Below are positions 1 to 64,000 of a stretch of 64,000 bases of DNA, piece after piece. The translations under genes were made by a program, and so were the position numbers. Source of the DNA: Streptomyces sp. NBC_01788 (GTDB taxonomy: Bacteria; Actinomycetota; Actinomycetes; Streptomycetales; Streptomycetaceae); contig NZ_CP109090.1 of NCBI RefSeq assembly GCF_035917575.1, forward strand, positions 2,232,001-2,296,000, given 5' to 3'. Within the stretch, counting starts at the first letter, position 1. Each line of letters starts with the position of its first letter. The notes beneath the pieces were generated by a model. That model searched no databases. It worked only from the letters and a program-made list of their open reading frames with translations, and was not told the DNA's origin.

Positions 1-169
1 CGTCCAGGGTGGAACGGCGGTCCTTGCCGCGGGCGGTGACGGTGATGCCGATCCGGGCGATCTCGGGGTCGACTTCCAGGTGCGCCTCGCCGCGGACGGC
101 TATCCGGGGGGCGTCGGGGGTGCCGTAGGGGACGGCGGGGCCGGGTTCCGGAGCGGGGGCTGAGGTCAT
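1..169 (-). CDS. SIMPL-domain (DUF541) protein, N-terminal part
   Basis: Only the first 56 codons lie in the window; the gene runs off the left edge. The start is the ATG read leftward from 169, and the protein begins MTSAPAPEPGPAVPYG, a proline-rich opening, followed by IAVRGEAHLEVDPEIARIGI. That pattern (short lead, then a beta-rich segment with GEA...V.PD/E.A.I.I.V) is typical of the SIMPL family, whose members bind proteins or form oligomers and whose role in Streptomyces is unclear. It is divergent from the nucleotidase gene at 308. The family call rests on a short stretch, so it is tentative. Confidence 0.6.
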   Translation of the reverse strand, partial: MTSAPAPEPGPAVPYGTPDAPRIAVRGEAHLEVDPEIARIGITVTARGKDRRSTLD

Positions 170-307
170 ACGCCCCACTCTGTCACCAGTGGCCGGTTTT
201 CCGCCCCTGCCGGTCATCAGATCGCAACCTTCCGGGGGTGTTGCGGTTCGCCGCGGACCGCCAGAATCTACGCGCGTCATCGACTTGTTTCACGAGGAGA
301 ACCAGAC

Positions 308-2131
308 ATGCCGTTGAACCGCCGGAAGTTTCTGACGAAGTCCGCCGCCACCGGGGCGGGGGTGGCGCTGACCGGCGCCGTAGCGGCTCCGGCGGCCGAG
401 GCAGCGCCCGCCGCTGCCGCCGCGGCGGGCCAGAAGGCCGAGAAGCCGGGCAAGCGCTACTCCCTGACCGTCATGGGCACGACCGACCTGCACGGGCACG
501 TGTTCAACTGGGACTACTTCAAGAACGGCGAGTACAGCGACGCGGCGGGCAACGCCCAGGGTCTGGCCCGGGTCTCGACGCTGGTGGACCAGGTCCGCAA
601 GGAGAAGGGCCGTGACCACACGCTGCTCCTGGACGCCGGTGACACGATTCAGGGCACCCCGCTGACGTACTACTACGCGAAGGTGGACCCGATCACCGCC
701 AAGCGTGGTCCGGTGCACCCGATGGCCAAGGCGATGAACGCCATCGGGTACGACGCGGTGGCGCTCGGCAACCACGAGTTCAACTACGGCATCGAGACGC
801 TGCGCAAGTTCGAGGAGCAGTGCGACTTCCCGCTGCTCGGCGCGAACGCGGTGGACCACAAGACGCGGAAGCCGGCCTTCCCGCCGTACTTCATCAAGAA
901 GTTCCACCAGCCGGGCGCCGCGCCGGTGACGGTGGCCGTGCTGGGTCTGACCAACCCGGGCATCGCGATCTGGGACAAGGCCTACGTCCAGGGCAAGTTG
1001 GACTTCCCGGGTCTTGAGGAGCAGGCCGCGAAGTGGGTGCCCAAGCTGCGTTCGATGGGCGCGGACGTGGTCATCGTCTCGGCGCACTCGGGCACGTCCG
1101 GCACCTCGTCGTACGGCGACCAGCTCCCGTACGTGGAGGACGCCGCCGCGAACATCGCGCGGCAGGTGCCCGGCATCGACGCGATCCTGGTGGGCCACGC
1201 GCACAAGGAGATCGCGGAGCTGAAGGTCGTCAACGAGAAGACCGGCAGGACGGTCGTGCTGTCGGAGCCCCTGTGCTACGCCGAGCGGCTCTCCCTGTTC
1301 GACATCGAGCTGGTGTTCGCCAAGGGCAAGTGGGAGGTGGAGTCGGTCTCCGCCTCGCTGCGCAACACCAACACCGTCGCCGACGACCCGAAGATCACCA
1401 AGCTGCTCAAGGACGAGCACGCGAAGGTCGTGAAGTACGTCAACCAGGTGGTCGGCCGGGCGACGGAGACCCTCACCACGGTCGACGCCCGCTACAAGGA
1501 CGCCCCGATCATCGACCTGATCAACAAGGTGCAGGAGGACGTGGTGAAGGCCGCGCTGGCGGGCACGCAGTACGCCGCGCTGCCGGTCGTCTCGCAGGCC
1601 TCCCCCTTCTCGCGCACCTCCGAGATCCCGGCCGGCAACGTGACGATCCGGGACCTGTCGAGCCTGTACGTGTACGACAACACGCTGGTCGCCAAGCTGA
1701 TGACGGGTGGCCAGCTGCGGGCGTACCTGGAGTACTCGGCGGAGTACTTCGTGCAGACGGCCGCCGGCGCGCCGGTCGACGTGGACAAGCTGACGAACGC
1801 GGGCGGCCGCCCGGACTACAACTACGACTACGTGTCGGGCCTTCAGTACGACATCGACATCGCCCAGCCGGCCGGTTCGCGGATCAAGAACCTGACGTTC
1901 GGCGGTGCGCCGCTGGACGACGCCCAGGAGTTCGTGATGGCGGTGAACAACTACCGGGCCAACGGTGGTGGCGCCTTCCCGTACGTGGCCTCGGCGAAGG
2001 AGCTGTGGGCGGAGTCGACCGAGATCCGTACGCGGATCGCGGAGTGGGTCACGGCGAAGGGCGAGCTGGACCCGAAGGACTTCGCGTCGCTGGACTGGAA
2101 GCTGACGCGTAACGGCACGCCGGTGTTCTGA
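308..2131 (+). CDS. Tat-exported bifunctional metallophosphatase / 5'-nucleotidase
   Basis: 607 residues. The N-terminus has a twin-arginine signal (RRKFLTK at 5-11) followed by an Ala-rich hydrophobic segment, so export by Tat is expected. A calcineurin-type metallophosphatase domain follows, with the metal motifs TTDLHGH (D60, H62, H64), DAGDTIQG, GNHEFNYG and GHAHKE in the usual order; a 5'-nucleotidase C-terminal substrate domain occupies about residues 375-560. The family (UshA/CpdB/YfkN) hydrolyses extracellular nucleotides or 2',3'-cyclic nucleotides to salvage phosphate and nucleosides. GAGGAG lies 10 bases before the ATG. It converges with the N-hydroxylase gene and shares its terminator. 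Exact substrate cannot be told from sequence. Confidence 0.9.
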   Translation: MPLNRRKFLTKSAATGAGVALTGAVAAPAAEAAPAAAAAAGQKAEKPGKRYSLTVMGTTDLHGHVFNWDYFKNGEYSDAAGNAQGLARVSTLVDQVRKEKGRDHTLLLDAGDTIQGTPLTYYYAKVDPITAKRGPVHPMAKAMNAIGYDAVALGNHEFNYGIETLRKFEEQCDFPLLGANAVDHKTRKPAFPPYFIKKFHQPGAAPVTVAVLGLTNPGIAIWDKAYVQGKLDFPGLEEQAAKWVPKLRSMGADVVIVSAHSGTSGTSSYGDQLPYVEDAAANIARQVPGIDAILVGHAHKEIAELKVVNEKTGRTVVLSEPLCYAERLSLFDIELVFAKGKWEVESVSASLRNTNTVADDPKITKLLKDEHAKVVKYVNQVVGRATETLTTVDARYKDAPIIDLINKVQEDVVKAALAGTQYAALPVVSQASPFSRTSEIPAGNVTIRDLSSLYVYDNTLVAKLMTGGQLRAYLEYSAEYFVQTAAGAPVDVDKLTNAGGRPDYNYDYVSGLQYDIDIAQPAGSRIKNLTFGGAPLDDAQEFVMAVNNYRANGGGAFPYVASAKELWAESTEIRTRIAEWVTAKGELDPKDFASLDWKLTRNGTPVF

Positions 2132-2164
2132 TCGGTTTCCTTCTTCCAGGGACGGCCTCGGATC

Positions 2165-2210
2165 CCGTCCCGCCAGGTCAAGGCGTCAGTGCCTTGATCT
2201 GGCGGGACGG
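2165..2210. terminator. Bidirectional terminator overlapping the hydroxylase stop
   Basis: A 20-bp stem (left arm 2165-2184, right arm 2191-2210, one G-U pair) closes a 6-base loop. It lies between two convergent genes and includes the stop codon and last codons of the leftward N-hydroxylase gene, so it can end transcripts arriving from both sides. Confidence 0.75.
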
Positions 2211-3584
2211 CGGGATCTGGGGCCGTCGCCGTTCCAGGCCGAAGGTGGTGAAGGCGGTGCGGGCGGGCAGCGGGTAGGCCCGTGCGCCGGTGACCGAGTT
2301 GAGGATGGTGGCGCTGCGCCAGGCGGCGAGGCCCAGGTCGGGGGCGCCGACGCCGTGGGTGTGGCGTTCGGCGTTCTGCACGTAGACGTGGCAGCCGGTG
2401 GCGGTGATGGCCGGGTCGAGGTCGAGTCGGAACTGCTCGTCGATCCGGAGGCGTTCCCTGCCATCGCGGCGCAGGTAGGGGTCGAGGCCGGTGAGCAGGG
2501 GTGTGACGGGGCGTTCGCGGTAGCCGGTGGCGAGGACGACGGCGTCGGTGGTGTGGCGGGTGCGGGTGCCCTGTTGCAGGTGTTCGAGGTGGAGTTCGAG
2601 CCGGGAGCCGGCGACCCGGCCTGCGGTGCGGACCCGGACGCCGGGGGTCAGGACGGCGTCGGGCCAGCCGCCGTCCAGCGTGCGGCGGTAGAGCTCGTCG
2701 TGGATGGCGGCGAGGGTGTCGGTGTCGACGCCCTTGTGGAGCTGCCACTGGCCGATGACGAGCCGGTCGCGCACGGGTTCGGCCAGGGCGTGGAAGTAGC
2801 GCATGTAGTCGGGGGTGAAGTGCTCCAGGCCGAGCTTGGAGTATTCCATCGGGGCGAAGGCCTCGGTGCGGCCGATCCAGTGCAGCCGCTCGGCGCCGGC
2901 CCGGCGGTGGCGCAGCAGGTCGAGGAAGACCTCGGCGCCGGACTGTCCGGAGCCGACGACGGTGATGTGGCCGGCCGCGAGGAGGGTGTCGCGGTGGTCG
3001 AGGTAGTCGGCGGCGTGGACGACGGGGACGCCGGGGGCGTCGGCGAGGGGTTTCAGCGGGGCGGGGACGTGGGGTGAGGTGCCGATGCCGAGGACGACGT
3101 TGCGGGTGTGGGCGCGGCCGACGGCCTCCGCTTCACCGTCGGCGTCGCGCTGGGTGAAGTCGACCTCGAAGAGGCGGAGTTCGGGGTTCCAGCGGACGGC
3201 GTCGACGTGGTGGCCGTAGCGCACGGCGGGCAGGTTCTCCGAGACCCAGCGGCAGTAGGCGTCGTATTCGGCGCGCTGGATGTGGAAGCGCTCGGCGAAG
3301 TAGAAGGGGAAGAGCCGGTCGCGGGTCTTCAGGTAGTTGAGGAAGGACCAGTGGCTGGCCGGGTCGGCGAGCGTGACGAGGTCGGCGAGGAAGGGCACTT
3401 GGAGGCGGGAGCCGTCGATGAGCAGGCCGGGGTGCCAGTGGAAGCGGGGGCGCTGTTCGTAGAAGACGGTGTCGAGGCCGGTGAGCGGGTGGGCGAGCGC
3501 GGCCAGGGAGAGGTTGAACGGCCCGATGCCGATGCCGACCAGGTCGAGGGGGGCCTGGGGGGTGTGGAGCGCGGGATGGTTCAT
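2178..3584 (-). CDS. Lysine/diamine N-hydroxylase (IucD/DesB family flavoprotein)
   Basis: 468 residues. FAD-binding motif GIGIGPFNLS at 17-26, NADPH-binding motif GSGQSGAEV at 211-219 and the ATGY signature at 352-355 are all in place, giving the standard class B N-hydroxylating monooxygenase. These enzymes hydroxylate the terminal amine of lysine, ornithine, cadaverine or putrescine to start hydroxamate siderophore synthesis. The start ATG overlaps the stop of the upstream decarboxylase gene by four bases (ATGA), so the two are translationally coupled and the likely substrate is the diamine made by that enzyme (cadaverine, as in DesA/DesB). No acyltransferase or NIS synthetase gene is adjacent, unlike the classical desABCD set. 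Substrate is inferred. Confidence 0.88.
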   Translation of the reverse strand: MNHPALHTPQAPLDLVGIGIGPFNLSLAALAHPLTGLDTVFYEQRPRFHWHPGLLIDGSRLQVPFLADLVTLADPASHWSFLNYLKTRDRLFPFYFAERFHIQRAEYDAYCRWVSENLPAVRYGHHVDAVRWNPELRLFEVDFTQRDADGEAEAVGRAHTRNVVLGIGTSPHVPAPLKPLADAPGVPVVHAADYLDHRDTLLAAGHITVVGSGQSGAEVFLDLLRHRRAGAERLHWIGRTEAFAPMEYSKLGLEHFTPDYMRYFHALAEPVRDRLVIGQWQLHKGVDTDTLAAIHDELYRRTLDGGWPDAVLTPGVRVRTAGRVAGSRLELHLEHLQQGTRTRHTTDAVVLATGYRERPVTPLLTGLDPYLRRDGRERLRIDEQFRLDLDPAITATGCHVYVQNAERHTHGVGAPDLGLAAWRSATILNSVTGARAYPLPARTAFTTFGLERRRPQIPPSRQIKALTP

Positions 3585-4969
3585 CTGGGGGTGCTTCCTT
3601 CCACCAGTTTCAGCAGGGTGGCCAGGTCTTCGGTCCGGGTGTCCGGGTTGAGCAGGGTGGCCTTGAGCCAGAGCCGGTCGTCGAGGCGGGCGCGGCCGAG
3701 GACGGCGCGGCCTTCGGTGAGGAGTGCGCGGCGGACGGTGGCGACGGCGTCGTCGGTGGCGCCGGCGGGCCGGAACAGGACGGTGCTGATGGTGGGCCGG
3801 TCGTGGAGTTCGAAGCCGGGGTGGTCGTGGATGAGGTCGGCGAACTCGCGGGCGCGGGCGCAGACCTGATCGACGAGGGCGCCGAGGCCGCTGCGGCCGA
3901 GGGCCTTGAGGGTGACGGCGATCTTGAGGACGTCGGGGCGGCGGGTGGTGCGCAGGGAGCGGCCGAGCAGGTCGGGCAGGCCGGCCTCGGTGTCGTCGCC
4001 GGCGTTGAGGTAGTCGGCGCGCTGGTGCAGGACGGCGAGGTCGCGGGGGTGGCGGACGGCGAGGAGTCCGGCGGCGACCGGCTGCCAGCCGAGTTTGTGC
4101 AGGTCGAGGGTGAGGGTGTGGGCGGCTTCGAGCCCGGTCAGCTTGTCGCGGTGGCGTTCGCTGAACAGCAGTCCCCCGCCGTGGGCGGCGTCGATGTGCA
4201 GCCGGGCGCCGTGGGCGGCGCACAGTCCGGCGATCTCGGGGAGGGGGTCGATGAGTCCGGCGTCGGTGGTGCCTGCGGTGGCGGCTACGACGACGGAGCC
4301 GCGGGAGCTGCCGAGGTCGGTGAGGGCGCTGTGCAGGGCGGCGGGGTCGAGGGTGCCGGAGGGGGCGGGCACGATCACGGGTTCGGGCAGGCCGAGCAGC
4401 CAGGCGGCGCGGGGCAGGGAGTGGTGGGCGTTGGCGCCGCAGACGAGGCGGACGCCGCCGCCGTGGGACTCGCGGGCGAGCAGCAGGGCGAGCTGGTTGG
4501 ACTCGGTGCCGCCGGTGGTGACGACGGAGTCGGCGAGGCCGGCCTCGTGGGCGAGTGTCCGGGTGACGAGGGCTTCGAGCTCGGAGGCGGCGGGTGCCTG
4601 GTCCCAGGAGTCCAGGGAGGGGTTGAGGGCGCTGACGGCGAGGTCGGCGGCGGTGGCCACGGCGAGGGGCGGGCAGTGCAGGTGGGCCGCGCAGAGGGGG
4701 TCGGCGGGGTCGGCGGCGCCTTCGGCGAGTGCGTGGACGAGGCCGCGCAGGGCGTCGGGGTCGCCGTGCTCGGGCAGCACGTCGCCCACGGCGTCGCGTA
4801 TGCGGGCGGCGACGGCGTCGGGTCCGCCGGCGGGCAGGGGGCCGCCGCGGGCGTGGCGGCCGCTGTCGAGGGCGTCGAGCACGGTGTCGAGCAGGGGCCG
4901 CAACGCGTGCGGGCCGTCGGGACCGGAGGCGAGGCGGGCGGGGTGGTCCAGGGGCGGCGGGGTGCTCAT
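3581..4969 (-). CDS. PLP-dependent group II amino acid decarboxylase (DesA-like)
   Basis: 462 residues, close to the usual 460-520 of the family. Visible elements: TTGGTESNQL near 151-160 (cofactor pocket), HIDAAHGGG with the pyridine-nitrogen Asp at D260, and DLHKLGWQP with the Schiff-base lysine at K292. The family decarboxylates lysine, ornithine, diaminobutyrate or aromatic amino acids; pairing with the N-hydroxylase points to lysine to cadaverine. A clear GGAGG precedes the ATG at 4969. I found no iron box in the 150 bases upstream, which is unexpected for a siderophore gene. Substrate specificity is inference; the PLP decarboxylase fold is secure. Confidence 0.85.
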   Translation of the reverse strand: MSTPPPLDHPARLASGPDGPHALRPLLDTVLDALDSGRHARGGPLPAGGPDAVAARIRDAVGDVLPEHGDPDALRGLVHALAEGAADPADPLCAAHLHCPPLAVATAADLAVSALNPSLDSWDQAPAASELEALVTRTLAHEAGLADSVVTTGGTESNQLALLLARESHGGGVRLVCGANAHHSLPRAAWLLGLPEPVIVPAPSGTLDPAALHSALTDLGSSRGSVVVAATAGTTDAGLIDPLPEIAGLCAAHGARLHIDAAHGGGLLFSERHRDKLTGLEAAHTLTLDLHKLGWQPVAAGLLAVRHPRDLAVLHQRADYLNAGDDTEAGLPDLLGRSLRTTRRPDVLKIAVTLKALGRSGLGALVDQVCARAREFADLIHDHPGFELHDRPTISTVLFRPAGATDDAVATVRRALLTEGRAVLGRARLDDRLWLKATLLNPDTRTEDLATLLKLVEGSTPR

Positions 4970-5099
4970 GGGACTGTCCTCCGTGGCGCGGGGGCAGGGA
5001 ATTCCAGCTTGTAGGCAGTAAAGCCGGACTCGCCCGAAAGATCGACGATCGGAACCCGAAAGTGGGTACTGCCGTACGGGGAAAACGTGTTGGGGTCCC

Positions 5100-5330
5100 G
5101 TGGGCCTGTCCTCGGCCGAGGAAGTCGTCCCGGTGGTCCTCGGCCCGGCGCGCGAAGGGGCGGGCGGGGGTGCCGGTGATCTCCTCGACGGTGTGCGTGA
5201 TCTCCGGGGGTACGCCACGGTGGACTCGAGGGTCTTCAGCAGGCCCTGGAGCGGGTGCGGCGGCAGGTGCGGGGAGAGCTCGGCGGCCCACACGGCCGGC
5301 ACAGGCGCCCGGAAGCCGAGTCCCGGCACC
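5100..5330 (-). pseudogene. Frameshifted C-terminal relic, possibly NmrA/SDR-like oxidoreductase
   Basis: Read leftward, one frame gives VWAAELSPHLPPHPLQGLL then KTLESTVAY; the adjacent frame continues with VPPEITHTVEEITG and TPARPFARRAEDHRDDF. Joined, this resembles the C-terminal end of NmrA-type NAD(P)-binding proteins, which often finish with TGRPARTFAEFARDH-like text. The switch falls at about 5205-5218, where loss of seven bases from a GCGTACG-type direct repeat would explain it. There is no matching N-terminal domain upstream and no stop right after the motif, so this looks like a decayed fragment. Family assignment is from pattern only. Confidence 0.4.
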
Positions 5331-5547
5331 CCCCCCCACCGACCTACGGCCGCCCGCCCGGCACCGGTGCCCCCGTGCCGCGACACGGCATCCCCGACGC
5401 CGCCCGCGTCGAGCGGCCCGTCGCCCCGGCGACCGCAGGCGCCACCCCGGGGCATCGGACGGCCGGTGGTGGCCGCGCCGCACACCTCGCCCGGTCGGCA
5501 TCGGTGACTGGACGCCGCGTCCCGACGTCACCGACGACCAGCGGACG

Positions 5548-5692
5548 CCCGGCCGTGCGGGCGGATGACCGGCGGCGCCCGGCCGTGCGGGCGGATGACC
5601 GGGGCGCCCGGCCGTGCGGGCGGACGACCGGCGGCGCCCGGCCGTGCGGGCGGACGACCGGCGGCGCCCGGCCGTGCGGGCGGACGACCGGC
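5548..5692. repeat. 30-bp GC-rich tandem repeat, about 4.8 copies
   Basis: Units begin with CCCGGCCGTGCGGGCGGA at 5548, 5578, 5607, 5637 and 5667. Copy 2 is 29 bases long, the others 30, so any reading frame through the array shifts; this argues against coding. Copies 1 and 2 carry GGATGACC where copies 3-5 carry GGACGACC. No unique spacers separate the units, so it is not a CRISPR array. Confidence 0.9.
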
Positions 5693-5861
5693 ACTGGCGC
5701 CTTCGCACTGCGCACCGGTGCCGACATCGCCCGCGGCCGACGGCCCGCCGCCACTCCGGCGGCCGCAGGCAGCAGCCGGGGCCGACCGGGCGTCGGCGGC
5801 GACGCCACGCGCGCCGCCGCCGGCGGGGCCGGAGGACGGCGGGCGCGGGACGGGTTCCGGG

Positions 5862-8366
5862 TTACGCCTCGCGGACGCGCAGGGCGCGGGTCAGGTCGTC
5901 GAGCTGGTCGACGAGCTTGCGGCGCAGGGCCGGGGTCGGGTCGCCCTCGTGCAGGCAGGTTTCGCCCAGGCGCAGGTGGTCGGCGTCGATGGCGTGCACC
6001 GGGAACGCCCAGCGGCCGGCGGCCTCGGCGATGGCGGGGCCGCGGCGCTCGGCGAGGGCGACCGCGTCCTGGTAGAAGCGGGCGACGTAGTCCCGTACGA
6101 GATCGGCCTGCTCGGGCTGCCAGAAGCCCTTCGCGGTGGCGGTGAACAGGTAGTTCGACAGGTCGGTGCGCTCGTCGGTGGCGAACATCGACTGCCAGGC
6201 GGCGCGCTTGGCCTCGGGGTCGGGCAGCGCGGCCCGGCAGCGGGCGGCGCCCTCCTGCCCGGTGGCGGACGGGTCGCGGTCGAGTTCCCCGGCGATGGCG
6301 GCCTCGTCGACGGCGCCGAGGACGGCGAGGCGTCCCAGGACGCGCCAGCGCAGCTCGGGGTCGAGTTCGGGCCCGCCGGGGACGGTGCCGTCGGCGAACC
6401 AGGCGGCGATGGTGTCCGGCTGGGCGGCGACGTCGATGGAGTGGCGCACGGCGATCAGCCGCAGGCCGGGGTTGTCGCCGTCCTCGGTGCGGCGGACGAG
6501 GTCGCGGCACAGGGCGCCGAGGGCGGCGAGGGCGGCGGGCCGCTGCTCGGGGTGGACGTACCGGTCGGCGATCTGCGCGGTGGCGAAGGCGAGGACGCCC
6601 TCGACGACGGCGAGGTCGGTCTCCTCGGGCAGGTGGGCGGAGGCGGCCGCCAGGTAGTCGGCGGGGGCGAGTTCGCCGTCGCGGACCATGTCGCGCAGCG
6701 CGTTCCACACCACGGCGCGGGTGAGCGCGTCGGGGATGCCGGACAGTCCGCGCAGGGCGGTCTCCAGGGAGGTCCCGTCCAGGCGGATCTTGGCGTAGGT
6801 GAGGTCCTGGTCGTTGGGCACGACCAGGGCGGGCCGGGTGCCGGGGCGGGGCAGGGCGGTGCCGTCCTGCGGGACGTCGGTGTCGTAGCGCTCCCGTACG
6901 ACGAGGCTGCGGCCGTCGCCGAGGTCGTGGTCGTAGACGCCGACGGTGACGCGGTGCGGGCGGCTGCCGTCGCGGTCGAGGGCGAGGGTCCACTGGCCGG
7001 GCACGGCGTCGACGGACGCGGTGAGCGTGTCCACGCCGGTGGTGCGCAGCCAGGCCTCGGCCCAGGCGTGCACGTCGCGGTCGGTGGCGGAGGCGAGGGA
7101 GTCGATGAAGTCGGCGAGGGTGGCGTTGGCGAACCGGTGCCGCTTGAAGTGGGTGTTGATGCCGGCCAGGAAGTCCTTCTCGCCGAGCCAGGCGACGAGT
7201 TGACGCAGGGCGGAGGCGCCCTTGGCGTAGGAGATGCCGTCGAAGTTGAGCAGCGCGGAGGCGGTGTCGTCGACGGCGTCGGGGGCGACGGGGTGGGTCG
7301 AGGGGCGCTGGTCGGCGTCGTAGCCCCAGGCCTTGCGGGCGACGCCGAAGTCGGTCCAGGTGTCGGTGAAGCGGGTGGCCTCGGCGGTGGTCTGGTAGCC
7401 CATGTACTCGGCGAAGGACTCGTTCAGCCAGATGTCGTCCCACCACTTGAGGGTGACGAGGTCGCCGAACCACATGTGGGCCATCTCGTGGGCGATGACC
7501 ATGGCGCGGGTCTGCCGCTCGGTGTCGGTGACGGCGGAGCGGTAGACGAACTCGTCGCGGAAGGTGACCAGGCCCGGGTTCTCCATGGCGCCCGCGTTGA
7601 ACTCGGGCACGAAGGCCTGGTCGTAGGAGTCGAAGGGGTAGGGCTCGTCGAACTTCTCGTGGTAGCGGTCGAAGCAGCCGCGGGTGACGTCGAGGATCTC
7701 GTCGGCGTCGGCGTCGAGGTGGGGCGCCAGCGAGCGGCGGCAGTGGATGCCGAAGGGCAGGCCGCGGTGCTCGGTGCGTACGGAGTGCCAGGGGCCGGCG
7801 GCGACGGCGACGAGGTAGGTGGAGATCAGCGGGGTGGGCGCGGCCTTCCAGACGCCGTCGCCGGTGTGCTCGGTGACGCCGTTGGCGAGGACGGTCCAGC
7901 CGTCGGGGGCGGTGACGGTGAGGTCGAAGACGGCCTTGAGGTCGGGCTGGTCGAAGGCCGCGAAGACGCGCTGGACGTCTTCCATGAACAGCTGGGTGTA
8001 GAGGTAGGTCTCGCCGTCGGTGGGGTCGGTGAAGCGGTGCATGCCCTCACCGGTGCGGGAGTAGCGCATGGCGGCGTCGACGCGCAGTTCGTGCTCGCCG
8101 CGGGCGAGGTTTCTCAGCGGCAGGCGGTTGCCGGTGAGGTCCTGCGGGTCGAGGGGCTCTCCGTCGAGGGTGGCGGAGCGCAGCTCGGCGGGCTTGAGCT
8201 CGACGAACGTGTCCGTGGTGTCCCGGCCTGCCCGTACGGTGAACCGGATCACGGTCCGGGAGTCGAAGGTGTCGTCCCCGCCGGTCAGGTCGAGGTCGAC
8301 GCTGTAGCGGTGGACGTCGAGGAGCTTGGCACGGGTTTGCGCTTCGTCGCGCGTGAGTACGGACAT
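5862..8366 (-). CDS. pepN: Aminopeptidase N (M1 zinc metallopeptidase)
   Basis: 834 residues from the chosen ATG. The M1 signatures are intact: the N-terminal-amine recognition motif GAMEN near residue 260, and HEMAHMWFG with the second Glu in WLNESFAEYMGY about 20 residues on, giving the HExxH-x18-E zinc site. The C-terminal 380 residues match the helical ERAP1-like domain. It cleaves N-terminal residues from peptides in the cytoplasm. An ATG three codons upstream (8375) is also possible; neither has a good ribosome-binding site, and MSVLTRDEAQ is the opening I expect in Streptomyces homologues. It is followed by the repeat-bearing gap and preceded by a 117-base gap from chorismate mutase. 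Confidence 0.93.
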   Translation of the reverse strand: MSVLTRDEAQTRAKLLDVHRYSVDLDLTGGDDTFDSRTVIRFTVRAGRDTTDTFVELKPAELRSATLDGEPLDPQDLTGNRLPLRNLARGEHELRVDAAMRYSRTGEGMHRFTDPTDGETYLYTQLFMEDVQRVFAAFDQPDLKAVFDLTVTAPDGWTVLANGVTEHTGDGVWKAAPTPLISTYLVAVAAGPWHSVRTEHRGLPFGIHCRRSLAPHLDADADEILDVTRGCFDRYHEKFDEPYPFDSYDQAFVPEFNAGAMENPGLVTFRDEFVYRSAVTDTERQTRAMVIAHEMAHMWFGDLVTLKWWDDIWLNESFAEYMGYQTTAEATRFTDTWTDFGVARKAWGYDADQRPSTHPVAPDAVDDTASALLNFDGISYAKGASALRQLVAWLGEKDFLAGINTHFKRHRFANATLADFIDSLASATDRDVHAWAEAWLRTTGVDTLTASVDAVPGQWTLALDRDGSRPHRVTVGVYDHDLGDGRSLVVRERYDTDVPQDGTALPRPGTRPALVVPNDQDLTYAKIRLDGTSLETALRGLSGIPDALTRAVVWNALRDMVRDGELAPADYLAAASAHLPEETDLAVVEGVLAFATAQIADRYVHPEQRPAALAALGALCRDLVRRTEDGDNPGLRLIAVRHSIDVAAQPDTIAAWFADGTVPGGPELDPELRWRVLGRLAVLGAVDEAAIAGELDRDPSATGQEGAARCRAALPDPEAKRAAWQSMFATDERTDLSNYLFTATAKGFWQPEQADLVRDYVARFYQDAVALAERRGPAIAEAAGRWAFPVHAIDADHLRLGETCLHEGDPTPALRRKLVDQLDDLTRALRVREA

Positions 8367-8483
8367 GGACGCCATGCTGCCTGATGGCCGGTGCCGGGCA
8401 CGAGGGGGTGTCGCCGACGGTCTCGGGACTTTGCGGTCCTCGGGGGGCGCGTTGGGCGGCGCGCGGGGCCCGGGGGGCCGGCG

Positions 8484-8831
8484 TCAGGTCGCCGGGATCT
8501 CGCCGTTGCCCGCGTCCTCGGCGATGCGCTCATGGTGGCGGATGACCTCCGCGATGATGAAGTTCAGGAATTTCTCGGCGAACGCCGGGTCCAGTTTGGC
8601 GTCCTCGGCGAGGGCGCGCAGCCGGGCGATCTGCCGGGCCTCGCGGCCCGGGTCGGCGGGCGGCAGCTGGTGGGCGGCCTTGAGGTGGCCGACCTGCTGG
8701 GTCGCCTTGAACCGCTCGGCGAGCATGTGGACGACGGCCGCGTCGATGTTGTCGATGCTGTCGCGCAGCCGCGCGAGCTCCTCCTGGACGGCGGGGACGG
8801 CGTCACCGGTACCGGTGTTGCTGATGGTCAT
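8484..8831 (-). CDS. Chorismate mutase, AroQ type
   Basis: 115 residues, all-helical. LARLRDSIDNIDAAVVHMLA, ERFKATQQVGHLKA and the distal RQIARLRALAED contain the Arg, Lys and Glu residues typical of AroQ active sites. It converts chorismate to prephenate, the branch step to Phe and Tyr. There is no fused dehydratase or dehydrogenase and no signal peptide, so it is a stand-alone cytoplasmic enzyme. The start at 8831 (MTISNTGTGDAV) was chosen because the long upstream open frame has no family similarity. It competes with TrpE, encoded later in the window, for chorismate. Confidence 0.9.
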   Translation of the reverse strand: MTISNTGTGDAVPAVQEELARLRDSIDNIDAAVVHMLAERFKATQQVGHLKAAHQLPPADPGREARQIARLRALAEDAKLDPAFAEKFLNFIIAEVIRHHERIAEDAGNGEIPAT

Positions 8832-8990
8832 GGGCGCCCACCCTACGGTGTGGGCGGTGCTCGGACGGTGAGCGTCCGACGGGTGACGCACGGAGGCCGC
8901 GGGCGCGACGGGGGTGCGGGCACGGGGCGGAACGAGGACTCGCGCGCATAAAGTGGGAGAGGGTTCAGGGCCGTCTTTGGGGGTTCGGAC

Positions 8991-9890
8991 GTGGCGAACG
9001 GCGGACCGGTGGTGCACGGCTACCCGCATCTGGAGACGGTGCGGGCGGCGATCACCGCGCTCTACAAGCGGCTCACGTACGGCACGGTGCAGACGTTCGC
9101 GGCCAGCGTGGCGCCGGCCGACGTCGCCTTCTGCGACACCGACGACCTGCATCTGGGGGCCCAGCGCGTGGCCCACGAGCTGGTCGGCCACTACCGGCTG
9201 CCGGACGCCCGCATGATCGTCGGCTTCCGTGAGATGACGCACGCGGCGAGCGTCGAGCTGGCGGACGGCCCCGAGTACTTCGTGGAGCTGAACGACCGTT
9301 TCCGCACCCACCGCCGGGACATCGGCGCGGCCCTCGCCCACGAGGTGGCCCACGTCTACCTGCACCGCCTGGACCTGTCCTTCCCCGGCACCCGCGACAA
9401 CGAGATCCTCACGGACACGGTGGCGGCGTATCTGGGCGCGGGCTGGCTGCTTCTCGACGCCTTCCGGGAGGACGGCGTGTCGTCGCAGAAGCTCGGCTAC
9501 CTCACTCCGGAGGAGTTCGGCTACGTGCTGGCCAAGCGGGCGCTGGTGTTCGGCGAGGACCCTTCGACGTGGTTCACCAGCCCGCAGGGCTACGAGGCGT
9601 ACGTCGAGGGCATGGCCCGGGCCCGCCGTGACGAGCAGCAGCCGCCCCTGACGGCGGCGGGCTGGGCGGGCCGCCGCCGGTACGCCCGCGACCGCCGGCA
9701 CGCCCAGGACCACGGCCGGGAGCCCCTTCCGCAGGCGGAAGCGCCGTACTCGTTCAGCTCCGGGGGCCGCGAGCCGCTGCGGGTGTCCTTCTCCTGTCCC
9801 ACCTGCCACCAGCGCATCAGGGTCCCGGTCGGGGGCCGTATGCGCGCCCGGTGCGCCCTGTGCCGCACGGTTCTGGAGTGCGACACCTGA
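8991..9890 (+). CDS. Putative zinc metallopeptidase with C-terminal zinc ribbon
   Basis: 299 residues from a GTG start. HEVAHVYLH at 117-125 is an HExxH motif, and DNEILTDTVAAYLGAG shortly after offers a third ligand, as in small minimal zincins. The last 35 residues contain CPTCHQ and CALC, two CxxC knuckles that form a zinc ribbon. No signal peptide or membrane segment is seen, so it should be cytoplasmic. The substrate is unknown. The gene is divergent from chorismate mutase, with about 160 bases between, and is followed by the rhomboid gene on the same strand. I do not recognise a named family beyond the metallopeptidase motif. Confidence 0.75.
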   Translation: MANGGPVVHGYPHLETVRAAITALYKRLTYGTVQTFAASVAPADVAFCDTDDLHLGAQRVAHELVGHYRLPDARMIVGFREMTHAASVELADGPEYFVELNDRFRTHRRDIGAALAHEVAHVYLHRLDLSFPGTRDNEILTDTVAAYLGAGWLLLDAFREDGVSSQKLGYLTPEEFGYVLAKRALVFGEDPSTWFTSPQGYEAYVEGMARARRDEQQPPLTAAGWAGRRRYARDRRHAQDHGREPLPQAEAPYSFSSGGREPLRVSFSCPTCHQRIRVPVGGRMRARCALCRTVLECDT

Positions 9891-10033
9891 GCCGGTCCTG
9901 ACGCTGTTCCGAGCCCTTCGCGATTCCGGGATCACTGGCCCCACCTTTACCATCCGTCACAGCAGTTCGCTATTTTGTTCGCTGCCGTCCCCACCGGCTC
10001 AGCCTTGTCCCCGCGTTCAACGAGGAGCCGGCC

Positions 10034-10954
10034 GTGGATGCCGAGTCCGCAGTCACCACCTGCTACCGCCACAGCAGGGCGGAGTGCCATGTCCGCTGCG
10101 TCCGCTGCGACCGGTACATCTGCCCGGACTGCATGCGGGAGGCCTCTGTCGGCCACCAGTGCGTGGAGTGCGTGAAGGAGGGCGCCCGGTCGGTGCGGCA
10201 GGCGCGGACGGCGTTCGGCGGCCGGATCAACGCGGTGCCGGTCGTGACCTACGTCCTCATGGGGCTCAACATCCTCGCCTACCTGGGCGAGTTGGTGCGC
10301 CCGGCGCTCGTGGACCGGTTCGGGATGCTCGGGCGCGGTCTGGCGGGGACCGACGGCGTGCACTACCTGTGGGACTACCCGTACGGCTCCGACGTGCACG
10401 CCGAGGGGCTGGTCGGCGGCGAGTGGTACCGGCTGCTGACCGGCGCGTTCCTGCATATGCCGGCCACCGAGGGGACGTTCGGCATCCTGCACATCGTGAT
10501 GAACATGGCGGCGCTGTGGAGCACCGGCCGGGTGGTCGAGGCGCAGTTGGGCCGCGCCCGCTACCTCGCCCTGTACCTGCTGTCGGCGCTCGGCGGCTCG
10601 GTCCTGGTCCTGCTGATCGACCCGGACGCGCTGACGGTCGGCGCGTCCGGCGCGATCTTCGGTCTCGGCGCCGCGTACTACGTCATGGCCCGCCGGCTGG
10701 GCTACGACATGAACGCCGTCAACCGGTACATCGGGGGCCTGCTGCTGTGGCTGGTGGTCTCGGCCGCGCTCACGTCCTGGCAGGCGCACCTGGGCGGTCT
10801 GCTGACGGGCGGGCTGGTGACACTGGCGTACGCGTACGCGCCGCGCGGAGGCCGTCGCACCCTGGTCCAGGCGGGCGCGTGCGTGGCCCTGCTGGTCCTG
10901 CTCGTGGTGCTTGCCTGGGCGAAGGTCTCGGAACTGTCGGGAGGGGCGGCCTGA
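10034..10954 (+). CDS. Rhomboid-family intramembrane serine protease with zinc-finger N-terminus
   Basis: 306 residues. The first 50 residues carry paired Cys/His (C10, C18, C22, C25, C30, C33, C43, C46) like a B-box zinc finger. Six or more membrane segments follow, with the catalytic pair GASG (S205) and WQAHLGG (H252), plus the HIVMNM segment of the rhomboid core. It cleaves membrane proteins within the bilayer; substrates are unknown. The GTG at 10034 has GAGGAG 6 bases before it. The stop is 23 bases before the chitosanase start, so the two may be co-transcribed. Confidence 0.92.
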   Translation: MDAESAVTTCYRHSRAECHVRCVRCDRYICPDCMREASVGHQCVECVKEGARSVRQARTAFGGRINAVPVVTYVLMGLNILAYLGELVRPALVDRFGMLGRGLAGTDGVHYLWDYPYGSDVHAEGLVGGEWYRLLTGAFLHMPATEGTFGILHIVMNMAALWSTGRVVEAQLGRARYLALYLLSALGGSVLVLLIDPDALTVGASGAIFGLGAAYYVMARRLGYDMNAVNRYIGGLLLWLVVSAALTSWQAHLGGLLTGGLVTLAYAYAPRGGRRTLVQAGACVALLVLLVVLAWAKVSELSGGAA

Positions 10955-10977
10955 CCAGGGCCGTACGGGTATCTGTC

Positions 10978-11883
10978 ATGAGACGTTCTGGAATATTGCT
11001 TCTTGCGGCCGCTCCGGTTCTCGTGCTGGCGGTGCTGCTCGCCTTCGATCCGCGGGACCCGGAGCCGTCCCCGGCGAAGCGGCACTCGGCCGCGGACGAG
11101 TCCCGCGAGGACACCAGGAGGCGGGCCGAACGGCTGGAGGAGCTCCAGGACGACAAGGTGGTCGCCGAGGCGCCGCCGGGGCTGGCCGCGCCCGCGAAGA
11201 AGGAACTCGCCCAGCAGCTCGTGGCGAGCGCCGAGAACGCCACGCTCGACTGGCGCGGCACCTACGGCCACATCGAGGACGTCGGCGTCGGCGACGGCTA
11301 CACCGCGGGGATCATCGGCTACTGCACCGGCACCCACGACCTGCTCACCCTGGTCGAGCGCTACACCAGGGCCCACCCGGACAACGGCCTCGCCCCGTAT
11401 CTGCCCGCGCTGCGCAAGGTCGACGGCACCGACTCCCACGAGGGCCTGGACCCGGGCTTCACCGCGGCCTGGAAGGCGGAGTCGGAGCGTCCGGCCTTCC
11501 GCAAGGCGCAGGAGCGGGAGCGCGACCGCTCCTACTTCGGCCCGGCCGTCCGTCTCGCCAAGCTCGACGGCCTGGGCACACTGGGCCAGTTCATCTACTA
11601 CGACGCGATGGTCTTCCACGGCCCCGGCGTCGACGAGGACGGCTTCTACGCCCTGCGCGAGCGTGCCCTGAAGGAGGCCGACACCCCGGCGGCGGGCGGC
11701 CGGGAGAAGACCTATCTCGACATCTTCCTCGACATGCGCCGCGAGGCCATGGAGGCCCGTGGGACGAACCGTGACACCAGCCGTATCGACACCGCCCAGC
11801 GGCAGTTCCTGTACGACGGGAACATGGATCTGAAGACGCCGCTGGTGTGGAAGGTGTACGGGGAGACCTACAAGGTTCCCTGA
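10978..11883 (+). CDS. GH46-family chitosanase, membrane-anchored or secreted
   Basis: 301 residues. MRRSGILLLAAAPVLVLAVLLAF is a signal/anchor, followed by a charged linker to about residue 75. The catalytic domain starts at LAQQLVASAENATLDW, where E86 matches the general acid Glu of GH46. The next loop reads IEDVGVGDGYTAGIIGYC; from memory the well-studied S. sp. N174 enzyme reads IEDIGDGRGYTAGIIGFC, so its catalytic Asp40 position holds V104 here and an Asp (D106) sits two residues later. The family hydrolyses chitosan. Activity or cleavage mode may therefore differ from typical chitosanases. It converges with gltD. Confidence 0.88.
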   Translation: MRRSGILLLAAAPVLVLAVLLAFDPRDPEPSPAKRHSAADESREDTRRRAERLEELQDDKVVAEAPPGLAAPAKKELAQQLVASAENATLDWRGTYGHIEDVGVGDGYTAGIIGYCTGTHDLLTLVERYTRAHPDNGLAPYLPALRKVDGTDSHEGLDPGFTAAWKAESERPAFRKAQERERDRSYFGPAVRLAKLDGLGTLGQFIYYDAMVFHGPGVDEDGFYALRERALKEADTPAAGGREKTYLDIFLDMRREAMEARGTNRDTSRIDTAQRQFLYDGNMDLKTPLVWKVYGETYKVP

Positions 11884-11931
11884 GTCCTCGAAACTTGGAC
11901 CTTGGGCCTTGGAGCTCCGGGACATGCAGCA

Positions 11932-11969
11932 GCGCCTGCCCTGTGTCCGGTCGGGGACTGGGCAGGCGC
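11932..11969. terminator. Terminator between chitosanase and gltD
   Basis: Arms GCGCCTGCCC (11932-11941) and GGGCAGGCGC (11960-11969) pair perfectly; the interior also pairs through GTCC/GGAC. It sits in the gap between two convergent genes. Confidence 0.75.
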
Positions 11970-11981
11970 CGCCTCGGGGGG

Positions 11982-12000
11982 TCTGGGGGTGTCCCCCAGA
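11982..12000. repeat. Short G/C palindromic element
   Basis: TCTGGGGG-TGT-CCCCCAGA, an 8-bp-arm hairpin with a 3-base loop, in the chitosanase-gltD gap. It resembles the outer part of the longer palindromic element found before gltB and inside the his operon. A further imperfect hairpin follows at 12003-12028. Confidence 0.6.
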
Positions 12001-12064
12001 TATCCCGCCCACACGCCTTTGTGCGGGACGTACATGAGTGACCGTCAGGTCACAGTCCTGGCCG

Positions 12065-18137
<6,073 letters not shown>

Positions 18138-18141
18138 GTGG

Positions 18142-18179
18142 CTGGGGGTCCCTCCCAGGCCGTTCAGGCTCTGGGGGAG
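18142..18179 (-). repeat. 38-base palindromic repeat, copy next to gltB start
   Basis: Read leftward it starts CTCCCCCAGAGCCTGAACGG and ends in CCTGGGAGG then a run of C with CAG. The same layout, with about five changes, occurs at 40618-40655 in the his operon. CTCCCAG/CTGGGGGAG arms can fold. It lies a few bases before the gltB start codon, so it would form part of the leader RNA. Confidence 0.7.
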
Positions 18180-18221
18180 GAGTGCCGAGGGACGACGTTG
18201 GCCCTCTGCCGGAAATGCGAG

Positions 18222-18237
18222 ATTTCGTGCAGATTAC
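18222..18237 (-). promoter_or_regulatory. Possible GlnR-type site before gltB
   Basis: Read leftward: GTAAT-CTGCAC-GAAAT, which fits the GlnR pattern gTnAc-n6-GaAAc with two changes. A GAAAC lies 10 bases farther upstream, whereas a full GlnR box would place it 6 bases away. Glutamate synthase is a plausible nitrogen-regulated target, but binding is not shown. Confidence 0.3.
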
Positions 18238-18497
18238 ATGATGGAGCGTTTCTCAAGAATCGGAAACCGCGTTCCAGCATGCGGGCACCTCGGGCTGACG
18301 GCGGGGGTACCGCGCCCGGCGGTGAAGGCTGTGGGGGCGGCGGACGAGATCGGTCGGATCGGTGTCCGTCGGCCCGGGAGGAACAGGGAGGGCGACGTCG
18401 CCCGGCCCTGCGCATGCGCGACAGGCCTCGTTGCCTGCGGGTGCCTACGGCTCATGCCCCGTGGTCGCACGGCCGAAACCAGCGGATGAGCGGGTAA

Positions 18498-18541
18498 TGA
18501 CGCACTTGTGCGACTGACAGCGCACAAGTTCCGGTGCGTCA
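18498..18541 (-). terminator. Terminator of the VIT-family gene
   Basis: Inner stem ACTTGTGCG (18504-18512) with CGCACAAGT (18521-18529); an alternative outer pairing TGACGCAC / GTGCGTCA uses 18498-18505 and 18534-18541 and includes the stop codon of the VIT gene. It separates that gene from the gltB upstream region. Confidence 0.7.
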
Positions 18542-19270
18542 TCCTACGGCGGCACCGAACACGGTGCCCAGCGCGTAGGTCACGCCGGCGGCGGCACCAC
18601 CCAGGGCGAGCTGCCGCAGACCGCTGTACCACCAGGTCCGCGCCGTCACCCTGGCCACCACCGCGCCGCAGGCGAACAGTCCCAGGAGGGCGAGCAGCAA
18701 GGCCGGCCACAGCACGGTGGCCCCCAGCAGGTACGGCAACACGGGCAGGAGCGCGCCGAGCGCGAACGAGCCGAACGACGACACGGCGGCGACCAGCGGG
18801 GAGGGCAGGTCGCCGGGGTCGATGCCCAGCTCCTCCCTGGCGTGTATCTCCAGGGCCTGCTCGGGGTCCTTCGACAGCTGCCGGGCAACCTCCTGGGCGA
18901 GTCCGGGCTCCACTCCGCGCGAGACGTACAGGGCGGCGAGCTCCCGCTCCTCGTCCTCGGGGTGCTTGCGCAGCTCGCGGCGCTCGACGTCCAGCTCGGC
19001 CTCGACCAGCTCACGCTGCGAGGCGACGGAGGTGTACTCGCCGGCGGCCATGGAGAAGGCACCCGCGGCCAGGCCCGCGAGACCGGTGAGGACAATGGTC
19101 TCCCGGCCCAGCGCACCGCCCGCCACACCGGTCATCAGGGCGAGGTTGGAGACCAGGCCGTCCATCGCGCCGAAGACCGCGGGGCGCAGCCAGCCACCGT
19201 TCACGTCGCGGTGCGTGTGGTTGTCGCGGTGCGCCTCGTGAAGCGTCGCTTCGGTGTCGATGATGGCCAT
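18539..19270 (-). CDS. VIT1/CCC1-family iron or manganese transporter
   Basis: 243 residues. Membrane segments: AVFGAMDGLVSNLALMTGVAG, IVLTGLAGLAAGAFSMAAGEYTS, then a charged cytosolic loop rich in Glu (about 85-150, with repeated EEREL/EVARQ motifs, the proposed metal-binding domain), and three more C-terminal segments. The MAAGEYTSVAS signature after segment two is characteristic. Members export or sequester Fe2+ or Mn2+. The start at 19270 is preceded by GGGGGACCACGCC. An iron-box-like sequence 32 bases upstream suggests control by a DmdR/IdeR regulator. It is divergent from the four-glycohydrolase operon. Confidence 0.9.
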   Translation of the reverse strand: MAIIDTEATLHEAHRDNHTHRDVNGGWLRPAVFGAMDGLVSNLALMTGVAGGALGRETIVLTGLAGLAAGAFSMAAGEYTSVASQRELVEAELDVERRELRKHPEDEERELAALYVSRGVEPGLAQEVARQLSKDPEQALEIHAREELGIDPGDLPSPLVAAVSSFGSFALGALLPVLPYLLGATVLWPALLLALLGLFACGAVVARVTARTWWYSGLRQLALGGAAAGVTYALGTVFGAAVG

Positions 19271-19301
19271 GGCGTGGTCCCCCTGAGAGCTGTGCGAGAA
19301 C

Positions 19302-19320
19302 TTAGGTAAGGCTGACTTTT
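19302..19320. promoter_or_regulatory. Iron box (DmdR/IdeR-type operator) before the VIT gene
   Basis: TTAGGTAAGGCTGACTTTT matches the Streptomyces DmdR1 consensus TTAGGTTAGGCTCACCTAA at 14 of 19 positions, including the TTAGGT and AGGCT cores. It lies 32-50 bases upstream of the VIT start in an otherwise AT-richer stretch, so it is well placed to govern that promoter. Confidence 0.65.
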
Positions 19321-19383
19321 GGACGCGTTCTACTTTTCGACAACACCGAATCTACGCTCGAAATTTCACGGCCGCCAGCAAGG

Positions 19384-19402
19384 GAAGGCTGGGCTAACCT
19401 GC
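19384..19402. promoter_or_regulatory. Weaker second iron-box-like site
   Basis: GAAGGCTGGGCTAACCTGC matches 12 of 19 consensus positions, mainly the GGCTxACCT right half. It lies mid-way in the divergent region, 64 bases beyond the first site, and could serve either the VIT gene or the glycohydrolase operon. It may be chance. Confidence 0.35.
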
Positions 19403-19551
19403 GGTTTTGCACTGGTGTGCTCATCCGTGAATCAGCTCGCACATATGTCGTACGGGTGATGGTGAGGTGCCGGAGGCTGCACCGGGCCCCGCTCCGGGGA
19501 CAGTTCCGCTGAGGGCTCCCGCCCCTGCGGGGCGTCCCGAGAGGAGAGCCC

Positions 19552-20655
19552 GTGGGATCGACCATCCGTGCCCCGCAGGCCCCGGCGTCTGCCCCGGCCG
19601 TCTCGCGCGAACGGGCCCGCGGCGCGCTGCTCGGCCTCGCCGTCGGCGACGCGCTCGGGGCGCCCGCGGAGAACCTGACGCCGTCCGAGATCCGCGCCCG
19701 CTGGGGCCGGATCACCGGCTACGTCGCCGACCGGCCGGCCGGCACGGACGACACCGAGTACGCGATCTTCTCCGGGCTGCTGCTGGCCCGGTACGGCCAC
19801 GCGCTCACCCCGGCCCGGGTGGAGGCGGCCTGGCGCGGGTTCATCGCCGACCGCGAAGAGGGTCCCTTCCGCGGAGCCGGGTTCAGCGAGCGGGGCACGC
19901 TGGAGAACCTTCGCCGGGGGCTGGCCGCCCCTGTCTCCGCCCAGCACCGGCACGCCTGGAGCGACGGGCTGGCCATGCGGGCGGCGCCGTTCGGGGTGTT
20001 CGCGGCCGGGCGGCCCGTCGAGGCGGCCCGGCTGGTGGCGATCGACGGCTCGGTCAGCCACGAGGGCGAGGGCCTCGACGGCGGCCGGGCGGTGGCCGCC
20101 GGGGTCGCGGCGGCGATGACGGGCGCGCCGCCGGTCGCGGTCGTGGCCGCCGCCCTCGCCGTCGTCCCCGACGACTCCTGGACGGCCCGCTCGCTGCGCC
20201 GGGCCACGGCCGCCGCCCACCGCGGCGAACACGCGGTCCGCTCCGCGGTGGTCATCGGCAGCTATCCCTGGTCCGACCTGGCACCCGAGGCGGTCGCCCT
20301 CGCCTTCGGCGCGTACGCCGCCGCCGACGGCGACTTCCGCGAGGCGGTCCTCACCGCCGTCAACATGGGCCGCGACGCCGACACCACGGCGGCGGTCGCG
20401 GGCGCGCTGGCCGGTGCGACGCAGGGTCTCCCGGCCATTCCGGACGAGTGGGCGCGGGCCATCGGTCCCGTCCGGGGCAGCTGCCTGCCGTCGATGGCGG
20501 GCCGGCACGTACTGGACGTCGCCGACCTGCTGGTGACCGCGAGCGCTTCCGCCGGACTCCCCCGTCACGCAGTCCCCGCACGACTTGAGGCACCCCCCGT
20601 TCCCGACCGCGCGGCCTACGCCCTCACCGCGGGCGACGAGGAGACCCGGACATGA
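19552..20655 (+). CDS. ADP-ribosylglycohydrolase family protein, paralogue 1
   Basis: 367 residues from a GTG with GAGAGGAGAG just upstream. The N-terminal GALLGLAVGDALGAPAE and GTDDTEYAIFSGLLL, and the C-terminal MGRDADTTAAVAGALAGA, hold the Asp/Thr set that binds the two Mg ions in ARH/DraG enzymes. The family removes ADP-ribose from proteins or cleaves related N- or O-ribosides; the substrate here is unknown. The stop overlaps the next start by four bases (ATGA). It opens a six-gene run of which four genes share this fold, and its metal-site motif looks complete. Confidence 0.85.
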   Translation: MGSTIRAPQAPASAPAVSRERARGALLGLAVGDALGAPAENLTPSEIRARWGRITGYVADRPAGTDDTEYAIFSGLLLARYGHALTPARVEAAWRGFIADREEGPFRGAGFSERGTLENLRRGLAAPVSAQHRHAWSDGLAMRAAPFGVFAAGRPVEAARLVAIDGSVSHEGEGLDGGRAVAAGVAAAMTGAPPVAVVAAALAVVPDDSWTARSLRRATAAAHRGEHAVRSAVVIGSYPWSDLAPEAVALAFGAYAAADGDFREAVLTAVNMGRDADTTAAVAGALAGATQGLPAIPDEWARAIGPVRGSCLPSMAGRHVLDVADLLVTASASAGLPRHAVPARLEAPPVPDRAAYALTAGDEETRT

Positions 20656-21893
20656 GCCATCAGACCGAGATGCCGGTCACCGACCACCCGGCACGCCGCG
20701 ACCACCCGCTCGCGACGCCCGGCCCGCACGCACGCCCCGAGCCACGGGTCCCCCGGCGGCCAAGGGGAGAGGCTCTCGTGACGCGGCGCATCGAAGGGCT
20801 GTTGCTGGGGCTGGCCGCCGGGGACGCCGCCGGGTGGCCCGCCGCGCGCCACCGGGCCGCCCGGCTGCCGGAGTGGACCCGGCGCCTCACCCGGGAGCTG
20901 GACACCTTCGCCGAGCTGAACGCGACGACGACGCTCCCGGTGCCCATCGCGCTGAACCAGCCGCCCGAGCCGCTGTGCCTCGGCCCCTCCGACGACGCCG
21001 AGTGGGCGGTGTTCACCGCAGAGGCCCTGTTGCGGGCGGGGGACGACGAGGCGTTCGGCGACCTCGGCCGGGAGCGGCGAGTCCGGGCCGCGATCGACCT
21101 GACCTGGAACGCCGTCGCCGGCGAGGTCGCGGCGGCGGCCGAACGCGCCCCCGAGGCCGGGTCGGTGGTGCTGCCGCTGCGCGCCCGTATCTCCGTGCGG
21201 GCCGGGCTCGGCAATCTGGCGACCGGACTGCGCCCGCCCGCCAGCGGGCACGACAACCCGCACTACTTCGACGACGCCGCCTGCGTACGGGCCTGTGTGC
21301 TGGCCACCGCCCACCCGGGCGACCCCCGGCGCGCGGCCGGCCTGGCCGAGTTCGACGCCCGCTACACCCAGGACGGCGACGGCGTCCACGGGGCCCGCGC
21401 GATGGCGGCGGCGCTCGCCGAGGCGCTGGCGGGCGCGGAGGTCGGGGCGTGCGTCGCGGCGGCGCTGGCCGAACTGCCCGAGCGGACGGAGATCGGCCGC
21501 AACGCCCGGCAGGCACTGCGCCTGGCCGGGGACACCGAGAGCGCGTTCGCGCTCGTCCCGCTGCTCGAGCACCGGATCGTCGACCACGTCTACAGCTACG
21601 GCATCGCCGCCGCCGAGACCGTACCGGTCGCCCTCGCGCTGGCCACGGCGGCGGAGGGCCGGATCGCCGAGGCACTGCCTGCCGCGGCCTGCCTGTCCCG
21701 GATCGCCGACTCCGCCCCGGCCCTGACGGGCGCGCTGACCGGTGCGCTCGGCGGCGGCGAGGCGATCCCGGCGTCCTGGCGCGAGGCCTGCCGCACCCTG
21801 TCCGGCTGCGTGCTGCCCCGCCTCACCGGCACCGATCTGGTGGAACTCGCCGGACTCCTGGAAGCCGCACAACCGCCCCGTCCAGGAGGATGA
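20652..21893 (+). CDS. ADP-ribosylglycohydrolase-fold protein, paralogue 2 with degenerate site
   Basis: 413 residues. The opening 45 residues are a low-complexity Pro/Arg lead; the domain begins IEGLLLGLAAGDAAGWPAA. The first metal motif reads PSDDAEWAVF where relatives have TDDTxxA, and the C-terminal motif reads SRIADSAPAL where relatives have GRDADTTA, so two of the expected ligands are replaced. The fold is kept but catalysis is doubtful; it may bind ligand or scaffold its partners. It overlaps its upstream neighbour by four bases and its stop is within the ribosome-binding region of paralogue 3. Confidence 0.75.
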   Translation: MSHQTEMPVTDHPARRDHPLATPGPHARPEPRVPRRPRGEALVTRRIEGLLLGLAAGDAAGWPAARHRAARLPEWTRRLTRELDTFAELNATTTLPVPIALNQPPEPLCLGPSDDAEWAVFTAEALLRAGDDEAFGDLGRERRVRAAIDLTWNAVAGEVAAAAERAPEAGSVVLPLRARISVRAGLGNLATGLRPPASGHDNPHYFDDAACVRACVLATAHPGDPRRAAGLAEFDARYTQDGDGVHGARAMAAALAEALAGAEVGACVAAALAELPERTEIGRNARQALRLAGDTESAFALVPLLEHRIVDHVYSYGIAAAETVPVALALATAAEGRIAEALPAAACLSRIADSAPALTGALTGALGGGEAIPASWREACRTLSGCVLPRLTGTDLVELAGLLEAAQPPRPGG

Positions 21894-21901
21894 TTCCGGG
21901 C

Positions 21902-23089
21902 ATGACGCCCAAAGGAGAACAGAGCCGAGGCGCGGTCCGGGACGCGGACCTGGAGGAGCGGATCACCGGCGCACTCGTGGGAGCGGCCGTCGGCGACGCG
22001 CTCGGCGGCCCCGTAGAGGGCTACTCCCCCGACCAGATCCTCGAGCGCCACGGCGGCCGCGTGCACGGCGTCGTCGGCCCCTGGCACGGCGAGCAGTGGC
22101 GCACCGCCCGCCCCATCGCCCCGTACCACAAGGGCGACGGCCATGTCACCGACGACACCTTGATGACACACGCCCTGGTCCGGGTGTACGCACGCGTCCG
22201 CGACCACCTCGACGCCTACGCGATCGCCGACCACCTGGTGCCCGACCTGATGACGAAACCGCGCTGGATCCCGGAGCTCCAGGCCGAGGCGCTGCCGCTG
22301 CACCGGGTGTTCCTGGCGGAGAAGTGGCTGGTGGCGCGGCTGCACTACGGCCACGTCGACCCGCGCGAGGCCGGCGCCGGAAACATCGTCAACTGCGGTG
22401 CCGCGATGTACATGGCGCCTGTGGGCCTGGTCAACGCGGCCAACCCGGCGGCCGCGTACGCCGAGGCCCTGGACGTCGCGGGCGCCCACCAGTCCTCCTA
22501 CGGCAGGGAGGCGGCGGGCGTCCTGGCGGCCGCGGTGGCGGCGGCCTGCGCGCCGGGGGCGAGCCCGGACTCGGTGGTGGCGGCGTGCCTGTCGCTGGCG
22601 AAGGACGGCACCCGCGCCGCGATCGAGCGGGTCTGCGAAGTGGCCCGTAATTGCACGGACTTCGAGTCGGCGCTCGGCCCGCTGCGGGAGGCGGTGGCAC
22701 CGTACGACACGGTCGGGCCGGACTACCGGAACCCGTCCCTGGGCGCCCGCCGCCCCTCCCGTCTGCACGCGATCGAGGAACTGCCCGTCGCGCTCGGCAT
22801 GTTGGCGGTGGCGCGCGGCGACTTCCGGCAGGCCGTCCTCGGCGCGGTGAACTACGGCCGCGACTGCGACTCCATCGCGACGATGGCCGGGGCGCTGGCG
22901 GGCGCGCTGGGCTCGCCCGTCCCGGAGGACTGGGCGAAGACGGTGGCCGAGGCCAGCCGCCTGGACCTGTGGGAACCGGCGCGCACGCTGGCCGGGGTGA
23001 CCCGGGAGATCTTCGAGAAGGACGTACGGCGGCGGCGCGCCCACGAGCGGGCGTTCGCCGGGATGGGAGGTCCGGAATGCTCCGACTGA
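21902..23089 (+). CDS. ADP-ribosylglycohydrolase family protein, paralogue 3
   Basis: 395 residues. ITGALVGAAVGDALGGPVEG and HVTDDTLMTHALV near the N-terminus and NYGRDCDSIATMAGALAGA near the C-terminus supply the full acidic metal site. The start at 21902 is chosen because AGGAGG ends 12 bases before it; an in-frame ATG at 21890 overlaps that Shine-Dalgarno sequence. It is the most conventional-looking of the four paralogues, with a central NCGAAMYMAPVGLVNAANP segment also seen in family members. Function is a glycohydrolase acting on an unknown ADP-ribosyl or ribosyl substrate. Confidence 0.85.
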   Translation: MTPKGEQSRGAVRDADLEERITGALVGAAVGDALGGPVEGYSPDQILERHGGRVHGVVGPWHGEQWRTARPIAPYHKGDGHVTDDTLMTHALVRVYARVRDHLDAYAIADHLVPDLMTKPRWIPELQAEALPLHRVFLAEKWLVARLHYGHVDPREAGAGNIVNCGAAMYMAPVGLVNAANPAAAYAEALDVAGAHQSSYGREAAGVLAAAVAAACAPGASPDSVVAACLSLAKDGTRAAIERVCEVARNCTDFESALGPLREAVAPYDTVGPDYRNPSLGARRPSRLHAIEELPVALGMLAVARGDFRQAVLGAVNYGRDCDSIATMAGALAGALGSPVPEDWAKTVAEASRLDLWEPARTLAGVTREIFEKDVRRRRAHERAFAGMGGPECSD

Positions 23090-24468
23090 CCTGGGTCCAG
23101 CCGGAGGACCTGCTCGGCCACGAGCTGCGCCAGGCGGTGCAGGACGGCCGCGAACCGTCGGCGATCGCCGCCCGCTGGCGCGCGGCGGGCGGTCCCGAGG
23201 CCCCGGCCCGCGCGGGCGCGTCCCCTGGGCGCGCCTCCCGCTATCTGCGCCTCCTGGCGGAGGACCTGCTGGACGAACTGGCCGAACTGCCCAGCCGGCT
23301 GGCGGACGCGGAACCGACAGACCCGGCCGCGATCGAGGCGCTGTGCCCGAACTGGCCGAAGCAGCCGGTAACTTCCGCCCCCTCGGTGACTGCCGAGCGC
23401 CTGGAGGCGGCCTGGCTCGGCCGGGCCGCGGGCTGTCTGCTGGGCAAGCCCGTGGAGAAGCTGCCCCTGACCGGCATCCGCCAACTCGCCCGGGCCACCG
23501 GCAACTGGCCCCTGCACACCTGGTTCACCGCCAGGGGCGTACCCGAGGACCTGGCCGTCGCCTACCCCTGGAACCGCCGCTCGGCGGCCCACTGTCTGGC
23601 CGAGAACATCGACGGCATGCCCGAGGACGACGACCTCAACTACCCGCTGCTCAACCTCCTTCTCCTGCAGCGGCACGGCAAGCGGTTCACGACCGCCGAC
23701 ACCGCGCGCCTCTGGCTGGACGAACTCCCCGCCGGCCGTACCTTCACCGCCGAACGCGTCGCCTACCGCAACCTGCTGCTCGGCATCGAACCCCCGCACA
23801 CCGCCCGGCACCGCAACCCCTTCCGCGAGTGGATCGGCGCCCTGACCCGTGCCGACGTGCACGGCTGGACCAACCCCGGCGACCCGGCGGCCGCGGCCGC
23901 GCAGGCCCACCGCGACGCCGCCCTGACGCACACCGCGAACGGCGTCTACGCCGCGATGTTCGCCGCCGCCGTCATCGCCGCCGCGGCGACCGGAACCGAC
24001 GACGTCCACACCTGCCTGGCCACGGGCCTGACCGTCGTGCCGCCCGGCTCCCGGCTCGCCCGCGCCGTGCGCCACGCCGTCCGACTCGCGCGGGAACACG
24101 AGGACTTCGACCGGGTGGTGGACGAACTCCACGCCGTCCACGCCGACTTCCACTGGGTGCACGCCGTGCCCAACACCGCGCTGATCGCCGCCGCGCTGAC
24201 CCACGCCGACGGCGACTTCACCGGCTCCGTCTGCCGTGCCGTCTCCGGCGGCTGGGACACCGACTCGAACGGTGCCACGGCCGGCGGTGTCGCGGCCCTC
24301 CTCGCCGGTTCCCCGGGCGCGCTGCCCGACCGCTGGACGGCACCGCTCAAGAACCGGCTGGCCACATCGGTGGGCGACTTCGACGGCACCGGATTCGACA
24401 CCCTGGCCCACCTCACGCACCTGGAGGCCTCCCGTCCCATGAGCGACGCCGACGGGCCCACCTCATGA
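23077..24468 (+). CDS. ADP-ribosylglycohydrolase family protein, paralogue 4
   Basis: 463 residues. About 100 residues of helical N-terminal extension (MLRLTWVQPEDLLGHELRQ) precede the domain, LEAAWLGRAAGCLLGKPVEKL. The metal motifs differ from the other copies: MPEDDDLNYPLLNL in front and SGGWDTDSNGATAGG behind, the latter being the classic DTDS form. It starts 13 bases inside paralogue 3, with GGGAGG ahead of the ATG, and overlaps the CoA-transferase start by four bases. It belongs to the longer ADP-ribosylglycohydrolase subfamily often seen in sugar-related clusters; the substrate is unknown. Confidence 0.82.
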   Translation: MLRLTWVQPEDLLGHELRQAVQDGREPSAIAARWRAAGGPEAPARAGASPGRASRYLRLLAEDLLDELAELPSRLADAEPTDPAAIEALCPNWPKQPVTSAPSVTAERLEAAWLGRAAGCLLGKPVEKLPLTGIRQLARATGNWPLHTWFTARGVPEDLAVAYPWNRRSAAHCLAENIDGMPEDDDLNYPLLNLLLLQRHGKRFTTADTARLWLDELPAGRTFTAERVAYRNLLLGIEPPHTARHRNPFREWIGALTRADVHGWTNPGDPAAAAAQAHRDAALTHTANGVYAAMFAAAVIAAAATGTDDVHTCLATGLTVVPPGSRLARAVRHAVRLAREHEDFDRVVDELHAVHADFHWVHAVPNTALIAAALTHADGDFTGSVCRAVSGGWDTDSNGATAGGVAALLAGSPGALPDRWTAPLKNRLATSVGDFDGTGFDTLAHLTHLEASRPMSDADGPTS

Positions 24469-25682
24469 CCACGCCCCACGACACCGCGCCCGACGCAGGC
24501 GGCCCGCTCGCCGGTCTGCGCGTGCTCGACCTCGCCACCCTCTTCGCCGGTCCCATCGCCGCCACCATGCTCGGTGACTTCGGCGCCGAGGTGATCAAGG
24601 TCGAGCACCCGGTGAAGCCGGACCCGTCCCGGGGCCACGGGCCGTCGAAGGACGGGGTCGGCCTGTGGTGGAAGCTGCTCGGCCGGAACAAGCGCACCAT
24701 CACGCTGGACCTGTCGAAACCCGGTGGCCGCCGCACCCTGCTGCGGCTGGCCGCCGGCGCCGACGTGATCGTCGAGAACTTCCGGCCCGGCACCCTGGAG
24801 AGGTGGGAGCTCGGCTGGCCGGAGCTGTCGGCGGCCAATCCGCGCCTGGTGCTGGCCCGGGTCACCGGGTTCGGCCAGTTCGGCCCGTACGCCTCCCGGC
24901 CCGGGTTCGGCACCCTGGCGGAGGCGCTGAGCGGGTTCGCCGCGATCACGGGTGAGCCGGACGCGCCCCCGACGCTCCCGCCGTTCGGGCTCGCCGACTC
25001 GATCGCGGGCCTGGCCACGGCGTACGCGGTGATGACCGCGCTCACTGCACGGGAGCGCACCGGCGCCGGCCAGATCGTGGACATGGCGATCATCGAGCCG
25101 ATCCTGACCGTCCTCGGCCCGCAGCCCCTGTGGTACGACCAGCTCGGCTACATCCAGCCCCGCACCGGCAACCGCACCCAGAACAACGCCCCGCGCAACG
25201 CCTACCGCACCAGCGACGGCACCTGGGTGGCGGTCTCCACCTCGGCCCAGTCGGTCGCGGAACGCGTGATGCGGCTGGTGGGCCGCCCGGAGCTGATCGA
25301 CGAGCCCTGGTTCGCGAGCGGCGAGGAGCGGGCCGCGCACGCCGACCTGCTCGACGAGGCGGTCGGCGGCTGGATCGCCCGGCACACCCGCACCGAGGTC
25401 CTGGCCGCCTTCGAGAAGGCCCAGGCGGCGATCGCGCCGATCCAGGACGTACGGGACGTGATGGCCGACCCGCAGTACCGGGCCCTCGGCACCCTGACCA
25501 CCCTGCACGACCCGGAACTCGGCCGGATGCGCATGCAGAACGTCCTCTTCCGGCTCTCCGCCACCCCGGGTGCGATCCGCTGGGCGGGCCGCCCGCACGG
25601 CGCGGACACGGACGCGGTGCTGACCGAACTCGGCCTCACCGCGGAGGAGCTGGCCGCGCTGCGTGCGGAGGGCGCCCTGTGA
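24465..25682 (+). CDS. Class III (CaiB/BaiF) acyl-CoA transferase
   Basis: 405 residues, normal length. The N-terminal LAGLRVLDLATLFAGPIAATMLGDFGAEVIKVE segment and the NKRTITLDLSKPGGR and VENFRPGTLERWELG motifs are hallmarks of the family, and GYIQPRTGNRTQNNAPRNAY and the C-terminal GRPHGADTDAVLTELGL are typical too. It moves CoA between carboxylic acids, such as from succinyl-CoA or oxalyl-CoA to a second acid. ATGA overlap with paralogue 4 and GTGA overlap with the lyase place it in the same operon. Together with the lyase it could activate and cleave a hydroxyacid. Confidence 0.9.
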   Translation: MTTPHDTAPDAGGPLAGLRVLDLATLFAGPIAATMLGDFGAEVIKVEHPVKPDPSRGHGPSKDGVGLWWKLLGRNKRTITLDLSKPGGRRTLLRLAAGADVIVENFRPGTLERWELGWPELSAANPRLVLARVTGFGQFGPYASRPGFGTLAEALSGFAAITGEPDAPPTLPPFGLADSIAGLATAYAVMTALTARERTGAGQIVDMAIIEPILTVLGPQPLWYDQLGYIQPRTGNRTQNNAPRNAYRTSDGTWVAVSTSAQSVAERVMRLVGRPELIDEPWFASGEERAAHADLLDEAVGGWIARHTRTEVLAAFEKAQAAIAPIQDVRDVMADPQYRALGTLTTLHDPELGRMRMQNVLFRLSATPGAIRWAGRPHGADTDAVLTELGLTAEELAALRAEGAL

Positions 25683-26536
25683 CGGTCACCGCCTTCTGCC
25701 CGCTCACCTGGCTGTACGCTCCAGGCGACCGCCCGCACGTCGTGGCCAAGGCGCTGGCCTCCGGCGCCGACGTGGTGGTCGTCGACCTGGAGGACGCGGT
25801 CGCCCCGGACCGCAAGGAGTACGCCCGCGCGGCCACCGCCGAGCTGCTGACCGAGCCGCCGCCGGTCCCGGTGCATGTGCGGATCAACGCGGTCGACGGG
25901 CCGCTGGCCGCCGCGGACCTGGCGGCGGTGGCGCCCCGGCCGGGCCTTGCGGGGCTGAGGCTGCCGAAGGTGACGTCCGCCGGGCAGGTCGCCCGGGTCG
26001 CGGCACGGACGGAGACCGCGCAGGGCCCGCCGCCCGCGGACGGTTCGGGGCCTCCGCTGTACGCCCTCCTGGAGACCGCGCTGGCCATCGAGCGCGCCCA
26101 CGTCATCGCCTCCGCGCACCCCGCCCTGCGCGGCATCTCGATCGGCGAGGCCGACCTCCGCGCCGACCTGGGTGTACGGCAGGACTCCGGCCTCGACTGG
26201 TGCCGCGCCCGGGTCGTCGTGGCCGCCCGCGCGGCCGGTCTCGCCCCGCCGACCCAGTCCGTCCACCCCGACATCCGCGATCTGGAGGGCCTGGCGTCCT
26301 CCTGCGCGCACGGCCGCGCCCTCGGCTTCCTCGGCCGCGCGGCCATCCACCCGCGCCAGCTCCCGATCATCGAGCGCGCCTATCTGCCGACCGACCGGGA
26401 GCTGGAGGAGGCCGAGACGGTCGTCAAGGCGGCCACCGCGGAGCGGGGCGCGCAGGCCCTCCCGGACGGCCGCTTCATCGACGCGGCGGTGGTGGCGGCG
26501 GCCCGGCGCACGCTCGCCCTGGCCCGGCGGTGCTGA
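25679..26536 (+). CDS. CitE/HpcH-family CoA-ester lyase
   Basis: 285 residues from a GTG that overlaps the preceding stop. LYAPGDRPHVVAKALASGADVVVVDLEDAV, RINAVDGP, LRLPKV and IGEADLRADLG are the standard TIM-barrel motifs with Mg-binding Glu and Asp. Relatives cleave malyl-CoA, citramalyl-CoA or beta-methylmalyl-CoA. With the CoA-transferase before it, a two-step activate-and-cleave route for a hydroxydicarboxylic acid is reasonable. The link to four glycohydrolase-fold proteins is unexplained. A strong terminator follows immediately, so it is the last gene of the operon. Confidence 0.85.
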   Translation: MTVTAFCPLTWLYAPGDRPHVVAKALASGADVVVVDLEDAVAPDRKEYARAATAELLTEPPPVPVHVRINAVDGPLAAADLAAVAPRPGLAGLRLPKVTSAGQVARVAARTETAQGPPPADGSGPPLYALLETALAIERAHVIASAHPALRGISIGEADLRADLGVRQDSGLDWCRARVVVAARAAGLAPPTQSVHPDIRDLEGLASSCAHGRALGFLGRAAIHPRQLPIIERAYLPTDRELEEAETVVKAATAERGAQALPDGRFIDAAVVAAARRTLALARRC

Positions 26537-26540
26537 CACG

Positions 26541-26574
26541 ACGAGGGCGCCCCGGTGACCCGGGGCGCCCTCGT
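26541..26574. terminator. Strong bidirectional terminator after the CoA-lyase gene
   Basis: A perfect 15-bp stem (ACGAGGGCGCCCCGG, 26541-26555, with 26560-26574) and a 4-base loop. It lies between the convergent CoA-lyase and lgt genes and can stop both. Confidence 0.9.
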
Positions 26575-26595
26575 CCCTGTACGTCCGGCCGGACG

Positions 26596-27603
26596 TCAGT
26601 TCTTGCGAACCGTCTCGGCCCCGTCCTTCCCACCGTCGGCCGCGCCGTCCTGGCCGTCGGGGGACGCGTCGGCGGCCGCGCGCGTGTCCTCGGTGTCCTG
26701 CGCGTCGTCCGAGCCCCGCTCCCGCGCGGGCTTCTCGTCCTCGGCGTCCGTCCCGGCCTCGGCCGTTGCGCTCTCCTCGGCGGACTGCAGGTCCGGCTCG
26801 ACCGTCTCCTCGCGGCCTGGCCGGAGCCGGGCCGAGACGATCATGTAGGCCACGGCCGCGAGGAAGAGGATCAACGCGGTCCAGTTGTTCAGCCGCAGGC
26901 CCAGGATGTGGTGGGCCTCGTCGACCCGCATGTACTCGATCCAGAACCGGCCCGCGCAGTACGCGGCGACGTACAGCGCGAACGCCCGTCCATGACCCAG
27001 CTTGAACCGGCGGTCGGCCCAGATCACCAGCAGCGCGACGCCGACGCACCACAGCGACTCGTACAGGAACGTCGGGTGGTAGTACCCCGGCACGCGGCCG
27101 TCCGCCGAGGACGTGATGCGCAGCGCCCACGGAACGTGCGTCTCCCGGCCGTACAGCTCCTGGTTGAACCAGTTGCCCCAGCGCCCGAACGCCTGCGCGA
27201 TCGCCAGTCCGGGGGCCACGGCGTCGGCGTACGGCGGCAGAGCGATGCCCCGGCGGCGGCAGCCGACCCAGGCACCGAGCGCGCCCAGCGCGACGGCTCC
27301 CCAGATGCCGAGTCCGCCTTGCCAGACCTTGAAGGCGTCGACCCAGTTCCGGCCTTCACCGAAATAGAGTTCGTAGTCGGTGATCACGTGGTAGAGGCGA
27401 CCGCCCACCAGACCGAACGGGACGGCCCAGACGGCGATGTCCCAGGCGGTGCCCTTCTTGCCACCACGCGCGACCCACCGGCGGTCGACGATCCAGAGGG
27501 CGACGAAGAGGCCGACGAGGATGCTGAAGGCGTAGCCGCGGAGCGGAATGGGACCGAGGTGCAGCACACCGCGCGACGGGCTGGGAATGTAGGCAAGTTC
27601 CAT
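26596..27603 (-). CDS. lgt: Prolipoprotein diacylglyceryl transferase
   Basis: 335 residues. Seven membrane segments start with MELAYIPSPSRGVLHLG. Signature residues: GGLGIWGA, the AQAFGRWGNWFNQELYG Lgt signature, and HPTFLYESLW. It attaches diacylglycerol to the lipobox cysteine of prelipoproteins at the membrane. A 70-residue acidic tail after the last segment (rich in Glu, Asp and Ala) is longer than in most bacteria but common in actinomycetes. It is downstream of the DsbA-like gene, 84 bases apart, and ends at the shared terminator. Confidence 0.95.
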   Translation of the reverse strand: MELAYIPSPSRGVLHLGPIPLRGYAFSILVGLFVALWIVDRRWVARGGKKGTAWDIAVWAVPFGLVGGRLYHVITDYELYFGEGRNWVDAFKVWQGGLGIWGAVALGALGAWVGCRRRGIALPPYADAVAPGLAIAQAFGRWGNWFNQELYGRETHVPWALRITSSADGRVPGYYHPTFLYESLWCVGVALLVIWADRRFKLGHGRAFALYVAAYCAGRFWIEYMRVDEAHHILGLRLNNWTALILFLAAVAYMIVSARLRPGREETVEPDLQSAEESATAEAGTDAEDEKPARERGSDDAQDTEDTRAAADASPDGQDGAADGGKDGAETVRKN

Positions 27604-27687
27604 GGCAGGGTCGACGCTACCGCAGCCGGTGCGGCGGCACGGCAAGCGGCCCGGCTACGGGTCCATAACGGGCGGCTCGTGCCTCAC

Positions 27688-28464
27688 TCATTTGCTGGCG
27701 GCCGCTTCCACCATCTGCTTCAGCTTCGCCGGGGTCATCGTCTGGTCCTGGAGGATGTTCTTCCCGTTCAGCAGGACGGTCGGGGTGCCCGAGAAGTTGC
27801 CGGACTGGAAGGCCTGGTGGGACTTGTCGACCCAGCTGTCGTGCGTGCCGTCGCGCACGCACTTGTCGAAGGCCGGGGTGTTCAGGCCGCTCACCTTGCC
27901 CGCGAGCCGGATGAGCTCGTCTTTGTCCGCGAAGGCGTCGTCGGTCTCGTGCGGCTGGTGCTGGTAGAGCACGTCGTGGTAGGCGGGGAACTTGCCGGCG
28001 TCCTGGGCGCAGGCCGCCGCGTTGGCCGCGCGCAGGGAGCCGGTGCCGCCGAGGTTGCCGTCGATCAGTCTGACCAGGTGGTACTCGACCCTGAGCTTGC
28101 CGGCGTCGGTCAGCTCGCGGATCACCGGCCGGTACATCGTCTCGAAGGCCTGGCAGGCCGGGCAGCGGAAGTCCTCCCACACGGTGAGCGTCGACCTGGC
28201 TCCGCCTTGGCCGACCGGGATCGCCAGGCTGTCCTTGCCCTGCGCGCCGGAGGGCGCCACGACCGGGCCGGCGGCGCTGCTGCTCTTGTGCTTGCCGGAG
28301 TTGGCGGCGACCACGCCGATCACCGCCGCCAGGCCCAGGACGCAGACGACGGTCGCGGCCACGATCAGCGTCCGCCGCCGCCTCTCCGTGGCCTTCTGCT
28401 TCTCGCGCTCGGCCGCCAGTCGCTCCCGGGCGCCGCGCTTTCCCTGATGGTTCTTCTCGCTCAC
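27688..28464 (-). CDS. Membrane-anchored DsbA-like thioredoxin-fold protein
   Basis: 258 residues from a GTG. A basic N-terminus (about 30 residues) leads to one membrane segment (TLIVAATVVCVLGLAAVIGVV), then an extracellular thioredoxin-fold domain with the redox motif CPAC in EDFRCPACQAFETM, and the cis-Pro loop GTPTVLLNG. It probably helps form or rearrange disulfides in exported proteins. It starts only 13 bases after the trpA terminator hairpin, so read-through or a promoter inside that hairpin must serve it. The neighbour lgt also acts on exported proteins. Confidence 0.9.
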   Translation of the reverse strand: MSEKNHQGKRGARERLAAEREKQKATERRRRTLIVAATVVCVLGLAAVIGVVAANSGKHKSSSAAGPVVAPSGAQGKDSLAIPVGQGGARSTLTVWEDFRCPACQAFETMYRPVIRELTDAGKLRVEYHLVRLIDGNLGGTGSLRAANAAACAQDAGKFPAYHDVLYQHQPHETDDAFADKDELIRLAGKVSGLNTPAFDKCVRDGTHDSWVDKSHQAFQSGNFSGTPTVLLNGKNILQDQTMTPAKLKQMVEAAASK

Positions 28465-28477
28465 ACCCCCTGAACGA

Positions 28478-28506
28478 ACCGGGGAGGCGCATTGCGCCTC
28501 CCCGGT
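28478..28506 (-). terminator. Hairpin between trpA and the DsbA-like gene
   Basis: A 13-bp stem (ACCGGGGAGGCGC with GCGCCTCCCCGGT) with a 3-base loop. It follows trpA by 47 bases and ends 13 bases before the DsbA-like start, so it is both a terminator for the trp transcript and part of any leader of the next gene. Confidence 0.8.
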
Positions 28507-28553
28507 GCCAGGACCACCCGTTCGGGCGATCGAAGGATGTGCCGCGGCCGTCG

Positions 28554-29390
28554 TTACGCCTGTCCGCGCACCCCGCTCGCCAGCTCGCCCGCGAGGGCGC
28601 GGACGGCCTCGACGCCGGCCGCCGGGTCCGGGGCCTCCAGCATCCGCTTGACGAAGGCCGAACCGACGATCACTCCGTCGGCGAAGCCGGCGACCTCGGC
28701 GGCCTGGGCGCGGCTGGACACGCCGAGGCCGACGCAGACGGGCAGGCCGCTGCCGGTGGCCCGGGTGCGTTCCACCAGGTCCTGGGCCTGTGTGCCCACC
28801 GACTCACGGGTGCCGGTGACGCCCATCAGGGAGGCGGCGTAGACGAATCCGGAGCCGGCCGCGGTGATCTCGGAGAGGCGCTCGTCCCTGCTGCTGGGGG
28901 CGACGACGAACACCGTCGCCAGGCCGTGCTTCTCGGCGTGCTCCCGCCACGGGGCCGACTCCTGGACCGGCAGGTCCGGCAGGATGCAGCCGGCGCCGCC
29001 CGCCGCGGCGAGTTCGGCGGTGAACCGCTCGACGCCGTAGCGGTCGACGGGGTTCCAGTACGTCATGACGAGCACCGGCTTGCCGGTGGCCGCGTGGGCC
29101 TCCTTCACCGTCCGCATGACGTCCGCGATCCTGACGCCGCCGCGCAGCGCGATGTCGTCCGCGGTCTGGATGACCGGGCCGTCCAGGACGGGGTCGCTGT
29201 GCGGCAGTCCGACCTCGACGACGTCGGCGCCGCCGTCGAAGACGGCCTTGATCGCCTCGATGCCGCCGTCCACGGTCGGGAACCCGGCCGGCAGGTAGGC
29301 GATGAGGGCGGACCGGCCCTCCGCCTTGGCGGCGGCCAGGGTGTCGGCCAGCAGCCGGGCCTGGCCACCGGTCGTTGCGGTCCCGCTCAC
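28554..29390 (-). CDS. trpA: Tryptophan synthase alpha chain
   Basis: 278 residues. The GTG start at 29390 overlaps the trpB stop (GTGA). Motifs: [18 protein letters not shown] with the catalytic Glu and Asp of the alpha subunit, [10 protein letters not shown], and the phosphate-binding GLGVSS and GSAFVK segments. It splits indole-3-glycerol phosphate into indole and glyceraldehyde 3-phosphate; indole is passed to the beta chain. Leftward transcription follows trpB; a hairpin terminator sits 47 bases after the stop. Normal length and complete. Confidence 0.97.
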
Positions 29391-30670
29391 TTGGCGTCCC
29401 CCTCGATCTCGGCGGTGTCGGCTTCGTCGGCGGCCACCTGGGCGTCGGTGTCGTACAGGCCGAAGTAGCGGGCGGCGGTGTCCATGTCCTTGTCGCCGCG
29501 GCCGGAGAGGTTGACCACGATCAGCCCGTCCTCGCCCAGTTCCCGGCCCACTTCCAGGGCGCCGGCCAGCGCGTGCGCGCTCTCGATCGCCGGGATGATG
29601 CCCTCGGTCCGCGACAGCAGGCGCAGCGCCTGCATGGCCGCGTCGTCGGTGATCGCGCGGTACTCGCCGCGGCCGGAGTCCTTGAGGTAGGAGTGCTCGG
29701 GGCCGATGCCGGGGTAGTCGAGGCCGGCGGAGATGGAGTACGGCTCGGTGATCTGGCCCTCGTCGTCCTGGAGGACGTAGGAGCGCGAGCCGTGCAGGAT
29801 GCCGGGCTCGCCCGCGGTCAGGGTGGCCGCGTGCTCGCCGGTGTCGACGCCGTGCCCGGCGGGCTCGCACCCGATGAGGCGGACCCCGCTGTCCGGGATG
29901 AAGGCGTGGAAGAGGCCGATGGCGTTGGAGCCGCCGCCGACACAGGCGACGGCTGCGTCGGGCAGGCGCCCGGCGCGCTCGAGGAGCTGGCGGCGCGCCT
30001 CGACGCCGATGACCCGGTGGAAGTCGCGGACCATGGCCGGGAAGGGGTGCGGTCCGGCGACGGTCCCGAACAGGTAGTGGGTGTGGTCGACGTTGGCGAC
30101 CCAGTCGCGGAACGCCTCGTTGATGGCGTCCTTCAGGGTGCGGCTGCCGGACTTCACGGCGACGACCTCGGCGCCGAGCATGCGCATCCGGGCCACGTTC
30201 AGGGCCTGCCGCTTCGTGTCGATCTCACCCATGTAGATCGTGCACTGGAGGCCGAAGAGGGCGCAGGCGGTGGCGGTCGCGACGCCATGCTGTCCGGCGC
30301 CGGTCTCGGCGATCACCCGGGTCTTGCCCATCCGCCGGGTGAGCAGGGCCTGCCCGAGCACGTTGTTGATCTTGTGGGAGCCGGTGTGGTTGAGGTCCTC
30401 GCGCTTGAGGAACACGCGGGCGCCGCCGGCGTGCTCGGCGAAGCGGGGCACCTCGGTGAGGGCGCTGGGGCGGCCGGTGTAGTGGGCGAGCAGGTCGTCG
30501 AGCTCGCGGGCGAACTCGGGGTCGGCCTTGGCCTTGTCGTACTCGACGGCGACCTCGTCCACGGCGGCGACGAGCGCCTCCGGGATGAACTTGCCGCCGA
30601 ACGCGCCGAAGTAGCCCTCGGCGCTCGGCACCTGGCCCTCCGGGTCGGGAATGAAGAACTCGCTGGGCAT
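29387..30670 (-). CDS. trpB: Tryptophan synthase beta chain
   Basis: 427 residues. The N-terminus [16 protein letters not shown] is characteristic; the PLP lysine lies in [17 protein letters not shown], and the glycine-rich phosphate pocket is [10 protein letters not shown]. It condenses indole with serine to tryptophan. The trpA start overlaps its stop, assuring matched synthesis of both subunits. A gap of about 200 bases separates it from trpM; this gap has a GGGGCC-repeat run (about 30800-30824) and no gene that I can support. Confidence 0.97.
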
Positions 30671-30872
30671 GCGGATACCTCACAGGGGCGTCTGCCCCGG
30701 GATCGGTCGGTCTGAGGGTCACGGTGGTCGCGTGCGCGTGCCGTGCCGCAGGTGTGCGGGCACGGGTGCCGGCGGCCGGACCGCGGTCGCGGTACGGCGG
30801 CCGGGGCCGGGGCCGGGGCCGGGAGCGGCCAGGACCGGGCGACCGGCCTCGGACCGGACGACGCGGCTCAGC

Positions 30873-31061
30873 TCACCGCTGGTGGCGCGCACGCGGGCGA
30901 CGCCATCGCATGCCGTTGACCTGGCCCGGTTCGTCGCCGATGACGTACCGCACCCTGCGGCCGTGCACACGGCGTGCGGGCGCGCGGCAGCCCCGGGGCC
31001 GGCAGCCGCGCGCGAGGCGGGCGTACGGGTCCCTGGCGGGTTCGGCGATCGGGAGGGTCAT
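30873..31061 (-). CDS. trpM: TrpM, small protein of the trpC-trpM-trpB-trpA cluster
   Basis: 62 residues, very basic (MTLPIAEPARDPYARLARG, then Arg-rich). Position between trpC and trpB and size match the trpX/trpM gene of S. coelicolor, whose product is reported to modulate tryptophan synthesis and differentiation. No domain is recognisable. There is no clear ribosome-binding site before the ATG; TAGAGT ends 9 bases ahead of it and could act as a -10 element for a short-leader transcript. The C-terminal third is arginine-rich and may be disordered. Identification is from location and length. Confidence 0.7.
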   Translation of the reverse strand: MTLPIAEPARDPYARLARGCRPRGCRAPARRVHGRRVRYVIGDEPGQVNGMRWRRPRARHQR

Positions 31062-31083
31062 CGGGGCACACTCTACCGGCGTA

Positions 31084-31105
31084 CGGCCGCTCGGGTGAGC
31101 GGCCG
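31084..31105 (-). terminator. Hairpin between trpC and trpM
   Basis: A perfect 9-bp stem, CGGCCGCTC-GGGT-GAGCGGCCG, right after the trpC stop (31110). It could reduce read-through from trpC into trpM-trpB-trpA. Confidence 0.65.
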
Positions 31106-31109
31106 GTGC

Positions 31110-31919
31110 TCAGCTCCGCCCGTGCCGCAGCGCGGGGTGCGCCCCGGCCGCCACCAGGTCGGCGACCGCCGTCTTCGGGTCGCGGCCGGTGACGAGGGAC
31201 TCGCCGACCAGGACCGCGTCGGCGCCGGCGTTGGCGTAGGCGATGAGGTCGTGCGGACCGCGCACCCCGGACTCGGCGATCTTGACGAGACCGTCCGGGA
31301 TCTCCGGGGCCACCCGCTCGAAGGTGTCGCGGTCGACCTCGAGGGTCTTCAGGTTGCGCGCGTTGACGCCGATCACCTTGGCGCCCGCGTCCACCGCGCG
31401 CTCGGCCTCGTCCTCGTCGTGGACCTCGACGAGCGGGGTGAGTCCGATGGACACCGCGCGCTCGATCAGCGACTCCAGGGCCGGCTGGTCCAGGGCGGCG
31501 ACGATCAGCAGGGCGAGGTCGGCGCCGTGGGCCCGGGCCTCCCACAGCTGGTACGAGGTGACGATGAAGTCCTTGCGCAGGACCGGGATGTCCACGCGCG
31601 CGCGGACCGCCTCCAGGTCGGCCAGCGAGCCGCCGAAGCGGCGCTGCTCGGTCAGCACCGAGATGACGGAGGCGCCGCCCGCCTCGTAGTCCGCGGCGAG
31701 CCCGGCCGGGTCGGCGATCGCGGCCAGCGCGCCCTTGGACGGGCTGGAGCGCTTGACCTCGCAGATGACCTTGACGCCCTCGCCGCGCAGCGCGGCGACG
31801 CCGTCCTTGGCCGCGGGTGCCTTCGCCGCGCGCTCCTTGAGCTCGTCGAGGCTGACGCGCGCCTGCCGCTCCGAAAGGTCGGCACGGACTCCGTCGATGA
31901 TCTCGTCGAGCACACTCAC
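31110..31919 (-). CDS. trpC: Indole-3-glycerol phosphate synthase
   Basis: 269 residues. The GTG at 31919 gives [15 protein letters not shown]; a second GTG two codons on is possible. Catalytic motifs [22 protein letters not shown] and LRKDFIV supply the active-site Lys and Glu residues of the TIM-barrel; GVNARNL and ESGV follow. It closes the ring of carboxyphenylamino-deoxyribulose phosphate. The 177 bases upstream contain no gene and end at the DUF2752 stop; a TACCAT sequence there might be a -10 element, so this may be the promoter for the trpC-M-B-A unit. Length matches actinobacterial TrpC. Confidence 0.96.
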
Positions 31920-32096
31920 GCGAGCGGCCCCCTTCCGGGCGGTGGACTGTTCCAGCGGGTCTTGCGGCCTCCGGCGGCCCGCCGTGAAACCGATCAGGCG
32001 GGCGGGACCGGTGGTACTTGCGATGGTATCCGGAGGCGGGCGCCGACCCCGCATCCGGTGGACGGCGGTCCCACTACCTGGACATACCGTGCCCGA

Positions 32097-32597
32097 TCAA
32101 GGATGCAGCCGACCACCGAACGGCAGGTTCCGGACAACGGCGAATGCCAGCACCAGGGCTCCGAGGCCCCACAGGTGCGCCGGCCCGAGCACGGGACGCG
32201 GCGGCCGTCCGCGCGCGGCGCGCACGGCCCACAGCGTCCAGGCCACGGCGAAGACCAGATAGCCCGTGACGGCCAGGGCGTTGTCGTGCAGGGCCGTTGC
32301 GAAGTCCCCGTGGACGAAGGCGTGGGCGCTGCGCAGCCCGCCGCAGCCCGGGCAGTAGACACCTGCGTAGCGCAGCAGGGGGCAGACCGGGTAGTGGCCG
32401 GGCTGGTTGGGGTCCACGGCCCCGACGTAGGCGAAGGCGCCGGCGACGGCGGCCAGCACCCCGGCGGGGACCGCGAGCCGCCTGAGCACGGCGGTCGCGT
32501 GCGAGGGGACGGCGGTGGCGTCCGGGCTGTGCCGGGGGCGGGGTACGGGCGTCCGGTCGTGCGTCACCCTCTGGCTGTCGGGGTTCACGCCTCGCAT
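32097..32597 (-). CDS. DUF2752 membrane protein
   Basis: 166 residues from the ATG at 32597 (the open frame continues upstream, but its Arg-rich translation is unlike the family). Hydrophobic segments near 40-60, 95-125 and at the C-terminus frame the DUF2752 signature PVCPLLRYAGVYCPGCGGLR, with HDNALAV after it. The conserved Cys motif suggests metal or heme contact, but no function is established. It lies between the HGxxPAAW gene and trpC in the leftward trp cluster, as in other Streptomyces. The start is uncertain. Confidence 0.8.
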   Translation of the reverse strand: MRGVNPDSQRVTHDRTPVPRPRHSPDATAVPSHATAVLRRLAVPAGVLAAVAGAFAYVGAVDPNQPGHYPVCPLLRYAGVYCPGCGGLRSAHAFVHGDFATALHDNALAVTGYLVFAVAWTLWAVRAARGRPPRPVLGPAHLWGLGALVLAFAVVRNLPFGGRLHP

Positions 32598-32688
32598 TGT
32601 GCCCCGGAGCGGACGCACACGCGCGCGAGGGGCGGCACCGGGCCGCCCCTGGGGCTGTCGGATCGTACGGGTCCGCCCCGCGCGGACC

Positions 32689-32934
32689 TCAGCTCTCGGC
32701 GCGGGCCGTCTCACGCGGGCCGACCTGGTGCACCGGGTGCTCGTTCTTCTGGCCGAGGCCCATCATGCGCATGGTGGCGCCGACGACGCCGCCCGCCAGC
32801 ACGATCCCGATGCCGACCCAGAAGCCGACCGGCTGGGCCATCACCATGAAGGCGCCCGCGACGCAGAAACCGATGAAGGCGATGATGACACCGGTCCAGG
32901 CGGCCGGGGTGTGACCGTGGCTGCTGCCCGCCAT
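32689..32934 (-). CDS. HGxxPAAW-family small membrane protein
   Basis: 81 residues with HGHTPAAW near the N-terminus, then two membrane segments (VIIAFIGFCVAGAFMVMA and VGFWVGIGIVLAGGVVGATM). The HGxxPAAW motif defines this actinobacterial family of unknown role, regularly found next to trpE and trpC. GAGGAG lies 7 bases ahead of the ATG at 32934, which decides this start over a longer open frame. A role in tryptophan physiology is only suggested by location. Confidence 0.85.
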   Translation of the reverse strand: MAGSSHGHTPAAWTGVIIAFIGFCVAGAFMVMAQPVGFWVGIGIVLAGGVVGATMRMMGLGQKNEHPVHQVGPRETARAES

Positions 32935-33075
32935 GACTTGCTCCTCGTTGCTGTGTTCTTGTCTGAGCCGGACGCTCGGCTCCATTGTCCCGCACGCGCG
33001 CACACGACGTGAGCGGGGGTGGCTCCTCGCGACCGCCGATCGGGCGCGGGCGGACGTGCGCCCCGGCCGGTCCGG

Positions 33076-33720
33076 TCAGGCGGGTCCGGAGCCGGTCGGG
33101 TCCTCGCCGCGGTCCAGGGCCTTCCACAGGTCCTCGGGGCGGTCGGGGTCGACCGGGCGGGCCGCGCGGGAGCGGGGGGCGCCGGAGCGCTCGTAGCGGC
33201 CGGACATGGCGGGCCACAGGCGGCCGTAGCGCAGGGCGAGCAGGCCGGCCAGGAGCAGCAGCACCCCGCCGGCGGCCGCGACGTAGGGCCAGCCGGTGTG
33301 GCTGAGCGCGGCGGCGGTCGCGGCGGTGTCGCCGGAGACCTGGGCGGCCTTCTCGTCGAGGGCGCCGTCGCCGGTGGCGCCGAGCAGGGCGGCGGCGATC
33401 GTGCCCGCGCCGGAGAGCGCGAGCAGCACGGCGACCAGGACGCGGCCGGAGCGGCGGACGGCGAAGACGGCGACGAGCGCGGCCAGGCCCACTATGGCGA
33501 GCGCGGCGGGCACGCCCGTGACCTCGCTGCCCCTGGCGGTCAGCGGGAAGGCTCCGCCGGCCACCGTCGCGGTGCCCTCCGCCCAGCGCTGCCGGGTGGC
33601 GAGCAGCGCCACGGCCGCGCCGAGCGCGCCGCAGAGCAGGGCGACGGCGAGGCTGCGGCGGCCGGACCGGGCGGGGGCGGCTTCGGAACGGGGGTGAGGT
33701 AGGGCAGTCACGTACTCCAC
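33076..33720 (-). CDS. Tryptophan biosynthesis-associated membrane protein (TIGR02234 type)
   Basis: 214 residues with four membrane segments: LAVALLCGALGAAVALLA, VPAALAIVGLAALVAVFAV, VLVAVLLALSGAGTIAAALL and YVAAAGGVLLLLAGLLAL. A charged tail with PEDLWKALDRGEDPT closes it. This layout and position directly after trpE fit the TIGR02234 family found only in actinobacterial trp loci. It may help in membrane transport or regulation, but no activity is known. It is 61 bases downstream of trpE. Confidence 0.85.
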   Translation of the reverse strand: MEYVTALPHPRSEAAPARSGRRSLAVALLCGALGAAVALLATRQRWAEGTATVAGGAFPLTARGSEVTGVPAALAIVGLAALVAVFAVRRSGRVLVAVLLALSGAGTIAAALLGATGDGALDEKAAQVSGDTAATAAALSHTGWPYVAAAGGVLLLLAGLLALRYGRLWPAMSGRYERSGAPRSRAARPVDPDRPEDLWKALDRGEDPTGSGPA

Positions 33721-33781
33721 TATCGCTCGGATCGCGGTTGTGGCGTCATCCGGGGTTCATGTGGCGGACGTGAGAAACGCC

Positions 33782-35281
33782 CTATTGTCCCAGCCGGTTC
33801 GCGGTGTGCACGGCCCGCAGCACGGCCGCCGCCTTGTTGCGGCACTCGGTGTCCTCGGCCACCGGATCGGAGTCGGCGACGATTCCGGCGCCCGCCTGGA
33901 CGTAGGCGGTGCCGTCGCGCAGCAGGGCGGTGCGGATGGCGATGGCGGTGTCGGAGTCTCCGGCGAAGTCCAGATAGCCCACGCAGCCGCCGTACAACCC
34001 CCGCCGGGACGGCTCGAGTTCGTCGATGATCTGCATGGCCCGCGGCTTCGGCGCGCCCGAGAGGGTGCCGGCCGGGAAGCAGGCGGTCAGCACGTCGAAG
34101 GCGGTGCGGCCCGCCGCGACCCGTCCGGTCACGGTGGAGACGATGTGCATGACGTGCGAGTACCGCTCCACGGACATGAAGTCGACGACCTCGACGGAGC
34201 CGGGCTCGCAGACCCGGCCCAGGTCGTTGCGCCCGAGGTCGACGAGCATCAGGTGCTCGGCGCGCTCCTTGGGGTCGGCGAGCAGTTCCTCGGCGAGGGC
34301 CTGGTCCTCCTGCGGGGTGGCGCCGCGCGGCCGGGTGCCGGCGATGGGGTGGACCATGGCCCGCCCGTCCTCGACCTTCACCAGGGCCTCCGGGCTGGAT
34401 CCGACGACGTCGAATCCGTCGAACCGGAACAGGTACATGTACGGCGAGGGATTGGTTGCCCTGAGCACCCGGTAGACGTCCAGCGCGCTCGCCGTGCACG
34501 GCGTCTCGAAGCGCTGCGAGGGGACGACCTGGAAGGCCTCGCCCGCGCGGATGCGCTCCTTGACGTCCTCCACCGCCGCCCGGAAGTCCTCGCCGCCCCA
34601 CAACGCGGTGTACTCGGGCAGTTCGGAGGCCGGCAGCGCGGCGGGCGGCTGGGCGACCGGCCGGGACAGGTCCGCCTCCATGGCGTCCAGGCGGGCCACC
34701 GCGTCGGCGTACGCCTCGTCGACGCCGGTGTCCAGGTCGTTGTGGTTGATCGCGTTGGCGATCAGCAGGACCGTGCCGTCCCAGTGGTCGAGGACCGCGA
34801 GGTCGGAGGTGAGCAGCATGGTCAGCTCGGGGAGGCGCAGGTCGTCTCGTTCGCCGGGGCCGATCTTCTCCAGGCGGCGCACGATGTCGTAGCCGAGGTA
34901 GCCGACCATGCCGCCGGTGAAGGGCGGCAGGCCCAGGTCGTGGGCGAGGTCGCGGGGGGTGTGCAGGGTCTCGACGGTGGTGCGCAGGGCGGCGAGCGGG
35001 TCGCCCTCGGCGGGGACGCCGACCGGCGGGGTGCCGAGCCAGTGGGCCTGGCCGTCGCGCTCGGTGAGGGTGGCGTCGCTGCGGACTCCGACGAAGGAGT
35101 ATCGAGACCATGTGAACGCAGTACGGCCGTTCTCCGCGGACTCCAGCAGGAAGGTGCCGGGGCGTTCGGCGGCGAGCTTGCGGTAGAGCCCGACCGGGGT
35201 GTCGCCGTCGGCGAGGAGCTTGCGGGTGACCGGGATGACACGTCGGTCGGTGGCGAGCTTGCGGAACGTCTCGAGGTCCAT
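33782..35281 (-). CDS. trpE: Anthranilate synthase component I
   Basis: 499 residues. The LLESAE element near 45, part of the tryptophan feedback pocket, is present; the chorismate-binding C-terminal domain shows [56 protein letters not shown] and [16 protein letters not shown]. It makes anthranilate from chorismate with ammonia from a TrpG partner, which is not encoded in this window. It starts 11 bases after hisI, so the last step-two enzyme of histidine and the first of tryptophan share a transcript. No leader peptide with Trp codons is seen in that tiny gap. Confidence 0.96.
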
Positions 35282-35292
35282 GGCGGCTGACC

Positions 35293-35712
35293 CTACTGAC
35301 CTTCGGTGCCCGCGCCGGAACCGGCGTCCTTCAGCAGGACGTCGGCGTCGAAGCAGGTGCGGTCGCCGGTGTGGCAGGCGGCGCCCACCTGGTCGACCTT
35401 GACCAGCACGGTGTCGGCGTCGCAGTCCAGGGCGACGGACTTGACGTGCTGCACGTGTCCGGAGGTGTCTCCCTTGACCCAGTACTCCCCGCGGCTGCGC
35501 GACCAGTAGGTGCAGCGGCCGGTGGTCAGCGTGCGGTGCAGCGCCTCGTCGTCCATCCAGCCGAGCATCAGTACCTCGCCGGTGTCGTACTGCTGGGCGA
35601 TGGCGGGCAGGAGCCCGTCCGCGCTGCGCTTGAGGCGGCGGGCGATCTCCTGATCGAGGCTGCTGGATGGACCACCGTGGTGACGGGCGGGAGTGCCGGG
35701 CGTGCTGCTCAT
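35293..35712 (-). CDS. hisI: Phosphoribosyl-AMP cyclohydrolase
   Basis: 139 residues. The motifs [19 protein letters not shown] and [18 protein letters not shown] are diagnostic; zinc ligands include the Cys in [10 protein letters not shown] and CHTGDRTCF. It opens the ring of phosphoribosyl-AMP in step three of histidine synthesis. There is no HisE domain fused, so HisE must be elsewhere. The ATG at 35712 is preferred; one three codons upstream (35721) is possible and neither has a good ribosome-binding site. It heads the leftward hisI-trpE transcript and is divergent from the gene at 35877. Confidence 0.93.
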
Positions 35713-35876
35713 GGGTGCCATTGTGCCGCGCGGGACCGCAGGCCGGGGCCGCGTTCCAGTGGGTGGGCGCCCCGGTACGAGGGGGTGCCGCGGGGCGCCT
35801 GCGGGGGGTGCCTCGTCGGTGCGGCGCGGCCGGTCGACGGGTGGGCGGACGCGCTACGTGGTCGTAGGCTGACCAC

Positions 35877-36512
35877 ATGTCGACCTTTGCCAAGCGTGAA
35901 CGGCTCCTTCTCGCCGACCTCTTGGAGACCGCCGGTCCTGAGGCGCCGACCCTCTGCGAGGGGTGGCTCACCCGTGATCTGGCGGCGCACGTGGTGGTGC
36001 GCGAGCGGCGTCCCGACGCGGCCGGCGGCGTGCTGATCAAGCCGCTGGCGCCGCGCCTCCAGAAGGTGCTGGAGGAGTACGCGGCCAAGCCGTACGAGGA
36101 GCTGATCCAGCTGATCCGTACCGGCCCGCCGCGCTTCTCACCCTTCCAGCTCAAGCAGCTCGACGAGGCTGCCAACACCGTCGAGTTCTACGTCCACACC
36201 GAGGACGTGCGCCGCGCCCAGCCCGACTGGTCGCCGCGCGACCTTGACCCGGTCTTCCAGGAGACCCTGTGGTCCCGGCTGGAGCGCACCGCCCGGCTGC
36301 TGGGCCGGGGCATCCCCACCGGTCTGGTCCTGCGCCGCCCCGACGGCCGCACGGCCGTCGCGCACCGGGGCACGCCGGTGGTGACGGTGACGGGCGAGCC
36401 GTCGGAGCTGCTGCTGTTCGCGTTCGGCCGGCAGAACGCGGCCCGGGTCGAGAAGGTCGGCGACCAGGACGCGATCGCGAAGCTGACGGAGACCAAGCAG
36501 CTCGGGCTCTGA
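35877..36512 (+). CDS. TIGR03085-type DinB-like protein
   Basis: 211 residues. [21 protein letters not shown], then [20 protein letters not shown], the helical-bundle opening seen in mycothiol-dependent maleylpyruvate isomerase/DinB-like proteins; the TIGR03085 group carries RRPDAAGG and [15 protein letters not shown]. The His residues in HVVV and YVHTED could bind metal. Function is unknown, perhaps thiol-dependent. Its stop TGA is the base of a terminator stem shared with the MFS gene. It is divergent from hisI, with 164 bases between. Confidence 0.8.
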
Positions 36513-36536
36513 ACCCCGCCGCTCCGGCGGGGTTCA
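36510..36536. terminator. Terminator whose arms contain both convergent stop codons
   Basis: TGAACCCCGCCG (36510-36521), loop CTC, CGGCGGGGTTCA (36525-36536). The left arm begins with the stop of the DinB-like gene, the right arm ends with the stop of the leftward MFS gene. The genes therefore end inside one 12-bp hairpin. Confidence 0.85.
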
Positions 36537-37784
36537 GTGCGGCAGTTCGGCGCGGCGCAGGGCGGGGGCGGCCAGGGCGACGACCCCGCCCAGGGCGCAC
36601 ACCGCCGCGCTGGCGACGAACACCGGGCCGGTCCCCCAGGCCCCGATCGCGGCGGCCGACAGCGGCATGCCGAGCGGGGCGAGACCCAGGCTGACCAGAC
36701 CGGCCACGGCCGTGACCCGGCCGAGGTAGGCGGGTTCGGACTGCGTCTGCAGCAGCGCGCCGCACAGGGCGCCGCTGAGCCCGGTGAGGAGGCCGACGAG
36801 CATGGCCACCCCGGCGGCGCCGAGGACGTTCGGTACGTAAGCGAGGGCGCCCACAGCCGCGGAGCCGACGAAGATCGAGCAGCCGGCCAGGCTGCCCGCG
36901 CGGGGCAGCCGTCCGCGTACGGTCAGCAGCAGGGAGACGGCGCCGGCGCCGGCGCTGAACCCGGCCAGCACCCAGCCCATGCCGGAGGCGCCCCAGCCTC
37001 GCTGGTCGGCGAGCAGGGCCAGGCCCACGTTGAGCGGGCCGGTGAAGCCGAGGTCGCCGAGGGCGATGGCCAGCATCAGCGGGGCGAGGACGCGGTGGTG
37101 GCGGATGTACCGCAGGCCGCCCACCAGGTCGCGCCAGGCGGTGGAGTCGCCGGCGGTGTCGTCCGGCGGCAGCTCCCCGACCCGCACGGAGACCAGCAGC
37201 GGCACGGACACGGCGATCAGCAGCCCGGCGATCCCGAACGCCGCTGCGGCGCCCCCGAGGGCGACGCCGAGACCGCCGAGCGGGGCCCCGACGACGCTCG
37301 CGAAGCGGATCGCCAGCCCGCGCATGCCCTGCACGCGCGCAAGCTGGCCCCGGCTCGTCACGCGCGCGGGCAGGGCGCCCACGGCGGGCATGAACACGGC
37401 GTCCACGGCACCGAAGACCAGGGCGAGCACAGCCAGCGGCCACAGGCCGGGACCGGCGAGCCACAGCAGCGCCGCCACGCCGAGCACGGCCGCGCAGCGC
37501 ACCACATCGCTGCCGATGACGACCCTGCGCGGCCCGAGCCGGTCGGCGACCACTCCCCCGCCCAGCATCAGCAGGGCTCTGGGCAGCGCGCTGACCGCCA
37601 TCACCAGTCCGGCCTGCGCGGGCGACCCGGCCCGGACGGCAGCCCAGGCCAGGGCGAGGTAGTAGACGTTGTCGCCCACCATCGAGGCGGTGTAGGCACC
37701 GAGCCACCGCAGGACGTTGCCGTCACGGTGGGCGGGACGCTCGACGGGGAGTGCCTCTGCGGACGCCGCGGAGACGGTGGTCAC
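36534..37784 (-). CDS. MFS transporter
   Basis: 416 residues with 12 predicted membrane segments. MVGDNVYYLALAWAAV and the segment 2-3 loop GGVVADRLGPRRVVIGSDVV are typical of the enterobactin-exporter/MFS_3 type of efflux protein. It probably exports a drug or metabolite, but the substrate cannot be read from sequence. It stands alone on the lower strand between the DinB-like gene and hisF. No regulator gene is adjacent. Confidence 0.88.
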   Translation of the reverse strand: MTTVSAASAEALPVERPAHRDGNVLRWLGAYTASMVGDNVYYLALAWAAVRAGSPAQAGLVMAVSALPRALLMLGGGVVADRLGPRRVVIGSDVVRCAAVLGVAALLWLAGPGLWPLAVLALVFGAVDAVFMPAVGALPARVTSRGQLARVQGMRGLAIRFASVVGAPLGGLGVALGGAAAAFGIAGLLIAVSVPLLVSVRVGELPPDDTAGDSTAWRDLVGGLRYIRHHRVLAPLMLAIALGDLGFTGPLNVGLALLADQRGWGASGMGWVLAGFSAGAGAVSLLLTVRGRLPRAGSLAGCSIFVGSAAVGALAYVPNVLGAAGVAMLVGLLTGLSGALCGALLQTQSEPAYLGRVTAVAGLVSLGLAPLGMPLSAAAIGAWGTGPVFVASAAVCALGGVVALAAPALRRAELPH

Positions 37785-37839
37785 GTGGGTGGCCTCTCTC
37801 AGACGCGGAACGGGAATCCGTACAGGTGCAACCTACGAG

Positions 37840-37869
37840 AAGGCCCCGGCCGGAACCGGCCGAGGCCTT
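37840..37869 (-). terminator. Terminator after hisF
   Basis: AAGGCC-C-CGGCCGG paired with CCGGCCG-A-GGCCTT, ending 9 bases before the hisF stop. It ends the long leftward his operon. Confidence 0.8.
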
Positions 37870-37878
37870 GCCTCACGA

Positions 37879-38634
37879 CTACCTGACGGGGTGGCCCGCT
37901 CCGCGCAGGGCATCCTTGACCTGGCCGATGCGCAGGTCGCCGAAGTGGAAGACCGAGGCGGCCAGGACCGCGTCCGCGCCCGCCGTGACGGCCGGGGCGA
38001 AGTCGGCGAGCCTGCCGGCGCCGCCCGAGGCGATCACCGGTACCGTCACGTGCTTGCGGACGGCCGCGATCATCTCCAGGTCGTAGCCGTCCTTCGTGCC
38101 GTCCGCGTCCATCGAGTTGAGCAGGATCTCGCCCGCGCCCAGTTCCGCCGCCCGGTGCGCCCACTCCACCGCGTCGATACCGGTGCCCCGGCGGCCGCCG
38201 TGGGTGGTCACCTCGAAGCTTCCGGACGGGGTGCGGCGGGCGTCCACCGACAGGACCAGCACCTGGCGGCCGAAGCGCTCGGCGATCTCCCGGATCAGCT
38301 CCGGGCGGGCGATCGCGGCCGTGTTGACCCCCACCTTGTCCGCGCCCGCCCGCAGCAGTTTGTCCACGTCCTCGGTGGTGCGGACGCCGCCGCCCACCGT
38401 CAGCGGGATGAACACCTGCTCGGCGGTGCGGCGCACCACGTCGTACGTCGTCTCCCGGTCGCCCGAGGACGCGGTGATGTCCAGGAACGTCAACTCGTCG
38501 GCGCCCTCGGCGTCGTACACCTTGGCCATCTCGACGGGGTCGCCGGCGTCTCGCAGGTTCTGGAAGTTGACGCCCTTGACCACCCGGCCGCCGTCCACGT
38601 CCAGGCAGGGGATGACTCGGACCGCCAGGGTCAT
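37879..38634 (-). CDS. hisF: Imidazole glycerol phosphate synthase, cyclase subunit
   Basis: 251 residues. D12 in [14 protein letters not shown] and the second catalytic Asp in [14 protein letters not shown] are both present, together with the phosphate-binding loops VGGGVRT and ASGGAG. With HisH it turns PRFAR plus ammonia into imidazole-glycerol phosphate and AICAR. ATGA overlap with ridA upstream. It is the last gene of the leftward operon; the terminator follows. Confidence 0.97.
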
Positions 38635-39035
38635 GAATCCACGGCTCCTCTGTATGCCTCTAGCTCGATCTCGACCAGGATGCGCGGATCCACGAAGCCC
38701 TCGACCACCAGCAGGGTCGAGACCGGACGCACCGAGTCGAACAGTTCCTTGTGGGCCCTGCCCACCTCGTCCACGTCCCGCAGATGGGTCAGGTACATCC
38801 GGGTGCGGACCACCGCGTCGGGGCCCAGCCCGAACTCGGTGAGCGCTTCCAGCGCGCTGGTGAACGCGATCTTCGCCTGCTCGTACGGATCGCCCTCCCC
38901 GTACAGCACGGGGCCCTTGAAGGCCGTCGTGCCGGCCACCAGGACCCGGTCACCCGCCGCGACGGCGCGCGCGTAACCGAACGTCTCTTCCCAAGGGCTT
39001 CCGCTCTGCACGCGCCGTACGGCTTCCGACGTCAT
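38631..39035 (-). CDS. RidA/YjgF-family protein
   Basis: 134 residues. [28 protein letters not shown] opens the domain, and [21 protein letters not shown] and [18 protein letters not shown] carry the Arg and Glu expected of RidA-like proteins. True RidA deaminates reactive imines formed by PLP enzymes. Its start overlaps the priA stop (ATGA) and its stop overlaps the hisF start. A plausible role is detoxifying an imine in this amino acid pathway, but many YjgF paralogues do other things. Confidence 0.85.
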
Positions 39036-39757
39036 GACGCCACTGCCTCCAAGGCCTCTTCCAGGGTGAACGCCTTCGCATACAGGGCCTTCCCGACAAT
39101 GGCGCCCTCGACACCGAGCGGCACGAGGCCCGCCAGCGCCCGCAGGTCGTCCAGCGAGGAGACGCCGCCCGACGCCACCACCGGGCGGTCGGTGGCCGCG
39201 CAGACGTTCTTCAGCAGCTCCAGGTTGGGGCCCTGGAGGGTGCCGTCCTTGGCGATGTCGGTGACGACGTAGCGCGCGCAGCCCTCCTTGTCGAGGCGCT
39301 CCAGCGTCTCGTACAGGTCGCCACCGTCGCGGGTCCAGCCGCGGCCTCGCAGCGTGGTGCCCCGCACGTCCAGGCCGACCGCGATCCGGTCGCCGTACTG
39401 GCCGATGACCTTGGCGACCCACTCGGGGGATTCCAGGGCGGCGGTGCCCAGGTTCACGCGGGTGCAGCCGGTGGCCAGGGCGGCGGCGAGGGTGTCGTCG
39501 TCGCGGATGCCGCCGGACAGCTCCACCTTGATGTCCATGGCGCGGGCGACCTCGGAGATCAGCTCGCGGTTGTCGCCGGTGCCGAACGCGGCGTCCAGGT
39601 CCACCAGGTGCAGCCACTCGGCGCCCGCGCGCTGCCAGGCCAGGGCGGCCTCCAGCGGGGCGCCGTAGGAGGTCTCCGTGCCGGACTCGCCGTGCACGAG
39701 GCGCACGGCCTGACCGTCGCGGACGTCGACGGCGGGGAGGAGTTCGAGCTTGGCCAT
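39032..39757 (-). CDS. priA: Bifunctional HisA/TrpF isomerase PriA
   Basis: 241 residues. Catalytic D11 ([19 protein letters not shown]) and D130 ([15 protein letters not shown]) match the two Asp residues known for actinobacterial PriA. The single enzyme isomerises ProFAR for histidine and phosphoribosyl anthranilate for tryptophan. The window has no separate trpF, which supports the dual role. Four-base overlap with ridA and a 4-base gap to hisH put it in the middle of the operon. Confidence 0.96.
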
Positions 39758-39761
39758 GTCT

Positions 39762-40412
39762 CTACAGGGTTCCGATCCAGTTGGTGAGCAGCTGCGCTCC
39801 GGCGTCGCCGGACTTCTCGGGGTGGAACTGGGTGGCCCACAGTGCGGCGTTCTCCACGGCGGCCACGAAGGGCTTGCCGTGCGTCGCCCAGGTCACCCTG
39901 GGGGCGCGCAGCGCCGGGTTGTGGGTCTCCAGCTGCCAGTCGTGGACGGCGTAGGAGTGCACGAAGTAGAAGCGGGCGTCCTCGTCCAGGCCGGCGAACA
40001 GCTCCGAGCCGGCCGGCGCCTGCACGGTGTTCCAGCCCATGTGGGGCACGACGTCCGCCTGGAGCGGCTCGACCGTGCCGGGCCACTCGTCCAGGCCCTC
40101 GGCCTCCACCCCGTGCTCGATGCCACGCGCGAAGAGGACCTGCATGCCGACGCAGACGCCCATGACCGGGCGCCCGCCGGACAGCCGGCGGTCGATGATC
40201 CAGTCGCCGCGCACGTCCTTCAGCCCGCGCATGCAGGCGGCGAAGGCGCCGACGCCCGGCACCAGCAGACCGTCGGCGTTCATCGCCGCGTCGTAGTCGC
40301 GGGTGATCTCGACGTCGGCTCCCGCGCGGGCGAGGGCCCGCTCGGCCGAACGGACGTTGCCGAAGCCGTAGTCGAGGACCACCACCTTTTTCGTACCGGT
40401 GCTCAACTCCAC
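39762..40412 (-). CDS. hisH: Imidazole glycerol phosphate synthase, glutaminase subunit
   Basis: 216 residues from a GTG. Class I amidotransferase triad: C87 in [12 protein letters not shown] and His/Glu in QFHPEKSG. It frees ammonia from glutamine and channels it to HisF. The start lies inside the last codons of the small membrane-protein gene upstream (10-base overlap), and the stop is 4 bases before the priA start. Length is usual. Confidence 0.95.
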
Positions 40413-40567
40413 ACCCCCAGCCGCATCACGCCCGCGACGAGGCACATCGCCGCGCCGATGGACAGCAGCACGATGAGGCTCTTCGGCATCTGCTGCTTGA
40501 CGAAGGAGATGATGCCGCCGAGCAGGAACAGCCCGACGACGATCAGCAGGGTCGACAGGCCGGTCAC
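40403..40567 (-). CDS. Small membrane protein in the his operon
   Basis: 54 residues from a GTG, with two hydrophobic segments: [20 protein letters not shown] and [18 protein letters not shown], separated by the short polar [10 protein letters not shown] loop. It overlaps hisH by 10 bases downstream and is preceded by the tiny open frame that fills the gap from hisB. The start codon is itself in a GTGA overlap. It looks like a real hairpin-type membrane protein rather than a random frame. Function is unknown; the neighbours suggest a role in or near histidine synthesis. Confidence 0.7.
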
Positions 40568-40692
40568 AGTGCCCCTCCGTTCGCTTCTCCGCCCGCGCGG
40601 CGCAGTGGCGCGGCCATCTCCCCCAGTGCCTTGACGGCCTGGGAGGTGCCCCCAGTCGTCTGCGGCCCGGCGGCCGCGCGTGCGTCGCTCAC
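40564..40692 (-). CDS. 42-codon open frame bridging hisB and the small membrane protein
   Basis: The GTG overlaps the hisB stop (GTGA), and the stop overlaps the next GTG (GTGA), so it exactly fills the gap between two genes. The translation ([20 protein letters not shown], then [12 protein letters not shown]...) contains the 38-base palindromic repeat. It may be translated only to keep ribosomes coupled through the gap. I would call it a candidate, not a proven protein. Confidence 0.35.
40618..40655 (+). repeat. 38-base palindromic repeat, his-operon copy
   Basis: Begins CTCCCCCAGTGCCTTGACGG and ends with CCTGGGAGG then a C-run with CAG. Apart from about five changes it matches the copy before gltB at 18142-18179. 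It lies inside the 42-codon frame between hisB and the small membrane protein. Confidence 0.7.
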
Positions 40693-41291
40693 AGCGCGCC
40701 CTTCGTGGAGGGGATGATGCCGGCCGCGCGCGTGTCGCGCTCGGACGCGTACCGCAGCGCCCGGGCCAGGGCCTTGAACTGGCACTCCACGATGTGGTGC
40801 GCGTTGCGCCCGTAGGGCACGTGCACGTGCAGCGCGATCTGCGCCTGGGCGACGAAGGACTCCAGGATGTGGCGGGTCATCGTGGTGTCGTACTCGCCGA
40901 TCATCGGCGCCATGTTCTCGGGCTCGGTGTGCACGAGGTACGGGCGGCCGGACAGGTCGACGGTGACCTGGGCGAGCGACTCGTCCAGCGGGACCGTGCA
41001 GTTGCCGAAGCGGTAGATGCCCACCTTGTCGCCGAGCGCCTGCTTGAAGGCGGCGCCCAGCGCGAGGGCGGTGTCCTCGATGGTGTGGTGGGAGTCGATG
41101 TGCAGATCGCCGTCGGTCTTCACGGTCAGGTCGAACAGACCGTGCCGGCCGAGCTGGTCGAGCATGTGGTCGTAGAAGCCGACGCCGGTGGCGATGTCGG
41201 TCCTGCCGGTGCCGTCGAGGCCGATCTCGACCAGGACCGAGGTCTCCTTGGTGGTGCGCTCGACCCTGCCGACGCGTCCCTCGCGAGTCAT
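40689..41291 (-). CDS. hisB: Imidazoleglycerol-phosphate dehydratase
   Basis: 200 residues, the monofunctional dehydratase (no phosphatase domain). The motifs [31 protein letters not shown] and [15 protein letters not shown] contain the His and Glu residues that bind the two Mn ions. It removes water from imidazole-glycerol phosphate. Its start overlaps the hisC stop by four bases. Since there is no phosphatase domain, histidinol-phosphatase must be encoded elsewhere. Confidence 0.96.
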
Positions 41292-42403
41292 CCGCTCTGC
41301 TCCTGTTCCTTCTTCAGTTCCCGTGCCGCGTCGAGGAACGCGTCGTTCTCCTGGGGCGTTCCGGCGGTGACCCGCAGCCACCCCGGTACGCCGTTGTCCC
41401 GGACCAGGACGCCCCGGTCCAGGATCCGCCGCCACGCGGTGTGGGCGTCCTCGAACCGCCCGAACTGGATGAAGTTGGCGTCCGACTCGACCACGTCGTA
41501 GCCGATCGCGCGCAGTTCGCCGACGAGCCGGTCCCGTTCGGCCTTCAGCTGCTCGACATAGCCGAGCAGCGTGTCGGTGTGCTCCAGGGCGGCCAGCGCC
41601 GTCGCCTGGGTGATCGCCGAGAGGTGGTACGGCAGCCGGACCAGCTGCACGGCGTCCACCACCGCCGGGTGCGCCGCGAGGTAGCCGAGGCGCAGTCCGG
41701 CGGCGCCGAACGCCTTGGACATGGTGCGGGAGACGACCAGGTGCGGCCGGTCCTGGAGCAGCGGCAACAGCGAGGCGCCGTGGCTGAACTCGATGTACGC
41801 CTCGTCCACGACCACCATGGACGGCTTGGCCGCCTGCGCCGCCTCGTACAGCGCGAGGACCGTCGACGGCGGCACCGCGTTGCCGGTGGGGTTGTTGGGG
41901 GTGGTGACGAAGACGACGTCCGGTCGGTGCTCCGCGATCGCCCGCTCGGCGGCGGCGAGGTCGATCGTGAAGTCCTCGCGGCGCGGCCCGGAGATCCAGC
42001 CCGTGCCCGTGCCGCGCGCGATGAGCGCGTGCATGGAGTACGAGGGCTCGAAGCCGATCGCGGTACGGCCCGGACCGCCGAAGGTCTGCAGCAGCTGCTG
42101 GATGACCTCGTTGGAGCCGTTGGCCGCCCAGACGTTCTCGACGCCGACCCGGTGGCCGCCCGTCCTCGTCAGGTACGCGGCGAGCTCGGTACGCAGCTCC
42201 ACCGCGTCCCGGTCGGGATAGCGGTTGAGGTGGCGGGCCGCCTCGCGCACCCGCTCGGTGATCCGCTCGACCAGCGGCTCGGGCAGCGGGTAGGGGTTCT
42301 CGTTGGTGTTCAGCCGTACGGGGACGTCCAGCTGGGGCGCGCCGTAGGGGGACTTGCCGCGCAGCTCGTCCCGTACGGGAAGATCGTCGATTCCGAAGCT
42401 CAC
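41288..42403 (-). CDS. hisC: Histidinol-phosphate aminotransferase
   Basis: 371 residues from a GTG overlapping the hisD stop. Fold type I aminotransferase: [14 protein letters not shown] substrate lead, [33 protein letters not shown] and the PLP lysine in [17 protein letters not shown]. It transfers an amino group from glutamate to imidazole acetol-phosphate. Overlaps hisB by four bases. Complete and of normal length. Confidence 0.96.
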
Positions 42404-43743
42404 TTGCTCGTCGGTACCTTCCAGCCGAACCTCGCCTTGATCGCCGCGCCGTGCGCGGGCAGGTCCTCCGCCTCCGCCAGCGTCACCACATGGTGGGCGA
42501 CCTCGGCGAGGGCTTCCTCGGTGTAGTCCACGATGTGGATACCGCGCAGGAAGGACTGGACGGACAGGCCCGAGGAGTGGCAAGCGCAGCCGCCGGTGGG
42601 CAGCACGTGGTTGGACCCGGCCGCGTAGTCGCCGAGCGAGACCGGCGCCCAGGGGCCGACGAAGATCGCGCCGGCGTTGCGCACCCGGTCGGCGACCGCG
42701 GCCGCGTCGGCCGTCTGGATCTCCAGGTGCTCGGCGCCGTAGGCGTCGACCACCCTCAGGCCCGCGTCGATGCCGTCGACCAGGACGATCGCGGACTGCT
42801 TGCCGGACAGGGCCGGGCGGATCCGGTCCTCGATGTGCTTGGTCGCCGCGACCTGCGGCTCCAGCTCCTTCGCGACCGCGTCCGCGAGCTCCGCGGAGTC
42901 GGTGACCAGGACGGCGGCGGCCAGCGGGTCGTGCTCGGCCTGGCTGATCAGGTCGGACGCGACGTGCACCGGGTCGGCGCCGGCGTCCGCGAGGATCGCG
43001 ATCTCGGTGGGGCCGGCCTCGGTGTCGATGCCGATCCTGCCGGTGAAGTAGCGCTTGGCGGCGGCGACCCAGATGTTGCCGGGGCCGGTGACCATGTTCG
43101 CGGGCGGGCAGGACTCGGTGCCGTACGCGAACATCGCGACGGCGTGGGCGCCGCCGGCCGCGTACACCTCGTCGACGCCCAGCAGGGCGCAGGCGGCGAG
43201 GATCGTCGGGTGCGGCAGCCCACCGGCTGGATCATTTTCAAAAGCGGGGGCCTGCGGCGGGGAGGCCAGCGCGATCGACTCCACGCCGGCCTCCTGCGCG
43301 GGCACGACGTTCATGACCACGGAGGACGGGTAGACCGACCGGCCGCCCGGCGCGTACAGCCCGACGCGCTCGACCGGCACCCACTTCTCGGTCACCGAGC
43401 CGCCGGGCACCACCTGGGTGGTGTGCGTGTCGCGGCGCTGCTCGCGGTGGACGAGCCGGGCGCGCCGGACGGACTCCTCCAGCGCCGCGCGCACGGCCGG
43501 GTCGAGCTGCTCCAGCGCGTCCTTGAGTGCCTGGGCGGGAACCCGCACCGACTCCAGCCGCACGCCGTCGAACCGCTCGGCGAAGTCGATCAGCGCCGCG
43601 TCGCCACGATGATGCACGGCCTCGCAGATCGGACGCACCTTCTCCAGGGCGGCCGAGACGTCGAAGTCGGCTCGGGGCAGCAGGTCGCGCAGGGCGGGGC
43701 CCTCGGGGAGGGCGTCGCCGCGCAGATCGATTCGGGAGATCAC
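42400..43743 (-). CDS. hisD: Histidinol dehydrogenase
   Basis: 447 residues, a few more than the usual 430-441. Motifs: [58 protein letters not shown] and [13 protein letters not shown] (zinc His/Glu). It oxidises histidinol to histidine with two NAD. Around 43225-43246 it has an extra AFENDPAGG where I expect only FGG before LPHPTILAA; the codons there (TTT, GAA, AAT, GAT, CCA) are rare in this genome. It heads the operon, and an 11-bp-arm palindrome is 38 bases upstream of its GTG start. Confidence 0.95.
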
Positions 43744-43780
43744 GGTGTCAATTCTCTCAGACCGCGCGCGGACACTGTCC

Positions 43781-43805
43781 GTCCGTATCAGTGACTGATA
43801 CGGAC
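43781..43805. promoter_or_regulatory. Perfect palindrome before hisD, probable operator
   Basis: Arms GTCCGTATCAG and CTGATACGGAC with a 3-base spacer (TGA), 38 bases upstream of the hisD start. GGACA-C-TGTCC, another palindrome, abuts it at 43770-43780. It lies in the divergent region between hisD and the gene at 43938, so it looks like a repressor site rather than a terminator. The regulator is unknown. Confidence 0.6.
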
Positions 43806-43937
43806 CGCCGTGCCGGTGGCTGGTGCGGGGCACGGAAGGAGCCGCTCACATTTCGTGTTCAGAGCGTCACCGATCGGGCATGACCGGTTGTACGAAGCGT
43901 AGTCATCCCGCGAGCAGCCGGGGAGGGAGGGAGGATC

Positions 43938-45512
43938 GTGACGGAGGGGGCCGACTTACACTCCGGGGACCTGTCCGACGGCCTGACCGCCACCGAGGCG
44001 GGAATGTGGCAGGCCTTCCGCAACGGCAGCGTGTACGACCTGCGCAGCGGTGACGCCGTGGTGGACGATCCGCACGGCGGGCATCCGTGGGGGCCCGAGC
44101 GGACCGTGCGGGCGCGCGTCGTGTGCTGGCTGCTCCTTGACGGACCGCCCGCGCTCGCCGGGCGCGTGTCGTCCCTGAAGCTCCGCGGCCTGCGGATCAC
44201 GGACGCCCTGGACCTCGCCGGGGGCGCGGTGCTGCCGTACGTGGAGCTGAACGGCTGCCGGTTCGACCAGGAGGTGCTGCTGCCGGAGGCGCGCTTCACC
44301 ACCGTGCGGCTGGTGGACTGCGCGGTGCCGCGGCTGGAGGCGGCCCGGGTGCGCACCGAGGGCGATCTGCATCTGCCGCGCTGCCGGTTCACCGGCGGGA
44401 TACGGCTGACCGACGCGCACATCGGCACGGACCTGCTGCTCAGCCAGGCGGTCGTGCACCGCGACCGGGCCGGCCGTTCGATCGCCGCCGACGGGATGAC
44501 GGTGGGCCAGGACCTCCAGGCGGAGCTGCTGGAGTCGTACGGCGAGTTCAGTCTGCGCAGCGCGAAGATCGGTGTCTCGCTGAGCCTGCGCGGCGCGCGG
44601 CTGGCGAACCCGCGGGAGCGGTTCGCGCTGAACGCGCCGCAGCTCACCGTCGAGCGCACCCTGTACCTCACCCCGGCGGGCGTGGGCGGCCCGCTGAGCG
44701 GGGTGACGCCCGCGCGCGGGACCCGGATCCAGCCCTTCGAGTGCCGGGGCGGGGTGCGTCTGGACGACGGGCGGTTCGGCGACGCGGTCGATCTGGAGCG
44801 GGCACGTTTCACCCTCACGGACGAACAGGTGCTGTCGCTGCGCCGGGTGCAGACGCCGGAGCTGCGCTTCCTCGGGGAGCCGCCGCCGCGCGGGCAGGTG
44901 CTGCTGTCCGGGGCGCGGGTCGTCACCCTCGTCGACCGGGCGAGCAGCTGGCCCGGCCCGGGCAGCCTGCACATGGGCGGCTTCGTCTACGAGAACCTGG
45001 TGCCGCGGGGCCCGTTCCCGCTGGCCGAGCGGCTGGACTGGGTGGCGGCGGCGACCGCCGAGTACAACCCGGAGCCGTACGAGCGGCTGGCCGCGGTGCT
45101 GCGGGAGGCGGGCGAGGACGTGGACGCGCGCGAGGTGCTGCTCGCCAAGCAGCGGCGCCGCCGCGAGACCCTGCCGCTCGCCGCCAAGCTGGTGGGCTAC
45201 GTCCAGGACTGGGCGGTGGCCTACGGGTACCGGCCGGGCCGGGCCGCGGTCTGGATGGCGGTGCTGTGGGCGGCGGGTTCGCTGGCCTTCGCGCGCCTGG
45301 GCCCGCCGCCGGCCGACCCCGGCGGCCACCCGGAGTGGAACCCCGCCCTGTTCGCCCTCGACCTGCTGCTGCCGTTCGTCGACCTGGGCCAGGCGGACCA
45401 GTGGCAGCTGCGCGGCGGCTGGCAGTGGCTCGCCGCGGCGCTGATCGTGGTCGGCTGGATCCTGGCCACGACGGTGGCGGCGGGCGCGACACGGCTGCTG
45501 CGACGGAACTAG
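43938..45512 (+). CDS. Membrane-anchored beta-solenoid protein (annotated elsewhere as membrane-associated oxidoreductase)
   Basis: 524 residues from a GTG. Residues about 55-340 are repeats of roughly 20 residues with periodic Leu and Arg (LKLRGLRITDALDLAGGAVL, LNGCRFDQEVLLPEARF, TEGDLHLPRCRFTGGIRLTD), like a pentapeptide or bactofilin-type solenoid. The last 110 residues hold two membrane segments (VWMAVLWAAGSLAFARL and WLAAALIVVGWILATTVAAG) around a variable loop. I see no nucleotide-binding or redox motif, so the label oxidoreductase, used in databases as I recall, is not supported here. It is divergent from hisD. Confidence 0.75.
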   Translation: MTEGADLHSGDLSDGLTATEAGMWQAFRNGSVYDLRSGDAVVDDPHGGHPWGPERTVRARVVCWLLLDGPPALAGRVSSLKLRGLRITDALDLAGGAVLPYVELNGCRFDQEVLLPEARFTTVRLVDCAVPRLEAARVRTEGDLHLPRCRFTGGIRLTDAHIGTDLLLSQAVVHRDRAGRSIAADGMTVGQDLQAELLESYGEFSLRSAKIGVSLSLRGARLANPRERFALNAPQLTVERTLYLTPAGVGGPLSGVTPARGTRIQPFECRGGVRLDDGRFGDAVDLERARFTLTDEQVLSLRRVQTPELRFLGEPPPRGQVLLSGARVVTLVDRASSWPGPGSLHMGGFVYENLVPRGPFPLAERLDWVAAATAEYNPEPYERLAAVLREAGEDVDAREVLLAKQRRRRETLPLAAKLVGYVQDWAVAYGYRPGRAAVWMAVLWAAGSLAFARLGPPPADPGGHPEWNPALFALDLLLPFVDLGQADQWQLRGGWQWLAAALIVVGWILATTVAAGATRLLRRN

Positions 45513-45665
45513 GGCCCTCGTTCGGATCATGCCGGGCGCGCGGGCCCCCGGCAGCGCGCGGGCAGTTGTTGAAATCGGCACCTTTTACTCGACCTTGACC
45601 ATCCCGCGTACAACTTTCCGCTCCTTGCCCGAACCCCCTGGCGCGCGTGCGACCTGCGTCTTTCA

Positions 45666-46712
45666 ATGGTCGACACCATGGCAACGCTGCCCGCGTTCAT
45701 CCGCCCTGCCCGGATGACAAGAACCGTCCCCAGCCCCGCCGCCGGGTTCACCGCCGCCGGGCTCCCCTCCGACGACGAGGTCCTCCTCGACGTGCCGGAC
45801 GAACCTCTCGGCCCGGCGCTGGTGGCCGCCGCCCAGGGCGCGTACCGGCCCGCCGCGGCGCTGCTCGCCGGTACCCGGGAGAGGGCCCGCTGGGAGGAGC
45901 GCGACCGGTACACGAGACGGCTGGCCGCCATCGCCCGCTCCCGACCGGAGTGGCTGGACGCCTGGCTCGCCACCGCCCCGCACGACCCGGACGCGCTGCT
46001 GGTCGCCGCCCAGCTCGCGGTCGACCGCGCCTGGCCCTCGCCCGCGCGGGCCGAACTGCTGCGCGGCGTCAGCCCCCTGATCACGGCCGCCGCACGCGCC
46101 GACGCCCGTGACCCGGTGCCGTGGCGGGTCGCGCTGGACCACGCGCGCGGCAGCCGCGCCGGGCACCGCTACTTCGAGGAGCTGTGGGAGGCCGCGGTCC
46201 GCCGCGCCCCGCACCACTACGGCTGCCACGTGGCCGCCCTGCGCTATCTGACCACCTCCTGGCACGGCTCGCACCGCGAGTGCTTCGACTTCGCCGACAT
46301 GGCCGCCCAGGACGCCCCGGCCGGCTCGCTCGTCCAGGCGCTGCCCGTGCGGGCCGCCTTCGCCTATCTGACCGACGGCTGCGGGCCCCGGGTGCCGCGG
46401 GCCCGGCTGCACGCGGCGGCCGACCGGGCGATCGTGCTCTCCGCCCGCTTCCCGGCGGCCGTGCCCTGGCCCGCGGAGATCCGCAACCTGCTGACCTGCG
46501 TCCTGCTGCGGCTGGAGCGCCCCGAGGACGCCCTCGTGCAGCTGCGCCTCATCGGCCCGTACGCCACCTCCTTCCCCTGGGAGCGGCAGTCGGACGACCC
46601 GCTGGGGTTCTTCCTGAAACTGCGCGCCGACCTGGGGGCCGCACCGCCCGCAGGGCCGTCCCGGCGCCCGCGATACGGGCTCGGCGGACGCGCCCGTCGC
46701 GGCGAGCATTAG
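45666..46712 (+). CDS. TPR-like helical protein of unknown function
   Basis: 348 residues, predominantly helical. Repeated Ala/Leu-rich helix pairs (PDALLVAAQLAVDRAW, ADARDPVPWRVALDHARG, RRAPHHYGCHVAALRYL, RLERPEDALVQLRLIGPYA) suggest tetratricopeptide-like repeats, with no signal peptide. No catalytic motif is visible. It may be a cytoplasmic protein-interaction scaffold. ATG at 45666; an alternative at 45678 is possible. Its stop is 12 bases before the Lon-N-domain gene, so the two are probably co-transcribed. Confidence 0.75.
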   Translation: MVDTMATLPAFIRPARMTRTVPSPAAGFTAAGLPSDDEVLLDVPDEPLGPALVAAAQGAYRPAAALLAGTRERARWEERDRYTRRLAAIARSRPEWLDAWLATAPHDPDALLVAAQLAVDRAWPSPARAELLRGVSPLITAAARADARDPVPWRVALDHARGSRAGHRYFEELWEAAVRRAPHHYGCHVAALRYLTTSWHGSHRECFDFADMAAQDAPAGSLVQALPVRAAFAYLTDGCGPRVPRARLHAAADRAIVLSARFPAAVPWPAEIRNLLTCVLLRLERPEDALVQLRLIGPYATSFPWERQSDDPLGFFLKLRADLGAAPPAGPSRRPRYGLGGRARRGEH

Positions 46713-46723
46713 GCTTTTGCGCC

Positions 46724-47461
46724 GTGACCACCGTCCACCTTCCGCTCTTCCCCCTGAACACGGTGCTGTTCCCGGGGCTGGTGCTGCCCCTGAACGTCTT
46801 CGAGGAGCGCTACCGCGCCATGATGCGCGCGCTGCTGAAGACGCCCGAGGACGAACCGCGCCGGTTCGCCGTCGTGGCGATCCGCGACGGCCACGAAATG
46901 GCCGAGAGCGCCCCCGGCATGCCCGATCCGACCGCACGGATCGAACGCGGCCCCGCCGCCGGCTTCGGCACCGACCCGGCCAAGGCCTTCCACTCCGTGG
47001 GCTGCGTGGCGGACGCGGCGACGATCCGGGAGCGGGCCGACGGCACCTTCGAGGTGCTGGCCACGGGCACGACCCGGGTCCGGCTGCTGTCCGTGGACGC
47101 CTCCGGCCCCTGTCTCGTGGCGGAGCTGCGGGAGCTGGCCGAGGAGCCCGGCGACGAGGCGGGCGCGCTGGCCGAGGGGGTGCTGCGGTCCTTCCGCCAG
47201 TACCAGAAGCGGCTGGCGGGCGCGCGGGAGCGGTCGCTGACTGCCGCGGAGCTGCCGGACGAGCCGAGCGTGGTGTCGTACCTGGTGGCCGCGGCGATGA
47301 TGCTCGACATTCCGGCGAAACAGCGACTGCTCCAGGCGCCCGACGTCTCCTCCCGGCTGCGCGACGAGCTGAAACTCCTGCGCAGGGAGACGGCGATCCT
47401 CCGTAGTCTGCCGTCGTTGCCGGCCGCGGAGCTGACCCGCGGGCCGACGAGTCTCAACTGA
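46724..47461 (+). CDS. LON substrate-binding-domain protein
   Basis: 245 residues from a GTG. It opens TTVHLPLFPLNTVLFPGLVL and FEERYRAMMRAL, the PUA-like N-terminal domain of Lon, followed by a helical part with VVSYLVAAAMMLDIPAKQRL. The AAA+ and protease domains are absent, so it is not a protease. Stand-alone Lon-N proteins may bind protein substrates or RNA. It is 14 bases before the YbaK gene and 12 after the TPR-like gene, all co-directional. Confidence 0.9.
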   Translation: MTTVHLPLFPLNTVLFPGLVLPLNVFEERYRAMMRALLKTPEDEPRRFAVVAIRDGHEMAESAPGMPDPTARIERGPAAGFGTDPAKAFHSVGCVADAATIRERADGTFEVLATGTTRVRLLSVDASGPCLVAELRELAEEPGDEAGALAEGVLRSFRQYQKRLAGARERSLTAAELPDEPSVVSYLVAAAMMLDIPAKQRLLQAPDVSSRLRDELKLLRRETAILRSLPSLPAAELTRGPTSLN

Positions 47462-47475
47462 AGGAACGGGTCGGG

Positions 47476-47985
47476 ATGGCCAAGAAGGCGAAGAAGCAGC
47501 AGGACAAAGGGGCGGGGGGCACCCCGGCGACGGTGGCGCTGACCGCGGCGGGCGTGCGCTACACCGTGCACTCCTACGACCACGACCCCTCCCACCCCTC
47601 CTACGGCGAGGAGGCGGCCGAGGCGATGGGCGTCTCCCCGGACCGGGTGTTCAAGACGCTGGTGGCGGACGTCGACGGAGCCCTGACGGTGGCCGTGGTG
47701 CCGGTCGCGGGCTCTCTGGACCTCAAGGCCCTGGCGGCGGCGGTCGGCGGCAAGCGGGCGGCGATGGCCGACCCGGCCCTCGCGGAGCGCACCACCGGCT
47801 ACGTCCGCGGCGGCATCTCCCCCCTCGGCCAGCGCAAGAGGCTCCCCACCGTCCTGGACGACTCGGCCCCCGCCCACACCACCATCTGCGTCTCGGCGGG
47901 CCGCCGCGGCCTGGAGGTCGAACTGTCCCCGGGCGACCTGGCGGGCCTCACCGACGCCGTCCTCGCCCCGATCGGGCGCGGCTGA
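47476..47985 (+). CDS. ybaK: Cys-tRNA(Pro)/Cys-tRNA deacylase, YbaK type
   Basis: 169 residues. KTLVADVDGALTVAVVPVAG and GYVRGGISPLGQRKRLP contain the Lys and Gly residues of the INS/YbaK pocket. It hydrolyses mischarged Cys-tRNA(Pro) or related aminoacyl-tRNAs. A short Lys-rich lead (MAKKAKKQQDKG) may contact tRNA. It ends the three-gene run and is followed by a hairpin terminator. The closest relative could also be a ProX-type deacylase, but GGISPLGQ is more like YbaK. Confidence 0.9.
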   Translation: MAKKAKKQQDKGAGGTPATVALTAAGVRYTVHSYDHDPSHPSYGEEAAEAMGVSPDRVFKTLVADVDGALTVAVVPVAGSLDLKALAAAVGGKRAAMADPALAERTTGYVRGGISPLGQRKRLPTVLDDSAPAHTTICVSAGRRGLEVELSPGDLAGLTDAVLAPIGRG

Positions 47986-47987
47986 CC

Positions 47988-48020
47988 GTCCCGCCCGGCC
48001 ATCGCGCCGGCGGGCGGGAC
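47988..48020. terminator. Terminator between ybaK and the membrane-protein gene
   Basis: Arms GTCCCGCCCG (47988-47997) and CGGGCGGGAC (48011-48020) with a 13-base loop, just after the ybaK stop and before the convergent gene that ends at 48105. Confidence 0.8.
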
Positions 48021-48104
48021 CGGCTGAGGCCCGTTCTGCCGCCCGTCCTGTCACCCGCCCGCGTCCGCCTCGCGGCCTCCGGGAGCCGGACCGGGCCCGG
48101 CCGG

Positions 48105-48905
48105 CTAGGGCGCCGAGGACTCCCCGTGCCCGTGAGCACCGTCTCCGGGCGCGCCGTCCCCGTACGCGCTGTCTCCGTGCGCCCCGCCCACGTACATCTC
48201 CGGGTCCCGCGGCCCGAACAGGGACGTCATCCCCAGGTGGACGAGCAGCGCGGCCAGCGGCCAGGCCAGCAGCGCCCCCTTGGCGTCGAGCTTCAGCGGC
48301 GCCGGGAACGTCACTCCCTTGCCCACCGCCTTGGCGTGGACGATCACGTCCTGCTCGGGTCCGAGCCACACACCGAGCCGCCACGCCAGCAGCGACCCGA
48401 GCAGCCCTCCGACGCACAGGGCCACCACCAGCGGCACACCCCCGCGCCTGCGCACCAGGAAGACGGCCGTCGCGCACACCACGCCGAAGGCCAGGGCCAG
48501 CAGCGTGAACGTGCCGTCCACGCCGATGGCCTGCTCACCCTCGGTGTCCTTGAGGTAGACGACCCAGTTGTTCCCGGACATTTCGGCGATCAGCGGCACC
48601 TTCGGTGCCAGCCGCAGCCAGAGCAGTCCCAGCGGCACCCCGCAGAGCGCCACGGCGACCAGGACGACGACGGCCTCCCTGATCTCGGCCGCCCATCCGG
48701 GCCCGTCCTGTTCGTAGAGGCTCAGCGGCCGGGCGGGCGGCACCTGCCAGGACTGGACCGGCCCCGGCAGCGAGGGCTGCCCGGACGCCGACGGCCCCAA
48801 GGGCCCCGACGACGAGGACGCCGAGGGTTCGGACGGCCCGGAGGGGCCGGAAGGCTGTGAGGAGCGCCGGTGCGGCGGTGGTGGCGGAGTCAACGGAGCT
48901 GTCAC
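48105..48905 (-). CDS. Membrane protein with Pro/Ser-rich N-terminus (DUF2567-like)
   Basis: 266 residues from a GTG. The first 65 residues are Pro- and Ser-rich (PPPPPHRRSSQPSGPSGPSE and more) and probably disordered. Four membrane segments follow: AVVVLVAVALCGVPLGLLWL, TFTLLALAFGVVCATAVFLV, VPLVVALCVGGLLGSLLAW and a last one near LLAWPLAALLVHLGMTSLF. The tail is rich in Gly, Asp and His. DUF2567 is my best guess for the family. No function is evident; it follows the ABC permease gene by 35 bases. Confidence 0.7.
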   Translation of the reverse strand: MTAPLTPPPPPHRRSSQPSGPSGPSEPSASSSSGPLGPSASGQPSLPGPVQSWQVPPARPLSLYEQDGPGWAAEIREAVVVLVAVALCGVPLGLLWLRLAPKVPLIAEMSGNNWVVYLKDTEGEQAIGVDGTFTLLALAFGVVCATAVFLVRRRGGVPLVVALCVGGLLGSLLAWRLGVWLGPEQDVIVHAKAVGKGVTFPAPLKLDAKGALLAWPLAALLVHLGMTSLFGPRDPEMYVGGAHGDSAYGDGAPGDGAHGHGESSAP

Positions 48906-48939
48906 CTTGTCATCGTGCCAGTTGCGGGGGAAGGCCGCG

Positions 48940-49761
48940 TCACCGGACGGCGGCCCGGCGGTAGGCCCAGGTGGCGACGGCCAGCGAGACCACCCCGACC
49001 CCGGCGCAGACGGCCATGTCGCCGGCCACCAGAGCCCAGTCGGGACGGGCCGCGAAAGTGTGGGCGTAGGCCTCCACGCCGTACGTGGACGGCAGCAGGT
49101 CGCGCAGCAGCCGTACCGCCCCGGGCATGCGGTCGGGGGGCAGCACGCCCAGCAGCAGCGCCGCCGACATGCCCAACTGGCCCAGCAGTGTGGCCAGTTC
49201 CGGGCGCGGTGCGAGCAGCCCGCAGGCCGCGCCGAGCCCGGAGAGCGCGGCACCGGCGAGCGGGATCACCACCACCAGCACCCACAGGTTGCCGAGTGGC
49301 AGCCCGAACAGCACGCACCCGAACACGGCGGTCACGAGCGTGCCCGGCACCGTGAAGGAGGCGTACGCGGCCGCCGCGCCCAGCACCACGGCCGCGGGCG
49401 GCACCGGGAGCGTCGCGTAGTGGTCGAGCCCGCCGCTGGCCCGCAGCTGCCCGAAGTACTGGGCGAGCAGGTTCAGCGCGACGAAGGCGACCACGACGAC
49501 CGAGGCGCCGGACACCACGTATCGGGCCTCGCTGCCGCCGTCGACCACGCCCCGCATCATGACCATGATGCCGACGGACTGGAAGGTCGCCACGAACAGC
49601 AGCGGGAGCCTCGCCACCCGCGCCCGGGACAGCTGGGCCCGGTACACGGCGGCCAGCGACGGCCACAGCCGCGCCCGCGGCCCGAGCACGGCCGCGTCAC
49701 CGGAAACGCCGTCCTGTACGGCCGTCGCGCCCGGCAGCACACCGGCGGGTACGACACTCAC
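48940..49761 (-). CDS. ABC-2 type transporter permease
   Basis: 273 residues from the GTG at 49761, which has GGGAG 9 bases ahead. Six membrane segments (for example LPLLFVATFQSVGIMVMM, VVVVAFVALNLLAQYFG, VPGTLVTAVFGCVLFGLPLG) fit the ABC-2 permease fold. PGAVRLLRDLLPSTYGVEAY is the usual C-terminal segment. With the ATPase encoded upstream it forms an exporter. The start is in a GTGA overlap with the small frame between it and the ATPase gene. Confidence 0.88.
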   Translation of the reverse strand: MSVVPAGVLPGATAVQDGVSGDAAVLGPRARLWPSLAAVYRAQLSRARVARLPLLFVATFQSVGIMVMMRGVVDGGSEARYVVSGASVVVVAFVALNLLAQYFGQLRASGGLDHYATLPVPPAAVVLGAAAAYASFTVPGTLVTAVFGCVLFGLPLGNLWVLVVVIPLAGAALSGLGAACGLLAPRPELATLLGQLGMSAALLLGVLPPDRMPGAVRLLRDLLPSTYGVEAYAHTFAARPDWALVAGDMAVCAGVGVVSLAVATWAYRRAAVR

Positions 49762-49928
49762 GTCGAACTGCTCCCTTTCCCTGCGGCAGCGCACGCGGCC
49801 GATTTGTCCGTCGCGGCGAGCGCGGCGGGTACGGTCGTGTCTCCCGCACCGGACGGGTTCCCCCCGGCGCCCGCGTACTCCTCCACGGATCCGCCGGTCC
49901 CCGCGCTCATGCCGCTGATCCCGGTCAT
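49758..49928 (-). CDS. 56-codon open frame between ABC ATPase and permease
   Basis: Read leftward, an ATG overlaps the ATPase stop (ATGA) and the frame ends at a TGA that overlaps the permease GTG. The translation is Gly/Ser/Ala-rich: MTGISGMSAGTGGSVEEYAG and so on, no membrane segment. It could be a small protein, or a remnant of the permease N-terminus in another frame. Coupling at both ends is the main reason to record it. Confidence 0.35.
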   Translation of the reverse strand: MTGISGMSAGTGGSVEEYAGAGGNPSGAGDTTVPAALAATDKSAACAAAGKGSSST

Positions 49929-50944
49929 GCCTTCACCAGCCCCTGCCGGGCGGCGCCGCCCAGCGCCAGGTACACGTCCTCCAGGCTGGGCGTGGTCAGC
50001 GTGAAGTCGTCCAGGGCGGCGAACGCGGCACCGCCGGTGACCGTGGCCACGGCGGCGCGGGCCTCCTCGGGCGCCAGCCGCAGCGTCCAGCGGCGGCCCG
50101 CCTCCACGGCCCGTTCCCTGAGCGCGGCGACCTCAGCCACCTCCAGGGGCGCCCGCTCCCGCCACACCAGTTCCACCCGCACCTCGCCGGAGACCCGCTC
50201 CTTGAGCCGGGCCGGGGTGTCGCAGGCGATGACCCGGCCCCGGTCCAGAACGGCGACCCGGTCCAGTACGGTCTCGGCCTCGATGACGTTGTGGGTGACC
50301 AGGACGACGGTCGTGCCGCGTTCGGCGCGCCGCCGGTCGACGGCGGACCACACCGCCCGCCGGGCCACCGGGTCCATTCCGGTGGTCGGCTCGTCGAGCA
50401 CCAGCAGCGGGCGCTCGCCGACCAGAGCGGCAGCCAGGCAGGCGAGCCGCCGCTGGCCACCGGAGAGCTTCTTCAGCGGGCGCCCGGCGATCGGGGTGAG
50501 GCCCAGTTCGTCGAGGACGGCGTCCCGCTCGGCACGCGCCTGCCGGAGGTCCAGGCCGCGCAGCCGCCCGGTGGTCTCGGCGGCGAGCGAGACGGTCAGC
50601 TCGTCCAGGGCGGTGGACTCCTGCCCGAGGTAGGCGAGGATCCGCGCGGCCCGCTCGGGGTGCGCCACGATGTCGTGGCCGAGGATCTCGACCGTGCCGC
50701 TGTCGGGGCGCAGCAGCCCGGTGAGCTGGCGTACGAGGGTGGACTTGCCGGCGCCGTTCGGCCCGAGCAGCCCGAAGATCTCGCCACGCCGTACGTCGAG
50801 CTCCACCGCGTCGGTGGCCAGCACCTCGGGCGTGCCGGGGGCACCGCGCCGGCCGCGCACCGCGGGGTAGGTCCGGGTCAGTCCGCGCACCGCGCACACG
50901 ATGTCGTCCCCGGGGCGAAATGCCTGTGCCGTGCGCGTACTCAC
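49925..50944 (-). CDS. ABC transporter ATP-binding protein
   Basis: 339 residues from a GTG. Walker A LLGPNGAGKST, Q-loop LGQES, signature KLSGGQRRLACLAAAL, Walker B LLVLDEPTTGMDP, and the His-loop VTHNVIEAE are intact. The C-terminal 90 residues are an extra domain, as in drug/exporter (DrrA-type) ATPases. It powers the permease encoded downstream. The cargo is unknown; no biosynthetic genes are nearby, so a drug, lipid or peptide is possible. Confidence 0.93.
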   Translation of the reverse strand: MSTRTAQAFRPGDDIVCAVRGLTRTYPAVRGRRGAPGTPEVLATDAVELDVRRGEIFGLLGPNGAGKSTLVRQLTGLLRPDSGTVEILGHDIVAHPERAARILAYLGQESTALDELTVSLAAETTGRLRGLDLRQARAERDAVLDELGLTPIAGRPLKKLSGGQRRLACLAAALVGERPLLVLDEPTTGMDPVARRAVWSAVDRRRAERGTTVVLVTHNVIEAETVLDRVAVLDRGRVIACDTPARLKERVSGEVRVELVWRERAPLEVAEVAALRERAVEAGRRWTLRLAPEEARAAVATVTGGAAFAALDDFTLTTPSLEDVYLALGGAARQGLVKA

Positions 50945-51015
50945 AAGGGACGAGGGTACGGGGTCGCGGAGCCCCGCTCGTCCTCGGGGCGTCCCGAACA
51001 GGCCCGGTACGCGGT

Positions 51016-52233
51016 TCAGTCGCCGGCGGGGGTGCGCTCGGTGGAGGTCCGTACGTCGATCTCCCGCCAGAACCCGGCGCGGATGGCGTACCGGTCGTGC
51101 TCGTCGATCTGGTCGTCCTTGTGCGCGAGCAGCCCGAAGCGGGCGGCGTAGCGCAGCAGCTCGCCGTCGACGCGGTGCGGGACGCGGGGGTACATCGACG
51201 ACAGTTTCTGCAGGTGCGACTGGTCGCCCAGCCGGTCCACCCAGCGCCTGGCGAAGACCTGTCCCACCTCGTACGGGTCGCCGCCGACCGTCGTGATGTC
51301 CTCCTCCCGGTCCGCCCACCGCTGCTCGGCCGTCGTCAGCTGGGCGAGCGTCGGCATGGAGGCTGCCTCAGGAGGCTCGGCGGGCGTGCCCGGCCGGTCC
51401 ACCCAGCCCCGGTCCGAGGACCAGCGCAGGGTCGCCGTGGAGGGGTGCTGCGCGGGCGGGGCGCCGGGGGCGCGCAGCGCGGCCAGGTCCTTGGGCGTGG
51501 GCACGCCCTTGGCGGCGGGCACCCGTTCCTCGGTGCCGCCGCGCCCCGGGGCGGCGGCCGGGTGCTCCCGCGGTTCGGCGCGGCTCTCGGTGCCCGGGCT
51601 GAGCGTGGACTCGGGCAGCGGCGCGGAGAGGATCGCGGCGATCTCGGGGCGGGGCGCGGGCGGCGGCGCGCAGACACCGCCGAGTTCCTTGGCGCGTACG
51701 GCCTTGGTGATCCAGGTGCGGTCCAGCACGCGCCGCTCGTCGGCCTCGGCGACCAGGTCCTCGGACTGGTTGTAGTCGCCGTCGGCGGCCTGCACCGCCC
51801 ACAGGTGTACGGCGACGCCGTGCTCCTTGGCGGCCATCATGCCGGGCAGCAGGTCGCCGTCGCCGGTGACGAGGACGACGTCGGAGCAGGCGCGGTTGCG
51901 GGCCAGTTCGGTCAGTTCGGCGTGCATCGCGGCGTCGACGCCCTTCTGCGCCCAGCGTCCGTCGCTGCGGGTGAGCGCGCCGAGCCGGACGGTGACCCGG
52001 GGCATCACGCGCAGCCGGCGGTGCTCGGGCTGCGGCACACGGTCGGGCGCGCCGTCGAACCAGTAGATGCGCAGCAGGGGCCGCTCGGTGTCGGACTCGG
52101 CCTGTTCACGCAGCCCCTGCACGAGAGCGGTGTGGTCGACGGTGATCCGGGACCGCGACGGCTCCCCGGCGAGGAGACTGGCCGCGGCGCCCAGCAGATA
52201 CCCGGCGTCCACCAGGACGATGCAGCGGTCCAC
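51016..52233 (-). CDS. NYN-domain (PIN-like) putative ribonuclease
   Basis: 405 residues. CIVLVDAGYLLGAAASLLAG starts the NYN domain; the acidic set includes D in VLVDAG, D in RIYWFDGAPD, VDAAMHAELTELA and VVLVTGDGDLLPGM. Such domains cut RNA. A proline-rich disordered linker (about 200-290) leads to a C-terminal helical part (TTVGGDPYEVGQVFARRWVD) resembling a winged-helix. GTG at 52233 is preferred because AAAGAGG lies 9 bases before it; a GTG three codons upstream (52242) is possible. Confidence 0.85.
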   Translation of the reverse strand: MDRCIVLVDAGYLLGAAASLLAGEPSRSRITVDHTALVQGLREQAESDTERPLLRIYWFDGAPDRVPQPEHRRLRVMPRVTVRLGALTRSDGRWAQKGVDAAMHAELTELARNRACSDVVLVTGDGDLLPGMMAAKEHGVAVHLWAVQAADGDYNQSEDLVAEADERRVLDRTWITKAVRAKELGGVCAPPPAPRPEIAAILSAPLPESTLSPGTESRAEPREHPAAAPGRGGTEERVPAAKGVPTPKDLAALRAPGAPPAQHPSTATLRWSSDRGWVDRPGTPAEPPEAASMPTLAQLTTAEQRWADREEDITTVGGDPYEVGQVFARRWVDRLGDQSHLQKLSSMYPRVPHRVDGELLRYAARFGLLAHKDDQIDEHDRYAIRAGFWREIDVRTSTERTPAGD

Positions 52234-52260
52234 GCGATCCACCCTCTTTCCGGGAGGTTG

Positions 52261-52296
52261 CTTCGGGATGTGCTTGGGGATGTACTTCGGGATGTG
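52261..52296. repeat. 12-bp tandem repeat, three copies
   Basis: CTTCGGGATGTG, CTTGGGGATGTA and CTTCGGGATGTG in a row, followed by a partial fourth unit (CTTCGAG). It lies 28 bases upstream of the NYN gene start, in its leader or promoter. Confidence 0.8.
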
Positions 52297-52481
52297 CTTC
52301 GAGTCTGCCCGAACCGGCCGGGGTTAACGGCCGGAACTCGATCTTCGGCGTGGCGTTTCGGGAGCCCGCACCCCGACGCCCCGCGTTACATACGGTAATT
52401 ATCCAACATGCGTTCATTGTCGGCCTATGTGAATCTGGTCCCGGCCCTGGCCCCGAGATCCCCCACAGGAGGCTGATCACC

Positions 52482-52661
52482 ATGGCCAAGAACCGCAAGC
52501 AGGACCGCAGCCGGCAGAAGACGTCCGTGGCCGCGAACGGCCCGCAGGAGACGGAGCAGTCCGTGTCGGAACCGCAGGCCGAGCATCACGCCCACGGACC
52601 GCAGACGAGTCCGACTGCCATGGCCCGCAAGGGACGTCAGAAACGCTTCGGCCACAACTGA
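52482..52661 (+). CDS. Small basic, disordered protein
   Basis: 59 residues: MAKNRKQDRSRQKTSVAANG, then a Gln/Glu/His-rich middle and a Lys/Arg tail (MARKGRQKRFGHN). AGGAGG lies 9 bases before the ATG, so it is clearly translated. Nothing in it suggests an enzyme; small KR-rich proteins of this kind are widespread in Streptomyces and may bind nucleic acid. It lies between the NYN nuclease gene (divergent) and dnaE (convergent), ahead of a strong terminator. Confidence 0.8.
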   Translation: MAKNRKQDRSRQKTSVAANGPQETEQSVSEPQAEHHAHGPQTSPTAMARKGRQKRFGHN

Positions 52662-52698
52662 CTCCGGTACATGGACTGTTGAGCAAGTGCGGTAATCG

Positions 52699-52737
52699 AC
52701 GAGGGGCGTACCCGATGCGCACGGGCACGCCCCTCGT
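52699..52737. terminator. Bidirectional terminator next to dnaE
   Basis: Stem ACGAGGGGCGT (52699-52709) with ACGCCCCTCGT (52727-52737); the loop pairs further through CCCG/CGGG. It separates the small basic-protein gene from the convergent dnaE. Confidence 0.9.
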
Positions 52738-52742
52738 TCATG

Positions 52743-55700
52743 TCAGCCCGCCAGGCAGGACGGGCCGAGCAGGACCTTCAGATCGCCGAACAGCGCCGGG
52801 TCCGGCTTGACCCGGTGCCGGTCCAGCCGTAGCACCGTCGTCCTGCTCGGCCCCTGGAGCCTGATGCGGACCTCGCTGTCGCCCTTGTGGTGGCTGAGGA
52901 TCTCGCCGAGGCGGCTCACCATGGGCGGGGTCACCTTCAGCGCCGGGATGGTGAGGATCACCGGGGCGTTGGCCCCGGCGTTCGACAGGTCGGGGATCAT
53001 CAGCTCCATCGCCACCAGGCGGGGCACGTCCTCCCGCTTGTCCAGGCGGCCCTTGACGAACACCACGGCGTCCTCGACGAGTTGCGTGGACACCAACTGG
53101 TAGGTCGCCGGGAAGAACATGCACTCGATGGAGCCGGCGAGGTCCTCGACGGTGGCGATCGCCCAGGCGTTGCCCTGCTTGGTCATCTTGCGCTGGAGGC
53201 CGGAGATGATGCCGCCGATGGTGACGACCGCGCCGTCGGCGTGCTCACCGCCGGTGAGCTGCGAGATGCCCGCGTCGGCCTTGTCCGCGAGCACGTGCTC
53301 GAGACCGAACAGCGGGTGGTCGGAGACGTAGAGGCCGAGCATCTCCCGCTCCTGGGCGAGCAGATACGTCTTGTCCCACTCCTCGGAGGCGAACTCCACG
53401 TCAAGGCCGAAGCCGGGCTCGCCGCTGGTCTCCTCGCCCATTCCGCCGAAGAGGTCGAACTGACCCTCGGCCTCCTTGCGCTTGACCGCGACGACGTTGT
53501 CGATCATCGGCTCGTACTGCGCGGTGAGGCCCTTGCGGGTGTGCCCCATCTCGTCGAAGGCGCCGGCCTTGATCAGCGACTCGGTGGTGCGCTTGTTGCA
53601 GACCACCGCCTCGACCTTGTCGAGGTAGTCGGGGAACGACGAGTACTTCCCCTTGGCCTTGCGGGACTTGATGATCGACTCGACGACGTTGGTGCCGACG
53701 TTGCGCACGGCGGAGAGGCCGAAGAGGATCACGTCGTCGCCCTGGGCGGCGAAGTTCGACTGGGACTCGTTGACGTTGGGCGGGAGCACCCGGATGCCCA
53801 TGCGGCGGCACTCGTTGAGGTAGACCGCCGACTTGTCCTTGTCGTCCTTGACGGAGGTCAGCAGGCCCGCCATGTACTCGGCGGGGTGGTTGGCCTTCAG
53901 ATAGGCGGTCCAGTACGACACCAGGCCGTACGCGGCCGAGTGGGCCTTGTTGAACGCGTAGCCGGCGAAGGGGACCAGCACGTCCCACAGGGCCTGGATG
54001 GCCTCGTCGCTGTAGCCGTTCTTCTGGGCACCGGCCTGGAAGATGGTGAAGTTCTTCGCCAGTTCCTCGGGCTTCTTCTTGCCCATCACGCGGCGGAGGA
54101 TGTCGGCCTCGCCGAGCGAGTAGCCCGCGATGATCTGGGCGGCCTTCTGCACCTGCTCCTGGTAGACGATCAGGCCGTAGGTGACCGCGAGGACCTCCTC
54201 GAGGGGCTCCTCGAGCTCCTTGTGGATCGGCGTGATCTCCTGGAGCTTGTTCTTGCGCAGCGCGTAGTTGGTGTGCGAGTCCATGCCCATCGGGCCGGGA
54301 CGGTAGAGCGCCGACACGGCCGAGATGTCTTCGAAGTTGTCGGGCTTCATCAGGCGCAGCAGCGAGCGCATGGGGCCGCCGTCGAACTGGAACACACCGA
54401 GTGTGTCGCCGCGCTGGAGCAGTTCGAAGGTCTTGGGGTCGTCCAGCGGGAGGCCGAGGAGATCGATGTCGATCCCCTTGTTGGACTTCACCATCTTGAC
54501 GGCGTCATCCATGATCGTCAGGTTGCGCAGGCCGAGGAAGTCCATCTTCAGCAGGCCGAGCGACTCGCAGCTCGGGTAGTCCCACTGCGTGATGGTCACG
54601 CCGTCGGTGTGCCGGACCCAGACGGGCACGTGCTCGGTGATGGTCTCGCTGGACATGATCACGCCTGCGGCGTGCACGCCCATCTGCCGGACCAGGCCCT
54701 CGACGCCCTTGGCGGTGTCGATGACCTTCTTCACGTCCGGCTCGTTCTCGTACATCCCCCGGATCTCGCCCGCCTCGTTGTAGCGCGGGTGCGAGGGGTT
54801 GGTGATGCCGTCCAGGTCGATGCCCTTGCCGAGGACGTCGGCGGGCATCGCCTTGGTGAGCCGGTCGCCCATCGCGTACGGGTAGCCCAGCACACGCGCG
54901 GAGTCCTTGATCGCGTTCTTGGCCTTGATCTTGCCGTACGTGCCGATCATGGCGACCTTGTCGGCGCCGTACTTCTCCGTCACGTACCTGATCACCTCGA
55001 CGCGCCTGCGCTCGTCGAAGTCGATGTCGACGTCGGGCATCGAGATGCGCTCGGGGTTGAGGAACCGCTCGAAGATCAGGCCGTGCGGGATCGGATCGAG
55101 GTCGGTGATGCCCATGGCGTACGCGACGATCGAGCCGGCCGCGGAGCCGCGGCCGGGACCGACCGCGATGCCGTTGTTCTTGGCCCACATGATGAAGTCG
55201 GCGACCACGAGGAAGTAGCCGGGGAAGCCCATCGAGATGATGACGTCCATCTCGTAGTCCGCCTGCTTCTGGCGGTCCTCGGGGATGCCGCCGGGGAAGC
55301 GGCGCTCCATGCCGCGGCGGACCTCCTCCTTGAACCAGGTGATCTCCGTGTAGCCGTCGGGGATGTCGAACTTCGGCATCAGGTTCTTCTCGACGAACAT
55401 GCCCGTGGTGTCGACCATCTCGGCGACCAGGAGCGTGTTGGCGCAGCCCTCCTGCCAGGCGTCCGAGGAGTCGATGGCGTACATCTCCTCGGTCGACTTC
55501 AGGTAGTAGCCGGTGCCGTCGAACCTGAAGCGGTCGGGGTCGGAGAGGTTCTTGCCGGTCTGGATGCACAGCAGGGCGTCGTGCGCGCCGGCCTCGTGCG
55601 CGTAGGTGTAGTGCGAGTCGTTGGTGACCAGGGGCGGGATGCCGAGCTTCCGGCCGATCTCCAGCAGGCCGTCGCGGACCTTGCGCTCGATGTCGATGCC

Positions 55701-56282
55701 GTGGTCCATCAGCTCCAGGAAGTAGCGGTCCTTGCCGAAGATGTCCTGGTAGTCGGCGGCGGCCTTCAGGGCCTCGTCGAAGTGGCCGAGGCGCAGCCGG
55801 GTCTGCACCTCGCCGGAGGGGCAGCCGGTGGAGGCGACGACGCCCTCGGACCACTGGGCGATCGTCTCCTTGTCCATCCGGGGCCACTTCTGCAGCCAGC
55901 CCTCGGCGTAGGCGTCGGAGGAGAGGCGGAAGATGTTGTGCAGGCCGGTCCTGTTCACCGCCCACATCGTCTTGTGGGTGTAACCGCCGGAACCGGAGAT
56001 GTCGTCGCGCTTCTGGTGCGGCTGGCCCCACAGGATCTTGCGCTTGTTGCGCCGGGACTCGGGGGCGACATACGCCTCGATCCCGATGATCGGGGTGATT
56101 CCGGCCTTCTTCGCGGTGTGGAAGAAGTCGTACGCGCCGTGGAGGTTGCCGTGGTCGGACATGGCGATGTGCGTCATGCCCATCTCGTTGCACGCGTCGA
56201 ACATGTCCTTCAGCCGCGCGGCACCGTCCAGCAGCGAGTACTGGGTGTGGACGTGCAGGTGCGTGAACGGCGGCTTCGACAC
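52743..56282 (-). CDS. dnaE: DNA polymerase III alpha subunit
   Basis: 1179 residues from a GTG with GGAGG 7 bases ahead. The PHP domain opens FTHLHVHTQYSLLDG with AMSDHGNLHGAYDFFH; the catalytic Asp pair is in MPDVDIDFDERRR and a third acidic residue is in the GLRNLTIMDD region. Fingers, beta-binding and OB-fold parts follow, ending with a C-terminal tail at GDLKVLLG. It is the replicative polymerase. Length fits actinobacterial DnaE1. It is transcribed leftward from a 222-base region shared with the DUF2252 gene. Confidence 0.97.
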   Translation of the reverse strand: MSKPPFTHLHVHTQYSLLDGAARLKDMFDACNEMGMTHIAMSDHGNLHGAYDFFHTAKKAGITPIIGIEAYVAPESRRNKRKILWGQPHQKRDDISGSGGYTHKTMWAVNRTGLHNIFRLSSDAYAEGWLQKWPRMDKETIAQWSEGVVASTGCPSGEVQTRLRLGHFDEALKAAADYQDIFGKDRYFLELMDHGIDIERKVRDGLLEIGRKLGIPPLVTNDSHYTYAHEAGAHDALLCIQTGKNLSDPDRFRFDGTGYYLKSTEEMYAIDSSDAWQEGCANTLLVAEMVDTTGMFVEKNLMPKFDIPDGYTEITWFKEEVRRGMERRFPGGIPEDRQKQADYEMDVIISMGFPGYFLVVADFIMWAKNNGIAVGPGRGSAAGSIVAYAMGITDLDPIPHGLIFERFLNPERISMPDVDIDFDERRRVEVIRYVTEKYGADKVAMIGTYGKIKAKNAIKDSARVLGYPYAMGDRLTKAMPADVLGKGIDLDGITNPSHPRYNEAGEIRGMYENEPDVKKVIDTAKGVEGLVRQMGVHAAGVIMSSETITEHVPVWVRHTDGVTITQWDYPSCESLGLLKMDFLGLRNLTIMDDAVKMVKSNKGIDIDLLGLPLDDPKTFELLQRGDTLGVFQFDGGPMRSLLRLMKPDNFEDISAVSALYRPGPMGMDSHTNYALRKNKLQEITPIHKELEEPLEEVLAVTYGLIVYQEQVQKAAQIIAGYSLGEADILRRVMGKKKPEELAKNFTIFQAGAQKNGYSDEAIQALWDVLVPFAGYAFNKAHSAAYGLVSYWTAYLKANHPAEYMAGLLTSVKDDKDKSAVYLNECRRMGIRVLPPNVNESQSNFAAQGDDVILFGLSAVRNVGTNVVESIIKSRKAKGKYSSFPDYLDKVEAVVCNKRTTESLIKAGAFDEMGHTRKGLTAQYEPMIDNVVAVKRKEAEGQFDLFGGMGEETSGEPGFGLDVEFASEEWDKTYLLAQEREMLGLYVSDHPLFGLEHVLADKADAGISQLTGGEHADGAVVTIGGIISGLQRKMTKQGNAWAIATVEDLAGSIECMFFPATYQLVSTQLVEDAVVFVKGRLDKREDVPRLVAMELMIPDLSNAGANAPVILTIPALKVTPPMVSRLGEILSHHKGDSEVRIRLQGPSRTTVLRLDRHRVKPDPALFGDLKVLLGPSCLAG

Positions 56283-56504
56283 GGTTCGGCCTCCATGGAC
56301 AACGTAGACGACGGGCTGCGGACAGTCCGGTGAACAGCGTCGAAGTCTATGCCCCGGCACTGACACGCGACCGCGTTCCAGCCGTACCTTCGGGCGGGAC
56401 GAGCACGGGCACTCCGCCGCACCGCCGGACGTTGGTGTGGGGGAACGCCCCTGCCGGACCCACTCCACACGTCACGCACCACCTGCACCAGGAGGCACTC
56501 CGCG

Positions 56505-57830
56505 ATGTCAGCGATGTCGGTCCCCCAGCTCAGCGACGAGCAGCGCGGCAAGGAGATCATCGCCGTCCTCGACACCGCCTTCGGCGAGCTCCTGGCCGAC
56601 GATCCGGACGCGCTCGGCATGAGGTTGCGGAGGATGGCGTCCTCGGCCCTCGCGTTCCACCGGGGCACGGCCTGTCTCTTCCACCACGACCTGAGCGGCG
56701 ACCGGCGGGGCGGCCCGTACCTGGACGACCGCACCTCGCGGGTGTGGATCCACGGCGACCTGCACGCGGAGAGCTTCGGCACCTACATGGACGCCGACGG
56801 CCGGCTGGTCTTCAGCGCCACCGGCTTCGACGAGGCGTATGTCGGCCCCTTCACCCTGGACCTCAAGCGGTTCGCCGCCTCCCTCGCCCTCGTCGGGTAC
56901 GCCAAGGCGCTCAGCGACGAGCGGATCACCGAGCTGGTGACGCTGTACGCGAGCGCGTACCGCGACCGGATCCACGCCCTGGCCACCGGCGCCAAGAGCG
57001 ACGAGGTGCCGCCCTTCACCCTCGACACCGCCGACGGCCCCCTTCTGGACACGCTGCGTGACGCCCGCTCGCTGACCCGTGCCGGGCTGCTGGAGTCGAT
57101 GACCGGGATCCGCGACTTCGAGCGCCGCTTCGCGCCCGGCGGCGGCGCGGTCGAGCTGGACGCCGCCACCCGCTACAAGGTCCTCGCGGCCTTCGACGGC
57201 TATCTGGAGACCCTGCCGGAGGCGTCGCTGGCCCGCCCGGAGTCCTACCGCGTCAAGGACGTCGTCGGCCGCCACGGGATCGACCCGGCCGGGCTGTCGT
57301 ACGACATCCTCCTGGAGGGGCCCAGCGACGCCCTGGAGCACGACGTGGTGATCTCCGTCCAGCGGGCCCGGAACCCGGCGGCCGCCCGGCACATCACGGA
57401 CCAGGCGATCCACGACCACTTCCAGCACGAGGGCCACCGCACGGTGGTCTGCCGCCGCGCCCTCCAGGCACACACCGACCCGTGGCTGGGCTGGACCGAG
57501 CTGGACGGCGCCGGCCGGCTGGTCACCGAGGTCTCGCCGTACGCCGTGGACCTCGACTGGGACGACATCGACGACCCGGAGGAGATCGCGCAGGTGGTCG
57601 CCGACCTGGGCCGGGCCACGGCCGCCATGCACGCGGCGGCGGACGACGCCTCGGGCGAGTCGCTGGTGCCGTTCTCCACCGAGCGGGCCATCGACGCGGC
57701 GATCGCGGGCGACGAGGAGGGCTTCGCGCCGCTGCTCGTCGACTTCGCGCACGCCTACGGCGCACGCGCGCGTGCCGACCACCGCGTCTTCGTGGAGCTG
57801 CTGCGCAACGGGGGGATTCCGGGTCTGTGA
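56505..57830 (+). CDS. DUF2252 kinase-like protein
   Basis: 441 residues. RGTACLFHHDLSGDRRGGPY and WIHGDLHAESFGTYMDADG recall aminoglycoside-phosphotransferase folds (HGDLHxxNFG), and FDEAYVGPFTLDLKRFAASL supplies the metal Asp. DUF2252 proteins are thought to be phosphotransferase-like, but no substrate is known. AGGAGG precedes the ATG by 9 bases. It is divergent from dnaE across a 222-base gap. Confidence 0.9.
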   Translation: MSAMSVPQLSDEQRGKEIIAVLDTAFGELLADDPDALGMRLRRMASSALAFHRGTACLFHHDLSGDRRGGPYLDDRTSRVWIHGDLHAESFGTYMDADGRLVFSATGFDEAYVGPFTLDLKRFAASLALVGYAKALSDERITELVTLYASAYRDRIHALATGAKSDEVPPFTLDTADGPLLDTLRDARSLTRAGLLESMTGIRDFERRFAPGGGAVELDAATRYKVLAAFDGYLETLPEASLARPESYRVKDVVGRHGIDPAGLSYDILLEGPSDALEHDVVISVQRARNPAAARHITDQAIHDHFQHEGHRTVVCRRALQAHTDPWLGWTELDGAGRLVTEVSPYAVDLDWDDIDDPEEIAQVVADLGRATAAMHAAADDASGESLVPFSTERAIDAAIAGDEEGFAPLLVDFAHAYGARARADHRVFVELLRNGGIPGL

Positions 57831-57878
57831 CGGATGGGCCGCACACAGGAACCCTTTAGGGGTCTCTTACCGGCCCGC

Positions 57879-58598
57879 ATGACAGACTCCTTTCTCGCTA
57901 TGGACATATCCGGGACCCGACTCAGAGCCGTGCGCGCGGCGCTGTTCACGGCTGTGGTCGTGACGCTCAGCACCGCGTCGCACGTGCTGCTGTCGCGGGT
58001 CCCGCTGCCGCTGAACACGGTGGCCGCGGTCGCGGCCGCCGTGTTCCTGCTCGCCTACGCCCTGGCCGGCCGCGAGCGCGGCTTCGGGCGGATCGCCGCC
58101 CTGCTGGTCCCCGTCGAGCTGGCCGCCGACACCGTCTTCACCACCGGCCAGCACCTGTGCTACGGCCCTGCGGGCGGCCCGGTCGCCGGTCCCCTGCGCT
58201 CGGTCGGCTTCGACGTGCTGTGCGGCGGGCACACCGACGTCGGCACCCCGCTGGCCCAGATGACCGGCGCCGACACCGGCCGGCTCACGGCCCTGCTCGC
58301 GCACGCCGACCCGGCCACGGCCTGGCTGCTGCTGGCCGCGCACATCGGCGTCGGCCTGCTCGCGGCCGGCTGGCTGCGGCGCGGCGAGCGGGCGCTCGCC
58401 CAGGTGCTGTGCGCGGTGGCCGCCACGACCTTCCGGCCGCTGCTGCTCGCGGTGGCGGCCGTCACGGTGCGCCGTGCCCGCCCGGCGGTCCGGCCGGCGC
58501 GTCCGGCGCCGCGGATCGCCGGGCTGCGCGCCCGCGTCCTCGTGTACTCCCTGGGACGGCGCGGACCGCCGTGCCCGGACGCCCTCGCGCTCGTCTGA
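57879..58598 (+). CDS. Polytopic membrane protein, function unknown
   Basis: 239 residues. Hydrophobic segments near LRAVRAALFTAVVVTLSTAS, TVAAVAAAVFLLAYALAG, TAWLLLAAHIGVGLLAAGWL and VLCAVAATTFRPLLLAVAAV; a loop has paired cysteines (HLCYGPAG and VLCGGHTD). A Pro/Arg-rich tail follows. The ATG at 57879 is used; a second one at 57900 (MDISGTRL) is equally possible, neither having a strong ribosome-binding site. It is directly ahead of the DsbA-like gene (86 bases), so the cysteines may relate to redox work. Confidence 0.7.
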   Translation: MTDSFLAMDISGTRLRAVRAALFTAVVVTLSTASHVLLSRVPLPLNTVAAVAAAVFLLAYALAGRERGFGRIAALLVPVELAADTVFTTGQHLCYGPAGGPVAGPLRSVGFDVLCGGHTDVGTPLAQMTGADTGRLTALLAHADPATAWLLLAAHIGVGLLAAGWLRRGERALAQVLCAVAATTFRPLLLAVAAVTVRRARPAVRPARPAPRIAGLRARVLVYSLGRRGPPCPDALALV

Positions 58599-58684
58599 GC
58601 GACGACCCCGGGCGCCCCGAGCACGACCAGTCCCCCCTTCGTACCCCGCGCACGAAGCTGCGCGTCCCACAGGAGAACACCACC

Positions 58685-59503
58685 ATGAGCAAGCGGAACA
58701 CCCAGTCGGCGAAGACGGCGGCCCGGGAGCGGCTGCGCGTCGAGCGCGAGCGCGACGCCAAGCGGGCCAAGATCAAGCGGCAGCTCACCGTGGTCGGCGC
58801 GGTCGTGGTCGTGCTGGCCGCGGCCGGCGGCATCGGCTACGCCGTCGTCCAGGCCAACAAGCCCGGCCACTGGGAGGCCGTGAAGGACGAGAAGGTCGTC
58901 GCCCCGGGCAACACCACCGGCACCGACGGCACGACCGTGGTCATCGGCAAGAGCTCGGCCCAGAAGACCCTCAAGATCTACGAGGACCCGCGCTGCCCGA
59001 TCTGCGGCCAGTTCGAGGAAGCGGTCGGCACGACCGTCAAGAAGGACGTCGACGACGGCAAGTTCAAGCTCCAGTACATCGGCGGCACCTTCATCGACAA
59101 CCACGACAACGGCGAGGGCTCCAAGAACGCGATGAGCGCCATGGGCGCCGCGCTCGACGTCAGCCCCGAGGCGTTCCTCGAGTACAAGTCCGCCCTGTAC
59201 TCGACGAAGTGGCACCCTGAGGAGACCGACGACAAGTTCAAGAACGACGACTACCTCATCAAGGTGGCGGACACCGTGCCGGCCCTGAAGGACAACGCGT
59301 CGTTCCGCGACGCCGTCAAGAGCGGCAAGTACGACGCCTGGGCGGTCGCCATGTCGAAGACCTTCGACAACAACAAGGACGGGGTGACCGGCACCCCGAG
59401 CCTGGTCATGGACGGCAAGAAGGTGACCACGCCCGGCACCGACAACCCGCCGATGACGGTGGACGATTTCAACGCGGCGGTGGACGCGGCCCTCAAGGGC
59501 TGA
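58685..59503 (+). CDS. Second membrane-anchored DsbA-like thioredoxin-fold protein
   Basis: 272 residues. A very basic N-terminus is followed by one membrane segment (LTVVGAVVVVLAAAGGIGYAVV) and an exported thioredoxin fold with redox motif CPIC in DPRCPICGQFEEAVG and the cis-Pro loop VTGTPSLVMDG. The family assists disulfide formation or reduction outside the membrane. It differs from the CPAC protein at 27688, so their redox potentials may differ. GGAGAAC lies about 8 bases before the ATG. The neighbouring membrane protein may be a partner. Confidence 0.9.
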   Translation: MSKRNTQSAKTAARERLRVERERDAKRAKIKRQLTVVGAVVVVLAAAGGIGYAVVQANKPGHWEAVKDEKVVAPGNTTGTDGTTVVIGKSSAQKTLKIYEDPRCPICGQFEEAVGTTVKKDVDDGKFKLQYIGGTFIDNHDNGEGSKNAMSAMGAALDVSPEAFLEYKSALYSTKWHPEETDDKFKNDDYLIKVADTVPALKDNASFRDAVKSGKYDAWAVAMSKTFDNNKDGVTGTPSLVMDGKKVTTPGTDNPPMTVDDFNAAVDAALKG

Positions 59504-59526
59504 CCCCGGCCGGGAGCGTCCAGGAG

Positions 59527-60117
59527 CTAGGAGCCCTGGGTGTTCCCGTCGAGCTCCGCGAGGAAGCCGAGCGCCACCCGCCAGGTGGCCTCGGCTGCCT
59601 CCCCGTCGTAGTCCGGCAGGACGGGGTCGGTGTAGAGGTGGCCGGCCCCGGCGTAGCGGTAGACCTCCACGTCGGCGCCGGTCCGGCCCATCTGGAGGTA
59701 CCAGGCGCTCAGCCAGTCGTCCGGCTCGAACGGGTCGGGTTCGGCCACGTGCAGCTGGACGGGCAGGTCCTCGGCACTCGCGTTCGGCGCGACGTCCGAG
59801 GTGCCGTGCAGCAGGAGCAGCCCGCGGGCCTTCTCGTCACCGAGCGCGAGCGTCTGCGCGATGGCGGCCCCGAACGAGAACCCGGCATAGACGAGGCCGC
59901 GCTCCGAGTAGGGCGCCGCCCCCAGCACGGCCCGCTTGAGCAGCTCGTCCTTGCCGATCGCTTCCTTGCAGGCCGTGCCCTCCTCGACCGTGTCGAACGT
60001 ACGGCCCTCGAAGAGGTCCGGGGTCCACACCTCGTGCCCGGCGGAACGCAGCCGGTCCGCGGCCTGGCGCACCGCGGGTCCGAGGCCGTAGGTCGAGTGG
60101 AAGAGCACGATGTTCAT
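59527..60117 (-). CDS. Dienelactone hydrolase-family protein
   Basis: 196 residues. MNIVLFHSTYGLGPAVRQAA, then the elbow GFSFGAAIAQTLAL with serine as nucleophile (classical dienelactone hydrolases use cysteine), an Asp in the ADLPVQLHVAEPDPFEP segment and His in AGAGHLYTDP. It is an alpha/beta hydrolase with no signal peptide. Substrate unknown; perhaps an ester or lactone. It is convergent with the DsbA-like gene and divergent from the MscS gene across about 170 bases. Confidence 0.85.
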   Translation of the reverse strand: MNIVLFHSTYGLGPAVRQAADRLRSAGHEVWTPDLFEGRTFDTVEEGTACKEAIGKDELLKRAVLGAAPYSERGLVYAGFSFGAAIAQTLALGDEKARGLLLLHGTSDVAPNASAEDLPVQLHVAEPDPFEPDDWLSAWYLQMGRTGADVEVYRYAGAGHLYTDPVLPDYDGEAAEATWRVALGFLAELDGNTQGS

Positions 60118-60290
60118 GAGCCCATGGTGCCAGCCGGGTACGACGGCCTCCGACCGGCCGGGTGCGCGCCCGCCCGGGAGGGGCCCGTGGACAGGCCCGG
60201 AGAGAGGATCGTCACACCGCCCCCGGCCCTACCCGCGATCTTCACGCTCACACATGTTCACACCGCGCGTCGCGGGTTAGGTTCGCAGGC

Positions 60291-61391
60291 ATGGAGAACG
60301 TACTCCGCCCTCTGATCGTCGTCGGCGGCTCGGTCGTCCTCACGCTGGTCATCGGCTGGGCCACCGACCTGCTGCTGCGCAAGGCCGACGAACGGCACCA
60401 CGACAATCCGCTGTGGGGCCTGCTGCGCCGTGCCCGCGTCCCCTACCAGCTCGTGCTGTGCGCCGCCCTGCTGCGCGGCTCCTACGACCAGGCCGAGCTG
60501 CTGGAGGAGCACCGGGTCGGGATCGGCCGGACGCTGACGCTGGTGCTGATCGGGTCGGCGGCGTGGCTGGTGATCCGGATCGCGGGGGCCGTCGTCGAGA
60601 CCACGTACACGCGGTACGCCAACTCCCGCGCCCACCGGGATCCGGCCCGGGTGCGGCGGGTGCGCACCCAGGTCGAGCTGATCATGCGTGTGGTCTCGGC
60701 GGTGGTCATCGTGGTGGCGGCGGCCTCGATGCTGCTGACCTTCCCGGCGATGCGCGCGGCCGGCGCCTCGCTGCTGGCCTCGGCCGGCCTCCTCGGCATC
60801 GTCGCCGGTGTCGCCGCGCAGTCCACGCTGAGCAACATGTTCGCGGGGCTGCAGATCGCCTTCGGCGACATGGTGCGGATCGGCGACACCGTGGTCGTCA
60901 ACGGCGAGTGGGGCACGGTCGAGGAGATCACGCTGACGTTCCTGACGGTACGGACCTGGGACGAGCGCCGGATCACCATGCCGGTGTCGTACTTCACGTC
61001 CAACCCGTTCGAGAACTGGTCGCGCGGCACCCCGCAGATGACCGGCACCGTCTACTTCCACCTCGACCACTGCGCGCCGATGGACGCGATGCGCGAGAAG
61101 CTGCGCGACATCCTGCGCGAGTGCCCGGCCTGGGACGGCCGCGCCTACAACCTGGTGGTCACGGACACGACGCCGACGACGATGGAGGTACGGGCCCTGG
61201 TGACGGCCAAGGACGCCGGCGACATCTGGACGGTACGGGTCGTGGTCCGCGAGCAGCTGCTGCGCTGGCTCTCCGAACACCACCCCTACGCCCTCCCCCG
61301 CATCAACACGGCCCAAGCCGTACCACCGCCGGCCCGCCACGACGGCACACCCCGCCCCGCCTTCGAGGACTCCCGGACCGGCCCCGCCTGA
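60291..61391 (+). CDS. MscS-type mechanosensitive channel
   Basis: 366 residues. Membrane segments near LIVVGGSVVLTLVIGWAT, LTLVLIGSAAWLVIRIAGAV and IMRVVSAVVIVVAAASMLL lead to the pore helix AAGASLLASAGLLGIVAGVA, followed by AAQSTLSNMFAGLQIAFGDMVRIGD and the beta domain with WGTVEEITLTFLTVRTWD. It opens under membrane tension to release solutes. The ATG at 60291 follows TTAGGTTCG, which may be a -10 region, so the leader may be very short. A hairpin terminator follows. Confidence 0.93.
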   Translation: MENVLRPLIVVGGSVVLTLVIGWATDLLLRKADERHHDNPLWGLLRRARVPYQLVLCAALLRGSYDQAELLEEHRVGIGRTLTLVLIGSAAWLVIRIAGAVVETTYTRYANSRAHRDPARVRRVRTQVELIMRVVSAVVIVVAAASMLLTFPAMRAAGASLLASAGLLGIVAGVAAQSTLSNMFAGLQIAFGDMVRIGDTVVVNGEWGTVEEITLTFLTVRTWDERRITMPVSYFTSNPFENWSRGTPQMTGTVYFHLDHCAPMDAMREKLRDILRECPAWDGRAYNLVVTDTTPTTMEVRALVTAKDAGDIWTVRVVVREQLLRWLSEHHPYALPRINTAQAVPPPARHDGTPRPAFEDSRTGPA

Positions 61392-61429
61392 CCTTTGGCC
61401 GGGAGCGAGACCCGGACCGGCCCCGCGGT

Positions 61430-61454
61430 CACCGCCCGGTCACCACGGGCGGTG
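61430..61454. terminator. Terminator between MscS-type gene and SDR gene
   Basis: CACCGCCCG (61430-61438), a 7-base loop and CGGGCGGTG (61446-61454). It lies in the 66-base gap between convergent stops. Confidence 0.8.
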
Positions 61455-61457
61455 GGG

Positions 61458-62198
61458 TCAGTGGCCGCGTTCCGCGCCGCCGTTGACCTGGATGATCTGG
61501 GAGGTGATGTGGGCGGCGGACGGTGAGGCCAGCCAGTGCAGGGTGGCCGCGATGTCGCCCGGGGTTCCGGCGCGGCCGGTGGAGGTCTCGGCGACGAGGC
61601 GTTCGCGGCGGGCGTCGTCCATCGAGTCGCCGAAGAAGTCGGTGTCCTCGACGTATCCCGGCGCGACCAGGTTCACCGTGATCCCGCGCGGGCCCAACTG
61701 GCGGGCGAGGTCGTGGGCGTAGGGGTGCAGGGCGGCCTTGGAGGCGGCGTAGGCGCCGCTGCCCGAACCGCGGTAGGCGGCGATGGAGCTGAGGAACAGC
61801 ACCCGGCCGCCCGGTTCGGCGAGCCGCTCCTTGAGGGCCTCCGTGAGCAGCACCGCGGTCAGGGTGTTGATCCGGAAGTTCACCATCCAGTTGTCGGCGA
61901 CGAGTTCGAGCGGGTCCTCCCGCTCCACCCGCGGCTCCAGCCGCCCCGACCCCCCGGCGCTGTGGATCAGCACGTCCACCGCCCCGAGTTCGTCGGCCAC
62001 GAACCGGGCGACCGACCGCGCCCCGGCCACGTCACCCACGTCGGCGGCGAACGTCAACGCGCCCGGCACCCCGGCCCCGTGCAGCACCTCGCCCCGACGG
62101 CCGAGCAGCAGCACCCGGTCCCCGCCGGTCGCGAAGGTCAGCGCCGCGGCGAGTCCGATCCCCGTACCGCCCCCGCTGATGACGACGTTGCGACTCAT
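61458..62198 (-). CDS. Short-chain dehydrogenase/reductase
   Basis: 246 residues. NVVISGGGTGIGLAAALTFA is the cofactor loop, VLIHSAGGSG follows, then LSSIAAYRGS gives the catalytic Ser and GAYAASKAALHPYAHDLA the Tyr-x3-Lys pair. The C-terminal PGYVEDTDFFGDS and ITSQIIQVNGGAE are standard. It reduces or oxidises an alcohol/ketone with NAD(P); substrate unknown. It is followed at the left by the terminator and begins 53 bases from the antiporter stop. Confidence 0.9.
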   Translation of the reverse strand: MSRNVVISGGGTGIGLAAALTFATGGDRVLLLGRRGEVLHGAGVPGALTFAADVGDVAGARSVARFVADELGAVDVLIHSAGGSGRLEPRVEREDPLELVADNWMVNFRINTLTAVLLTEALKERLAEPGGRVLFLSSIAAYRGSGSGAYAASKAALHPYAHDLARQLGPRGITVNLVAPGYVEDTDFFGDSMDDARRERLVAETSTGRAGTPGDIAATLHWLASPSAAHITSQIIQVNGGAERGH

Positions 62199-62250
62199 GG
62201 GCCGGAGCGTACCGAGACGGCACCGGCCGGTCCCGGATGTCGGGCGCGGC

Positions 62251-63837
62251 TCACCGCAGACTGCGTACGTCCAGGTGGCGCAGTACCCGGTCCACGATCT
62301 CCGGGTCGGCCCCCGGCTCCCTGCGCGCCGCCAGCACCTCGTGCCGCGCCGCGCTCAGCATCTCGCTCTGGATCCGCCGCAGCCGCTTCAGCCTCCGTAC
62401 GCGCTTGTCGTGGCCCTCCCTGCGCTCCTCCTCCCCCCACTGCGGGCTGATCCGCAGCCCGATGTCGAAGGCCCGCCGCAGCATCTGCTCGGACAGCTCC
62501 TCCGGCAGTTCCTCGACCTCCTCGATCTCCCGCAGCCGCCGTCTGGCCGCCCGCGAAGCCCGCGCCGCCAGTTCCTCCTCGAACTCCTTCTCCCGTTCGG
62601 TGTCCGCCCGCACCCCCAGCCGTTTGACCAGCCACGGCAGCGTGAGCCCCTGGAGGACGAGCGTCGCCATGATCACCCCGAAGGCGATGAACACGATCTC
62701 GTCCCGGTCGGGGAAGGGCGCGCCGCTGTCCGTCCTCAGCGGAATGGCCAGGGCGAGCGCCACCGAGGCCACCCCGCGCATCCCGGACCACCACATGACG
62801 ACGGTCTCCCGCCAGGTCATGGGGATGTCCTCCTCGTAGTCCCGCAGGGCGTGCAGCCGTCTGGTGAGCCAGGTGGCCGGCAGCAGCCACACCAGCCGCA
62901 CGAGCACCACCACGCCCACGACCACGCCCGCCCAGCCCAGCAGCTCGCCCCAGCGGCCCGAGGCGGTGCGCAGCGCGTTGTGCAGTTCGAGGCCGATCAG
63001 CCCGAACGCGACCCCGGTGACGAGCGTGTCCACGACGTCCCAGACGGTGTGCCCGGCCAGCCGGGTCATCACGTCGTCGGCGTCGGAGGCGTACTCCGCC
63101 AGGAACAGCGCGGTGGTGAGCACGGCGAGGACCCCGGAGCCGTGCAGCTCCTCGGCCAGCACGTAGGAGGCGTACGGCACGAGCAGCGTCAGCCCGATCT
63201 GCAGGGTCGGGTCCCCCAGCAGGTCCAGCACCTTGTTCGTGCCCCAGCCGAGCAGCATGCCGACGGCCACCGCCACCACCGCGGACAGCACCAGGTCGAG
63301 CCCGGCCCGCCAGGCCGAGAACTCCCCGCTGACGGCGGCGGCGATGGCCACGTGGTAGAGGACGATGGCGGTGACGTCGTTGAACAGCCCCTCGCCCTCC
63401 AGGATCGACACCAGGCGGCGCGGCAGCCCGAGCTGTCCGGCCACGGCGGTCGCAGCGACCGGGTCGGGAGGCGCGACCAGCGCGCCCAGGGCCACGGCGG
63501 CTGCGACGGACAGCCCCGGCACGATGGCGTGGGAGACGAGAGCGACACAGAAGGTGGTGACGAACACCAGCGCCACGGCCAGCAGGAAGATCGGCCGTTT
63601 GTGCGCCGTGAACTGCCGCCAGGACGTGCGCCGTACGGCGGCGTAGAGCAGCGGCGGCAGCAGGGCGGGCAGGATCAGGGCGGGCGGGATGTCGATGTTG
63701 GGCACGAAGTGGAGCACGGCGAGGGCGATCCCGAGCAGCGTCATCAGGACCGGCGCGGGCAGCCCGAGCCGGTCGCCGACCGGGACGCTGATCACGGCCC
63801 CCAGCAACACGACGAACAGCAGGGCCAACTGATCCAC
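62251..63837 (-). CDS. Na+/H+ antiporter (CPA1 family)
   Basis: 528 residues from the GTG at 63837, which has GGAG 8 bases ahead; a GTG ten codons upstream (63867) abuts a palindrome. Twelve or so membrane segments start with VDQLALLFVVLLGAVISVPV; PPDPVAATAVAGQLG and EGEGLFNDVTAIVLYHV are the ion-binding motifs. A 120-residue charged helical tail follows. It exchanges Na+ or K+ for H+ for pH and salt balance. The reader should treat the exact start as open. Confidence 0.9.
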   Translation of the reverse strand: MDQLALLFVVLLGAVISVPVGDRLGLPAPVLMTLLGIALAVLHFVPNIDIPPALILPALLPPLLYAAVRRTSWRQFTAHKRPIFLLAVALVFVTTFCVALVSHAIVPGLSVAAAVALGALVAPPDPVAATAVAGQLGLPRRLVSILEGEGLFNDVTAIVLYHVAIAAAVSGEFSAWRAGLDLVLSAVVAVAVGMLLGWGTNKVLDLLGDPTLQIGLTLLVPYASYVLAEELHGSGVLAVLTTALFLAEYASDADDVMTRLAGHTVWDVVDTLVTGVAFGLIGLELHNALRTASGRWGELLGWAGVVVGVVVLVRLVWLLPATWLTRRLHALRDYEEDIPMTWRETVVMWWSGMRGVASVALALAIPLRTDSGAPFPDRDEIVFIAFGVIMATLVLQGLTLPWLVKRLGVRADTEREKEFEEELAARASRAARRRLREIEEVEELPEELSEQMLRRAFDIGLRISPQWGEEERREGHDKRVRRLKRLRRIQSEMLSAARHEVLAARREPGADPEIVDRVLRHLDVRSLR

Positions 63838-63869
63838 GCTCAGCGCTCCGGGACGTCGGACGTTCACAC

Positions 63870-63888
63870 GGCAGGCTTCAAGCCTGCC
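63870..63888. promoter_or_regulatory. Palindrome upstream of the antiporter gene
   Basis: GGCAGGCTT-C-AAGCCTGCC, 9-bp arms around one base. It is 33 bases upstream of the preferred antiporter start and follows the partial GNAT gene. It could be an operator, or as RNA a hairpin terminating the GNAT transcript. Confidence 0.45.
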
Positions 63889-63925
63889 ATGCCGCCCCGC
63901 TCACCGGCCGCTTCGGACCCGCGGG

Positions 63926-64000
63926 CTACAAGGCGCGCCGCATCGCGCGGTGCGGGATGCCCGCGTCGGGGAACTCCGGTCCGTACGCCGCGTAACCCAG
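63926..64000 (-). CDS. GNAT-family acetyltransferase, C-terminal end only
   Basis: The last 24 codons and stop of a leftward gene that runs off the right edge: LGYAAYGPEFPDAGIPHRAM, then RRAL. This end (YxxYGPEFPDAGIPHRAM) is typical of GNAT-type N-acetyltransferases in Streptomyces. The substrate cannot be told from this short part. It is 58 bases or so from the antiporter's longer start codon, on the same strand. Confidence 0.6.
   Translation of the reverse strand: MGYAAYGPEFPDAGIPHRAMRRAL

Follow-up and report, generated by a model that had tools for sequence, protein, structure and literature searches.

Six overlapping genes of Streptomyces sp. NBC_01788, at positions 19552–26536 of the window (the whole stretch of 64,000 nucleotides analyzed here), are on balance best explained as an operon for riboside catabolism in which the aglycone is a carboxylate. 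Their products would be the cytoplasmic enzymes with which a ribosylated small molecule is degraded. Where the operon is complete, a carbohydrate ABC importer would take up the compound and hydrolases of the ADP-ribosylglycohydrolase (ARH) fold would cleave the ribosyl bond, with g1 as the catalytic protein, the degenerate g2 as its obligate partner, and g3 and g4 perhaps acting on other bonds or anomers. A ribokinase would feed ribose into the pentose phosphate pathway, the CoA-transferase (CoAT) would activate the released hydroxy-di/tricarboxylate, and the CitE-like lyase would cleave the resulting CoA ester, releasing an oxo acid and a smaller acyl-CoA. Gene order, missing genes, the degeneracy of g2, g1–g2 fusions and the modularity of CoAT–CitE are read from the sequences; that the sugar is ribose, the aglycone a carboxylate and the direction catabolic, we infer. 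The features are as follows.

18539–19270, − strand: VIT1/CCC1-like transporter, divergent, upstream of g1 (PF01988, 238 bits)
19552–20655, + strand: ARH1 (g1), ARH-fold hydrolase (PF03747, 198 bits), motifs TDDTE and RDADTT, canonical for metal
20652–21893, + strand: ARH2 (g2), degenerate ARH paralogue (PF03747, 121 bits), motifs SDDAE and RIADSA
21890–23089, + strand: ARH3 (g3), ARH-fold hydrolase (PF03747, 168 bits), motifs TDDTL and RDCDSI, metal motifs kept
23077–24468, + strand: ARH4 (g4), ARH-fold hydrolase (PF03747, 163 bits over residues 111–413), motifs EDDDLN and WDTDSN
24465–25682, + strand: CoAT, class III (CaiB/BaiF)-like, GFGTLAEA[LM]SG subgroup (PF02515, 408 bits)
25679–26536, + strand: CitE-like lyase, HpcH/HpaI family acyl-CoA lyase (PF03328, 121 bits)
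26540–26575, no strand: strong 16-bp hairpin in the intergenic gap where CitE and lgt converge
26596–27645, − strand: lgt, convergent, downstream of CitE (TIGR00544, above cut-off)

All six genes lie on one strand and match the profiles expected of four ARH proteins, a CoA-transferase and a CitE-like lyase (gathering scores are 26.2 bits for PF03747 and 23.3 bits for PF02515), and the active-site motifs first quoted for the four paralogues proved exact; g4 additionally carries an N-terminal extension of about 100 residues. The original prediction had the genes joined by overlaps of 4 to 13 bases with an exception between paralogues 2 and 3. The overlaps stand at 4, 4, 13, 4 and 4 bases from g1 to CitE, and the exception vanishes when g3 starts at ATG 21890, which gives an ATGA overlap with g2, as opposed to ATG 21902, which leaves an 8-base gap. 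The same ATGA arrangement was obtained for two further loci (L098 and L099).

The VIT1 and lgt genes are conserved flanks outside the pathway, being kept in 43 and 48 of 80 named loci, respectively. The hairpin, with a minimum free energy of −42.8 kcal/mol against a shuffle mean of −25.0 (z −5.4), is probably the operon end. No sigma-70-type promoter or T-run terminator was found at 18500–27700, the fold of the 5′ leader is unremarkable (z −1.4), and Rfam gave no known RNA or riboswitch at gathering score in the window. Iron control of the operon was considered as well: an iron-box-like site at 19302–19320, in the VIT1–g1 spacer, agrees with 14 of 19 consensus letters, a score that none of 50 shuffles reached; it probably belongs to VIT1. 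Across 51 spacers examined, best iron-box scores ranged from 10 to 16, many no better than shuffles. A role in anti-phage defense was also considered and rejected, as none of the six proteins has a PADLOC match.

Full and reduced forms of the operon

Among 150 genomes sampled, a g2 match at E < 1e-100 turned up in 30 of the 41 from the same genus (its own included) and in 12 of the 109 from elsewhere in the family. A search for the six-gene order bore out the expectation that the genes are conserved together, the order being shared by several actinomycete families. The complete form, found in other actinomycete families and in two Streptomyces, has 11 genes, LacI – two permeases – binding protein – g1 – g2 – g3 – g4 – ribokinase – CoAT – CitE, all of which are present in 9 of the 80 named loci; LacI, the importer and g1–g4 occur together in 33. 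The importer, which we take to be of the CUT1 type, has a binding protein and permeases of carbohydrate type. In the window operon the binding protein, both permeases and the LacI regulator are all missing, leaving no CUT1-type system, and in this lineage the kinase is missing too; most Streptomyces loci seen likewise have no importer or regulator. Because Streptomyces daqingensis (L170) carries the full 11 genes exactly between VIT1 and lgt, and Streptomyces gossypii (L185) carries them between gltB and lgt, the window operon is most simply read as the full one cut down in place, with its importer, regulator and kinase genes presumably lost rather than never gained. This reduced state and the degeneracy of g2 were overlooked in the original prediction.

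The earlier suggestion that the operon deglycosylates ribosyl compounds gains support from the ribokinase, the RbsR-like LacI and the sugar ABC importer of these relatives. For one representative kinase tested, that of locus L078, the ribokinase model TIGR02152 scored 310 bits, above its cut-off of 299.65. It is decidedly unlikely, in our estimation, that the pathway is of the same type with another pentose or furanose, which the ‘ribokinase’ would then phosphorylate. PfkB kinases easily change specificity, the L078 kinase falls short of a second ribokinase model (NF008353, 276.5 against a cut-off of 341), the full-operon LacI has RbsR models as its best matches yet stays below their cut-off (221.5 against 531 bits), and the match of the binding protein names no sugar. 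Set against this are the curated TIGR02152 cut-off that the kinase exceeds and the ribosyl bonds that functionally characterized members of the ARH fold are known to act upon.

Uptake is a point against riboside catabolism as the best reading, since searches of the window genome with two full-operon importer proteins gave nothing close: identity reached at most 31% for the binding protein and at most 37% for the one permease. The genome does have one TIGR02152 match above cut-off, outside the operon. With importer, regulator and kinase missing from the window operon, the compound would therefore be made or brought in otherwise.

The ARH1–ARH2 pair and the ARH family

The DxD aspartate pair of the PF03747 family is a metal-binding motif. 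All four proteins match the family, and the pair is present in g1, g3 and g4 but not in g2: both motif-2 aspartates are retained in 104 of 104 aligned g1 rows, 105 of 105 g3 rows and 107 of 107 g4 rows, whereas the first aspartate is missing in all 108 g2 rows with a residue there (one further row has a gap). In each of the 101 loci from which both were extracted, g1 and g2 are consecutive. Fusions of the two occur in four loci and among database proteins, where they number at least 21, and supported branches of the tree force at least seven switches between the fused and separate states. Judged from these sequences, g1 and g2 most likely form a heteromer of an active and a degenerate ARH, g1 being the predicted catalytic subunit and g2 the predicted partner subunit. 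The idea of a multi-subunit glycohydrolase thus survives for g1 and g2, through their gene fusions, with no such support for g3 and g4. The pair may also travel with fewer companions: locus L076 has g1, g2 and g4 together with kinase, LacI and ABC genes.

That the four paralogues are recent duplicates of one gene was rejected on a tree of 79 rows, in which g3 forms one group and g1, g2 and g4 need two changes each. In g1 and g2, the second change arises because a fused Allokutzneria protein was entered whole under g1; in g4 it is the L076 protein, placed with g4-like rows. The window genome has 10 PF03747 matches (one partial), four of them in the operon; among its other ARHs, three of four had long or unsure positions in the tree.

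The known ADP-ribosyl hydrolases DraG, ARH1 and ARH3 belong to the same fold family and have two metal-binding motifs in common with g1, g3 and g4. Four consecutive ARH-family genes also occur in Streptomyces coelicolor, SCO2028–SCO2031, which from numbering and family are very probably orthologues of g1–g4. They are given as uncharacterized DraG/ARH homologues in the available passages of two papers (SCO2028–SCO2030 in PMC5087735, SCO2028–SCO2031 in PMC9411070), passages that say nothing of an operon context, partner genes, a degenerate g2 or fusions. Family membership and these homologues would suit an alternative in which all four ARHs remove ADP-ribose from proteins or nucleic acids, as has been proposed for the S. 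coelicolor counterparts, with the metabolic genes only incidental neighbors. We hold this to be very improbable. Unlike the known DraG, ARH1 and ARH3 hydrolases, the operon proteins have relatives in a sugar-utilization setting (importer, LacI and ribokinase), and g1 has a degenerate partner. Scores against the DraG equivalog TIGR02662 (g1 76.3 and g3 47 bits against 337.05; no g2 or g4 match listed) and the Tri1 ADP-ribosylarginine hydrolase model NF041672 (g1 54.3, g2 18.1 and g3 47.4 against 490 bits; none listed for g4) lie far below the cut-offs. Protein de-ADP-ribosylation is also made less likely by SCO2028 and SCO2030, two of the probable orthologues, which, according to the passages available, had no detectable activity on ADP-ribosyl-uracil, a single linkage (PMC13036486). 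Another S. coelicolor ARH, SCO5809, is described in part of a further source as active on phosphate-linked RNA ADP-ribose (PMC11833690).

Among the passages seen of the literature on related systems, two offer comparisons. The vertebrate pseudoenzyme ADPRHL1 (ARH2) is, like g2, an ARH family member without catalytic residues; unlike g2, it is an animal heart protein, with no fusion or pairing with an active ARH mentioned in the excerpt (PMC10601310). The yegTUV genes of Escherichia coli resemble the full operon in combining the ARH-like YegU with a transporter, the PfkB-type putative sugar kinase YegV and the repressor GgaR/YegW, and differ from it in having one ARH, an MFS transporter, a GntR regulator and no CoA-transferase or lyase; the passages call the functions of these genes unknown and connect them with glycogen accumulation (PMC10819704).

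The CoA-transferase–lyase module

Itaconate and citramalate degradation employs a CoA-transferase and a CitE-like lyase, RipA and RipC. The operon is similar in placing a class III CoA-transferase beside a CitE-like C–C lyase; it differs in having glycohydrolases, no hydratase gene, and a lyase below the RipC cut-off (149.5 against 375 bits; for CitE, 136.9 against 443 bits). Family motifs of the lyase (VDLEDAV, VRIN, LLE, IHP) are mostly retained, with variants shown for 105 rows. CoAT belongs to PF02515 by score and lacks the aspartate that is catalytic in formyl-CoA transferase: a glycine aligns with this residue of formyl-CoA-transferase-type chains in 109 of 109 rows, which tells against the proposed pathway.

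By its distribution, CoAT–CitE is a separable module. In 17 of the 80 loci, all Nonomuraea, the operon stops at the ribokinase with no CoAT–CitE after it, so the acid step would not be obligatory within the operon. In the 27 stand-alone CoAT loci, CitE does not adjoin CoAT in nine, and the pairs often adjoin FCD-GntR regulators (a gene in 11 loci), DctM carboxylate transporters (five) or MmgE/PrpD proteins; the second commonest neighbor is a sugar-type Peripla_BP_4 binding protein (10), which, like the nine loci without an adjoining CitE, tells against the best reading. Two loci (L084 and L085) hold g1 and g2 with LacI and permease genes and without g3, g4, CoAT or CitE alongside. These two loci, the 17 that stop at the ribokinase and the stand-alone pairs with FCD-GntR or DctM genes would fit an arrangement in which the ARHs degrade a riboside without an acid aglycone, such as ribosyl-nucleosides released when ADP-ribose or poly-ADP-ribose is turned over, and CoAT–CitE is a passenger for a separate carboxylate on a shared transcript. 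We regard that arrangement as rather unlikely. In all 12 genomes searched that have no CoAT in the ARH locus (10 of the 17 Nonomuraea and two Nocardiopsidaceae loci), a CoAT of 64–67% identity lies elsewhere with CitE adjoining. CoAT is present in 39 of 40 genomes with g2 against 12 of 156 without it, relatedness of genomes being ignored, with genome G600 having g1–g2 and no close CoAT. Furthermore, Streptomyces operons without importer and regulator have kept CoAT–CitE. The original proposal that the acid part is then degraded is accordingly plausible in view of the 12 genomes, and weakened by the 17 loci that end at the ribokinase.

Candidate substrate and significance

If riboside catabolism with a carboxylate aglycone is the correct reading, a ribosyl-(iso)citrate is a speculative candidate substrate; ribocitrin is ribosyl-citrate in structure. 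An undescribed pathway for ribosyl-hydroxypolycarboxylates of this type (ribosyl-citrate or ribosyl-isocitrate), opened by a novel sort of ARH enzyme, the g1–g2 heteromer, working on a free small-molecule riboside and not on ADP-ribosylated macromolecules, is an unlikely proposition as a whole. Ribocitrin was found in one paper of the literature searched, which in the portion available reports its tentative identification by LC-MS in a Streptomyces, with its biosynthesis yet to be established (PMC13136089). No paper was found that combines ADP-ribosylglycohydrolase, CoA transferase, Streptomyces and operon, and the literature searched, partly as passages, yielded no described function for these operon genes.

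The many ARH-family genes of Streptomyces have been taken, in the passages available, to indicate vigorous ADP-ribosylation (PMC5087735). If the four ARHs serve riboside catabolism, their count in Streptomyces would be misleading as a gauge of ADP-ribosylation, and the ARH fold would have a metabolic branch. Should the heteromer be real, g1 would be an ARH enzyme that depends on a degenerate partner, g2, in a pair that its repeated natural fusion makes easy to express and test, and the binding protein of full operons from other families would offer a ready route to the substrate.

The operon and its edges

The original prediction of an overlapping operon, in which four ADP-ribosylglycohydrolase-fold (ARH, PF03747) genes (g1 to g4) are joined to a class III CoA-transferase (CoAT) and a CitE-like lyase (CitE), was borne out by gene calls and profile matches in the window, with all six genes intact, overlapping and on the + strand. 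Our literature search found no description of this ARH/CoAT/CitE system; its parts are members of known families.

Features of the operon and its surroundings (window positions)
13521-18137: long 1538-aa frame beyond VIT1, presumably gltB
19302-19320: iron-box-like site TTAGGTAAGGCTGACTTTT, VIT1-g1 spacer
19552-26536, + strand: g1-g2-g3-g4-CoAT-CitE
23077-23390: N-terminal ~100 residues of g4, without a match in the Pfam profile search
26540-26575: strong 16-bp hairpin from folding of the spacer 3′ of CitE

Given this hairpin and the convergent orientation of lgt, the next gene 3′ of CitE, the transcription unit plausibly ends at the hairpin. Upstream of g1 lies a divergent VIT1-family gene. 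The iron-box-like site between them, which matches 14 of 19 letters of an iron-box consensus and has similar, variable counterparts in other Streptomyces spacers, probably controls VIT1 and could touch the six-gene operon too. In most of the remoter g4-like matches the alignment does not reach the g4 N-terminus.

Gene order and gene content in relatives

The window genome (8.27 Mb, single contig) has Streptomyces as its named near relatives; the g2 of Streptomyces sp. NPDC088816, for one, is 93% identical. Among 150 genomes, g2 matches at E < 1e-100 were found in 30/41 of the same genus and 12/109 others of the family, counts that exclude weaker matches; at 1e-3, a match of any strength was present in 68/150. 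In a class-wide set, 40/196 genomes had g2 at E < 1e-30. Gene order was compared in a non-random sample, the best 80 of at least 286 relatives, obtained by a contig scan with a g2 alignment (first row Microbispora) and comprising Streptosporangiaceae, Nocardiopsidaceae, Allokutzneria, Haloactinopolyspora and many Streptomyces.

Gene orders in the 80 loci (perm, permease; SBP, binding protein; RbsK, ribokinase)
gltB-VIT1-g1-g2-g3-g4-RbsK-CoAT-CitE-lgt: 35
gltB-VIT1-g1-g2-g3-g4-CoAT-CitE-lgt, window-like, without RbsK: 6
LacI-perm-perm-SBP-g1 to g4-RbsK, without CoAT-CitE: 17, every one Nonomuraea
All 11 genes, without Streptomyces flanks: 6
LacI-importer-g1 to g4 only: 5 (contig < 14 kb in three)
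Contig end reached before g2: 5
Single arrangements: 6 (L115, L123, L163, L170, L171, L185)

All 11 genes were present in 9/80 loci, LacI with the importer and g1-g4 in 33/80, and RbsK in 42 of the 48 loci with g4, CoAT and lgt. Profile searches, with one representative of each extra gene, assigned the regulator to the LacI family (RbsR models best, score below cut-off), the permeases to BPD_transp_1, the binding protein to SBP_bac_1/8 and the kinase to PfkB (TIGR02152 ribokinase, 310 bits versus a cut-off of 299.65). The complete 11-gene set is exactly enclosed by VIT1 and lgt in S. daqingensis (L170) and enclosed by gltB and lgt in S. gossypii (L185), while S. smyrnaeus (L163) has ten of the 11, RbsK missing, adjoining gltB and VIT1. 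Protein searches of the window genome with the L170 binding protein and first permease found no close relative (identity at most 31% for the former; best-scoring 33%, at most 37%, for the latter). The operon kinase of locus L098 had matches of up to 47% identity, and the one ribokinase above cut-off lies outside the operon. The window copy is thus an enzyme core that lacks importer, regulator and kinase genes. Loss of these genes is the simplest reading, because complete operons sit at the same site in other Streptomyces.

Several ARH clusters depart from these orders. Locus L086 reads CoAT-CitE-LacI-perm-perm-SBP-g3-g4-g1-g2, and L084 and L085 carry g1-g2 with LacI and permease genes, without g3 or g4. 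A second cluster of genome G623 (L076, 1220-17011) holds a kinase, ABC genes, g4, LacI, g1 and g2, together with a gene resembling alpha-amylase and one more ARH-like protein, the latter adjoining a BPD_transp_2 permease. A g4-like ARH (47% to g4) lies near a CitE-like gene both in the window genome itself (L093, 8634-9770) and in L089 (7075-9357), the latter also with methylmalonyl-CoA-mutase-like and acyl-CoA-dehydrogenase genes; these surroundings are possibly an ethylmalonyl-CoA region. Other actinobacterial families have lone g4-like ARH genes, next to sugar-type ABC genes in L090 and to a ribokinase-like gene in L091, which may be signs of a broader metabolic branch of ARHs.

The g1-g2 pair

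The g2 alignment has 109 rows (105 distinct sequences, a few genomes having entered twice via different tools). In g2, the second metal motif lacks its first Asp in 108/108 rows with a residue there (one gap); this Asp is kept in g1 (104/104), g3 (105/105) and g4 (107/107). Since the first-motif DD survives in 108/109 g2 rows, the protein is better called degenerate than stripped; it may have lost its activity. In L086 the first-motif Asps are also gone (GENIE). In L079 (7992-9572), g2 appears interrupted: tblastn matches it in two pieces ~366 bases apart.

Both genes lie on the same strand in 101/101 loci where both were extracted, at -200 to +300 bases in 86; the other 15 comprise four fusions, three larger overlaps and eight gaps of 304-662 bases. 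No other tested gene intervenes in any of the 80 loci. Three further loci yielded g1 alone and eight g2 alone, mostly for contig ends or extraction reasons. The single open frames are L111, L143, L167 and L179. With the Allokutzneria fusion, the top 21 of 120 listed matches (P0127-P0147), the rows inspected, are all g1-g2 fusions, some partial. A tree of 59 g2 domains, of which 18 come from fused and 41 from separate proteins, needs eight changes, fusion or split, at least seven forced by supported branches, with long branches on three fused rows. That an intact ARH has been joined to a degenerate one time and again suggests that g1 and g2 form a physical complex.

The CoAT-CitE module and the likely substrate

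In 12/12 searched genomes without CoAT-CitE at the ARH locus (10 Nonomuraea, two Nocardiopsidaceae), a CoAT of 64-67% identity lies elsewhere, with CitE at most 57 bases away. Directly 3′ of the ARH operon, none of the 14 largest protein clusters printed recurred as the next gene in more than three of 20 ARH loci (15 of the 17 Nonomuraea, L123, L137, L140, L141 and L115, the one with CoAT-CitE). In the 196-genome set, CoAT at E <= 1e-120 was found in 39/40 genomes with g2 versus 12/156 without (Fisher p 2.8e-29, ignoring relatedness, at thresholds of our choosing). CitE is within 300 bases in 18/27 stand-alone CoAT loci.

Neighbours of stand-alone CoAT (27 loci; names from one representative per cluster)
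FCD-GntR regulator: 11
Sugar-type Peripla_BP_4 binding protein: 10 (L218, 7064-8140, and nine others, Nonomuraea-type)
TetR regulator: 9
MmgE/PrpD proteins: two clusters, 9 and 4
Amidohydrolase: 8
DctM transporter: 5

GntR, DctM and the CitE family point to a hydroxy-carboxylate as the CoAT-CitE substrate; the Peripla_BP_4 neighbour lends no support to one, or points to a sugar conjugate. MmgE/PrpD and amidohydrolase bear less on the pair, as they occur mainly at loci without adjoining CitE. The chemistry of CoAT is uncertain, since the formyl-CoA-transferase Asp is missing in 109/109 rows.

The ARH fold, the ribokinase and the RbsR-like regulator point to a ribosyl bond, and CoAT-CitE to a carboxylate aglycone; taken together, they suggest a ribosyl hydroxy-acid as substrate. 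The proposed pathway on ribosyl compounds is supported in part, and extended with the full operon of relatives. SCO2028 and SCO2030, S. coelicolor ARH homologues, are reported to be inactive on ADP-ribosyl-uracil (PMC13036486), which is compatible with this reading, though narrow in scope. One candidate that would fit a ribosyl hydroxy-acid is ribocitrin, of which there is a tentative LC-MS identification in a Streptomyces (PMC13136089). As the exact substrate it is less convincing, in that citrate itself would not need CoAT-CitE. Ribocitrin is a ribosyl-citrate; an unusual citrate isomer or homologue, unlike citrate, would need CoAT-CitE.
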